Below are positions 1 to 43,414 of a stretch of 43,414 nucleotides of DNA, in pieces. The stretch is from NCBI GenBank assembly GCA_026125665.1, contig JAHCKS010000037.1, forward strand, positions 1 through 43,414. The letters run 5' to 3'. The notes beneath the pieces are model-generated. The model saw only the letters and a list, made by a program, of their open reading frames with translations, searched no databases and was not told the DNA's origin. Each line of letters starts with the position of its first letter. The first letter of the stretch is position 1. The DNA is from Rubrivivax sp. Lineage in GTDB: Bacteria > Pseudomonadota > Gammaproteobacteria > Burkholderiales > Burkholderiaceae_C. A program made the position numbers and the translations under genes.

Positions 1-173
1 TGCGCAGGGCACCCCGCCGGGCCGATCCCGCCACCACCTGCACGGGCTTCACTTCAGCCCCCGGGCTCGAATCTGTCGAAATCGACCGCCGCCGTGCGAC
101 ATTGTCCGGGCGCGGCATTTTTCGCGGCGCCTTCGACGCCACCGAACCGACAGGCAACTCGAGGAGAGCTTTC

Positions 174-530
174 ATGGAATACCTGCTGCTGATCCACTCC
201 GACCCCGCCGGCTGGGCCGCGCTGACCCCGGCGCAACAGAAGGAAGGCATGGCGGCCTATGCCGCCTACTCCGAGGCACTCGGCAACGCCGGCGTGCTGC
301 GCGGCGCCAACCGGCTGCGCCCTGGGCAGACCGCCACCACGGTGCGGCTGGTCTCGGGCAAGACGCAACTGCTGAACGGCCCCTACGCCGAGACGCGCGA
401 GCAGCTCGGCGGCTACTACCTCATCGACGTACCCGACCTCGACTCGGCCATCGCCTGGGCGGCGCGCTGCCCGGGGGCAGCGCACGGGGCCGTCGAGGTG
501 CGCCCGGTGTGGGCGATGGGCGAGGCCTGA
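174..530 (+). CDS. YCII/DGPF-domain protein, sigma-factor partner
   Basis: This encodes a 118-residue cytosolic protein of the YCII-related (DGPF) family. The start MEYLLLIHSD and the later LLNGPYAETREQLGGYYLID stretch are typical of the family. The ATG at 174 was chosen over an upstream in-frame start because a GAGGAGAG ribosome site lies 7-8 bases before it and the family begins with this M-x-Y-hydrophobic strand. Only 19 bp separate it from the following sigma-factor gene. DGPF proteins are commonly encoded beside ECF42-type sigma factors, and this pair follows that pattern. The biochemical role of such DGPF proteins is not established; they may be sensory or enzymatic partners. The family call is firm, the function open. 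Confidence 0.85.
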   Translation: MEYLLLIHSDPAGWAALTPAQQKEGMAAYAAYSEALGNAGVLRGANRLRPGQTATTVRLVSGKTQLLNGPYAETREQLGGYYLIDVPDLDSAIAWAARCPGAAHGAVEVRPVWAMGEA

Positions 531-549
531 GCGGGCACGCACTCCTGCC

Positions 550-1851
550 GTGGTTGACCTGCGCGCCGTGGCGGCGGCGTCCGGCGACAGCATCGCCGAC
601 GCCGCGCGGCACGCGGCCGAGGCAGCCGCACGGGCGAGCTACGGCAAGCTCGTCGCCTTCCTCGCCGCGCGCACGCGTGACGTGGCCGGCGCCGAGGATG
701 CATTGGCCGAGGCCTTCGCAGCGGCACTTGCCGAGTGGCCCGAACGCGGCGTGCCGCGCACGCCCGAGGCCTGGCTGCTGACGGTTGCCCGCCGGCGCCG
801 CGTCGACGCGCTGCGCCAGCAGCGGTTGCAGGAAGGGGCGGCCGAGCGCTTCGCGCTGCTCGCCGAGCTCGCCGACCTGCCGGAAGGCAGTGAAGAAGGC
901 AGCGATGCCGCGATCCCCGACCGCCGCCTCGGCCTGCTCTTCGCCTGCGCGCACCCGGCCATCGACGCCGGCGTGCGCGCACCGTTGATGCTTCAGGTGG
1001 TGCTCGGCTTCGATGCGGCGACCATCGCCTCGGCCTTCCTCGTGGCGCCGGCGGCGATGGGGCAGCGCCTCAGCCGCGCCAAGGCGCGCATCCGCCAGGC
1101 GGGCATCGCCTTCGCCGTGCCCGGGCGCGGCGAGGACCTGCGCGAGCGGCTCGCCGCCGTGCTGGACGCCGTCTATGCGGCCTACGCCGAAGGCTGGAGC
1201 GACCCGCAGGGCGGCGACGCGACGCGGCGCAACCTGGCCGAAGAGGCGCTGTGGCTCGGCCGGCTCGTCGCGGCGCTGCTGCCCGCCGAGGGCGAGGCGC
1301 TCGGCCTGCTTTCGCTGATGCTGCACGCGCACGCGCGGCGCCACGCACGGCGCGACTCGGAGGGGAACTACGTGCCGCTGGCGGCGCAGGATCCGGCGCG
1401 CTGGGACACGGCCATGATCGACGAGGCCGATGCGCTGCTGCTGCGTGCCAACGCGCTCGGCGGCTCGGGGCGCTACCAGCTCGAGGCGGCGGTGCAGACG
1501 GCACACGCCGCGCGGCGGCTCCATGGCCGCACCGACTGGCGAGCGATCGAGCAACTCTACGACGCGCTCGTCGCGCTCACGGGCTCGCCGGTGGCGGCGC
1601 TGAACCACGCGGTCGCGGTGGCCGAAGTGCGCGGGCCGGCAGCGGGGCTGGCGGCACTGGGGGCGATCGGCGAGGACCAGCGGCTCGCGACCTATCAGCC
1701 CTGGTGGGCCGCGAAGGCCGAGCTGCTTTCACGTTGCGGCCACCGGGCGCAGGCGCTCGCCGCGTACGAGCAGGCGATCGGCCTGGAACGCGACCCGGCC
1801 GTGCGCCGCTTCCTGCAGCAGCGCGCGGCGAGGCTCGCCGCGGCCACGTAG
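550..1851 (+). CDS. ECF42-type RNA polymerase sigma factor with C-terminal TPR-like extension
   Basis: This is a 433-residue extracytoplasmic-function sigma factor. Region 2 occupies about residues 25-90, including DVAGAEDALAEAFAAALAEW and EAWLLTVARRRRVDALRQ, and a region-4-like helical segment follows at about 130-180. The remaining 240 or so residues are Ala- and Leu-rich helices resembling TPR repeats, for example AELLSRCGHRAQALAAYEQA. That long C-terminal extension, together with the adjacent DGPF gene, is the hallmark of the ECF42 group, which lacks a linked anti-sigma factor. The start is GTG at 550; no good ATG lies nearby. It is probably cotranscribed with the YCII gene. Target promoters cannot be read from this window. 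Confidence 0.88.
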   Translation: MVDLRAVAAASGDSIADAARHAAEAAARASYGKLVAFLAARTRDVAGAEDALAEAFAAALAEWPERGVPRTPEAWLLTVARRRRVDALRQQRLQEGAAERFALLAELADLPEGSEEGSDAAIPDRRLGLLFACAHPAIDAGVRAPLMLQVVLGFDAATIASAFLVAPAAMGQRLSRAKARIRQAGIAFAVPGRGEDLRERLAAVLDAVYAAYAEGWSDPQGGDATRRNLAEEALWLGRLVAALLPAEGEALGLLSLMLHAHARRHARRDSEGNYVPLAAQDPARWDTAMIDEADALLLRANALGGSGRYQLEAAVQTAHAARRLHGRTDWRAIEQLYDALVALTGSPVAALNHAVAVAEVRGPAAGLAALGAIGEDQRLATYQPWWAAKAELLSRCGHRAQALAAYEQAIGLERDPAVRRFLQQRAARLAAAT

Positions 1852-1874
1852 GCCCCCGGCAGCCAGGAGCGCCG

Positions 1875-4800
1875 CTACATGCTGCGCCGGTACTGCCCAC
1901 CCACCTCGAAAAGCGCACCCGTGATCTGCCCCAGCGAGCAGCAGCGCACCGCGTCCATCAGCACCGCGAAGACGTTGCCGTTGTCGATCACGGCCTGCTG
2001 AAGGCGTTTCAGCATCGCCGGCGCCTCGGCGGCATGGCGAGCGTGGAAGTCGGCCAGGCGCTTCAGCTGGCTTTGCTTCTCGTCCTCGGTGCTGCGCGCC
2101 AGCTCGATGGGCTTGTCGATGTCGCCGTGCGGGTTGCGGAAGGTGTTGACGCCGACGATCGGATGCTCGCCGGTGTGCTTGAGCATCTCGTAGTGCAGGC
2201 TCTCTTCCTGGATCTTGCCGCGCTGGTAGCCGGTCTCCATCGCGCCCAGCACGCCGCCGCGTTCGGCGAGGCGCTCGAACTCGGCGAGCACGGCCTCTTC
2301 CACCAGCTCGGTCAGCTCGTCGATGACGAAGGCGCCCTGGTTCGGGTTCTCGTTCTTCGCCAGCCCCCACTCGCGGTTGATGATGAGCTGGATGGCCATC
2401 GCGCGGCGCACGCTCTCCTCGGTGGGCGTGGTGATCGCCTCGTCGTAGGCGTTGGTGTGCAGGCTGTTGCAGTTGTCGTAGACGGCGATCAGCGCCTGCA
2501 GCGTCGTGCGGATGTCGTTGAAGGCGATCTCCTGCGCGTGCAGGCTGCGCCCGCTCGTCTGGATGTGGTACTTCAGCTTCTGGCTGCGCTCGTTGGCGCC
2601 GTAGCGCTCCTTCATCGCCACGGCCCAGATGCGCCGCGCGACGCGCCCGAGCACGGTGTACTCGGGGTCCATGCCGTTGCTGAAGAAGAAGCTGAGGTTC
2701 GGCGCGAAGTCGTCGATGTGCATGCCGCGCGCCAGGTACGCCTCGACGAACGTGAAGCCGTTGCTGAGCGTGAAGGCGAGCTGGCTGATCGGGTTGGCGC
2801 CGGCCTCGGCGATGTGGTAGCCGCTGATGCTCACCGAGTAGAAGTTGCGCACGTCGTGGTGCACGAAGTACTCGGCGATGTCGCCCATCACCTTCAGGCT
2901 GAACTCGGTGGAGAAGATGCAGGTGTTCTGCCCCTGGTCTTCCTTCAGGATGTCGGCCTGCACGGTGCCGCGCACGTTGGCCAGCGCCCAGGCGCGGATC
3001 TTGGCGGCCTCGTCGTCGGTGGGTTCGCGCCGGTTGTCGGCGCGGAACTTGTCCAGCTGCTGGTCGATGGCGGCGTTCATGAACATCGCCAGGATCGTCG
3101 GCGCCGGGCCGTTGATCGTCATGCTGACGGATGTGTTCGGCGCGCACAGGTCGAAGCCCGAGTACAGCACCTTCAGGTCGTCGAGCGTGGCGATGCTGAC
3201 GCCCGAGTTGCCGACCTTGCCGTAGATGTCCGGCCGCAGGTCGGGGTCGTGGCCGTAAAGCGTCACCGAGTCGAACGCGGTGGAAAGCCGCTTCGCCGGC
3301 ATGCCTTCGCTGACGAGCTTGAAGCGCCGGTTGGTGCGGAAGGCGTCGCCTTCGCCGGCGAACATGCGCGTGGGGTCTTCGTTCTCGCGCTTGAAGGCGA
3401 AGACGCCCGCGGTGTACGGGAAGCTGCCCGGGACGTTCTCCAGCAGCAGCCACCTCAGCAGCTCGCCGTGATCCTCGTAGGCCGGCAGGACGACCTTGCG
3501 GATCTTGTGGCCCGAAAGGGTCGTGTGCACGAGGTTCGTGCGCAGCTCCTTGTCGCGGATCTTCACGACGTACTCGTCGCCGGCATAGGCCTTCTTCATG
3601 TCCGGCCACATCGCCAGCAGCTTCTTCGCCGTCGGCTCGAGCCTGGCTTCGCGCAGCTCGGCCTGCTCCTCGAGTGCACGGCGAGCGCGCTCCTTCGTCG
3701 GGATCGCCTCGTGCAGCATGCGCGAGCTCTCGCGCAGCTGCTGGATCTCGCGCGCCAGCCGCGCCTGCTCGCGCGCGCGTCGCTTGTAGCCGCGCAGCGT
3801 GTCGGCGATGTCGGCGAGGTAACGCACGCGGGCGCCGGGCACGATGGGCGTCTGGTGCGTGCTGTGCCGCGTGTTCACGCGCGGCAGCCGGCTCTGGCCT
3901 TCGGGCACGACCTTCAGCCCGAGCGCCGCCAGCCGCGGCAGCAGCGCCTGGTACAGCGCCGTGACGCCGTCGTCGTTGAAGCGGCTGGCCATCGTGCCGA
4001 ACACCGGCATCTGCTCGGGTGGCGTCCTGAACGCCTCCTTGTTGCGCTGCACCTGCTTGGCCACGTCGCGCAGCGCGTCGGCGGCGCCCTTGCGGTCGAA
4101 CTTGTTGATGGCCACGAACTCGGCGAAATCGAGCATGTCGATCTTCTCGAGCTGGCTGGCGGCGCCGTATTCGGGCGTCATCACGTACAGCGGCACGTCC
4201 ACCAGCGGCACGATGGCCGCGTCGCCCTGGCCGATGCCCGAGGTCTCGACGATCACGAGGTCGAAACCGGCGGCCTTGCAGGCGGTGATGACGTCGGGCA
4301 GCGCCTGGCTGATCTCGTTGCCGAAGTCGCGCGTGGCAAGCGATCGCATGAAGACCCGCGGCCCGGCCGACCAAGGCGAGATCGCGTTCATGCGGATGCG
4401 GTCGCCGAGCAGCGCGCCGCCGCTCTTGCGCCGGCTGGGGTCGATGCTGATGACGGCGATGTGCAGCCGGTCGCCCTGGTCCAGGCGCAGGCGCCGGACG
4501 AGCTCGTCGGTGAGGCTCGACTTGCCCGCGCCGCCGGTGCCGGTGACGCCGAGCACCGGGATCTTCGTCTCCTTCGCCGCCTTCGTCAGCGTGGCCTTCA
4601 GCGCGGGCTCGGCCTTGCCGTTCTCCAGCGCCGTGATGGCCTGCGCCAGCGCGCGCCACGCCGCCTGGGTGTGCCCCTGCAGCGCCGCAGCCCCCTTCGG
4701 CGCGTTCGCCGAGAGGTCCTGGTCGCAGCGCATGACCATCTCGCCGATCATCCCTTGCAGCCCCATGCGCTGCCCGTCCTCGGGCGAGTAGATGCGCGCC

Positions 4801-5174
4801 ACGCCGTAGTCCTGCAGCTCGCGGATCTCCGCCGGCACGATGACGCCGCCGCCGCCGCCGAACACCTGGATGTTCGCGCCGCCGCGCTCGCGCAGCAGGT
4901 CGACCATGTACTTGAAGTACTCGACGTGCCCGCCCTGGTAGCTGCTGACGGCGATGCCCTGCACGTCCTCCTGCAGCGCCGCGGTGACGATCTCGTCCAC
5001 CGAGCGGTTGTGGCCGAGGTGGATGACCTCGGCGCCCATGCCCTGCAGGATGCGCCGCATGATGTTGATCGCCGCGTCGTGGCCGTCGAACAGGCTGGCG
5101 GCGGTGACGAAGCGCACCTTGTTCGTCGGGCGGTACTGGGCCAGGGCGCGGGCTTCGGCGGAGAGGTCGGTCAT
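1875..5174 (-). CDS. icmF: Fused isobutyryl-CoA mutase (IcmF-type), B12-dependent
   Basis: This encodes a 1099-residue adenosylcobalamin-dependent acyl-CoA mutase with its G-protein chaperone built in. The order is a B12-binding domain at about residues 18-150 (DGHDAAIN, with His32 as the expected lower cobalt ligand), a MeaI-type GTPase with P-loop GTGGAGKSS at about 212-220, then a large mutase barrel to the C-terminus. Separate methylmalonyl-CoA mutases have a different order and lack the central GTPase, so IcmF is preferred. Length matches known IcmF proteins (about 1090-1100). The reaction interconverts isobutyryl-CoA and n-butyryl-CoA; some members act on pivalyl- or isovaleryl-CoA. The ATG at 5174 gives the expected [14 protein letters not shown] start. 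It is monocistronic, with a palindromic operator about 80 bp upstream. Confidence 0.92.
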
Positions 5175-5250
5175 GGCGGCGGGGCTCGGCGGCGGGCTCG
5201 GGTGGCGGGCTGGCGGAACTGCGACGGCGGAACGACGGCACCGCCGCCAA

Positions 5251-5266
5251 TTGACGTAAACGTCAA
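5251..5266. promoter_or_regulatory. Palindromic operator upstream of icmF, LiuR-like
   Basis: TTGACGT-AA-ACGTCAA is a perfect 7-bp inverted repeat with a 2-bp spacer, 77 bp upstream of the icmF start codon in an otherwise GC-rich leader. It resembles the ACGT-NN-ACGT-centred sites described for LiuR, the MerR-family regulator of branched-chain amino acid and acyl-CoA catabolism in proteobacteria. The regulator assignment is inference; the palindrome is directly visible. Confidence 0.6.
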
Positions 5267-5382
5267 CTGCCGGGCCGATGATGCCATCCCCGGCACGCCC
5301 GCGGGAGCCCGTCGCCCCGGCGCGGTGCCGCCAGGCACTCCAGGGGCGCCCCGCGTGCCGCGCCTCGTTACCATTCCCGGGC

Positions 5383-6183
5383 ATGAGCGCACGCCACGCC
5401 AAGCCCTTCCTCGCCATCGACGTGGGCAACACCCGCCTGAAGTGGGCGCTGTACGAGGCACCCCGGCCGGGCGCGCCGATGCTCGAGCACGGTGCCGTCT
5501 TCCTCGAGACCATCGACGAGTTGGCCGAAGGCGAGTGGAAGGACCTGGCCGAGCCGCAGGCGATGCTCGGCTCGATCGTCGCCGGCGACGCCGTGCGCCG
5601 CCGCGTCGAGGAGCAGCTCGGCCGCTTCGAGATCGAGCCGCGCTGGGTGGTGCCGGCCGCCGCCGAAGCCGGCCTGGTGAACGGCTACGACCACCCGCAC
5701 CGCCTCGGCGCCGACCGATGGGTGGCGATGGCGGGTGCGCGCCGGCGCGCGCTGGCGGCCCGGCCCGGCCCGCGCGCCGCGCTCGTCGTGATGGTCGGCA
5801 CCGCCGTCACCGTCGACGCCGTGGACGCCGGCGGGCGGTTCCTCGGCGGCCTGATCCTGCCCGGCTTCGGCCTCATGCTGCGGGCGCTGGAGATGGGCAC
5901 GGCGGGGCTGCGCGTGCCCACCGGCGAGGTGGTCGACTTCCCCACCAACACCAGCGACGCGCTGATGAGCGGCGGCACCAACGCCATCGCCGGCGCCATC
6001 GAGCGGCAGTACCGGCGGCTGCAGGCCCTCGCGGGCCATGCGCCGCTGCTGTTCATCTCCGGCGGCGCGGCGGTCAAGGTCGGCCCCACGCTGGACCTGC
6101 CGTTCGAGATGGCGGACACGCTGATCTTCGAAGGCCTGCTGCACCTCGAAGCGAGCCGCCGCGCAGCCGCATCCGCGCGCTGA
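5383..6183 (+). CDS. coaX: Type III pantothenate kinase
   Basis: This 266-residue protein phosphorylates pantothenate to 4-phosphopantothenate, the first step of coenzyme A synthesis, in the cytosol. The ASKHA-fold signatures are present: an N-terminal phosphate loop DVGNTRLKW (from residue 13), GADRWVA near 109 that binds pantothenate and contains the catalytic Asp, and GTAVTVD near 139. [12 protein letters not shown] follows at the expected spacing. The ATG at 5383 places the DVGNT loop close to the N-terminus as in other CoaX enzymes; an in-frame upstream ATG would add 35 atypical residues. The partner gene birA, often fused or adjacent, is not present. It is divergent from icmF, so the 208-bp intergenic region must serve both. 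Confidence 0.93.
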
Positions 6184-6226
6184 ACGGCCGCGCCCGGCGT
6201 GGCCTTTGGGCGCGCACGCCGGCCCG

Positions 6227-8044
6227 CTACAGCCAGCGCCGCAGCAACTCGAACAGCTGCTCGCGCGAGTACGGCTTGGCGAGGTGGCCGTCCATGCCGG
6301 CGGCCATCGACGCGGTGACGTCCTCGTCGAAGGCGTTGGCGGTGAGCGCAACGATCGGCACGCGCGGCAGGCGCAGCCGTGCCTCGCGCTCGCGCACCTG
6401 GCGCGTCGCGGTCAGGCCGTCCAGCACCGGCATCTGCAGGTCCATCAGCACGAGGTCCACGCGCTGGCGCTCCAGCAGTGCCACGCCCTGCGCGCCGTCC
6501 TCGGCCTCGATGACCTCGACACCGAGCGAGCGCAGCATCTCGGCGCCGACGAGGCGGTTGACCATGTTGTCCTCGACCAGCAGCACCATGCCGTTCAGCC
6601 GGTCGGCATGGTCGAGGCGGCTGAAGTCGCTGTCGGTGTTCGGCAGCACGACGTTGGGCGCCAGCTCGAAGTCGAGCTCGAAGCTGAAGCACGAGCCGGC
6701 GCCGATGCGGCTCTCGACCTCGATGCGCCCGCCCATCGCCTCGATGATGCGCTGGCTGATCGCCAGCCCCAGGCCGGTGCCGCCGCGCAGCCGCGCGCGT
6801 GCGCTCTGCACCTGGTGGAAGGGCATGAAGACCTCGGCCAGCGCCTCGGCCGGGATGCCGATGCCGGTGTCCCTGACCTCGAAGCGCACGCGCCGCCGGC
6901 CGGGCGGGCGGTCGGGCGAGGAGATGACGTCGGCCTCCGACAGGCGCACGGTGATGCCACCGCGTTCGGTGAACTTGACGCCGTTGCCGATGAGGTTGAG
7001 CAGCACCTGCTTCAGGCGCGGGGCGTCGCCGATGACGCCGTCGGGCACGCCTTCGCCGATCTGCATCGTGATCGTCAGGCCGCGCGTCTCGGCGTTGGCG
7101 CGGAACAGCGCCGCGGCGGCCGTGACCACCGAGTGCAGCGACATCGGCGTGGCCACGAGCGAGAGCTTGCCGGCCTCGATCTTGCTGTGGTCGAGCACGT
7201 CGTTGAGGATGTCCATCAGCGACTCGCCCGATGCCGAGGCCGTCTTCACGAGCCGCTTCTGGCGCATGTCCAGCGGCGTCTGGCGCAGCAGCTCCAGCGC
7301 GCCGAGCACGCCGTTCATCGGCGTGCGGATCTCGTGGCTCATCGTGGCCAGGAACTGGCTCTTCGCGAGGTTGGCCGCCTCGGCCGCCTCCTTGGCCTGG
7401 CGCAGCGAATCGTTGGCCACGTCGACCTCCAGGCCGTGCTGCATGGCCCGAATCGACGAGGCGCGGAACTCGCGCGCCGTGCGCACCATCGCCACGGCGT
7501 ACAGCGCCACCAGCACGGCCATCGGCACCGAGCGCACGCTCGGCACCAAGACGCTGACGCCGATCAGCGAACCGAGCTGCAGCGAGCCGAGGATGACGAA
7601 GCTGCGCCCGGCCAGCGACATGAACGAGGCCGCCACCGCCACCGAGCCGCAGACGATGACCACGTACACCGTCACCGACATGCCGCCCAGCAGCGGATAG
7701 ATCGCCGTCGTGGCGATCGCCCACATGACGCCGACGAGCGCCGCGTTGCCCTCGAGCTGCCGCACGGCGCCATGCACCTCGGCCAGCGACAGGGTGGTCG
7801 TCCGCCCGCCGAAACGGCGGCTCAGCCACAGGCGCCACAGCGACACCGGCGCGCCGATGGCCACCACGGCCAGCGCCGCATCGGGCTGGCCCGCATGCCA
7901 GCCCATCCAGGCCACCCAGCCGAAGGCGATGACGAGCAGCGCCACGCTGCCAGAGGAAGTGCGCAGCGCCAGGCGCAGCATCTCGCGCTGCACCGAGGTG
8001 GCTATCGTCTCCGCTGCGGCGGCCGGGGCCGCGGGGCCGTTCAT
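6227..8044 (-). CDS. Membrane hybrid sensor histidine kinase/response regulator
   Basis: This is a 605-residue hybrid two-component protein. The N-terminal 190 residues contain about six hydrophobic segments (such as [19 protein letters not shown] and [20 protein letters not shown]) with no sizeable periplasmic loop, so the stimulus is probably sensed in the membrane. A short coiled linker leads to a HisKA domain with [10 protein letters not shown] (His237). An HATPase domain carries the N box [16 protein letters not shown] and GTGLGLAIS. The C-terminal receiver domain has Asp535 in LVLMDLQMP and Lys in LAKP. No output domain or separate response-regulator gene is linked, so phosphotransfer to an unlinked partner is expected. 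It is convergent with coaX with only 43 bp between. Confidence 0.92.
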
Positions 8045-8093
8045 CAGCCCGCGAGCATAGCGTGCCTGCGCCCGCCGTCGCCGGCGGCTGCGC

Positions 8094-8522
8094 TCAGGAC
8101 TGGATGTAGCTCTCGAGCTGGGCGATCGTCGACTCGTGGTCGGCGATGATGTCGTCCATGATGTCGCGGATGGAGATCATGCCGAGCACGGTGCTGCCGT
8201 CGACGACGGGCAGGTGGCGGATCTTCTTCTCGCTCATCAGCGCCATGGCGTCGGTCGTCGGCGTCTTCGGGGAGACGGTGAAGACGTCGCGCGTCATGAT
8301 GTCGGAGACCAGCGTCTCGCGGGAGTTGCGCCCCTGCAGCGCGATCTTGCGCGTGTAGTCGCGCTCGGACAGCACGCCCACCAGGCGCCCGCCGTCCATC
8401 ACCACCAGCGCCCCCACCTCGTACTGGGCCAGCAGCTCCAGCGCCTCGTAGACCGTGTCGCTGGGGCGCACGTGCCACAGCGTGCCGTCATGCTTCTTCA
8501 GCAGTTCGGAAACGGGCTTCAA
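8094..8522 (-). CDS. CBS-domain pair protein
   Basis: This is a 142-residue cytosolic protein made almost entirely of two CBS motifs forming one Bateman module, about residues 10-65 and 75-130 ([59 protein letters not shown]). Stand-alone Bateman proteins usually bind adenine nucleotides and act as energy-sensing regulators; the partner here is unknown. The start is taken as TTG at 8522 because GGAGG lies exactly five bases upstream and no ATG or GTG fits, giving the family-typical beginning KPVSELL. It lies 49 bp upstream of, and in the same orientation as, the hybrid kinase, so cotranscription is possible. Confidence 0.88.
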
Positions 8523-8711
8523 GGCGGCCTCCGTGTGGTGTGCGGCGAGGGACGTAGCCTGCCCAAAATCGGCGCCGCCGGCAAGGGGCCCCGGCAACGC
8601 GGCGCCCGGCTTGCCAGCGCCGGCGCGCAGGCGCATGCTCCGGCGGGCGCGCCGGCCAGGCCGCCCCGAGCGGCGGCAAGAGCAGAACCGGCCCATGGAG
8701 GGATCCCGCCC

Positions 8712-9992
8712 ATGCGCAACGAGCAGCGCGACGACACGGCGGCCGCGGCCGCCCTGCCGGTGGCCGAGCGGCTGCCGGTGCTGGACATCCTGCGCGGCTT
8801 CGCGCTGATGGGCATCCTGATCATGAACATGCCGGGCTTCTCGGCCTCGTTCTTCGTCGAGGCCGACGGCTCGCACCTGTGGACGCAGCCTTGGGACCGC
8901 TTCGCCGAGGGCGCGCGCGAGGCGCTCTTCTCGGGCAAGTTCAACAGCATGTTCAGCCTGCTGTTCGGCATCGGGTTCACGATCCAGTACGCGCGCATGC
9001 AGCAGCGCGACCCGGCGCGCGCCACCGGCACCTACCTGCGCCGGCTGCTCGCGCTGCTCGTGTTCGGCCTGGTGCACGCCTTCGTCTTCTGGCCGGGCGA
9101 CGTGCTGCACACCTATGCGCTGCTGGGCATCGTGCTCGTGCTCGGGCTGCGGCGGGTGAGCGACCGCACGATCATCGCGCTCATCGTCGCGGCGCTGCTG
9201 TACCCGGCCGTCAACGGCCTGGTGCGCCTGGCCGTCATCACCCCGGAGATCACCGCCGCGCGCGTGCGCCTGGACCAGGCCTTCGAGGCGAGCAACAACG
9301 CCGCCTTCGGCGCCGGCGGCTTCGTCGACATGGTGCGCGAGAACACGCGCATGATGCTGCATTTCTATACCGACTGGCTGAACCTCTGGGGCGCCGCCGG
9401 CTGGTACGTGATGCTCGGCATGACGATGCTGATCGGCGTGCTCGCCGGGCGGCGGCGCTGGGTGCAGCGCATCCCGGAGCTGATGCCGCGCATCCGCCGG
9501 TTCACGTGGTGGGCACTCGGCATCGGCCTCGTCTGCGGCGTCGGCTTCGCCGTCATCTTCGAGCTCAACCGCGCGCCCGGGCCTTCGCCGATCAAGCTGC
9601 TGGGCAGCATCTGCTACAGCGTCTCGCGCCTGGCGCTGATGATCTTCTACGTGCTCGTCATCGTTCGCGTGGCGCAGAGCGAACGTGGCCGCCGCTGGCT
9701 GGCGCCGTGGCGGGCCGCCGGGCGGCTGCCGCTCACGAACTACCTGATGCAAAGCGCCATCTGCCTCGTGCTCTTCCAGCACTGGGGCTTCGGGCTGTGG
9801 CTGAAGGTCGGGCCGGCGCTCGGGCTGGTGCTGGCGCTCGCCATCTTCTTCGTCATCCAGGTGCCGTGGAGCCTTTGGTGGCTGAAGCGCCACGAGCGCG
9901 GGCCGATGGAGGCGCTGTGGGCGCGCCTCACCTACGGTGCCGTGGCCGCGCCGGCCTCCGGCGAGGACGTCAAGCGCCCTCGCGCAGCCTGA
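8712..9992 (+). CDS. DUF418 family integral membrane protein
   Basis: This is a 426-residue polytopic membrane protein. The N-terminal RLPVLDILRGFALMGILIMN is the signature of the YeiB/DUF418 family, and the C-terminal half (GRLPLTNYLMQSAICLVLF) is the DUF418 region proper. Around ten hydrophobic helices are visible. The ATG at 8712 has GGAGGG upstream. The function is not established; acyl transfer or envelope stress roles have been discussed for related membrane families but nothing here settles it. The last 23 bp overlap the 3-prime end of the convergent CoA-ligase gene. Confidence 0.88.
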   Translation: MRNEQRDDTAAAAALPVAERLPVLDILRGFALMGILIMNMPGFSASFFVEADGSHLWTQPWDRFAEGAREALFSGKFNSMFSLLFGIGFTIQYARMQQRDPARATGTYLRRLLALLVFGLVHAFVFWPGDVLHTYALLGIVLVLGLRRVSDRTIIALIVAALLYPAVNGLVRLAVITPEITAARVRLDQAFEASNNAAFGAGGFVDMVRENTRMMLHFYTDWLNLWGAAGWYVMLGMTMLIGVLAGRRRWVQRIPELMPRIRRFTWWALGIGLVCGVGFAVIFELNRAPGPSPIKLLGSICYSVSRLALMIFYVLVIVRVAQSERGRRWLAPWRAAGRLPLTNYLMQSAICLVLFQHWGFGLWLKVGPALGLVLALAIFFVIQVPWSLWWLKRHERGPMEALWARLTYGAVAAPASGEDVKRPRAA

Positions 9993-11631
9993 AGCGCTGC
10001 AGCTTGCCGGTCTCGGTCCGTGGCAGGCTCGAGCGGAACTCGATCTCGCGCGGGTACTTGTAGGGCGCGATCGTCTGCTTCACGAACTCCTGCAGCGTGC
10101 CGACCATCGCCGCGCCGCCCGTGTGCCCCGGGCGCAGCACGACGAAGGCCTTGACGACCATGCCGCGCGCCTCGTCGGGGCGGCCGATGACGCCGCACTC
10201 GGCCACCGCCGGGTGCAGCAGCAGCGCGCTTTCCACCTCGGGGCCGGCGATGTTGTAGCCGCCGGAGATGATCATGTCGTCGGTGCGCGCCTGGTAGACG
10301 AACTGGCCGTCGGCGTCCTGCAGGTAGGCGTCGCCGGTGAGGTTCCAGCCGTTGCGCACGTAACTCGCCTGGCGCGGGTCGTCGAGGTACTTGCAGCCGG
10401 TGGGGCCCTTGATCGCGAGCCGGCCCACCCGGCCGCAACGCTGCGGCAGCTCGCGGCCTTCGTCGTCGAGGATCGCGGCGCGGTAGCCCGGCACGACGAA
10501 GCCGGTGGCGCCCGGCTTCGCGTGCGCCTCGTCGGCGCTGATGAAGATGTGGAACAGCTCGGTGGAGCCGATGCCGTCGATGATCTCGATGCCGGTGGCG
10601 TCCTTCCACAGCTTGCGCGTCGCAGCGGGCAAGGCCTCGCCGGCCGAGACGCACTTGCGCAGGCTCGCCAGGTCGTGCTGCGCCACCTGCGCGGCCATCG
10701 CGCGGTAGGACGTCGGCGCCGTGAAGCACACGGTGGCCTTGAACTGCGCGATGGCCGGCAGCAGCGCGTCCGGCGTCGCCTTCTCGACGAGCACCGTGCT
10801 CGCGCCGATGGCCAGCGGAAAGGCGAGCAGGCCGCCGAGGCCGAAGGTGAAGGCGAGCGGCGGGCTGCCGATGAACACGTCGTCGGCCGTCGCCCGCAGC
10901 ACGTGCGGCGGCCAGCAGGCGCAGGCGGCCATCACGTCGCGGTGGAAGTGCATGGCCGCCTTCGGCACGCCGGTGGTGCCGGAGGTGAAGGCCATCAGGC
11001 AGATGTCGTCGGCGGCGGTGTCGACGTTGGTGAAGGTGGCGGGCTTGGCCGCCGCCAGCGTCTCGAGTGCCTGCGCCTCGCCGCCGCCCGCCCCGTTGAA
11101 GTGGCGCACATGCGTGAGCGCCGGGCACTGCGGCCGGGCCAGTTCCAGCTCCTCGGCCAGCCGCTCGTCACACAACGCGTGGCTCACCTGCGCCTTCTCG
11201 ACGATGGTCGCGAGCTCGCGTGCACGCAGCAGCGGCATCGTGCCGACGACGATGCCGCCCGCCTTCACCACCGCGAACCAGCAGGCGGCGAGCATCGGGG
11301 AGTTGGCGCCGCGCAGCAGCACCCGGTTGCCGGGCACGAGGCCCATGTCCTCGACGAGCACGCGGGCGATGCGGTTGGCCCGCGCCTGCAGCTCGGCGTA
11401 GCTCCAGCGGACGCCGCCATGGCCCTGCACCGCGATGCGGCCGCCGTCACCCTGCGCCACCCAGCGGTCGAGCAGCGCGCCGGCGCAGTTCAGGCACGGC
11501 GGGAACCGCAGCTCGGGCAGCTCGAAGATGAACTCCGGCAGTGCCGCGGGCGCGGGCAGCCGGTCGCGGGCGAACGTGTCGACATGGGCCGTGGCGCCGG
11601 CCGCTTGCGAGCCGCTGCTGCTTCCTGCCAT
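9970..11631 (-). CDS. Aromatic acid-CoA ligase, likely 2-aminobenzoate-CoA ligase
   Basis: This is a 553-residue ANL-superfamily acyl-CoA synthetase of the benzoate/aminobenzoate-CoA ligase branch. The phosphate-binding loop reads FTSGTTGVPKAAMHF. Later motifs include GSTELFHIF, the hinge region with RTDDMIISGGYNIAGPEVES, and the C-terminal Lys region ETGKLQRFRLRE that contacts adenylate. Related ligases activate benzoate, 4-hydroxybenzoate or anthranilate with ATP and CoA. The divergent kynU-kynA pair releases anthranilate from tryptophan, so anthraniloyl-CoA formation is the most economical role; specificity is inferred from context. A minus-strand promoter TTGACA-17-AAGAAT would start transcription at or next to the ATG, implying a very short or absent leader. 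Confidence 0.82.
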   Translation of the reverse strand: MAGSSSGSQAAGATAHVDTFARDRLPAPAALPEFIFELPELRFPPCLNCAGALLDRWVAQGDGGRIAVQGHGGVRWSYAELQARANRIARVLVEDMGLVPGNRVLLRGANSPMLAACWFAVVKAGGIVVGTMPLLRARELATIVEKAQVSHALCDERLAEELELARPQCPALTHVRHFNGAGGGEAQALETLAAAKPATFTNVDTAADDICLMAFTSGTTGVPKAAMHFHRDVMAACACWPPHVLRATADDVFIGSPPLAFTFGLGGLLAFPLAIGASTVLVEKATPDALLPAIAQFKATVCFTAPTSYRAMAAQVAQHDLASLRKCVSAGEALPAATRKLWKDATGIEIIDGIGSTELFHIFISADEAHAKPGATGFVVPGYRAAILDDEGRELPQRCGRVGRLAIKGPTGCKYLDDPRQASYVRNGWNLTGDAYLQDADGQFVYQARTDDMIISGGYNIAGPEVESALLLHPAVAECGVIGRPDEARGMVVKAFVVLRPGHTGGAAMVGTLQEFVKQTIAPYKYPREIEFRSSLPRTETGKLQRFRLREGA

Positions 11632-11655
11632 GGCGGCATTCTTCGGGTATATAGT

Positions 11656-11670
11656 TTAGTTGTCAAGTAA
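11656..11670. promoter_or_regulatory. Inverted repeat in the ligase-kynU divergent promoter region
   Basis: TTAGTTG-T-CAAGTAA is a 7-bp inverted repeat with one mismatch, set in the only AT-rich patch between the divergent ligase and kynU genes. It overlaps the TTGACA -35 element proposed for the ligase (11661-11666, minus strand) and lies next to a good plus-strand -10, TATAGT at 11650-11655, that lacks a recognisable -35. Size and symmetry are typical of MarR-family operators in aromatic-acid clusters; Lrp-type KynR control is an alternative. Confidence 0.45.
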
Positions 11671-11699
11671 TTCGGGCCCTGCCTGCGGGGTGCACGTGC

Positions 11700-13037
11700 A
11701 TGCCTGAGACCACTCCTTCCGCCATGTCGCGAGAGCAGGCCGCGGCCCTCGACGCGGCCGACCGCCTGGCGCCGCTGCGCGAGCTGTTCGAGATCCCGGG
11801 CGACGTCATCTACCTCGACGGCAACTCGCTCGGCGTGCTGCCGCGCGCCGCGCCGGCGCGCGTGGCGCAGGTGGTGCGCGAGGAATGGGGCCAGGGGCTC
11901 ATCCGCAGCTGGAACAGCGCCGGCTGGATGACGCTGGCCGCGCGCATCGGCGACAAGATCGCGCGCCTCGTCGGCGCCCGCCCGGGCGAGCTGGTGGTGG
12001 CCGACTCGACGAGCGTCAACCTGTTCAAGGTGCTGTGGGCGGCGCTGTCGATCGCCGCGGCGCAGTCGCCGGCGCGCAAGGTCATCGTCTCCGAGCGCAG
12101 CAACTTCCCCACCGACCTCTACATCGCCGAGTCGATCGCCCGCGAGCGCGGGTTCGAGCTCGTGCTCGTCGATGCCGAGGACCTCCCTGCGCGACTGGAC
12201 GAACGCACCGCGGTGCTGATGCTCACGCACGTGAACTACCGCACCGGCGCGATGCACGACATGGCCGCGCTGTCCCGCGCCGCGCACGACGCCGGCGCAC
12301 TGGCACTGTGGGACCTGGCGCACAGCGCCGGCGCGGTGCCGGTCGACCTGCACAGCGCCGGCGCCGACTTCGCCATCGGCTGCGGCTACAAGTACCTCAA
12401 CGGCGGCCCCGGCGCGCCGGCGTTCGTGTGGGTGCATCCGCGGCACGTCGAGCGCTTCTGGCAGCCGCTGGCCGGCTGGATGGGGCACGCGGCGCCGTTC
12501 GAGTTCAAGCCGCAGTACCGGCCGGCGGCGGGCATCGGCCGCTTCTTCTGCGGCACGCCGGCGGTGATCTCGATGGCGGCGCTGGAGTGCGGCGTCGACA
12601 CGGTGCTGGCAGCCGAGGCGTACGGCGGCCAGGAAGGCGGCATGGCCGCGCTGCGCGCCAAGTCGCTGGCCCTGTCGCGGCTGTTCACCGCGCGTGTGCA
12701 AGCGCTCTGCCCGTCGCTGACGCTCGCCTCGCCGGCCGACGACGCACGGCGCGGCAGCCAGGTCTGTTTCTCGCACCCCACGCACGCCTACGCCATCATG
12801 CAGGCCCTCATCGCGCGCGGTGTCATCGGCGACTTCCGCGCCGGGGACGCGGCGCCTTCCAAGGACACCGGCGACCCCACGCACGCCCGTGACGCCGCCG
12901 ACATCCTGCGCTTCGGCTTCACGCCGCTGTACCTGCGCTTCGTCGACGCGTGGGACGCCGCCGAGCACCTGCGGCAGGTGATCGACGGCGAGGAGTGGCG
13001 CCGGCCCGAGTTCAGCCAGCGCCACGCGGTGACCTGA
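11700..13037 (+). CDS. kynU: Kynureninase
   Basis: This is a 445-residue PLP-dependent fold-type I hydrolase that cleaves kynurenine to anthranilate and alanine in the cytosol. Recognition rests on [13 protein letters not shown] near residue 38, the cofactor-lysine segment [15 protein letters not shown] with Lys231, [16 protein letters not shown] (PLP-ring Asp), and the C-terminal [16 protein letters not shown]. The ATG at 11700 or the next at 11724 (MSREQ) are both possible; the first is reported. It is followed after 15 bp by kynA in the same operon. The usual third gene for the formamidase (kynB) is absent from the window. Confidence 0.94.
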
Positions 13038-13052
13038 GGGAGCACACCCGCC

Positions 13053-13883
13053 ATGACTCGGCCCACCGAACACCACGGCGCCAAGCTCGACTTCAGCGCC
13101 GACATGAGCTACGGCGACTACCTGCACCTCGACGAGGTGCTGGGCGCCCAGCACCCGCGCTCGCCCGACCACAACGAGATGCTGTTCATCGTGCAGCACC
13201 AGACGAGCGAGCTGTGGATGAAGCTGATGCTGCACGAGCTGCGTGCGGCCATCACGCACATCGCCGCCGACCGCATGGCGCCGGCCTTCAAGATGCTGGC
13301 GCGCGTCAGCCGCATCATGGAGCAGCTCGTGCACGCCTGGGACGTGCTGGCGACGATGACGCCGCCCGAGTACAGCGCGATCCGCCCGTACCTCGCCAGC
13401 AGCAGCGGCTTCCAGAGCTGGCAGTACCGCTCGATCGAGTTCAGCCTGGGCAACAAGAACGCCGCGATGCTGCGCCCGCACGAGCACCGCCCCGACCTGC
13501 TGGCGCAGGTGCGCTCGGCGTACGAGGCCCCGTCGCTCTACGACGAGGCGCTGCGCCTGCTGGCGCGGCGCGGCCTGCCGGTGCCGGCCAGCCACCTGCA
13601 GCGCGACTGGACGCTGCCCTACGCCGCCAGCGACGAGGTCGAAGCCGCTTGGCTGGTCGTCTACCGCGACCCCGAGGCGCACTGGGACCTGTACCAACTC
13701 GGCGAAGAGCTCACCGATGTCGAGGACGCCTTCCGCCTGTGGCGCTTCAGGCACGTGACGACGGTGGAGCGCGTCATCGGCTTCAAGCGCGGGACGGGCG
13801 GCACCGGGGGCGTGAGCTACCTGCGCAAGATGCTGGACGTGGTGCTGTTTCCGGAGATCTGGAAGCTGCGAACGGATCTGTAG
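13053..13883 (+). CDS. kynA: Tryptophan 2,3-dioxygenase
   Basis: This 276-residue heme enzyme opens the indole ring of L-tryptophan with O2 to give N-formylkynurenine, the committing step of the kynurenine pathway. Family signatures are strong: [37 protein letters not shown] (substrate- and heme-pocket helix), [15 protein letters not shown] and [20 protein letters not shown], in which His234 is the expected axial heme ligand. Length is that of bacterial homologues. GAGGGAG precedes the ATG and kynU ends 15 bp before, so both are in one transcript. It ends with TAG immediately before a hexamer tract. Confidence 0.96.
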
Positions 13884-13884
13884 T

Positions 13885-13926
13885 CCGTCGCCGTCGCCGC
13901 TGCCGTAGCGGTAGCCGTCGCCGTGC
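13885..13926. repeat. Degenerate CCGTCG hexamer tract
   Basis: Directly after the kynA stop codon come about seven degenerate 6-bp units (CCGTCG, CCGTCG, CCGCTG, CCGTAG, CGGTAG, CCGTCG, CCGTGC). It opens a gene-free stretch from 13884 to 14442. No reading frame in that stretch resembles a protein. Besides the two inverted repeats listed separately, nothing else was recognised. Confidence 0.6.
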
Positions 13927-13998
13927 TCCGACGGTTTGCGCGGCACAGGCGCGGGTGGGCAAGCCGCTGCCCGTGGCATCCCACGATCGCGGCGCGCC

Positions 13999-14121
13999 GG
14001 GCCGATGCCGTGGGGCCGCTCAGGGCATGGCACCCGAACACACGACGAAGGTCGGAGCGAACTCCACCGTCGCCGCCGCGCCTCGGGTGCCATGCCCTGA
14101 GCGGCCCCACGGCATCGGCCC
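13999..14121. repeat. Long perfect inverted repeat, element 1
   Basis: Arms 13999-14037 and 14083-14121 are perfect reverse complements over 39 bp, separated by a 45-bp loop. Each arm contains the core GGGGCCGCTCAGGGC followed by ATGGCACCCGA. It lies between kynA and the convergent DUF5655 gene. The palindrome could act as a two-way transcription stop, but the shared core with element 2 shows it belongs to a repeat family rather than being a unique terminator. No transposase or target-site duplication was seen. Confidence 0.9.
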
Positions 14122-14211
14122 TGGACGTACGTGGGTGGCGCCTGGGCGGGCAGGGACTCGCAGCGCCGTGCCGCCGTTCTTTCACGTGCGAAGGCGACGA
14201 GCGCCTCGAGC

Positions 14212-14339
14212 AGTCCGAGGTCGTGGGGGGCCGCTCAGGGCTTGGCACCCGAGGCGCGGCCACCGACCTTGGAGCGCAGGCGGCGGTTGTCCGTGTGTTC
14301 GGGTGCCGAGCCCTGAGCGGCCCCCCGCGGCCTCGGACT
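14212..14339. repeat. Long imperfect inverted repeat, element 2
   Basis: Arms 14212-14252 and 14299-14339 pair over 41 bp with three mismatches. All three are T opposite G when read as plus-strand RNA, so they would remain G-U pairs. The 46-bp loop begins GGCGCGG and ends TGTGTGT. Read on the opposite strand it starts ACACACG and ends CCGCGCC, like the loop of element 1, so the two elements appear related and inverted relative to each other. The core GGGGCCGCTCAGGGC recurs in both arms. Confidence 0.88.
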
Positions 14340-14442
14340 TGCGCGCCGCGGTTCCGCATGAAGCAACCTGCAAGGCCAGGGAACCCTCGACGAAGCCGAG
14401 GGCGCCGCGACGCGCCGCCACCCTTCGGGCCGGGGCAGCTCG

Positions 14443-15033
14443 TCACCCTGCCGCGTCATAGGCGCGCCTCAGCCACCCCAGCAGCAGCGCGTCCACTTCC
14501 TTCACCGACCCGATGCGCGTCGTCGCCTGGCACATGCTGCCCGGCGGCTGCACCTTCAGCCGCGCATGCGCCGGCAGGTCCTTCGCGTTGAGGCCGATCT
14601 CCACCGCGTCCTTCGTCGCCGGCCCCACCATCGCGAACTGCTTCCTGCGGCGCAGGCTGACGTAGCTCTTCTTCGGCGCTTCCTCGAAGTCGCCGCCGAA
14701 CGAACGCACCGCCTTCATCACCGCGTCGTGCACCGCGCGCAGGTGGGCCTTCGGGCCCGCATAGAGCTGGTCGAGCACGTCGCCAGCGTCGGCGGGCGCG
14801 GTCGCAGCCACCGGCGCACCGTCGAGCCCCGCCGGGATCTTGCCCATCAGCAGCGCCACCGTGTTCGCGTCGCCGTAGCCAAGCTTGTAGGTCTCCATGA
14901 GCCAGCTGCGCTTCTCGCCCGCCTTCGCGAGGCCCGTGGCGTCGAGCTCGGCGTGCAGCGCGGCGATCGACTTGCCCGTCTTCGCCTGGATGTTGCGCAG
15001 CTGCGTCAGCAGTGCGGCTTGCGGGTCGGCCAT
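14443..15033 (-). CDS. DUF4287/DUF5655 domain protein
   Basis: This is a 196-residue cytosolic protein with two small domains. An N-terminal DUF4287 segment at about residues 8-65 contains NIQAKTGKSIAALHAELDA and GYGDANTVALLMG. A C-terminal DUF5655 segment at about 85-190 contains AVRSFGGDFEEAPKKSYVSL and AVEIGLNAKDLPAHARLKV. DUF5655 proteins often travel with ArsR/SRPBCC genes, as here, but have no proven activity. AGGAG lies eight bases before the ATG. The gap to the upstream SRPBCC gene is 21 bp, so this is the third gene of that operon. Confidence 0.86.
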   Translation of the reverse strand: MADPQAALLTQLRNIQAKTGKSIAALHAELDATGLAKAGEKRSWLMETYKLGYGDANTVALLMGKIPAGLDGAPVAATAPADAGDVLDQLYAGPKAHLRAVHDAVMKAVRSFGGDFEEAPKKSYVSLRRRKQFAMVGPATKDAVEIGLNAKDLPAHARLKVQPPGSMCQATTRIGSVKEVDALLLGWLRRAYDAAG

Positions 15034-15054
15034 GCCTTGTGCTCCTGAAGGGCG

Positions 15055-15609
15055 CTAAGCCTTGCGCGCCAGCGGCCAGCGCTCGGCCCGCGTGCGCGCG
15101 GGCAGCACGAACTCCATGTGCGCGAACAGCCAGTACATCAGCCGCGTGCCCAGCGGCGGGCGGCCGCTCTCGCAGATCGCCTTCAGCGTGGCCAGGATCA
15201 TCGTGCCGCCGCTGGCCATGCTCTTGCCGGTCTTCGTGCCCGCCGGCAGGCCGATGACGCGCAGCGTCACCTCCACGCCGTCGCCGGCCGGCTTCAGCTC
15301 GTAGCTCACCTGGCACGGTGGGTCGTCGTACTGCGTGAACCGGTGCGTGTGCACGAAGCGGTACGGCGGCTCGAAAGCGACGACGTCACCATCGACGATG
15401 ACGTGGCGGCCGCTGCCGGTGCGCATCTGCATGCGGCCACCTGGCGCCAGCCCCGTCGTGTGCAGCCACGCGTTGAACACGGCGCCCTGCGCCTCGCCCG
15501 TCTTCGTGAGCTCGCGCCACACGCGCTGGATGTCGGCGCGGATGAAGATGCGGAAGACGGCATCGCCGCCGTCGCCCGCGGGCGGCCTGTTCGAGGATCC
15601 ATCAGCCAA
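15055..15609 (-). CDS. SRPBCC (AHSA1-type) domain protein
   Basis: This 184-residue protein has the START/Bet v1 helix-grip fold of the AHSA1-like family. Visible features are the opening strand DAVFRIFIRADIQRVWREL, then VVAFEPPYRFVHTHRFTQYD, and YELKPAGDGVEVTLRVIGL before the long C-terminal helix. The family binds small hydrophobic ligands; the ligand here is unknown. TTG at 15609 is proposed as the start because AAGGAG stands seven bases upstream and it overlaps the upstream regulator stop by 8 bp, the usual coupling in such pairs. It extends about 30 residues beyond a minimal AHSA1 domain at the C-terminus. Confidence 0.82.
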   Translation of the reverse strand: MADGSSNRPPAGDGGDAVFRIFIRADIQRVWRELTKTGEAQGAVFNAWLHTTGLAPGGRMQMRTGSGRHVIVDGDVVAFEPPYRFVHTHRFTQYDDPPCQVSYELKPAGDGVEVTLRVIGLPAGTKTGKSMASGGTMILATLKAICESGRPPLGTRLMYWLFAHMEFVLPARTRAERWPLARKA

Positions 15610-16030
15610 GGCGTCGCTCCTTCCTGCGTGCAGTGGGGGCCTTTTCCTGCACCGGCAGGGCACGCACCTCGGCCCCTTCGGCGCGGTACTTCAGGCGCGT
15701 CAGCCGCGCCGCCCAGTAGGCGCTGAACTCGGTCGTCCAGCGCTCGTGGATGAGCTGGATGGGCGTGGCGTCGAACCACAGCCGGCGCTCGCGCCCCTCG
15801 CGCACCGAGACCACGAGGCCGCCGCGCTCGAGCGCGGCCAGGTGCTTCATCACCGCGAAGCGACCGATCTCGCCGGCGAAGTGCTCGCACACCGCGTTGA
15901 CGTTGCAGCCGCCTTCGCGCTTGAGCAGGTCGAGCATGCGACGGCGCAGGTCGGAGCTGAGGGCGAAGAAGGTGGCATCGAGCGCATCGGCGTCATCGTC
16001 CCGACGGCGTGTGCGCAAAGGGGCAGGCAT
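15602..16030 (-). CDS. ArsR-family winged-helix regulator
   Basis: This is a 142-residue DNA-binding protein with a winged helix at about residues 15-95: FALSSDLRRRMLDLLKREGG, then VNAVCEHFAGEIGRFAVMKHLAALE as the recognition region, and the wing LVVSVREGRERRLWF. No Cys metal site typical of arsenic or cadmium ArsR sensors is seen; the best match is the ArsR subgroup that pairs with AHSA1/SRPBCC proteins. The ATG at 16030 was preferred because the upstream in-frame extension is Arg-rich and unlike the family. It is the first gene of a three-gene operon and probably represses it. Confidence 0.86.
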   Translation of the reverse strand: MPAPLRTRRRDDDADALDATFFALSSDLRRRMLDLLKREGGCNVNAVCEHFAGEIGRFAVMKHLAALERGGLVVSVREGRERRLWFDATPIQLIHERWTTEFSAYWAARLTRLKYRAEGAEVRALPVQEKAPTARRKERRLG

Positions 16031-16188
16031 CGTGTACCGGAGGTCGACCTGATAAGTGCCTTCATGGTCACATATCGAACCCGCGCGTGTCAATGCGGCC
16101 GACCCCCGGGAAGGAGGCCGGCCGCGAGAACGCATCGGTCGCCCGGGGCCGCGGGACGGGCGACGTGCCGGCGCCGCGGCCGGGCCGC

Positions 16189-16392
16189 TCAGCGCCCCGC
16201 CGCGATGGGCCAGCCGGCCAGGTCGTCGAGCGCCGTCGCGGCCGGGTCGGAAGCGGTGGGCGCCGCCGGCGCGGCCGCCCGGGCCGGCGTGGCCACGTCC
16301 GGCTGACGCGTCGGGGAGAGCTCGATGCCCTGGGCGAAGACGATCAGCGCCATCGCCAGAAGGCCACCGACGAAGTAGAGCGAACGGGTCAT
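16189..16392 (-). CDS. Small single-pass membrane protein
   Basis: This encodes 67 residues. A hydrophobic N-terminal helix (YFVGGLLAMALIVFAQGIE, residues 6-24) precedes a Pro/Ala-rich tail ending DDLAGWPIAAGR. AGGAG is placed six bases before the ATG at 16392, which supports translation. It is either an anchored periplasmic peptide or an uncleaved signal-like segment. No family was recognised. It lies downstream of, and is oriented like, the CadC-like regulator gene, with a 168-bp gap, so linkage in one transcript is uncertain. Confidence 0.55.
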   Translation of the reverse strand: MTRSLYFVGGLLAMALIVFAQGIELSPTRQPDVATPARAAAPAAPTASDPAATALDDLAGWPIAAGR

Positions 16393-16560
16393 GGAAGGCT
16401 CCTGAAGGGTTGAACAGGGCCGTCGGTGGGCCACCAACGGTGCGGTCACTGTCCGGGCACGCCGCCCCGAAGTCCTGATCGCGCCCTCATCCCGCCCTCA
16501 AAGAAGGCTCAATTCACACCCGACGGCGGCTGCCCACGCACGACGTCGCGGCCGCCACGC

Positions 16561-18387
16561 TCAGTCGCGCAGGCCCAGCTCGCGCAGGCTCGCGATCAGG
16601 CGCTGTCGCATCTCGGCGTAACGTGGCTCCTCGCTGGGCATGCGCGGGTGGATGTGCGCCGCCGTGAAGTCAGGGTGGCGGCGCAGGTGCTCGTCGAAGG
16701 CCTGCTGCGCCGCCGCGCGCTGGCCCAGCCGCAGCAGCGCCGCCGCATGGATCGGCGGCCACAGCAGTCGCGCGTTGGTGTTGGCCGCGCTCTGGCTCCA
16801 GTCGCGCGCCAGCTCGTAGCGGCCGGCGCCGAAGTGCGCCAGCGCCAGGCGGTACTGCCACTCGGCGCGGAAGGGGTCGCGCGGGCCGAGTCGCAGCGCC
16901 CGCTCGATGATCGGCACGGCCTCGTCGAAGCGGCCGTTGAGCAGGAGGGCGACGCCGTGTCCGCCGTAGGCCGTTGGCAGCCGGTAGCGTTCCACCCACT
17001 CGGCAGTGTGCCGCACCATCGCCGGGAAGTCGCGGCGCTGGTACAGCTTGAAGGTCTTGGCGGAGAAGGTATAGGTGCCCTCGGGATCCACCCGCTCGAG
17101 GTTGGCCAGCGCCTCGTCGTGGCGGCGCGCCGTGCCGGCCCGGTCCTCCGTCCAGCTGTTGAGGAGCTGGTTGGTGGTGGTGTACTGGATGCCCGCCCAG
17201 GCCCGCGCCGAGTTCGGATCCAGCGTCAGTGCGCGTTCGAACAGCGTGCGCGCGGCGAGCACGTTCTCGCGTGTCACGCCGCGATACCACAGCGCGACGC
17301 CCTGCATGGCCAGGTCGTCCGCGGTGACCTCGGCCGGCGACAGGGCGGCACGCCGCTCGACGGTGGTGCGGTACAGGGCCGGCGTCAGCGTGCGCTCGAT
17401 CGCCACGGCAAAGTCGCCCACGGCCTGCGCGATCTGGGCGCGTTCGATGGCGAAGTTCTCGGCCCAACGTTGAACGCCGCTGTCGCCGTCGACAAGCGCG
17501 AGGTTCAGGTGGATGGTCGTGCCCTCCTGGCGCAGGCTGCCGTGCACGACGTGGCGCACGCCCATCTCGCGCGCCACGCGGCGCGGATCGACCGTCCTGC
17601 CCTTGTACGTGGCGGCGGTGTCGCGGGCAATGACGAGGCTGTTGTGCTGGCGGGCGACCGAGGTGACGAGGTCGCCGTGCAAGGCGTCGGCCAGCCACTC
17701 GGCCTCCTGGGACTGGCCCTCGACCACCAACGGCAACACGATGATCGACAGCGGCGGGATCTCGCGCGGCAGCGGCGCGCGCGCCATGTCGGCAGGCGAT
17801 CGCCAGAGCGGAGCGCCGCCGCGCCAGGCGAGCCAGGCGCCGGCGGCCAGCAACATGACCAGTGCCAGCGCGCCGGCCAGTGCCGCATGCCATCGCAGCG
17901 CCCGCGCGGAGGGCCCTGCGGATGCCGCGCCGGCGGCGACCACCGCCGTCGGTGCGGGCGCGGGCGCCGCCGGCGCAGCGGCCATGCTCGTCTCGCCCGC
18001 CGCGGCGATGTCGTCCGCCGGCAGCGTTTCAATCGGATCGACCACCGGCGGCGCGCCGTCGGGCACCAGCATGTAGCCGCGCCGCGCCACGGTGCGCACC
18101 AGCCGGTGCTCGTCGTCGCCGAGAGCGCGCCGCACGTCGGCGATGGCCTGCGTCAGCGAGCCCTCGCCGACGACGACCTTCGGCCAGACCTGGTCCATCA
18201 GCTCGCTCTTGCCCACGACGTGGCCGGCGCGGCGGCCGAGCACAAGCAGCAGGTCCAGCGCCTGCTTGCGCAGGCCGGCCAGCTCCCCCTCGGCGGTGAA
18301 CAACTCGCCTGCCGCCAGGTCCAGCGTGCAGCGGCCCAGCCGCAACCGGCCCGCTGTCGCCCCCTCGGCGGAAGCCCGATCGTTCAT
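16561..18387 (-). CDS. CadC-like membrane transcription regulator with TPR sensor region
   Basis: This is a 608-residue one-component regulator. Residues 12-108 form an OmpR/CadC winged helix (LFTAEGELAGLRKQALDLLL, VVGEGSLTQAIADVRRALGD, RTVARRGYMLV). An Ala/Pro-rich linker leads to one membrane helix at about 167-187. The outer part has a domain with PPLSIIVLPLVVEGQ and DTAATYKGRTVDPRRVAREM, typical of TolB-like/adenylate-cyclase-associated regulators, then several TPR-like helices to the C-terminus. DNA binding in the cytosol would thus be controlled by a periplasmic TPR module. GAGGGAG precedes the ATG. The target genes are not evident. Confidence 0.88.
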   Translation of the reverse strand: MNDRASAEGATAGRLRLGRCTLDLAAGELFTAEGELAGLRKQALDLLLVLGRRAGHVVGKSELMDQVWPKVVVGEGSLTQAIADVRRALGDDEHRLVRTVARRGYMLVPDGAPPVVDPIETLPADDIAAAGETSMAAAPAAPAPAPTAVVAAGAASAGPSARALRWHAALAGALALVMLLAAGAWLAWRGGAPLWRSPADMARAPLPREIPPLSIIVLPLVVEGQSQEAEWLADALHGDLVTSVARQHNSLVIARDTAATYKGRTVDPRRVAREMGVRHVVHGSLRQEGTTIHLNLALVDGDSGVQRWAENFAIERAQIAQAVGDFAVAIERTLTPALYRTTVERRAALSPAEVTADDLAMQGVALWYRGVTRENVLAARTLFERALTLDPNSARAWAGIQYTTTNQLLNSWTEDRAGTARRHDEALANLERVDPEGTYTFSAKTFKLYQRRDFPAMVRHTAEWVERYRLPTAYGGHGVALLLNGRFDEAVPIIERALRLGPRDPFRAEWQYRLALAHFGAGRYELARDWSQSAANTNARLLWPPIHAAALLRLGQRAAAQQAFDEHLRRHPDFTAAHIHPRMPSEEPRYAEMRQRLIASLRELGLRD

Positions 18388-18528
18388 GGCTCCCTCGACT
18401 TCGATGGCATGGCGATGCTACGGGGCAAATGGCGCAGGCGGTGTCCCGATCCGCCCTTCCTTCGGCCGGTGAGCGGAACGCCCGGCTCCTAGAATGCCCC
18501 GACCCCCGACGCCCCCACGGAGCCCCCG

Positions 18529-20361
18529 ATGGACGCCCGCACTTCCCCCTTCCGCGCCCGTCTCACGCAACTGCGCGAGGTGCTCGCGCGCGAAGGCTTC
18601 GACGCGCTGCTGGTGCCGAGCGCCGACCCGCACCTCTCCGAATACCTGCCCGGGCGCTGGCAGGGGCGCGAGTGGCTGTCAGGCTTCACCGGCTCGATGG
18701 GCACGCTCGTCGTCGGGCAGCGCGCCGCGGCGCTGTTCGCCGACAGCCGCTACTGGGAGCAGGCCGAGCGCGAGCTGGCCGGCAGCGGCATCGAGCTCGT
18801 GCGCATCGTCACGGCGGCGGCGCCCGCACACCTCGACTGGCTCGTCGAACAGGTACCGCGCGGCGGCACGGTGGCCGTCGACGGCCAGGTGCTCGGCCTC
18901 GCCGCGGCGCAGGCACTGAAGGCGCGGCTCGAGGCGGCTGGCATCCGCCTCGTCACCGACCGCGACCCGCTGGACGCGATCTGGCCCGACCGCCCGGCAC
19001 TGCCGACCGCACCGGTGTACACGCACCAGGCGCCGCATGCGCCGCGCTCGCGCGCCGACAAGCTCGCGCTCGTGCGCGAGGCGATGGTGCGGCACGGCGC
19101 GACGCACCACTTCGTCTCCACCGTCGACGACATCGCGTGGATCACCAACTTGCGCGGCAACGACGTCGAATACAACCCGGTCTTCCTCGCGCACCTGCTG
19201 CTTGCGCCCGGGGGCGGCCGGCTCTTCGTTGGCGCCGGCAAGGTCGGCGAGGCGGAGCGCGCGGCGCTCGCCGCCGACGGCATCGCCGTCGCGCCGTACG
19301 GCGAAGCACCCGCGGCGCTGGCCGCGCTCGGCGTCGGCGCGACGCTGCTGCTGGACCCCAAGCGCGTGACGCTGGCCTTCCGCGAGCGCGTCGGCGCCGG
19401 CTGCAAGGTGCTGGAGGCGATCAACCCGAGCACGCTCGCCAAGAGCCGCAAGACGCAAGCCGAAGCGGCGCACGTGCGCGAGGCGATGATCCAGGACGGC
19501 GCGGCGATGTGCGAGTTCTACGCCTGGATGGAGGAGGCGCTTGCAGCCTCTCGGCCGCACGGCCCGGTCACCGAGCTGACGATCGACGAGAAGCTCTCGG
19601 CGGCGCGCGCGCGCCGCGCCGGCTTCGTCGGGCTGTCGTTCTCCACCATCGCCGGCTTCAACGCCAACGGCGCGCTGCCGCACTACCGCGCCACGCCGGA
19701 GAGCTTCGCCACGATCGAGGTGAACGAAGGCGAGGGCGGCCTGCTGCTCATCGACAGCGGCGGCCAGTACCTCGGCGGCACCACCGACATCACGCGCGTA
19801 TGGCCCGTGGGCACGCCGAGTGCCGCGATGAAGCGCGACTACACGCTCGTGCTGAAGGGCACGATGGCGCTGTCGCGCACGCGGTTCCCGCGCGGCACGC
19901 TCAGCCCGATGCTGGACGCGATCGCGCGCGCGCCGCTGTGGGCCGAGGGGCTGGACTTCGGCCACGGCACCGGGCACGGGGTGGGCTACTTCCTCAACGT
20001 GCACGAAGGGCCGCAGAGCATCAGCCGCACGATCCCCGAGCCGAACATGGCGATGGAGCCGGGCATGATCACCTCGATCGAGCCGGGCCTGTACCGCCCC
20101 GGGCGCTGGGGCGTGCGCATCGAGAACCTCGTGCTCAACGTGCCCGCCGCCACGGCCGAAGGCGACACCTTCGGCGAGTTCCTCGAGTTCGAGACGCTGA
20201 CGCTGTGCCCGATCGACACGCGCTGCATCGAACGTTCGCTGCTGCGTGCCGACGAGATCGCCTGGCTGGACGCCTACCATGCGACGGTGCGCGAGCGCCT
20301 CGCGCCGCGTGTGGGCGGCGCGGCGCTGGCCTGGTTGCACGCCCGCACGGCGCCCCTCTGA
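18529..20361 (+). CDS. Xaa-Pro aminopeptidase (M24B, aminopeptidase P)
   Basis: This is a 610-residue cytosolic metallopeptidase that removes N-terminal residues preceding proline. The architecture is the long three-domain form (creatinase-N like, second creatinase-like domain, catalytic pita-bread domain) seen in eukaryotic-type and many proteobacterial PepP2 proteins. Dinuclear metal ligands are readable: Asp409 and Asp420 (LLIDSGG, TTDITR), His483 (GHGTGHGVG), Glu518 (SIEPGLY) and Glu555 (FETLTL). GGAG precedes the ATG. The stop codon is followed after 32 bp by the ATG of a ROK kinase pseudogene, suggesting one transcript. Confidence 0.94.
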   Translation: MDARTSPFRARLTQLREVLAREGFDALLVPSADPHLSEYLPGRWQGREWLSGFTGSMGTLVVGQRAAALFADSRYWEQAERELAGSGIELVRIVTAAAPAHLDWLVEQVPRGGTVAVDGQVLGLAAAQALKARLEAAGIRLVTDRDPLDAIWPDRPALPTAPVYTHQAPHAPRSRADKLALVREAMVRHGATHHFVSTVDDIAWITNLRGNDVEYNPVFLAHLLLAPGGGRLFVGAGKVGEAERAALAADGIAVAPYGEAPAALAALGVGATLLLDPKRVTLAFRERVGAGCKVLEAINPSTLAKSRKTQAEAAHVREAMIQDGAAMCEFYAWMEEALAASRPHGPVTELTIDEKLSAARARRAGFVGLSFSTIAGFNANGALPHYRATPESFATIEVNEGEGGLLLIDSGGQYLGGTTDITRVWPVGTPSAAMKRDYTLVLKGTMALSRTRFPRGTLSPMLDAIARAPLWAEGLDFGHGTGHGVGYFLNVHEGPQSISRTIPEPNMAMEPGMITSIEPGLYRPGRWGVRIENLVLNVPAATAEGDTFGEFLEFETLTLCPIDTRCIERSLLRADEIAWLDAYHATVRERLAPRVGGAALAWLHARTAPL

Positions 20362-20393
20362 ACGCGACCGATCCGCGCGCCGCGGCGCCGCCG

Positions 20394-21433
20394 ATGCTCG
20401 GCATCGACCTCGGCGGCACGAAGACCGAGGCGGTGCTGCTGGCCGACGACGGCAGCGTGCGCTGGCGCGAGCGTGTCGCCACGCCGGCCGGCGACTACGC
20501 GGCGACGCTCGCGATGCTCGAAGCGCTGGTGCAGCGCGCGCGCAGCGCCGAGGGCGCGGCCGGTGCCGCAGGCGGTGCGCCGAGCATCGGCCTCGGCACG
20601 CCGGGCACCGTCACCGCCGACGGGCGCATGAAGAACTGCAACTCGCAGTGCCTGAACGGCCGCTTCCTGCAGCGCGACCTCGAGCTTCGGCTTGGCCAGC
20701 CGGTGGCGGTGGCCAACGACGCCAACTGCCTCGCGCTCTCGGAGGCCACCGACGGCGCCGGCGCCGGGCACGGCGTTGTCTTCGCCGCCATCCTCGGCAC
20801 CGGGGTGGGCGCCGGCATCGCCGTGCACGGGCGCGTGCTCACCGGGCCGAACGGCGTGGCCGGCGAGTGGGGGCACAACCCGCTGCCGTGGGCCGAGCCC
20901 GGTGCCGAGTCGTCGCATGCGAGAGTACGCGCGCCGGCAATGGGCACAACCCGCTGCCGTGGGCCGAGCCCGGTGCCGACCCGCACTGGCAGTGCTACTG
21001 CGGACAGGCCGGCTGCATCGAGACGCTCGTCAGCGGCCCCGGGCTGGCGCGCGACCACACCGAGTTCAATCGCCACGCCGACGACGGCACACGACCGACG
21101 GCCGAGCAGATCGCCGCCGCAGCGGCGGCCGGCGACGCCGCCTGCGCCGCGACGCTCGAACGTCACGCCTCGCGCCTGGCGCGCGCGCTGGCCGGCGTCA
21201 TCAACCTCCTCGACCCGGACATCGTCGTGCTCGGCGGCGGCCTGTCGCGCATGCCGCACCTGCTGCACCGCGTGCCGGCGCTGTGGCAGGCCTGGGTGGT
21301 GTCGGGCGGCGTGCGCGAGCCGGTGCGCACGGCGCTGGCCGCCAGCCGTCACGGCGACGCCTCGGGTGTGCGCGGTGCCGCGTGGCTGGGACGCGAGCTC
21401 GCGCTCGGCGGGGCGCATCGCGTCGGCGCTTGA
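20394..21433 (+). pseudogene. ROK-family sugar kinase (fructokinase/Mak-like), frameshifted
   Basis: The gene would encode a cytosolic ATP-dependent hexose kinase of about 320 residues. The first part reads MLGIDLGGTKTEAVLLADDG, then VANDANCLALSEA and the ATP loop ILGTGVGAG, up to GEWGHNPLPW. The rest (CYCGQAGCIETLVSGPGL zinc motif, INLLDPDIVVLGGGLS) sits in another frame. A 71-bp insertion carrying a second copy of a 38-bp segment separates them. Removing 71 bp restores one continuous frame through GADPHWQCYCG. The GEWGHNPLPW motif resembles E. coli Mak. As written the product loses its zinc site and C-terminal lobe and is likely inactive, unless this is an assembly error. Confidence 0.85.
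20871..20979 (+). repeat. 38-bp direct repeat (period 71) disrupting the ROK gene
   Basis: Copies at 20871-20908 and 20942-20979 are identical, beginning GGGCACAACCCGCTGCCG, with a 33-bp unrelated spacer (20909-20941). The period of 71 is not a multiple of three, so the second copy is read in a different frame. Deletion between copies would recreate the parental gene exactly. Confidence 0.93.
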
Positions 21434-21443
21434 TGGCCGTCAA
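21430..21443. promoter_or_regulatory. FNR/DNR-like box ahead of hemerythrin gene 1
   Basis: TTGAT-GGCC-GTCAA matches the TTGAT-N4-ATCAA/GTCAA consensus of the FNR/DNR/FixK group with one half-site base changed. Its centre lies 70.5 bp before the ATG at 21507, and a TACCTT -10-like element is 22 bp downstream, compatible with class II activation. The box overlaps the ROK stop codon, so the hemerythrin gene has its own promoter. Confidence 0.6.
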
Positions 21444-21506
21444 GACCGGCGCCCCGCCCGGCGCGTACCTTGCGCTCCATCACACGCCGCCGCCGCGGAG
21501 TTCCCG

Positions 21507-22115
21507 ATGAACGCCATCCCTGCCAGCCCTGCCGCTCCGGCCACGCCCGGCGCCGAGCCGACTGCCGAGCCGACCGCCGAGCCCATTGCCGGCTTCTCCC
21601 GCTGCCACGAAGGCATCCTGCAGCACCTCGGCTCGCTCGCGGAGTTGCCGGCGCTCGTCGAGCCCGCAGCGCGTGCCCGGGCCGTCGCTGGCGAGACGCT
21701 GCGCTTCTTCCGCGCCGCGGTGTTCGAGCACCACCAGGAAGAGGAGCGCGAGCTGTTCCCGGCCGTGCTCTCCAGCGCGACGCCCGGCGAGGAGCGCGCG
21801 CGCGTGCAGGCCATCGCCGAGCAGCTGACGCGCGAGCACCGCGAGGTGGAGGCGGCTTTCGAAGCGCTCGAGCCTTCGCTGAAACGCCTGGCGAAGGGTC
21901 AGGACCTGCCATTGCCTGCCGACGAGCTGGCCGCGCAGGTCCGCTCGCTCGTCGAGCGCTACGAGGACCACGCGCGCTACGAGGAGAACGAGTTCCTGCC
22001 GCTGTCGGCCACGATCCTCGGCCGCAACAGCGACCACATGGCCGCGCTCGGGCTGTCCCTGCATCTGCGGCACGTCATGCCCGAGGTGCTGCAGCGCTAC
22101 GGCTCGAGGATCTGA
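21507..22115 (+). CDS. Hemerythrin-domain protein 1
   Basis: This 202-residue protein has a four-helix hemerythrin (HHE) fold that binds a di-iron centre. Candidate ligands are the His in SRCHEGILQHL, AVFEHHQEEERELFPAV (HxxxE), LTREHREVE, and YEDHARYEENEFLPL. A 30-residue Ala/Pro N-terminus precedes the domain, with a small PTAEPTAEP repeat. Bacterial members bind O2 or NO or protect iron-sulfur proteins; this one is unassigned. The ATG at 21507 has GGAG-like sequence upstream. The next gene is a close paralogue. Because the ROK upstream frame is open into this gene, the broken kinase could theoretically read through. Confidence 0.88.
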   Translation: MNAIPASPAAPATPGAEPTAEPTAEPIAGFSRCHEGILQHLGSLAELPALVEPAARARAVAGETLRFFRAAVFEHHQEEERELFPAVLSSATPGEERARVQAIAEQLTREHREVEAAFEALEPSLKRLAKGQDLPLPADELAAQVRSLVERYEDHARYEENEFLPLSATILGRNSDHMAALGLSLHLRHVMPEVLQRYGSRI

Positions 22116-22157
22116 GGAGCGCCGCCCGCGGCCCCGGGCGGGAGCGCGGTTCGGGCA

Positions 22158-22171
22158 TTGACGGCAGTCAA
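22158..22171. promoter_or_regulatory. FNR/FixK-like box ahead of hemerythrin gene 2
   Basis: TTGAC-GGCA-GTCAA is a perfect dyad (extended ATTGAC/GTCAAT) of the CRP/FNR superfamily type, close to the FixK/DNR variant. The centre is 70.5 bp before the ATG at 22235, exactly as for gene 1, and the -10-like element TAGCTT occupies the equivalent position. Confidence 0.62.
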
Positions 22172-22234
22172 TCCCGTCCTGCTGCCGCAGGCGTAGCTTT
22201 CGCGGCGCCATCGCCACCGGGAAGGAGCGCTCCG

Positions 22235-22840
22235 ATGACGGTCGTCACCACGCCAGCCACCTCGGCCGAAGCCCTGCCGGACACCGCGCCGGGCCCGCCG
22301 GCGGACGCCGCACCGGTGGGCCGCTTCACCGGATACCACGAAGCCATCTTGCAGCAGCTGGAAGCGTTCGGCGGCCTGGCTGCGTGCGACGAGCCCGCCG
22401 CACGTGCCCGCGCCCCCATCGACGAGACGCTCGTGTTCTTCCGCGCCACCCTGTTCAGGCACCACGAGGACGAGGAGCGCGAGCTCATGCCCGCCGTCGT
22501 CGCCAGCAGCGCTCCCGGTGAGGAGCGCAGGCGCGTGCAGGCCATCGCCGCGCAACTCACGCGCGAGCACCGCGAAGTCGAACGCGCCTTCCTGGCCCTC
22601 GAGCCCTCGCTCAGGCGCCTGGCGCGGGAACGGCACGCGGTGCCGTCCGGCGACGAGCTCGCCGGGGCGCTGCGCACGCTCGTCCGGTGCTACGAAGCGC
22701 ACGCGCGGTTCGAGGAGAACGAGTTCCTGCCGCTGGCCGAGTCCATCCTCGGCCGTTGCGGCCACATGGGGGCGCTCGGCCTGGCGCTGCACCTCGGGCG
22801 CCCGCCCGAGGTGCCGCCGGTCAACCGCCCGGGAAGCTAG
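22235..22840 (+). CDS. Hemerythrin-domain protein 2
   Basis: This 201-residue paralogue of the preceding gene aligns with it along most of its length. The iron-ligand segments are GYHEAILQQL, FRHHEDEERELMPAV, LTREHREVERAFLAL and CYEAHARFEENEFLPLAE, so the di-iron site appears intact. The N-terminus is again a Pro/Ala-rich lead of about 30 residues. GAAGGAG lies upstream of the ATG. Tandem duplication includes the promoter box. Predicted role: O2- or NO-linked function under low oxygen; no linked nitrate or NO-reductase genes are in the window. Confidence 0.87.
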   Translation: MTVVTTPATSAEALPDTAPGPPADAAPVGRFTGYHEAILQQLEAFGGLAACDEPAARARAPIDETLVFFRATLFRHHEDEERELMPAVVASSAPGEERRRVQAIAAQLTREHREVERAFLALEPSLRRLARERHAVPSGDELAGALRTLVRCYEAHARFEENEFLPLAESILGRCGHMGALGLALHLGRPPEVPPVNRPGS

Positions 22841-22861
22841 GAGCCTGGGCGGCAGGGACGT

Positions 22862-23902
22862 TCAGCCCTTGCCGTGTTTGGCGATCAGCGCGCGGGCGGC
22901 TTCGAGCAGCGCCTTGCCGTTGAAGCCGCGCTTGTCCATGTCGGCCACCCACTCGTCGTCGATCTTGGCCGAGCGCGAGCGGAACTCCTCGCGCTGCGCG
23001 GCACTGAACTGGTAGATCGTGTTGCCGCGGTCGACGGCGGCCTTGCGGCCCGGCACGTCGTTGGCCTGCTGCACCTTGCCGAGCCAGGCCGACGTGGCCA
23101 GGCCGGAGTTCGCGTCGACGACCTTCTTCAGGTCGGGCGCGAGCGACTCGTACCTGGCCTTGTTCATCGCCAGGATGAACGCCGACGTGTAGAGCGCGCC
23201 GGCGGTGTTGTCGAACTCGCTGTGGTGCTTGCACAGCTCGTGCACCTTCACCGACGGCACGACCTCCCACGGGATGACGCAGCCGTCGATCGTGCCCTTG
23301 CTCAGCGAGTCGGGGATCTGCGGCAGCGGCATGCCGACAGGCACCGCCCCCACCGAGGCCAGCAGCTTCGTCACCTGCTTGGACGGCCCGCGCATCTTCA
23401 GGCCCTTGAAGTCGGCCACGCTGTGCAGCGGCTTGCTCACCGTGTGGAACATGCCCGGGCCGTGCACGTGCAGCGCCAGCGGATGCGTGTCCTTGAACTC
23501 GTCGGGGCACTGGGTCTGGTAGTACTCCCAATAGGCCTTCGACGTGGCCTCGGCGTTGTTCATCATGAACGGCAGCTCGAACACCTCGACGCGCGGGAAG
23601 CGCCCGCCGGCCCAGGCCGGCAGCACCCACACGACGTCGACGACGCCGTCGCGCACCTGGTCGTACAGCTGGAAAGGCGTGCCGCCCAGCTGCATCGCCG
23701 GGTAGGCCTCGAACTTGATGCGGCCGCCGGAGTCCTTCTCGACCTTCTCCATCCAGGGCTTGTGCATCGTCAGCCACACCGCGCTCATCGGCGTCATGAA
23801 GGTGTGGAACTTCAGCGTCACCGACTGCTGAGCCAGCGCGGCCAGCGGCGAACCGAGAGTGGCCGCGGCGGCGGCCCCGTGCAGGAGGGAACGGCGTTTC
23901 AT
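22862..23902 (-). CDS. dctP: TRAP transporter substrate-binding protein (DctP family)
   Basis: This is a 346-residue periplasmic solute receptor. A signal peptide with twin Arg (KRRSLLHGAAAAATLG) ending near LAALAQQ suggests Tat or Sec export. The mature part shows VTLKFHTFMTP at its start, QLYDQVRDGVVDVVWVLPAW, and the conserved central segment KGLKMRGPSKQVTKLLASVGAVPVGMPLPQI, where the Arg of MRGP would grip a substrate carboxylate. The family delivers organic acids to DctQM permeases; matching permease genes lie about 4 kb away (27957-29758) on the same strand, separated by three plus-strand genes. The exact ligand is unknown. Confidence 0.9.
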   Translation of the reverse strand: MKRRSLLHGAAAAATLGSPLAALAQQSVTLKFHTFMTPMSAVWLTMHKPWMEKVEKDSGGRIKFEAYPAMQLGGTPFQLYDQVRDGVVDVVWVLPAWAGGRFPRVEVFELPFMMNNAEATSKAYWEYYQTQCPDEFKDTHPLALHVHGPGMFHTVSKPLHSVADFKGLKMRGPSKQVTKLLASVGAVPVGMPLPQIPDSLSKGTIDGCVIPWEVVPSVKVHELCKHHSEFDNTAGALYTSAFILAMNKARYESLAPDLKKVVDANSGLATSAWLGKVQQANDVPGRKAAVDRGNTIYQFSAAQREEFRSRSAKIDDEWVADMDKRGFNGKALLEAARALIAKHGKG

Positions 23903-24083
23903 CGGATGGCTCTCCGCGTCGGATGGGAAGGCAGACGAACTTAACGGCCGCGCCGCGGCGCGGGCTTCGAGACTTACCCTGATGGGAAACGCGCCGCGCA
24001 CGCGGCCGGCGCCCGCTTCGGCCACGACCCGCTGCGACACAATGGCTGCGGGCCGCGATTCAGCGGCCTGGAGGAGCGGCCCG

Positions 24084-26372
24084 TTGCCGTCGGTGTTCCG
24101 TACGCTGCGCAGCCAGTACCTGCTGGCAAGCCTTGCCGTCTTCGTGGCGATGCTCGGCCTGCTGCTGTGGAACGCGCAGGTGCAGATGCAGCGCACGCTG
24201 CAGGAACGCTTCGACGGCGAACGCGATGCGCTGGCGCCGCTGCTCGTGGCCGCGCTCGGCCCGCTGCTCGCGGCGCGCGACTACGCCACCATCGCCGAGG
24301 TCGTGCGCGGCAACGTCGCTTCCGGCGGCAACCTGGCGTTCCTCGAGCTCACCGACGCGCGCGGCCGCCTCGTCGCCGCCGCCGGGCCCGAGCCCCGGCC
24401 CGGCCAGCGCGTGGCCAGCGTGCCGGTGCGTTTGGCCGACCAGACGCTCGGCCAGGTGCGCTTCACGCTGCGCACCAGCACGCTCGCGGCGGCGCAGCGG
24501 CAGCTGAGCACGAACAGCCTGGCCATCGGCGGCGGCGTGCTCGTCGCCGGCATGCTGCTGCTCGTGCTGGCGATGGGCTGGCTGACACGCGAGTTCCGCG
24601 GCCTCTCGCGGGCCAGCCGGCGCATCGCCGAGGGCGACTACGGCACGCGCCTGCCGGCCAGCCGCGTGCGCGAGATCGACGAGGTCGCCAGCGCCTTCAA
24701 CCGCATGGCGCAGGCGGTGGCCACGCAGCTGCGGGAGCTGCGCGAACAGCAGCGCTTCACGCGCAGCGTGCTCGACACGCTGGCCGAGGGTTATCTCATC
24801 GTCGACCGCGACAACCGCGTGCTCGACTGCAACGACACCTTCCTGCGCCTGCACGGCCTGGACCGGCCGGCGCCGGGTCAGGTGTTCGACGTCAACCGTG
24901 CCGGCGCGCAGCTGTTCCTGCCCGACGGGCAGCCGATGCGCCCGCAGGACCGTGCGACCGTCGCCGTGCTCGCCAGCGGCCAGCCGCAGCGCGACCGGCT
25001 GCTGCGCATCCGCCGCGCCGACGGCGCCGAGTCGTGGGTGAGCGTGAACGCCACGCCGCTCGTGCGCGACGGCGAAACCGAGCCCTACGCGGCGATGGCC
25101 ACGCTCACCGACGTGACGCGACACGTCGAGGCCGAGCGCGAGCTGCGCAGCGCCAACGAGTCGCTGGAGCAGCGGGTGCTCGAACGAACCGCCGAGCTGG
25201 CGCGCGCCAAGGAAGAGGCCGAACGCGCCAGCCGCACGAAGAGCGAGTTCCTCTCGCGCATGAGCCACGAGCTGCGCACACCGCTCAACGCCATCCTCGG
25301 CTTCGCGCAGGTGATGGCGATGGACGGCACGCGGCTCGCCGCCGACGATCTGGCGCGGCTGCGGCAGATCGAGACGGCCGGCTGGCACCTGCTGGCGCTG
25401 ATCAACGACGTGCTCGACCTGTCGCGCATCGAGGCCGGCGTGATGACCACCTCGGCCGAGCCGGTGGAGCTGCACGCCCTGGTCGCCGAGTCGCTGGCGC
25501 TGGTGCAGGTGCAGGCCGGCGAACGCCGCATCGCGCTCGTGCCGCCGCCGGGCGAGCCCGGCGGCAGCTGGGTCACGGCCGACCGCCGGCGGCTGAAGCA
25601 GGTGCTGGCCAACCTGCTCAGCAATGCCGTCAAGTACAACCGCGACGGCGGTCGCGTCGAGGTGCGCATCGCCCCGCCGGCGCAGGGCCGGCGCGCGCTG
25701 GCCGTGGTCGACACCGGCCGCGGTTTCGAGCCCGAGCACCTGCAGCGGCTGTTCGAGCCGTTCACGCGCTTCCTGCGCGACGACGAGACCATCGAGGGCA
25801 CCGGCATCGGCCTGGTCATCACGCGGCGCCTCGTGGAGCTGATGGGCGGGCGGCTCGAGGTGCACTCGCAGGCGGGCGTGGGCTCGGAGTTCCGGGTGCT
25901 GCTGCCGGTGGCCGAAGCCCCGGACCTCGGCACGGCCACGGCGCCGGTGCGGCCCACCGTCGCGCCTTTCGCGCCGTCGGTGCCCGCGACGCGCCGGCGC
26001 CTGCTGTACGTGGAGGACAACCCGTCCAACGTCGAGTTGCTGCGCCAGGTGGTGCTGCTGCGCCCGGCCTGGGCGCTCGAAGTGGCCGGGGACGGCCTGT
26101 CCGGGCTGCAGCGACTGCTCGACGAGAGCTTCGACGGCGCCATCGTCGACATCGATCTGCCCGGCCTGGACGGCGTGGCGCTGTGCAGGCGCGTGCGCGC
26201 CGAGCCGGCCATCGCGCGGCTGCCGCTGCTCGCGCTGAGCGCCAACGCCATGCCGGCCGATGTGCGCCGGGCGCTGGCCGCCGGCTTCGACGGCTACGTC
26301 ACGAAGCCGGTGGACGTGCCGACGCTGCTGCAGCGGCTCGATCGCCTGCTCGGGGTCGTGGCCGACGCCTGA
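24084..26372 (+). CDS. Membrane hybrid histidine kinase with PAS and receiver domains
   Basis: This is a 762-residue hybrid kinase. Two membrane helices (YLLASLAVFVAMLGLLLW near residue 12 and a second at about 145-170) flank a periplasmic domain of about 115 residues. HAMP, PAS (FTRSVLDTLAEGYLIVDRDN), coiled coil, HisKA (SHELRTPLNA, His395), HATPase (NLLSNAVKYN, DTGRGFEP, GTGIGLVI) and a receiver domain (Asp689 in VDIDLPG; Lys in VTKP) follow. TTG at 24084 is taken as start because GGAGGAG stands seven bases upstream; ATG at 24042 is the alternative. It is followed by a PhnD-like receptor gene, suggesting that protein may be its periplasmic input. Confidence 0.9.
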   Translation: MPSVFRTLRSQYLLASLAVFVAMLGLLLWNAQVQMQRTLQERFDGERDALAPLLVAALGPLLAARDYATIAEVVRGNVASGGNLAFLELTDARGRLVAAAGPEPRPGQRVASVPVRLADQTLGQVRFTLRTSTLAAAQRQLSTNSLAIGGGVLVAGMLLLVLAMGWLTREFRGLSRASRRIAEGDYGTRLPASRVREIDEVASAFNRMAQAVATQLRELREQQRFTRSVLDTLAEGYLIVDRDNRVLDCNDTFLRLHGLDRPAPGQVFDVNRAGAQLFLPDGQPMRPQDRATVAVLASGQPQRDRLLRIRRADGAESWVSVNATPLVRDGETEPYAAMATLTDVTRHVEAERELRSANESLEQRVLERTAELARAKEEAERASRTKSEFLSRMSHELRTPLNAILGFAQVMAMDGTRLAADDLARLRQIETAGWHLLALINDVLDLSRIEAGVMTTSAEPVELHALVAESLALVQVQAGERRIALVPPPGEPGGSWVTADRRRLKQVLANLLSNAVKYNRDGGRVEVRIAPPAQGRRALAVVDTGRGFEPEHLQRLFEPFTRFLRDDETIEGTGIGLVITRRLVELMGGRLEVHSQAGVGSEFRVLLPVAEAPDLGTATAPVRPTVAPFAPSVPATRRRLLYVEDNPSNVELLRQVVLLRPAWALEVAGDGLSGLQRLLDESFDGAIVDIDLPGLDGVALCRRVRAEPAIARLPLLALSANAMPADVRRALAAGFDGYVTKPVDVPTLLQRLDRLLGVVADA

Positions 26373-26421
26373 GCGCGGCGCCTCGCCCGGCCCTTGCACG
26401 GCCCTTGCACGGAGAAACCCC

Positions 26422-27303
26422 ATGCGCTCTCGACCGACAGGGCAGGTCCACCGCCGCCGCCGGCTGCTGCGGGTGGCCCTTGCCACGGCGGCGGCCGCCC
26501 TGGCCCAGCGGCCGTTGCGCGCGCAGGCCCCGGCAGGCGTGCCGCTGGTGGTGGCTCTGGCGCCCTTCCTCTCGCCGGCCGCGCTGCTCACGGCCTTCGC
26601 GCCGCTGCGCCGGCATCTCGAGGCGGCGCTGGCGCAGCCGGTGCAGATGCCGACGGCACGCGACTTCCGAGCGCTGATGGAGGCGACTCGGCACCAGGAG
26701 CACGACATCGTGCAGCTGCCCGCGCACCTGGCCCGCCTGGTGATGGCCGACTGGGGCTGGCAGATGATCGCCGCACCGACGGCGACGGTGACGGTGATCG
26801 TGTGCGTCAAGGACGCCGGGCCCGTGCGCAGCCCCGCCGACCTGCGCGGCCGCAGCGTCGGCATGCTCGACGCGCTGTCGCTCACGGCCACCGTCGGCCG
26901 CCGCTGGCTGCAGCAGCAGGGCCTGGCCGGCTCGGTGAAGGTGCTGGCGATGGCCTCGATCAACAGCGCCCTGTTCGCGCTCGATCGCGACGAGGTGGCG
27001 GCGATCGTCTGCGCCGACACGCAGCTCGCCTCGCTGCCGCCGGCCACGCCGCGCGGCGAACGTGTGCTCGCCACGGTGCACGACATCCCGGGCCCGCTCT
27101 TCGTCGCTCGGCCCGACGTGCCGGCGGCCGAGCTGGCGCGCTGGCGCGCCGCCTTCGAAGGCTTCAGGCACGACCCGGCGAGGCCGCTGACGGCGGCCAA
27201 CTCGCCGCTGCGCCCGCTCGGCGAGGCCCGGCTGGCGGCGCTGGACGGCTACGTGGCCATCGCGCGCGAAGCGCTGGCGGCGGCGGCGGCGCCGCCGCGC
27301 TGA
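26422..27303 (+). CDS. PhnD-like periplasmic substrate-binding protein
   Basis: This is a 293-residue exported protein of the phosphate/phosphite/phosphonate-binding (PhnD/TauA-like) superfamily. A signal peptide with an RRRRLLRVALATAAAALAQ core ends near LRAQAPAG. The lobes read VPLVVALAPFLSPAALLTAF, HDIVQLPAHLARLVM, DLRGRSVGMLDALSLTATVG and AALFAL-like SINSALFALDRDEVAAIV. GGAGAAA precedes the ATG. No ABC permease or ATPase genes are nearby; the gene follows the kinase after 49 bp, so it is more likely a sensory receptor than a transporter subunit. An 11-bp tandem repeat of GGCCCTTGCAC type lies in the gap. Confidence 0.82.
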   Translation: MRSRPTGQVHRRRRLLRVALATAAAALAQRPLRAQAPAGVPLVVALAPFLSPAALLTAFAPLRRHLEAALAQPVQMPTARDFRALMEATRHQEHDIVQLPAHLARLVMADWGWQMIAAPTATVTVIVCVKDAGPVRSPADLRGRSVGMLDALSLTATVGRRWLQQQGLAGSVKVLAMASINSALFALDRDEVAAIVCADTQLASLPPATPRGERVLATVHDIPGPLFVARPDVPAAELARWRAAFEGFRHDPARPLTAANSPLRPLGEARLAALDGYVAIAREALAAAAAPPR

Positions 27304-27346
27304 ACGGGGGGCAACGAAGATGGAACGGGGAAGAGGAGCGCACACG

Positions 27347-27922
27347 ATGAGCACGACACCGCAGGCGAGCGCACCGGTGCGGACCTACAGCCCGCTGGCG
27401 CGGACGCTGCACTGGGTGACCGTGGTCCTGGTCGCGCTCCAGGTGCCGGTCGGGGTCTGGATGGTCTACCGCGGCAACACGCTGAACCTGTGGGACAAGC
27501 TGACCGGCGCGCTGTACAACGGCCACAAGCTCGTCGGCGTCACGATCCTGGTGCTCGTGCTCTGGCGGCTCGCCTATCGCTTCGCGCGCGGCGCGCCGCC
27601 CGACGAGCCGACGCTCGAGCCGTGGCAGAGGCTCGCGAGCCACGCCAACCACTGGGGCCTGTACCTGTTGCTGATCGCCGTGCCGGTGGCCGGCTACGTC
27701 GGTGTCTCGCTCTATCCGGCGCTGGACATCTTCGGCCTGTTCAAGCTGCCCGCCGTGGTGGCGCCCGACAAGGCCGCCGCGAGCACCGTGTTCGCCGTGC
27801 ACGGCGTGCTGGCGCTGCTGCTCGTGGCGCTGGTCGCCGTGCACGTGGCCGCGGCGCTGTACCACCACCTCGTGCGCAAGGACAACGTGCTCGCAAGGAT
27901 GATCCCGCGCCTGCGCCGCTAG
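27347..27922 (+). CDS. Cytochrome b561
   Basis: This is a 191-residue inner-membrane diheme cytochrome b of the bacterial CybB type. There are four helices, with heme-ligand His residues expected in ARTLHWVTVV, ALYNGHKLVG and FAVHGVLALLLVALVAVHVA; SHANHWGLYLLL opens helix three. It accepts electrons from the quinone pool or superoxide and passes them to a partner. The ATG at 27347 with GAGGAG nine bases upstream is preferred over ATG at 27320. It follows the PhnD-like gene closely (43 bp), suggesting the kinase, receptor and cytochrome form one transcript. Confidence 0.9.
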   Translation: MSTTPQASAPVRTYSPLARTLHWVTVVLVALQVPVGVWMVYRGNTLNLWDKLTGALYNGHKLVGVTILVLVLWRLAYRFARGAPPDEPTLEPWQRLASHANHWGLYLLLIAVPVAGYVGVSLYPALDIFGLFKLPAVVAPDKAAASTVFAVHGVLALLLVALVAVHVAAALYHHLVRKDNVLARMIPRLRR

Positions 27923-27956
27923 GCTCGGCGGGCCGCGCCCGAACCGGCGCTCCGGC

Positions 27957-29273
27957 TCACCCCACGTACTTCACCAGCCACAACGACAGCGCCGGCACGA
28001 ACAGCAGCAGCAGCGTGCGCAGCACGTCGCTGGCGAGGAACGGCAGCACGCCGCGGTAGCTTTCGGCGATGGGGATGTCGCGCGCCATGCCGTTGACGAT
28101 GTAGACGTTCAGCCCGACCGGCGGCGCCAGCAGGCCGAAGCCCACCGTCATCAGCACCATGATGCCGAACCAGATGGCCACGCTCTCCTTGGGCATGCCG
28201 AAATCCAGCCCGATGACCATCGGGAAGAAGATCGGGATCGTCAGCAGGATCATCGACAGCTCGTCCATCACCGCGCCGAGCACGACGTAGAAGACGAGGA
28301 TCGCGCCCACCACGGCCAGCGGCGGCAGCCCCCAGCCCTGCACGACGGCGGCGAGCTGGCCCGGCACCTGCGTCAGCGCCAGCGCCGCATTCATCAGGTC
28401 GGCGCCGAGGAAGATCATGAAGATCATCGCCGAGGCCTCGGCCGTGGCGTAGAAGCACTGCTTGAACTTGCGCCAGTCGAGCTCGCGCCGGGCCAGCGCC
28501 GCGACGAACGTCGAGGCCGCGCCCACCGCGGCTCCTTCGGTGGGCGTGAACAGCCCGCCGTAGATGCCGCCGAAGACGACGAGGAAGATCACGGCGATCG
28601 GCAGAACGCCCGCGAACGACGCCCAGCCGAGCGCCGGCGCCTCGTCGTGCTCGGGCGCGTGGCCGGGCACCCAGCGTACGTAGATCGCGATGGCAGCCAT
28701 GTAGCCGAGCATCGCGATGAGGCCGGGGATCATCGCCGCGGCGAAGAGCTTGGCGATGTTTTGCTCGGTGAGGATGGCGTAGATGACCAGCGGCACCGAC
28801 GGCGGCACGAGGATGCCGAGCGTGCCGCCGGCGGCCAGCGTGCCCGTGGAGAGCCGGCCCGAGAAGCCGTGCTTGCGCATCTCCGGCAGCGCCACCTGCG
28901 TGATCGTGGCCGCGGTGGCGACGCTCGAGCCGCAGATCGCGCCGAAGGCCGCACAGGCCATCACCGCGGCCATCGCCAGCCCGCCCTTGAAGCGCGCCAT
29001 CACCGACGCGGCGAACCCGAACAGCGCCTTGCTGATGCCCCCCTGCGTGGCGAAGTTGCCCATCAGGATGAACAGCGGGATGACCGAGAGGTCGTAGCTC
29101 GCGAAGCGGGCGAAGGCCTGCGTGTTCAGGAAGCTCGCCAGCGGCAGCCAGCCCGCCTGCAGCACGTAGCCGGTGACGCCGGCGGCGAACATCGTCACCG
29201 CGATCGGCACGCGCAGGGCCATCAGCGCCAGCATGACGGCGAAGATCAGCAGCGCCAGCGCGATCGGGCTCAT
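27957..29273 (-). CDS. dctM: TRAP transporter large permease subunit DctM
   Basis: This is a 438-residue integral membrane protein with about 12 helices. It carries TRAP-M signatures: VIPLFILMGNFATQGGIS, ACAAFGAICGSSVATAATI, GTLAAGGTLGILVPPSVPL and LGAVMDELSMILLTIPIFFP. It forms the ion-coupled transport core for an organic acid. Its ATG overlaps the dctQ stop (ATGA), the tight coupling usual for TRAP Q-M pairs. It is convergent with the cytochrome gene. Confidence 0.95.
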   Translation of the reverse strand: MSPIALALLIFAVMLALMALRVPIAVTMFAAGVTGYVLQAGWLPLASFLNTQAFARFASYDLSVIPLFILMGNFATQGGISKALFGFAASVMARFKGGLAMAAVMACAAFGAICGSSVATAATITQVALPEMRKHGFSGRLSTGTLAAGGTLGILVPPSVPLVIYAILTEQNIAKLFAAAMIPGLIAMLGYMAAIAIYVRWVPGHAPEHDEAPALGWASFAGVLPIAVIFLVVFGGIYGGLFTPTEGAAVGAASTFVAALARRELDWRKFKQCFYATAEASAMIFMIFLGADLMNAALALTQVPGQLAAVVQGWGLPPLAVVGAILVFYVVLGAVMDELSMILLTIPIFFPMVIGLDFGMPKESVAIWFGIMVLMTVGFGLLAPPVGLNVYIVNGMARDIPIAESYRGVLPFLASDVLRTLLLLFVPALSLWLVKYVG

Positions 29274-29758
29274 CGTGCGGCCCCGCCGCCCTCGAAGCCC
29301 CAGGCCGCCTGCGCCAGCGCGATCAGCGCCGTCAGCGCGATCGGCGGCACCATCAGCGCGTAGACGATCCACTCCGGGAAGCCGAGCATCATCGAGCCGG
29401 CCTGCGTGTTCCAGGCGTTCAGCCCGCCGAGCGCGCTGCGCCACGCGAGCAGCGCCATCGCCGCGCCCAGCAGCAGCGCGCCGATGCGGTCGAGCGCGGC
29501 CTGCGTGGCCGGGCTCGCCTTGCTGGTGAAGAAGTCGACGATGATGTTGCCGCGGCGGTACTGGCACCACGGCAGGAAGAGCGCGATCGCCGCGCCGGCG
29601 GCCGAGCCGGTGAGCTCGAAGTCGCCGACGAGCGTCCAGCCCACCGTGTTGCGGCCGGCCACGCTGGCGCAGGTCATCAGCGTGATCAGCGTCAGCAGCA
29701 GCCCCGCCAGGATGGCGCAGGCCTTGGCCCCGAGCCCCAAGGCTCTCATCAGGCGCAT
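29270..29758 (-). CDS. dctQ: TRAP transporter small permease subunit DctQ
   Basis: This is a 162-residue four-helix membrane protein of the DctQ family. The conserved segment GDFELTGSAAGAAIALFLPWCQYRRGNIIVDFF is characteristic, with the Glu of FELTG and the Arg-Gly-Asn turn preserved. It pairs with DctM to form the membrane complex. AGGAGG lies six bases before the ATG at 29758. No binding-protein gene adjoins it; the DctP gene at 22862 is the likely partner. Confidence 0.93.
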   Translation of the reverse strand: MRLMRALGLGAKACAILAGLLLTLITLMTCASVAGRNTVGWTLVGDFELTGSAAGAAIALFLPWCQYRRGNIIVDFFTSKASPATQAALDRIGALLLGAAMALLAWRSALGGLNAWNTQAGSMMLGFPEWIVYALMVPPIALTALIALAQAAWGFEGGGAAR

Positions 29759-29808
29759 GCGCCCCTCCTGTCGCGTTGCGTCGCCTCGGTCGACCCGGGT
29801 CGCCCGCC

Positions 29809-29827
29809 GCCCGCCCCTTCGGCGGGC
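29809..29827 (-). terminator. GC hairpin downstream of the ferredoxin gene
   Basis: GCCCGCC and GGCGGGC pair over 7 bp around a CCTTC loop in the 127-bp gap between ferredoxin and dctQ. No T-tract follows on either strand, so termination is only a possibility. Confidence 0.3.
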
Positions 29828-29885
29828 CGCCGTCGCCGGTGCGCCTGTGCGGCTGCGGGTGCGCGCGAGCGCGCCCGTCGCCTTG

Positions 29886-30212
29886 TCAGTATTGTGTCGG
29901 CGGCAGCTTCAGCGTCAGTCCGTGCAACTGCGGGGTGACGACGAGCTGGCAGCTCAGGCGGCTGCCGGGCTCGCGCGGGGCGGCGGTCATGTCGAGCATC
30001 GCGTCCTCGTCGCTCGTGGGCGGCGGCAGGCGCTCGCGCCAGTCCTCCGGCACGATGACGTGGCAGGTGGCGCAGGTCATGCAGCCGCCGCAATCGGCGA
30101 GGATGCCCTCGACGCCGTTCTCGACGGCGGCCCACATCACGCTCTTGCCCTCGACGGCCTCGACCGTGCGGCGCTGGCCGTCGTCGGCGATGAATTCGAT
30201 CTGGATCGTCAC
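29886..30212 (-). CDS. [2Fe-2S] ferredoxin, adrenodoxin type
   Basis: This is a 108-residue soluble electron carrier. The cluster motif is C-x5-C-x2-C followed by a distant C: Cys41, Cys47, Cys50 and Cys88 in ADCGGCMTCATCHV and SRLSCQL, with Cys44 extra. TIQIEFIADDGQRRTVEAVEG is the usual first beta-hairpin. GTG at 30212 is proposed as start since it gives the family N-terminus; no strong ribosome site is seen. It is placed 72 bp after the GS-like gene in the same orientation, so it is the natural electron donor for the Rieske oxygenase. A ferredoxin reductase is not present. Confidence 0.88.
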   Translation of the reverse strand: MTIQIEFIADDGQRRTVEAVEGKSVMWAAVENGVEGILADCGGCMTCATCHVIVPEDWRERLPPPTSDEDAMLDMTAAPREPGSRLSCQLVVTPQLHGLTLKLPPTQY

Positions 30213-30284
30213 GGGGTGGATTCTGGCGCCTGCACACGGCGCAGGAAGCCGCACGTGGGCACTACCAGCTATGCCGGCGCGGCA

Positions 30285-31772
30285 TCAGTACCGGCCGAAG
30301 TACTCGCGCCGCAGCCAGGCCTCCCCGTCCACGGCGGCGGCGTGCCGCGCGAGCTCCTGCCGCTTCACCGTCTCGATGACGCGCGCCAGCGGGCCGCCGA
30401 GGCCCTGCTGCATCACCTCGTCGGCGGCGAGCGCATCGAGCGCCTCGCCTAGCGAGGTCGGCAGCATCACCGGCGCCGGCGCGTACGGCGACTCGGTGGC
30501 CGCTGGCGGCACGAGCGAGCGCGCCGCGCCGTCGAGGCCGGCGAACACCTGCGCGGCGGTGTAGAGGTACGGGTTGGCCATCGGCTCGCCGAGCCGGTTC
30601 TCGATGCGTATGGCCGGGTCGCCCGGTTGGCCGACGACACGCAGCATCGCGCCGCGGTTGTCGCGCCCCCACAGCGCCGCCTGCGGCGCCATCACGCTGC
30701 CCTGGTAGCGGCCGTAGGCCGGCAGCGTCGGCGCGCACAGCGCGGCCATGCCGCGCGCGTGCGCCAGCAAGCCGGCGAGCCACTGCGCGCCGGTGTCGGA
30801 GAGCAGGTGCCGCGCGTCGCCCGGCCCGGCGCCGGCGGGCAGGTCGCCGGCTTGGCGAACGTAGGCCGATCGCCCGTCGGCCGCGTGCACCAGCGACTGG
30901 TGCAGGTGCCAGCCGCTGGCGATGGAGTTGGGCAGCGGCGGCCGGCAGACGAAGCTCGCGTGGTAGCCGGCGCGGCGCAGCGCCTGGCGCATGCCGTTGC
31001 GGAACATCAGCATCTGGTCGGCCGCGGCCAGCGCGTCGACGGCACCGAAGACGGCCTCGAACTGGCTGGGACCGAGCTCGATCTCGAGCGAGCGCAGCGG
31101 CAGCCCGAGCGCGAGCGCGTTCTCGCGCACGATGCCAAGCGCCTCGTGCGCCATGTCGGCCCAGTCCTCGGCCAGCAGGTTGTAGCCCGGGTGCAGCAGG
31201 CGCACGGCCGGCGGCTCGGCCGGCCAGGCGGCGGCTTCGGCCGCGAGCGCGTCGTCGGCGAGACGGTAGACGTGGAACTCGACCTCGAGCCCGCAGCGCA
31301 TCTGCCAGCCTTGCTGCGCCAGCGCGGCCAGCGCGCGCTGCAGCACGCGGCGCGGGTCGATCGGCACTTCGCTGCCGTCGGCGAAGAACGGCTCGGCGCG
31401 CAGCCAGCCGGTCCGCTCTGCCCACGGCAGCACGACGAAGCTCGCCGGGTCGGGCAGCAGCAGCAGGTTGTTGGCACCGCGCAGGCCCGGCAGCGCCGCC
31501 GGCGCCTCGGGGTCGAAGACCTTGAAGGCCGTGCGGTCCGAGGTGTCCTTGAGCAGGATGGTGCTGACGAAGCCGATGCCTTCGTCGAAGGCGCTGGCGA
31601 GCGCTCGTGCCTCGGCGTCGAGCACGAGCGTCTTGCCGCGGAACGTGCCGTGCAGGTCGCCCCAGGCGACGCGCACCTGCGCCAGCCCGGCCTCGCGCAC
31701 GCGCGCCAGCACGGCGTCCACCGCCTCGCGGCGCGCCGCGCCGGCGAGGCCCGCGCGCTCGGCGAGCGTCAT
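30285..31772 (-). CDS. Glutamine synthetase-like gamma-glutamyl ligase
   Basis: This is a 495-residue member of the GS superfamily. Metal and ATP motifs are recognisable: GLEVEFHVY (Glu163, Glu165), EIELGPSQFE (Glu232, Glu239), GWHLHQSL (His289), ALWGRDNRGAMLRV and IENRLGEPMANPYL. The N-terminal beta-grasp region reads VRVAWGDLHGTFRGKTLVL. It is somewhat longer than typical GS, lacks the adenylylation tyrosine loop of GlnA and sits in an oxygenase operon. The likely role is ATP-dependent gamma-glutamylation of an amine other than ammonia, as for PuuA or the aniline-pathway ligase. Its ATG overlaps the oxygenase stop by 4 bp. The substrate is unknown. Confidence 0.87.
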   Translation of the reverse strand: MTLAERAGLAGAARREAVDAVLARVREAGLAQVRVAWGDLHGTFRGKTLVLDAEARALASAFDEGIGFVSTILLKDTSDRTAFKVFDPEAPAALPGLRGANNLLLLPDPASFVVLPWAERTGWLRAEPFFADGSEVPIDPRRVLQRALAALAQQGWQMRCGLEVEFHVYRLADDALAAEAAAWPAEPPAVRLLHPGYNLLAEDWADMAHEALGIVRENALALGLPLRSLEIELGPSQFEAVFGAVDALAAADQMLMFRNGMRQALRRAGYHASFVCRPPLPNSIASGWHLHQSLVHAADGRSAYVRQAGDLPAGAGPGDARHLLSDTGAQWLAGLLAHARGMAALCAPTLPAYGRYQGSVMAPQAALWGRDNRGAMLRVVGQPGDPAIRIENRLGEPMANPYLYTAAQVFAGLDGAARSLVPPAATESPYAPAPVMLPTSLGEALDALAADEVMQQGLGGPLARVIETVKRQELARHAAAVDGEAWLRREYFGRY

Positions 31773-33217
31773 GCCGTGGGCACGTCGGTCGGCACCGCGG
31801 TGGCCGGTGCCGCCGCGGCTGCGTCGGCCGAACCGCCCCCCGCCGCCGCGAGCCACGAAGCCCGCGCGCGCTTGGCGGCGCAGCCTTCGCGCCACGTCGC
31901 CTCCCAGCGGGCGGCCGGGGCGATGCAGTCGATGGTGTCCGGCCCCGTCACCGCGGCAGCGGTGGCAGCGTCGAACACGCCGGGCGGGGTGCCTCCCCGC
32001 TGAACGGCCTCGATCGCCGCCAGCAGCATGCGCCGGTTGGCCATGATCACCTTGTCGCTCGTGCCCAGGTGCTCGCGCGTGCGGTCGGCGATGGCGCCCA
32101 TGCTCTCGCAGGCCCACTGGTCGTGCACGTTGATGTCCGCTTCGCCCATGCCGAGGTAGGTGCGGCTGGCCTGCTCCTCGGCGCTGTAGCCCCAGTCGTT
32201 CTCGCGCCCCTTCCTCGGCAGGTAGTCGGGCAGCTCGGTGTTGACCAGGCGCTGCGCGCGCATCGTCTCCTTGGCGAGCGGCGCATCGAAGCTGGTGAAG
32301 AAGCTGACCCAGTAGGTGTGCGTGTCGTCCACCGGCACGTGCATCTGCGTGATCGTCACCGTCTCCGAAAGCGGAATGACGAACGTGTAGGGGAAGAGCG
32401 CGTTCGTCACGCGCACGTGCGTCAGGCGCTCGTTGACGAGGCGCAGCGTCGTGATGCGCGTCAGCCCCGCGGCCTTGTCGCCGAGCGGCTCGTGCCGGAT
32501 CTCCGGCGAATGGCACTCGCGCAGCACGCGTGTCATCGGCCAGCGTTCGCCGTCGACCTCGCCGGCGCTGGCGCCGCGGAACTGGCGGCCGTAGGTGCGA
32601 CCCTGCACATCGGGCGGGTCGACGTCCTCGTCGAGCATGCGGTGCAGGAACGACGCATGCGCCGGGTCGATGCCCACCTCGAAGGCCTGCAGCCAGTTGC
32701 AGCGCCACAGCCCCTTGAAGGCGAAGCTGTGCGTGGCGGGTGCAGCGAAGCAGTCGAAGGCCGGCAGCTCGGGCGGCGGCGCGCCTTCGGGCCCGAGGAA
32801 GGCGAACAGCGTGCCCGCGGCCACGCGCAGCGGGTAGCTGCGCTGGCGCACGCGCTGGCACAGCGTGCTGCCCGCGCCTTCGGCCGGCGTCTCGAGGCAG
32901 CGCCCGTCGGCGGCGAACTTCCAGCCGTGGAACGGGCAGCGCACGCCGTCGCCTTCGTGCCGCGCGTACTTCAGGTCGGCGCCGCGGTGCGGGCAGTCGC
33001 GGTCGAGCAGGCTGTAGCGGCCCTCGACGTCGCGCCACAGGATCAGGTCCTGGCCGAGCAGGCGCACCGCCTTCAACGGGCGCTTGGCCATCGCCGGGTC
33101 CAGCCGCGGCTCGAACTCGTCGAGCAGCGCCACCGGGTGCCAGTAGCGGCGCAGCAGCTCGCCGCAAGGCGTGCCGGGGCCGACGCGGGTGATCAGTTCG
33201 TTCTGGGCGGCTTGCAT
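31769..33217 (-). CDS. Rieske non-heme iron oxygenase, phthalate-dioxygenase-like
   Basis: This is a 482-residue oxygenase alpha subunit. The Rieske cluster ligands are Cys75/His77 (DCPHRGADLKYA) and Cys94/His97 (CPFHGWKF). The mononuclear iron site shows GIDPAHASFLHRML, with Asp bridging to the two-His motif, as in phthalate 4,5-dioxygenase and related demethylases. The C-terminal 60 residues are Ala-rich and variable. This class needs a reductase; the nearby ferredoxin may supply electrons. It starts ten bases after the CadR gene ends on the same strand and overlaps the GS-like ligase. The substrate is not determinable from sequence; N- or O-dealkylation of an aromatic amine is possible. 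Confidence 0.92.
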   Translation of the reverse strand: MQAAQNELITRVGPGTPCGELLRRYWHPVALLDEFEPRLDPAMAKRPLKAVRLLGQDLILWRDVEGRYSLLDRDCPHRGADLKYARHEGDGVRCPFHGWKFAADGRCLETPAEGAGSTLCQRVRQRSYPLRVAAGTLFAFLGPEGAPPPELPAFDCFAAPATHSFAFKGLWRCNWLQAFEVGIDPAHASFLHRMLDEDVDPPDVQGRTYGRQFRGASAGEVDGERWPMTRVLRECHSPEIRHEPLGDKAAGLTRITTLRLVNERLTHVRVTNALFPYTFVIPLSETVTITQMHVPVDDTHTYWVSFFTSFDAPLAKETMRAQRLVNTELPDYLPRKGRENDWGYSAEEQASRTYLGMGEADINVHDQWACESMGAIADRTREHLGTSDKVIMANRRMLLAAIEAVQRGGTPPGVFDAATAAAVTGPDTIDCIAPAARWEATWREGCAAKRARASWLAAAGGGSADAAAAAPATAVPTDVPTA

Positions 33218-33227
33218 ACGGGGCAGT

Positions 33228-33743
33228 CTAGCCACTGCGCCGCGCCTTGTGCGAAGCCGCCCCGGCCCGCGCCTTGCGCGCACGGGGAGCGGCGCCGTGC
33301 ACGCCGCGCGGATGCCCGCCCGACGCGGGCGCCCGGGCGCGCGGTGGCGGCCCTTGCGCGAGCAGCCCCTGCAGGATGCCGCACTCGGCACCGCTGCCCA
33401 GCTGCGCACAACGGGCGCGCAGCACCCGCAGCTCGCCCTGCAGCCGCTTCAGCTCGGCGATGCGCTGCGTCACGTGCCCGATGTGCTCGTCCAGCAGCGC
33501 ATCGACGCGCGCACAGTCCGGCCCCGGCGCGTCGATGAAGTCCAGCAGCGCGCGCACCTCGTCGAGCGTCATGTCCAGCGCGCGGCAGCGGCGGATGAAG
33601 GCCAGCCGCTGCACGTGCGCCTCGCCGTACAGCCGGTAGTTGCCGCCGCTGCGCGCCGGCGCGGCGAGCAGGCCGGCGCGTTCGTAGTAGCGGATCGTCT
33701 CGACCGGCGTCTCGGTGGTCGCGGCGAGGTCCCCGATCTTCAT
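33228..33743 (-). CDS. cadR: CadR-type MerR-family metal regulator
   Basis: This is a 171-residue cadmium/lead-responsive MerR regulator. The HTH is MKIGDLAATTETPVETIRYYERAGLL-like at the N-terminus, and NYRLYGEAHVQRLAFI forms wing 1. The three signature cysteines are present: Cys77 (PDCARVDALL), Cys112 and Cys121 (RCAQLGSGAECGIL). The C-terminal tail, normally His-rich in CadR, is instead Pro/Arg/Ala-rich with only scattered His. ATG at 33743 was chosen over one three codons upstream because the family starts MKIG. It is divergent from the transporter gene, whose promoter it should twist into an active form. Confidence 0.92.
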   Translation of the reverse strand: MKIGDLAATTETPVETIRYYERAGLLAAPARSGGNYRLYGEAHVQRLAFIRRCRALDMTLDEVRALLDFIDAPGPDCARVDALLDEHIGHVTQRIAELKRLQGELRVLRARCAQLGSGAECGILQGLLAQGPPPRARAPASGGHPRGVHGAAPRARKARAGAASHKARRSG

Positions 33744-33778
33744 GCGCCCCACTCTAGTCCACGCAGGGCGCGCGCCGC

Positions 33779-33809
33779 TTGACTCTGCACCCGCTACAGG
33801 GTTTCCAAT
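33779..33809 (+). promoter_or_regulatory. MerR-type metal-inducible promoter
   Basis: TTGACT is followed after a long 19-bp spacer by TCCAAT. The dyad ACTCTG-N6-CTACAGGGT lies in the spacer and matches operators of CadR/PbrR/ZntR regulators. The ATG at 33808 overlaps the -10 and cannot be translated from this promoter, which fixes the transporter start at 33847. Confidence 0.85.
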
Positions 33810-33846
33810 GGCTCGTCACGCGCTGCCGCTGCCGCACCACCGCCCC

Positions 33847-34503
33847 ATGTCCGCCCACTGCTGCGACCACGAGAACCCTGCCGCCGGCCGCGTCGCCGAC
33901 CTGCCGCGCTACCGTCGCGTGCTGTGGATCGCCCTGGCGGTGAACGCCGCGATGTTCCTCGTCGAAGTCGCCGCGGGCGTGCAGGCCGGTTCGCTGTCGC
34001 TGCTGGCCGACGCGATCGACTTCGCCGGCGACGCGCTGAACTACGGCGTGTCGCTCGCGGTGCTCGCCGCGGCGCTGGCCTGGCGCGCCCGCGCCGCCGT
34101 CGCCAAGGCCTCGTCGATGATCGGCTTCGGCGCCTTCGTGCTCGGCCGCGCCGTCTGGTCGGTGTGGCACGGCGAGGTGCCCGAGGCAATGACGATGGGC
34201 GCCGTGGCCGTGCTCGCGCTGCTGGCCAACCTTGGCGTGGCGTGGATGCTCTACGCCTTCCGCGAAGGCGACGCCAACATGCGCAGCGTGTGGCTGTGCA
34301 CGCGCAACGACGCCCTCGGCAACCTCGCCGTGATGGCCGCGGCGCTCGGCGTGCTGGGCACCGGCACGGCCTGGCCCGACCTCGCGGTGGCCGGCCTCAT
34401 GGCCGCGTTGGCGCTGGCGGGTGGCACCTCGGTGCTGCGGCAGGCGCGCGGCGAACTGCGGCACACGCAGGCGGCCTCGGCATCACACGGCCACGTGCAC
34501 TGA
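33847..34503 (+). CDS. CDF-like cation transporter (Cd/Zn efflux)
   Basis: This is a 218-residue membrane protein with five to six helices, resembling the transmembrane part of cation diffusion facilitators. LLADAIDFAGDALNYGVSL carries the acidic metal-site pattern of helix two, and CTRNDALGNLAVMAAA that of helix five. CCDHE near the N-terminus and HGHVH at the end could bind metal. It lacks the cytoplasmic C-terminal domain of full CDFs. The start at ATG 33847 follows from the promoter geometry. CadR control suggests cadmium, lead or zinc as cargo. No SD sequence is obvious. Confidence 0.85.
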   Translation: MSAHCCDHENPAAGRVADLPRYRRVLWIALAVNAAMFLVEVAAGVQAGSLSLLADAIDFAGDALNYGVSLAVLAAALAWRARAAVAKASSMIGFGAFVLGRAVWSVWHGEVPEAMTMGAVAVLALLANLGVAWMLYAFREGDANMRSVWLCTRNDALGNLAVMAAALGVLGTGTAWPDLAVAGLMAALALAGGTSVLRQARGELRHTQAASASHGHVH

Positions 34504-34510
34504 GCCGCCC

Positions 34511-34533
34511 GCCCTTCAACGCTTTTGAAGGGC
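34511..34533 (+). terminator. Hairpin after the transporter gene
   Basis: GCCCTTCAA and TTGAAGGGC pair perfectly around a CGCTT loop eight bases after the stop codon. An overlapping alternative (TGAAGGG/CCCTTCA) follows. There is no T-run, so this is a moderate candidate. Another hairpin, GGCCGCA-CAGT-TGCGGCC, sits at 34570-34587 before the DoxX gene. Confidence 0.45.
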
Positions 34534-34649
34534 CCCTTCAAGTGGGGGCAGGTCCGCCCGGCGTCTTCCGGCCGCACAGTTGCGGCCAACGCGGCACCAC
34601 ATCGGGCCGCGTCGAAAGACACACTTCCACCGCATCGAAGGACCTCGTC

Positions 34650-35063
34650 ATGAAACCCATTGCTCCTGTCGTCGTCGCCGGCCGCGTGCTGCTGGCGCTC
34701 ATCTTCATCGTCTCGGGCTTCGGCAAGCTCAGCGGCCTGCAGGGCACGGCCGGCTACATCGCCAGCGCCGGCCTGCCCGCGCCGACGCTGCTGGCCGTCG
34801 GTGCCGGGCTGCTCGAGCTCGTCGGCGGCCTCGCGCTCGTCGTCGGGTTCCAGGCGCGCTGGTCGGCGCTGGCGCTCGCTGCGTTCACCGTCGTCGCCAC
34901 GCTGCTGTTCCACAACTACTGGGCCATGCCGGCCGACCAGCAGTTCGTGCAGCAGCTGATGTTCATGAAGAACCTGGCCATCGTCGGCGGGCTGCTGTTC
35001 GTGTTCTCGCTCGGGGCCGGGCCGGCGAGCGTCGATGCGCGCCGCGAGGCCATGGCCGCCTGA
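34650..35063 (+). CDS. DoxX family membrane protein
   Basis: This is a 137-residue four-helix inner-membrane protein. RVLLALIFIVSGFGKLSGL is the classic DoxX opening, followed by GLPAPTLLAVGAGLLELVGGLALVVGF and FMKNLAIVGGLLFVFSLGAG. DoxX proteins are linked to thiosulfate:quinone oxidoreduction or oxidative stress in some organisms; the role here is unassigned. AAGGA precedes the ATG. It lies 146 bp after the transporter gene, beyond two hairpins, so it is probably transcribed separately. Confidence 0.9.
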   Translation: MKPIAPVVVAGRVLLALIFIVSGFGKLSGLQGTAGYIASAGLPAPTLLAVGAGLLELVGGLALVVGFQARWSALALAAFTVVATLLFHNYWAMPADQQFVQQLMFMKNLAIVGGLLFVFSLGAGPASVDARREAMAA

Positions 35064-35086
35064 GCGACTGCTGCTGTTCCATTGCG

Positions 35087-35113
35087 AAGGGCGCGCCACC
35101 GGCGCGCCCTTCG
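35087..35113. terminator. Bidirectional hairpin between DoxX and DUF72 genes
   Basis: GAAGGGCGCGCC and GGCGCGCCCTTC form a perfect 12-bp stem with a 3-base loop. It lies between the convergent DoxX and DUF72 stop codons, the expected place for a two-way terminator. There is no clear T-tract on either side. Confidence 0.7.
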
Positions 35114-35133
35114 TGCATTCGCCAGTGCCGTGG

Positions 35134-35943
35134 CTACAACTCCCGCAGCAACGCCATCGCCGCCGCGGGTGCCTTCTCCTTGTCGCCACCGATGAAGAGC
35201 ACGAAGACGTCGCGGGGCGGCGCGGGCGGCGCCGGCGCCGGCGCCGGCTCGACGCGCGGCAGGTCGGCAGGTTCACCCCCCTCGTGCCAGCGGCGCGCGC
35301 AGGCGGCGAGCTGCGCAGCCACCGCCGGAGCGATGCCCTCGCCCTCGCCGGCCGCGGCGCGCATGACGCGCGTGTAGACGAAGTCGCCGGTGACGTCGGC
35401 GAACGACGGGTACTCGTCGCTCTCGGTGAAGCAGGTGGCCACGCGGTAGCGGCGGGCCAGCGCCAGGTACTCGCCGGTGCGGAAGCTCTCGTGCCGCACG
35501 TCCATGACGTGCCGCAACGGCACGCCGCCGGCCGCGGCCGGCAGCAGCTTCAGGAAGGCCTCGAAGTCGGCGGCGTCGAACTTCTTCGTCGGCGCGAACT
35601 GCCAGACGACCGGGCCGAGCTTGGGCCCCAGCTCGGCGATGCCGCTGCCGCAGAACCAGCCGATCGACTCGCCCGCTTCGGCCAGCACGCGCCGGTTGGT
35701 GGCCAGGCGGTGCGCCTTCAGCGAGAAGACGAAGTCGTCGGGCGTCTCGTCGCGCCACTTCGCGAAGGTGGCCGGCTTCTGCGTCGCGTAGTAGGTGCCG
35801 TTGACCTCGATCATCGTCAGCTTGCGGCTGGCGTACTCGAGCTCGCGGTCCTTCGGCCAGCCGGCGGGATAGAAGTTGTCGCGCCACGGCTCGAAGGTCC
35901 AGCCGCCGACGCCGACGCGGATGCGCGCCCGCTGTTGGTTCAC
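35134..35943 (-). CDS. DUF72 family protein
   Basis: This is a 269-residue protein with the TIM-barrel-like DUF72 fold (YecE family). Motifs are VGVGGWTFEPWRDNFYP, LEYASRKLTMIEVNGTYY, WRDETPDDFVFSLKAHR and GPVVWQFAPTKKFD. The biochemical activity is not established. GTG at 35943 gives a spacing of eight bases from GGAGG; a TTG two codons upstream is only a few bases from that site and is less likely. A Pro/Ala stretch (VEPAPAPAPPAPP) near residue 235 is a local insertion. It is divergent from the hydrolase gene. Confidence 0.88.
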   Translation of the reverse strand: MNQQRARIRVGVGGWTFEPWRDNFYPAGWPKDRELEYASRKLTMIEVNGTYYATQKPATFAKWRDETPDDFVFSLKAHRLATNRRVLAEAGESIGWFCGSGIAELGPKLGPVVWQFAPTKKFDAADFEAFLKLLPAAAGGVPLRHVMDVRHESFRTGEYLALARRYRVATCFTESDEYPSFADVTGDFVYTRVMRAAAGEGEGIAPAVAAQLAACARRWHEGGEPADLPRVEPAPAPAPPAPPRDVFVLFIGGDKEKAPAAAMALLREL

Positions 35944-35997
35944 CTGCAAAGCTCCTCCACGGCGTCGGCCGCCGCAGCGCGGTTACGCTAGCGGCCG

Positions 35998-36759
35998 ATG
36001 CCCGCCGCCCGTCGACCCGCTGCGCCGCCGGACCCGCTGTCCGATGGCACGGGGCCGTCCGCATTGTCCCTGCGGCTGGCCCTCGCCAACGGCGACACGG
36101 TGTCGGCGCTGCGCGTCGACCCCGCGGGCAGCGCCGCACCCGTGGCCGCTTTCGTGCTGGCACATGGGGCCGGCGCCGGCATGCGGCATGCCTTCATGGA
36201 GCGCCTGGCGCGTGGCCTTGCCGGGCGCGGCATCGCCACGCTGCGCTACCAGTTCGCCTACATGGAGCACGGCAGCAAGCGGCCCGATCCGCCGGCGCTG
36301 GCGCATGCGGCGGTGCGCGCCGCCGTGGCCGAAGCGGCTCGCCAGTGGCCCGACCTGCCGCTCGTGGCCGGAGGCAAGTCGTTCGGCGGCCGCATGACCT
36401 CGCAGGCGCAAGCCGCGGCGGCTTTGCCCGGCGTGCAAGGCCTCGTCTTCGTCGGCTTTCCGCTGCACCCGGCCGGCAAGCCCGGCCTCGAGCGCGCGGG
36501 GCATCTGGACGGCGTCTGCTGCCCCATGCTCTTCCTGCAGGGCACGCGCGACGAGCTGGCCGAGCTCGCGCTCGTGCGGGACGTGGCCGCGCGGCTCGGC
36601 CCCCGCGCCACGCTCGAGGTCTTCGACGACGCCGACCACTCGTTCCACGTGCGTGCGGCCAGCGGCACCCACGACGCGCAGGTGATGAGCCGGCTGCTCG
36701 ACGCGACGGCCGCGTGGGTCCGCACGCTCATCGAGGCTCCGCCGTGGCCCGCCCGCTGA
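35998..36759 (+). CDS. Alpha/beta-hydrolase of the KANL3/Tex30 type
   Basis: This is a 253-residue cytosolic alpha/beta-fold protein. FVLAHGAGAGMRHAFMERLA supplies the oxyanion region, GGKSFGGRM places the nucleophile Ser128 at a nucleophile elbow, and LQGTRDELAE with DDADHSFH gives the acid and His. This matches the KANL3/Tex30 dienelactone-hydrolase-like group found beside ligD in several proteobacteria. The substrate is unknown. It ends 16 bp inside ligD, so the two are translationally coupled. Confidence 0.85.
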   Translation: MPAARRPAAPPDPLSDGTGPSALSLRLALANGDTVSALRVDPAGSAAPVAAFVLAHGAGAGMRHAFMERLARGLAGRGIATLRYQFAYMEHGSKRPDPPALAHAAVRAAVAEAARQWPDLPLVAGGKSFGGRMTSQAQAAAALPGVQGLVFVGFPLHPAGKPGLERAGHLDGVCCPMLFLQGTRDELAELALVRDVAARLGPRATLEVFDDADHSFHVRAASGTHDAQVMSRLLDATAAWVRTLIEAPPWPAR

Positions 36760-39410
36760 AGAAGTACACCGAGAAGCGCGACTTCTCGCGCACGCCCGAG
36801 CCATCCGGCGATGGTGAGGGCGACGGCGACGGTGACGTCGTCGCCTCCGAAGGCCCGCTCTCGTTCGTCGTGCAGAAGCACTGGGCCTCGCGCCTGCACT
36901 ACGACTTCCGGCTCGAGCTGGACGGCGTGCTCGTCAGCTGGGCGCTGCCGCGTGGCCCGAGCTACGACCCGGCCGACAAGCGCATGGCCGTGCACGTCGA
37001 GGACCACCCGGTCGCCTACGGCAGCTTCGAGGGCACGATCCCGAAGGGCCAGTACGGCGCCGGCCGCGTCATCGTCTGGGACCGCGGCCAATGGGAGCCG
37101 GTGGGCGACCCGCGCGCCGGCATGGCCGACGGCAAGCTCGTCTTCAGGCTGCACGGCGAGAAGCTCGCGGGCTTGTGGGAGCTCGTGCGCATCGCCAAGC
37201 CCGGCGAGCGCCAGGAAGCGTGGATGCTGTTCAAGAAGCGCGACGCATGGGCGCGGCCGAGTGCCGAGTACGACGTCGTGAGCGCACTGCCCGACAGCGT
37301 CGTCGACAAGCCGCTCGGGCTCGTCGAGGAGCGGCAGCCGCGTGGCGGCGCGGCGGCGAACGCCGCGGCCCACGGCCGGGGCAACGAAGCGACGCCGCCG
37401 CGTTCGGCCGCCGATCTGCCCGGTGCCGTGCGCGTGGACACGCTGCCCGACAAGCTCGCACCGCAGCTGGCCACCGCGAGCGAAGGCCCGCCCGGCCGCG
37501 GCGAGTGGCTGCACGAGCTGAAGTACGACGGCTACCGCCTGCTCGCCCGCTTCGACGCCGCCGGCGGCGTGACGCTGCACACGCGCAACGGGCACGACTG
37601 GACGAGCCGGCTGCAGCCGCTGGCCGCGGCGGTGGCGAAGCTCGGCTGGCGCTCGAGCTGGCTCGACGGCGAGATCGTCGTGCTCGGCGAGCGGGGCACG
37701 CCCGACTTCAGCGCGCTGCAGAACGCCATCGACTCGGCACGCCCGGGATCGAAAGGCGGCGAGGCCATCCGCTACTTCGTCTTCGACCTGCCGTTCCACG
37801 ACGGCCACGACCTGCGCCGCACGCCGCTGTTCGCGCGGCGCGCACTGCTGCGCCAGCTGCTCGACCGCGCCGGCAGTGGCGGCGACGGTGGCGACGGCGG
37901 GCCTTCGGACGACGACGACCCCGCCGTGCGCTTCAGCGCCGACTTCGCCGCCGACGCGGCGAGCCTGCTCGAATCGGCGCGCACGCTCGGGCTCGAAGGC
38001 ATCATCGCCAAGCGCGCCGACGCGCCCTACGTCTCGCAGCGCAGCGACAGCTGGCTGAAGCTGAAGATCGCCGGCCGACAGGAGCTGGTCATCGGCGGGT
38101 TCACGGTGCGCCAGGGCGCCGCCGCCGAGATCGGCAGCCTGATCCTCGGCGTGTACGACGCGCAGGGCCGGCTCGAACACGCCGGCAGCGTCGGCACCGG
38201 CTGGGATGCGGCCGCCGCCACGGACCTGTTCAGGCGCCTTGCGGCGCTCGAGGTGCGCGAGCCGCCGTTCGCCGCCGGCAGCCCCGACCCCGGGCGCTGG
38301 TCGCGCCGCGCCTCGGGCAGCGAGCGCTGGGTGAAGCCCGAGCTCGTGGCCGAGGTGCGCTTCGCCGGCTGGACGCCGGCCGGGCACGTGCGGCATGCCG
38401 TGTTCATCGCGCTGCGCGCGGACAAGCCGGCCCGCTCGGTGACGCGCGAGCGGGTGCTCAATGCCGACGCGCTGGCGCGCGCGGCGAACGGCACGTCGCG
38501 CGACGGCCGCCCGAGCATCAAGGTGACGCACGGCGAGCGGGTCATCGACGCCAGCACCGGCCTGACCAAGCTCGACCTCGTGCGCTACTACGACAGCGTG
38601 GCCGAGCGCATCCTGCCGCACCTGGCGGGCCGGCCGGTCTCGCTGGTGCGCGGGCCCGAGGGCGTCGGTGGCCCGCTCTTCTTCCAGAAGCACGACGAGG
38701 CCGGCAGCATCCCCGGCCTGCGTGTGTTGCCGACCTCGCTGTGGCCCGGGCACGCGCCGCTGCTCGAGGTGCACGATGCGGCCGGCCTGCTCGCCGCGGC
38801 GCAGATGAACGTCATCGAGCTCCACACCTGGAACTCGACGGTGAAGAAGATCGACCAGCCCGACCGCATCGTCTTCGACCTCGACCCCGGTGAAGGGGTG
38901 CCTTGGGAACGCGTGGTCGAGGGCGCGCTGCTCGTGCGCACGCTGCTGGACGAGCTGGGCCTGCAAGGCTGGCTGAAGACGAGCGGCGGCAAGGGCCTGC
39001 ACGTGGTCGTGCCGATGACCGCGAGGCTCGACTACGACACGGTGAAGGACTTCTCGCAGGCGGCGGTGGAGCACCTGGCGCGAACGATCCCCTCGCGCTT
39101 CGTCGCCAAGAGCGGGGCATCGAACCGCGTCGGCAGGATCTTCGTCGACTACCTGCGCAACGGCCACGGCGCCACCACGGCGGCAGCGTTCTCGGCGCGC
39201 GCGCGGCCCGGGCTCGGGGTGTCGATGCCGGTGGCCTGGGACGACCTGGCGACGCTGAAGAGTGGCGCGCAGTGGAACATCGCCACGGCGCGCGAGCACC
39301 TGTCGTTCCAGGGTGCGGCCGACCCGTGGGCCGGCTTTTTCGGCGCCAAACAGACACTCACGGCAGCAATGCGGACGCTCGGCTTGGCAAAGGCGCGAAG
39401 TCCGCGCTAA
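36744..39410 (+). CDS. ligD: ATP-dependent DNA ligase D (NHEJ)
   Basis: This 888-residue multifunctional repair enzyme joins double-strand breaks with Ku. The order is phosphoesterase, ligase, polymerase. The phosphoesterase domain shows FVVQKHWASRLHYDFRLELD (from residue 41). The ligase adenylates Lys260 in LKYDGYRLL and continues through EGIIAKRADAPY and SDSWLKLKI. The primase-polymerase domain carries catalytic Asp712 and Asp714 in FDLDPGEG and SGGKGLHVVVP. Linkers are Gly/Asp-rich (for example GDGEGDGDGD near residue 22 and a GDGG run in the ligase). GTG at 36744 fits the family start KKYTEKRDFSRTPEP. ku follows after 48 bp. Confidence 0.96.
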   Translation: MARPLKKYTEKRDFSRTPEPSGDGEGDGDGDVVASEGPLSFVVQKHWASRLHYDFRLELDGVLVSWALPRGPSYDPADKRMAVHVEDHPVAYGSFEGTIPKGQYGAGRVIVWDRGQWEPVGDPRAGMADGKLVFRLHGEKLAGLWELVRIAKPGERQEAWMLFKKRDAWARPSAEYDVVSALPDSVVDKPLGLVEERQPRGGAAANAAAHGRGNEATPPRSAADLPGAVRVDTLPDKLAPQLATASEGPPGRGEWLHELKYDGYRLLARFDAAGGVTLHTRNGHDWTSRLQPLAAAVAKLGWRSSWLDGEIVVLGERGTPDFSALQNAIDSARPGSKGGEAIRYFVFDLPFHDGHDLRRTPLFARRALLRQLLDRAGSGGDGGDGGPSDDDDPAVRFSADFAADAASLLESARTLGLEGIIAKRADAPYVSQRSDSWLKLKIAGRQELVIGGFTVRQGAAAEIGSLILGVYDAQGRLEHAGSVGTGWDAAAATDLFRRLAALEVREPPFAAGSPDPGRWSRRASGSERWVKPELVAEVRFAGWTPAGHVRHAVFIALRADKPARSVTRERVLNADALARAANGTSRDGRPSIKVTHGERVIDASTGLTKLDLVRYYDSVAERILPHLAGRPVSLVRGPEGVGGPLFFQKHDEAGSIPGLRVLPTSLWPGHAPLLEVHDAAGLLAAAQMNVIELHTWNSTVKKIDQPDRIVFDLDPGEGVPWERVVEGALLVRTLLDELGLQGWLKTSGGKGLHVVVPMTARLDYDTVKDFSQAAVEHLARTIPSRFVAKSGASNRVGRIFVDYLRNGHGATTAAAFSARARPGLGVSMPVAWDDLATLKSGAQWNIATAREHLSFQGAADPWAGFFGAKQTLTAAMRTLGLAKARSPR

Positions 39411-39458
39411 CCTCGCCACCCCGCGCACTGCCGGCGCGCCCCCTCGCAGGTGCCACCC

Positions 39459-40412
39459 ATGGCGGCCCGTTCGATTGCCTCGCTGTCGCTCAGCTTCGGC
39501 CTCGTCTCCATTCCGGTGAAGGTGTTCTCCGCCACCGAAAGCGGCGCGGCGGTGCACTTCAACATGCTGCACAGCTGCGGCTCGCGGCTGAAGCAGCAGT
39601 ACGTGTGCGTCAAGGAAGGTGTGGTCGTCGAGCGCGCCGACATGATCAAGGGCTACGAGTTCGACAAGGACCGCTACGTCACCTTCACGCCGGCGGAGCT
39701 GAAGGCGCTGGAGGAGTCGGCGCGGCACACCATCGACATCGTGTCGTTCATTCCGCTGAAGGCGGTCGACCCCATCTACTACGACAAGGCCTACTACCTG
39801 GCACCCGACAAGCGCGGCGCCAAGCCCTACGAGCTGCTGCGCCAGGCAATGCTCGAAAGCGGCCGCTGCGCGCTGGCGCGCTGGGCCTGGAAGGGCAAGC
39901 AGTACGTGGTGCAGGTGCGGCCCGCCGAAACCGAGGACGGCGGGCTCATCCTGCAGCAGCTGCTCTACGCCGACGAGGTGCGCTCGATGCGCGAGCTCGA
40001 GATCGAGCGCGCCGAGATCAGCAAGCCCGAGCTGCAACTGGCGCTGCAGCTGATCGACCAGATCGCCGCCGACGACTACGACCCGGCCGAGTTCAAGGAC
40101 GAGGAGAAGGTGCGCGTGCTCGCCGCCATCGACGAGAAGATCGCCGGCAAGGCGATCGTCGTCGCCGAGCCCGTGGGGGCCGAGTCGGCCGACGCGAAGA
40201 TCATCGACCTCACCGAGGCGCTGCGCGCCAGCCTCACCGGACGCAAGGCGGCGGCGAAGACGGCCGCACCCGCTGCGCCTGCCGCCGCCGCGGCGCCGGC
40301 GGCGGCCGAGCTGCCGCGCAAGTCCGCCAAGCGCGCCAGGGCCGCGGAGCCGGCCGAGGCCGCCGACGAAGCCGCCACCGCGCCGGCGCCGCGCGCCCGG
40401 GCGCGCAAGTAG
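39459..40412 (+). CDS. ku: Non-homologous end-joining protein Ku
   Basis: This is a 317-residue bacterial Ku homodimer subunit that threads onto DNA ends and recruits LigD. IASLSLSFGLVSIPVKVFSA and KGYEFDKDRYVTFTPAELKALE are standard, followed by the dimer arm and ELEIERAEISKPELQLALQL. The last 60 residues are a Lys/Ala/Pro tail (RKAAAKTAAPAAPAA-type) like the basic extensions that bind DNA in other Ku proteins. ATG at 39459 was preferred to GTG three codons earlier. It is part of the ligD operon. Confidence 0.96.
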   Translation: MAARSIASLSLSFGLVSIPVKVFSATESGAAVHFNMLHSCGSRLKQQYVCVKEGVVVERADMIKGYEFDKDRYVTFTPAELKALEESARHTIDIVSFIPLKAVDPIYYDKAYYLAPDKRGAKPYELLRQAMLESGRCALARWAWKGKQYVVQVRPAETEDGGLILQQLLYADEVRSMRELEIERAEISKPELQLALQLIDQIAADDYDPAEFKDEEKVRVLAAIDEKIAGKAIVVAEPVGAESADAKIIDLTEALRASLTGRKAAAKTAAPAAPAAAAAPAAAELPRKSAKRARAAEPAEAADEAATAPAPRARARK

Positions 40413-40450
40413 CCGGCCCTCGGCGCCCGGGCGGGGCGGACAGGGCCGGC
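40412..40450 (+). other. Inverted repeat after ku
   Basis: GCCGGCCCT and AGGGCCGGC pair over 9 bp with a 21-base GC-rich loop in the 95-bp gap between ku and the MerR/TPR gene. It could attenuate readthrough; no T-run follows. Confidence 0.35.
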
Positions 40451-40507
40451 CGAACGCGAAGGAAGGAAGGGCACGGGCACGGCGCGGCGGCCCGGCACGC
40501 AGGCGGC

Positions 40508-41455
40508 ATGCAGACCTACACGCTGCGCGACATCCGCTCGACCCTCGGCCTTTCGCGCGCGGTGATCGGCGGGCTCATCGCCGCGGGCTTCGTCAAGCCG
40601 GCGCGCGGCCCGCGGCGCGAGTACCGCTTCAGCTTCCAGGACATGGTGCTGCTGCGCACGGCGCAGGAGCTGCAGCGCTCGCGCATCCCGGCGCGGCGCA
40701 TCGTGCAGTCGCTGCGCCGGCTGCGCGCCACGCTGCCCGAGACGCTGCCGCTCACCGGGCTGCGCATCACGGCGGTGGGCAGCGACGTCGTCGTGCGCGA
40801 CGGCGGCGCGCCGTGCGCCGCCGACTCGGGGCAGATGCTGTTCGACTTCGAGATCGGGGCCGATGCGGGCGCGGCCGGCACGGCCACCGCCGCGGCGAGT
40901 GCCAAGGTGCGAGCGCTGCGGCCACTGCCGGCGATGCAGCCCGACACCACACCCACCGTCGACACCGAAGCCGACGCCGCCCGCGCGCCCGCGCCGCGTG
41001 CGGCCGGCACCCCCTGGCTGCAGCGCGGCATCGAGTTCGAGGCGCGTGATGCCGGTGCTGCCGAGGCCGCCTACCGACACGCCATTGCCGAGGTGCCCGG
41101 GCAGGCCGACGCCTACCTCAACCTCGGCGTGCTGCTGGGCGCCGCCGGCCGCCACCGCGAGGCGGCGGCGGTGTATCGCCAGGGCCTGGAGCATTGCCCC
41201 GGCGAAGCGCTGCTGCACTTCAACCTCGGCGTGGCGCTCGAGGACACCGGCCAGCCCGACGCGGCCATCCGCGCCTACGAGCGCAGCCTCGCGCTCGACG
41301 CCGACCTCGCCGACGCGCACTTCAACATCGCCCGCCTGCACGACCAGCTCGGCCGCGCGAAGCAGGCGATCCGGCACTACAGCGCCTACCGACGGCTCGA
41401 GGGCCTGGGCGGCGGTCCCGGCACACCGCGCGGGCCACGCGGCCGCGGCGGCTGA
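40508..41455 (+). CDS. MerR-like HTH protein with TPR repeats
   Basis: This is a 315-residue protein. Residues 3-75 form a MerR-type winged helix (YTLRDIRSTLGLSRAVIGGL, then RREYRFSFQDMVLLRTAQEL). A variable Ala/Pro linker at about 120-175 leads to four TPR-like repeats (DAYLNLGVLLGAAGRHREAA; LLHFNLGVALEDTGQPDAAI; DAHFNIARLHDQLGRAKQAI). No Cys sensor site is present. Placement right after ligD-ku suggests a regulator or scaffold of the repair locus; this is inference. Its C-terminus is rich in Gly and Arg. Confidence 0.83.
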   Translation: MQTYTLRDIRSTLGLSRAVIGGLIAAGFVKPARGPRREYRFSFQDMVLLRTAQELQRSRIPARRIVQSLRRLRATLPETLPLTGLRITAVGSDVVVRDGGAPCAADSGQMLFDFEIGADAGAAGTATAAASAKVRALRPLPAMQPDTTPTVDTEADAARAPAPRAAGTPWLQRGIEFEARDAGAAEAAYRHAIAEVPGQADAYLNLGVLLGAAGRHREAAAVYRQGLEHCPGEALLHFNLGVALEDTGQPDAAIRAYERSLALDADLADAHFNIARLHDQLGRAKQAIRHYSAYRRLEGLGGGPGTPRGPRGRGG

Positions 41456-41496
41456 AGCAGCCGGCGTCGCCTGCGGGCCGAACCGCGCCCCCGGGG

Positions 41497-41868
41497 CTAG
41501 GCCGCGTCCGCGAGCACGCGCTTCACGGCCTCGCGCAGCGCCCGGCGGCCCGCTGCGTTCGTGCGCCGCCAAGCCGTGGCTGCGAGCTCGAGGAACGCGG
41601 TCTCGGCGGCGCTGGGCGGTGCGTCCTTGCGCGGCTCGTCGAGCCAGCCTGCCGGCTTGCGCGCAAGCGCCTCGATCTGCCGCGCCAGCTTGTCGCCGAT
41701 CGGCCGCGCGGCCTTGATCTGGCTCCACATGCTGGGCGAGATCTGCAGCGTGGCGGCAAACGCCTGCTCCAGCCCCTTCGTCGTGGCACCGGCGGCAAGC
41801 GCGCGCTCGGCATGCTCGTGGAACAGCACGAGCACGTTCTCCCGGCGCGTGACGGTGATCTTGGACAC
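41497..41868 (-). CDS. Small HTH DNA-binding protein
   Basis: This is a 123-residue protein with a central helix-turn-helix, about residues 28-65 (TTKGLEQAFAATLQISPSMW, then SQIKAARPIGDKLARQIEAL). It resembles Cro/XRE-like phage or plasmid regulators. The rest is helical with ETAFLELAATAWRRTN near the end. GTG at 41868 is the start; no strong SD is visible. A possible minus-strand promoter (TTTACC, 18 bp, GACAAT) overlaps the palindrome shared with the divergent plus-strand promoter, which suggests autoregulation. Confidence 0.7.
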   Translation of the reverse strand: MSKITVTRRENVLVLFHEHAERALAAGATTKGLEQAFAATLQISPSMWSQIKAARPIGDKLARQIEALARKPAGWLDEPRKDAPPSAAETAFLELAATAWRRTNAAGRRALREAVKRVLADAA

Positions 41869-41930
41869 GGGCTGGGCGCGGGCCTCTTGGGTGAACCTTC
41901 GTCGTTTCGCCGCGCCATTGTCGCCGGGGG

Positions 41931-41959
41931 TTGACGAAGAGGTAAAGACTCTTTACAGT
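41931..41959 (+). promoter_or_regulatory. Strong sigma70-type promoter with embedded operator
   Basis: TTGACG and TACAGT are spaced by 17 bp, the best housekeeping promoter in the window. Within it, GTAAAG-ACT-CTTTAC (41942-41956) is a perfect dyad touching the -10, an ideal repressor site. The divergent HTH gene is the obvious candidate regulator. Confidence 0.7.
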
Positions 41960-41965
41960 GCGCCG

Positions 41966-42286
41966 CTTCGCATCGCCCGCCTCGTTGGGCGTGCGTCCGG
42001 TCCACCCGACCCACCGAGCCACCGAAAGGCCTGCGTACCGTGACCCCGCGCAACGTCCCCATCACGACACGACCCCTGCCGGGTCGGCAGGGTGGCGCGC
42101 GCGCCGTGGCTCGTGCGTGCGCCTTCACGCCGCGCCCGAGCTTGCCGGGCCGTCGCCTTGCCAGCGACGGCAGGCCGGCGCGGGTCGAGGTCCAGGCACA
42201 TCCGGGAGAGGGAAGCGCTCAGGCGTAGCCCTTCACGCTCTGTTCGCAGAGGCCCGGTTCCGCAAGGACCCGGGCCTTTGTCCTTT
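41966..42286 (+). ncRNA. Candidate structured RNA of about 320 nt
   Basis: It is defined by the promoter at 41931 and the terminator at 42250-42286. Internal perfect stems are CCCTGCC-GGGTC-GGCAGGG (42074-42092) and GCCGTCGC-CTTGCCA-GCGACGGC (42149-42171). A 62-codon frame from GTG 42040 to TAG 42228 exists but its Arg/Pro/Ala content is what high-GC noise gives and its ribosome site is poor. The unit could be a small RNA or a leader-peptide mRNA. No known RNA family was recognised. Confidence 0.4.
42250..42286 (+). terminator. Intrinsic terminator with GCAA tetraloop
   Basis: AGGCCCGGTTCC and GGACCCGGGCCT pair over 12 positions with one mismatch around GCAA, a GNRA-type tetraloop, and are followed by TTGTCCTTT. 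This is the best intrinsic terminator in the window and closes the transcription unit started at 41966. Confidence 0.8.
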
Positions 42287-42353
42287 CCGATGTTCCAGAC
42301 AAGCCATGCCCGCGCTTCGGTGCGGCATGCCACCGACGGCAACGCAGCGGTGA

Positions 42354-42365
42354 GCTCTTTGACAA
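42354..42365 (+). promoter_or_regulatory. boxA-like antitermination sequence
   Basis: GCTCTTTGACAA differs by one base from the rrn-type boxA core GCTCTTTAACAA, which recruits NusB/NusE to stable-RNA transcripts. It lies 68 bases upstream of the first tRNA-like element. The match may be chance but the position is appropriate for a stable-RNA leader. A hairpin CATGCCCGC/GCGGCATG lies before it (about 42304-42330). Confidence 0.4.
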
Positions 42366-42370
42366 CACGC

Positions 42371-42415
42371 GGCAAGGTGACCGGTGCCCGTCAAAGGGCC
42401 GCCGACGGCCTTGCC
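42371..42415 (+). other. Nested hairpin before the tRNA-like elements
   Basis: GGCAAGG (42371-42377) pairs with CCTTGCC (42409-42415), enclosing GGTGCCC paired with GGGC-CGCC. The 45-base structure ends seven bases before the first tRNA-like element and could be a leader stem or processing site. Confidence 0.5.
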
Positions 42416-42421
42416 ATTCGT

Positions 42422-42500
42422 GCGGATGCAGCTCGGCAGGCAGAGCGCGGCCACGTCGTGGCTGCTCAGGCGGGCAGAGCGAGACTCGTCGTCCGCACCA
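42422..42500 (+). tRNA. tRNA-like element, anticodon position GTC (Asp-like), degenerate
   Basis: Acceptor GCGGATG pairs with CGTCCGC (one G-T), followed by A73 and encoded CCA. The D stem GCTC/GAGC closes an 8-base loop containing GG. The anticodon stem CGGCC/GGCTG (one G-T) holds loop ACGTCGT, giving anticodon GTC by position but with C33 instead of U33 and G37. The T arm is poor: the loop ends CGAGA where TTCGAGA is expected and only two or three stem pairs form. It is probably a decayed or specialised tRNA rather than a normal tRNA-Asp, which has different acceptor sequence in this order. Confidence 0.55.
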
Positions 42501-42750
42501 CTTCGGGTGTGTCCATGCACTCCGCAGCCACGTCGGCCTGGGTGGGTGTGGCGGCGGGATGTGCGCGGCCCTTGGCCAGGCCCCGTGCAGCGGGACACCA
42601 CGTCCGACGGGACGCTCGCGTGTGGGCACAGCCGAAGTGGAAGACACGACAACAGATCAAGGAGCCCTCGCCGAGCGCAACGCCGCGAGGGTGGAAATCG
42701 GCCGCGACGATTGGGCGGCGCCGGAACCCGTGACCGGATGGCACCCACCT
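42501..42750. other. Region between tRNA-like elements, no gene recognised
   Basis: No convincing protein frame or third tRNA was found. Visible stems are CGTCC/GGACG (42601-42614), CCCTCGC/GCGAGGG (42665-42691) and the distant pair GCCGA/TCGGC (42631-42702), which would enclose a tRNA-sized 72-base fold without CCA. GTGTCC (42509) can pair with GGACAC near 42598, followed by CACG rather than CCA. Confidence 0.4.
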
Positions 42751-42826
42751 CTCGGTGTGGCGCAGCAGGAAGCGCGCGTGTTCCGGAAACACGAGGCCGC
42801 AGGTTCGAGCCCTGCCACCGAGACCA
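42751..42826 (+). tRNA. tRNA-Pro-like element, anticodon position CGG
   Basis: It folds perfectly as a 76-base tRNA: acceptor CTCGGTG/CACCGAG, U8, D stem GCGC/GCGC with A14, G18G19, A21, anticodon stem CGTGT/ACACG, five-base variable loop, T stem GCAGG/CCTGC with loop TTCGAGC, A73 and CCA. C1-G72, A73, G35 and G36 are the known proline identity elements. Oddities are C33 in place of the near-invariant U33 and A37 where tRNA-Pro normally has G37. The protease gene starts 41 bases later. Whether it is charged and decodes is open. Confidence 0.75.
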
Positions 42827-42866
42827 TTCCCGCCGCGCCCCCCTCTTCATCCACCCCGAGAAGATC

Positions 42867-43414
42867 ATGAAGAACGAACAGCTGCCGGGCGCGGCCCTCC
42901 AGGTCGCAGGCCCGCCCGGCATCAAGGTCAGGCAGCCGCCCGTGCTCTTCAGCAAGACGCAGGCGCTGATCCGGCAGATCTCGGCCCGCCTGGGCGGCCC
43001 GCTCGTGGCCTACTGGAACGGCCCGCGCGGCTCGGTGTGCCACTCCGACGTCGTGGCGCTGTACCACCTGCTCGAGCGGCTCGGCCGGCACGAGACGATC
43101 CACCTGTTCCTCAAGTCCGACGGCGGCAGCGGCCAGGTGTCGCTGCGCCTGGTGAGCCTGCTTCGCCAGCACTGCGCTCGTCTGGTGGCGCTGGTGCCGC
43201 TGCAGTGCGCTTCGGCGGCGACGATGATCGCGCTCGGCGCCGACAGTATCCGCATGGGCCCGACGGCCTACCTGACGGCGGTGGACACGTCGCTGCACCA
43301 CGCGCTGTCTCCGGTGGACCGCGACAACGACCTCGTCGGCGTCAGCCTCGACGAGCTGCAGCGCGTCATCCGCCTGTGGCGCGAGCAGCAGGGCCGGGGC
43401 GACGCGGCGGCGCA
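42867..43414 (+). CDS. SDH-family Clp-fold serine protease (partial)
   Basis: The first 182 residues are present; the gene continues beyond the window. The protein resembles the SDH_protease/SppA-ClpP fold group. IHLFLKSDGGSGQVSLRLV forms the oxyanion-hole strand, and VALVPLQCASAATMIALGAD contains the candidate nucleophile Ser (CASAATM), followed by SIRMGPTAYLTAVD as in Clp-like folds. No signal peptide or membrane helix is seen in the available part. GAGAAG lies just upstream of the ATG. It is directly downstream of the tRNA-like elements on the same strand, so one transcript may contain both. Confidence 0.8.
   Translation, partial: MKNEQLPGAALQVAGPPGIKVRQPPVLFSKTQALIRQISARLGGPLVAYWNGPRGSVCHSDVVALYHLLERLGRHETIHLFLKSDGGSGQVSLRLVSLLRQHCARLVALVPLQCASAATMIALGADSIRMGPTAYLTAVDTSLHHALSPVDRDNDLVGVSLDELQRVIRLWREQQGRGDAAA

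Follow-up and report, generated by a model that had tools for sequence, protein, structure and literature searches.

A tRNA-Pro with C33 and A37 in Rubrivivax sp. is probably part of a reduced RtcB-linked tRNA array locus

How does a tRNA gene that folds without a mismatch and encodes its own CCA end come to carry C at position 33 and A at position 37? We analysed such a gene in a stretch of 43,414 nucleotides from Rubrivivax sp., which is the entire contig C199 (JAHCKS010000037.1; hereafter the window) of a 6.28 Mb draft assembly with 268 contigs and 88.6% completeness. ARAGORN called a tRNA-Pro(cgg) at exactly 42751-42826 as the sole tRNA of the window, and Rfam matched the same bases to its tRNA family with 58.9 bits (E 2.5e-10). 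A pair-by-pair check revealed stems of 7, 4, 5 and 5 pairs, with 21 of 21 pairs being Watson-Crick, an anticodon loop reading UCCGGAA, and an encoded A73 and CCA. The preliminary description of this DNA had reported the intact stems, the encoded CCA, C33 (42783) and A37 (42787) as well as C1-G72, A73, G35 and G36, and all of these were confirmed. As both tools and the mismatch-free stems agree, C33 and A37 are real in the assembly, and 42751-42826 is a genuine tRNA-Pro, which fits the tRNA-Pro cloverleaf (CGG, C1-G72, A73, CCA) but not the U33/G37 rule. The genome yielded 37 tRNA matches, and among the 29 loci that were fetched three are ordinary tRNA-Pro genes (loops TTCGGGA, TTTGGGA and ATGGGGT). 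Comparison with these genes, as the preliminary description had suggested, showed U33 and G37 in all three, unlike the window copy.

A search for the window tRNA-Pro in 61 genomes, its own included, gave matches in 17, many of them weak. Six genomes of the same genus contain full-length copies with 83-91% identity, located among 5-22 tRNAs, and two more (G015 and G032) contain broken copies beside 2 and 11 tRNAs, respectively. Alignment of the same-genus array copies showed U33 in eight of eight and A37 in one of eight (G009). A normal U33 in close relatives is what the preliminary description had itself set against its proposal of a special function. Across 36 unique array tRNA-Pro sequences U33 occurs in 35 and A37 in four, and the 26 with a length of 76 bases all combine U33 with G37. 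Against the closest array tRNA-Pro of equal length (G151), the window copy shows five differences (positions 20, 33, 37, 59 and 60), all of them located in loops. On these alignments C33 and A37 of the window tRNA-Pro are derived states, C33 because the orthologous array tRNA-Pro have U33.

The arrays of the relatives hold 4-27 tRNAs. Window positions 41521-42642 can be aligned to the G012 array region along 1.2 kb at 70%, and other arrays share shorter blocks with the window. Compared with the array L033, the window lacks Thr and Glu between two strongly conserved segments amid the array remains (termed RNA A and RNA B), Asp to Ile between RNA B and Pro, and any tRNA after Pro. The features considered here are the following.

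41497-41868, minus strand: x0, a small divergent gene of 123 aa, candidate repressor, in the same place in relatives
41931-41959, plus strand: sigma-70-type promoter with the palindromic operator GTAAAGACTCTTTACA at 41942-41957 across its -10 box
42423-42502, plus strand: broken tRNA-Gly of the array with extra anticodon-arm bases and a disrupted T arm, from alignment with 14 array tRNA-Gly
42494-42645, plus strand: RNA A, with a branched interior and a long closing stem (model R2, 139.4 bits)
42664-42738, plus strand: RNA B, with three hairpins (model R1, 87.4 bits)
42751-42826, plus strand: tRNA-Pro(CGG) with encoded CCA, C33 and A37 (ARAGORN, Rfam and stem check)
42867-43414, plus strand: SDH/ClpP-like gene, truncated by the contig end (PF01972, 25.4 bits, below the cut-off of 31.3)

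The tRNA-Gly remnant was called neither by ARAGORN nor by Rfam. Further hidden tRNAs in 41500-43414 were rejected, as Rfam at E values up to 5 gave the tRNA-Pro alone as tRNA. With one intact and one broken tRNA the window itself falls outside our definition of an array (many tRNAs in a short stretch), and the tRNA-Pro appears to be the last intact tRNA of a larger array rather than an isolated element. The suggestion of the preliminary description that the gene is under selection or recent is weakly supported: the five differences from G151 spare all stems, but the adjoining tRNA-Gly is broken. The idea that the tRNA borders an integrated phage or plasmid was also rejected. Eight of the nine window proteins tested gave chromosomal-type Pfam matches (among them methylmalonyl-CoA mutase, DctM, LigD and Ku), x0 gave none, and no integrase was found by Pfam among the nine. 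LigD (36345-39410) and Ku (39450-40412), a double-strand-break repair pair, directly adjoin the RNA-repair remnant.

Searches with Rfam gave no family match over RNA A or RNA B. Alignments fitted to the models, which lean towards the modelled structure, showed 28 of 46 pairs changed on both sides for RNA A (24 rows, one being the reverse strand of another) and 12 of 19 for RNA B (21 rows), and none of 500 shuffles reached any of the five observed measures. Support from covariation is weaker on alignments made without a model. The first alignment of this kind for RNA A contained five pairs changed on both sides (reached by 2 of 500 shuffles), and further pair types were no better than in shuffles (235 of 500); for RNA B it was five such pairs (0 of 500) and, for further types, 28 of 500. 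Folded as a single sequence, RNA A of the window is more stable than its shuffles (z -3.04), and RNA B is not (z 0.46). Phage T4 has two structured stable RNAs of unknown role, C and D, within its tRNA cluster, and by description alone RNA A and RNA B resemble these as structured RNAs among tRNA genes. Among 250 genomes of the family RNA A was detected in 35, RNA B in 37 and both in 28, the two surveys having apparently covered the same genomes. A survey of 300 genomes of the order, in which the filters lose weak matches, found RNA A in five, two from this family and three from one other. Several identities were considered and discarded. Bacterial Y RNA (YrlA, RF02553) did not match over either segment, and the YrlA located between Rsr and RtcB in L182 (4780-4910) is distinct from both. 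A protein-coding nature of RNA A and RNA B was rejected on the variable sites of RNA B, which, judged by eye, follow no codon period. The idea that the first stem of RNA A always partners the CCA end of the tRNA was dropped because copies without an array start with CGAC and not with CCAC.

Upstream of RNA A, the intergenic region shared with x0 contains a conserved promoter (TTGAC, spacer, TACAGT) whose -10 box is spanned by the palindrome GTAAAGANTNTTTAC. In the window the operator is a perfect palindrome and the x0 reading frame is open. A scan of 12 genomes for the pattern GTAAAGANTNTTTACA gave 11 occurrences, all of them located immediately upstream of RNA A and 10 of them between x0 and RNA A, and no occurrence of its backwards control; because such loci had served to define the pattern, the information lies solely in its not occurring elsewhere. 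The genomes without it (G001 and G007) also gave no match for RNA A or RNA B, and a second locus of G255 contains no exact operator site. BLAST detected additional sites resembling the promoter-operator elsewhere in two stretches (L059, 4615-4667; L064, 5544-5593). All 38 genomes with a full-length x0 (cut-off 79.7 bits, chosen after viewing the match list) carry RNA A or RNA B somewhere, in G178 on different contigs, and six genomes with RNA A or RNA B lack a full-length x0. Neither Pfam nor NCBIfam gave a match for x0, be it to the ribbon-helix-helix family of TrcR or to any other. Its closest match among solved structures, a phage CI repressor, is not significant (E 0.72), and its structure model is helical and of low confidence (mean pLDDT 64.8). 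The tie of x0 and the operator to loci with RNA A and RNA B makes x0 the likely, still putative, repressor of the locus.

To describe this locus, 20 stretches around RNA A and RNA B were chosen by hand from the matches of both RNAs plus two same-genus arrays (G012 and G017). RNA A is present in 19 of them, RNA B in 17, x0 in 19, RtcB in 15, HNH in 13, tRNAs in 13, slipin in nine, Rsr in five, RtcR in four, RtcA in three and an SDH-like gene in two. Pfam confirmed RtcB, RtcR, Ro60/TROVE, RTC (RtcA), RlaP, HNH and Band 7 in related stretches. The usual order is x0 (divergent), the operator in the promoter, RNA A, RNA B, tRNAs, HNH, slipin and RtcB, sometimes with RtcR, Rsr or RtcA. Seven of the 20 stretches contain no tRNA, and three (L172, L173 and L174) pass directly from RNA B to RtcB. 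RtcB was not found in five of the 20 (L171, L175, L176, L180 and L185, the last of which ends in Rsr). The window retains x0, the operator, the broken tRNA-Gly, RNA A, RNA B, the tRNA-Pro and the SDH-like gene, and lacks HNH, slipin and most tRNAs. RtcB is not within the window; the sole match in the genome is a 3' end that opens contig C90. The end of the window inside the SDH-like gene and the start of C90 are compatible with one locus, the join being putative. In L184, L187 and L073, homologues of the SDH-like gene occupy the interval from HNH to RtcB, either preceding or following slipin, and an Ideonella plasmid copy lies outside any such locus. An open reading frame of the window (42384-43414) that clustering had grouped with RtcB was dropped as a chance link via a translated tRNA.

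With a probability of roughly 0.6, we propose from this comparison of gene order that the tRNA-Pro belongs to a repressor-controlled, RtcB-linked locus for RNA repair and tRNA replacement in Burkholderiales, which has been cut down in this genome. According to this proposal, x0 would silence the locus by occupying the palindrome that spans the -10 box of the divergent promoter, and damage to tRNAs or translation would lift the repression, in analogy to TrcR of Anabaena and RtcR of Salmonella. The transcript would then supply RNA A, RNA B, spare tRNAs and RtcB, by which the tRNA pool could be rebuilt. The gene at 42751-42826 would be the last intact spare tRNA and a redundant reader of CCG, in which C33 and A37 could be tolerated because three ordinary tRNA-Pro genes exist, or might perhaps be favoured as an altered target of an anticodon nuclease. 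The absence of HNH, slipin and most tRNAs from the window could mean that the locus is dying out in this genome. Much more speculative is a general form of the proposal, to which we lend limited credence: an undescribed, self-contained damage-response locus in which a small repressor with a dedicated operator would control two new structured-RNA families (A and B), a set of replaceable spare tRNAs and the RtcB ligase. C33 would have evolved in these spare tRNAs again and again to escape or report on a nuclease that destroys ordinary tRNAs, and RNA A and RNA B would serve the repair as substrates, sensors or cofactors.

Position 33 was compared in 440 unique array tRNAs, defined as ARAGORN calls with at least four of five anticodon-stem pairs and a three-base anticodon. 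They were drawn from 448 unique sequences of 114 partly overlapping loci and perhaps include some stray tRNAs near arrays. Excluded from the count were L038, L040-L046, L049, L056, L058 and L067 as well as the window's own L001, L121 and L147; L056, with its x0 and three tRNAs, would have been eligible. The comparison revealed 403 U33, 35 C33 and two G33, of which the G33 calls may be spurious. The chromosomal controls, 93 unique tRNAs from 29 own-genome loci and 40 hand-chosen stretches, which represent a subset of the tRNAs of five genomes, contain no C33 (0/93; Fisher p 0.0011, descent ignored). C33 array tRNAs span 11 isoacceptors, including 12 of 14 tRNA-Gly(GCC) and 6 of 28 tRNA-His. CCA is encoded in 31 of the 35, with all seven acceptor pairs in 29 of those 31, and all five anticodon-stem pairs are formed in 31 of 35 C33 compared to 341 of 403 U33 tRNAs. 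By these sequence measures the C33 array tRNAs are as well formed as the remainder, and C33 recurs without loss of structure. In nine unique array tRNA-Gly(GCC) sequences (L055, L060, L061, L063, L065, L069, L073 and others) C33 is accompanied by A32 and U38 in the loop ACGCCAT. Viral contigs showed C33 in 8 of 217 tRNAs, and two of them (L103 and L104) encode a tRNA-Pro(CGG) with the loop TCCGGAG, in which C33 again occurs with A37.

Four overlapping readings of C33 and A37 were weighed, and the likelihoods given to them need not add up to one. Decay, to which we assign slightly less than an even chance, assumes that the locus lost its use, that its tRNAs were deleted or broken singly and that C33 and A37 represent the earliest neutral lesions in the one that was left. 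The absence of Thr, Glu, Asp to Ile and all post-Pro tRNAs relative to L033, the broken tRNA-Gly and the loss of HNH and slipin argue for such a course. However, the stems of the tRNA-Pro are all intact and its five differences from the nearest relative are confined to loops, the model scores of RNA A and RNA B remain at 139.4 and 87.4 bits, x0 is open with a perfectly palindromic operator, and C33 tRNAs elsewhere are well formed. The recurrence of C33 in 35 of 440 array tRNAs and 11 isoacceptors, up to 12 of 14 in Gly(GCC) and with structure kept, is also consistent with an advantage: C33 (and A37) might shield spare tRNAs from anticodon nucleases, as has been proposed for phage tRNAs. The combination of C33 and A37 in the tRNA-Pro(CGG) of two viral contigs and the neighbourhood of RtcB and array would agree with this, as would the anticodon-loop changes at nuclease sites that the accessible part of PMC10264068 describes for phage tRNAs, although position 33 is not named there. 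Set against it, U33 is kept in 403 of 440 array tRNAs, no nuclease is known for these hosts, and relaxed selection in a GC-rich genome would likewise yield C33, so that we treat evasion as a tentative reading.

The preliminary description had favoured a tRNA that is charged but decodes poorly and serves as a decoy, sensor or non-ribosomal substrate. A role outside routine decoding suits the RNA-repair setting, but a stand-alone function of this kind has no direct support for a member of a degenerate array whose orthologues have U33. In favour of a tRNA that reports on or buffers the tRNA state, C1-G72, A73, G35 and G36 are present, and RtcR of Salmonella senses tRNA fragments (PMC7790460, in its accessible part); since the orthologues have U33, this genome would be alone in having such a role, and we judge it improbable. 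Errors in sequencing or assembly at 42783 and 42787 are the least probable source of C33 and A37 and hardly to be expected. The assembly is a draft of 268 contigs and 88.6% completeness and the tRNA-Pro lies within 0.7 kb of a contig end, but two separate errors would be required, C33 is also found in further array tRNAs, and 4 of 36 array tRNA-Pro have A37.

Among the closest known systems is that of Anabaena, where, according to the accessible sections of PMC10272220, TrcR acts as the repressor of a 26-tRNA operon as well as of rtcB and of one slipin and one HNH gene through a site overlapping the -10 box, and where the trn operon and the TrcR regulon are induced by translation inhibitors. 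Common to both are the tRNA array together with rtcB, slipin and HNH, and an operator overlapping the -10 box, repression being putative here. In Anabaena, as those sections report, the genes are dispersed and TrcR is a cyanobacterial ribbon-helix-helix protein, whereas in Burkholderiales the genes form one locus with another putative repressor and with RNA A and RNA B in addition. Among open-licence literature joining RtcB with tRNA genes, clusters, arrays or slipin, the Anabaena work was the sole relevant one. Salmonella RtcR senses broken tRNAs and switches on rtcBA, as stated in the available text of PMC7790460. RtcB is shared with this operon and, in some relatives, RtcR, RtcA, Rsr and YrlA RNA; the Burkholderiales locus adds the tRNA array, x0 with its operator, RNA A and RNA B, and tRNA genes, clusters or arrays were not found in that text. 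Judged by gene content, the locus unites functions of the Anabaena and Salmonella type at a single site, with RNA A and RNA B as additions; by analogy, it would replace and repair tRNAs after damage.

Spare tRNAs with altered anticodon loops are also described in the accessible part of PMC10264068, where they are phage-borne and the cases concern known nuclease sites rather than, as here, a link to RtcB. The tRNA array units of mycobacteria, plasmids and phages are densely packed clusters of divergent tRNA genes for most amino acids, often on large plasmids (PMC12803027 and PMC5966550, as far as their accessible parts extend), and an antidefense role has been proposed for them (PMC12803027, same part). 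RtcB and RNA ligase were not found in that part of PMC12803027, whereas here the array is linked to an RNA-repair locus. The arrays of plasmids and phages have no agreed role, and their joining to RtcB, a dedicated operator and two conserved RNAs renders the idea of replacement and repair of damaged tRNAs directly testable, for instance in the cultured bacteria Piscinibacter defluvii and Methylibium petroleiphilum. The locus around the tRNA-Pro is the most useful result of this analysis; for C33 itself drift and evasion are both in play, and its recurrence offers naturally occurring variants with which to ask to what extent U33 is dispensable, and why.

Arrays are also present on megaplasmids, with 27 tRNAs in Methylibium petroleiphilum PM1 (RPME01), 23 in Variovorax sp. 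RA8 and 10 in V. paradoxus SPNA7, and within the bases fetched for plasmid arrays (L107, L109 and L110) no RtcB was found. The plasmid array of Variovorax sp. RA8 contains a gene annotated as RNA ligase family protein (L109, 10240-11301), and in that of Methylibium an HD-domain protein and an AlkB dioxygenase are annotated between tRNAs (L107, 14227-15579). A PcfJ-like gene is located within or beside the array in L177, L184, L188, L050 and L072. Arrays of the same type were also detected on short contigs titled Silanimonas and Planctomycetota (L051 and L062), which possibly reflects binning errors or transfer.
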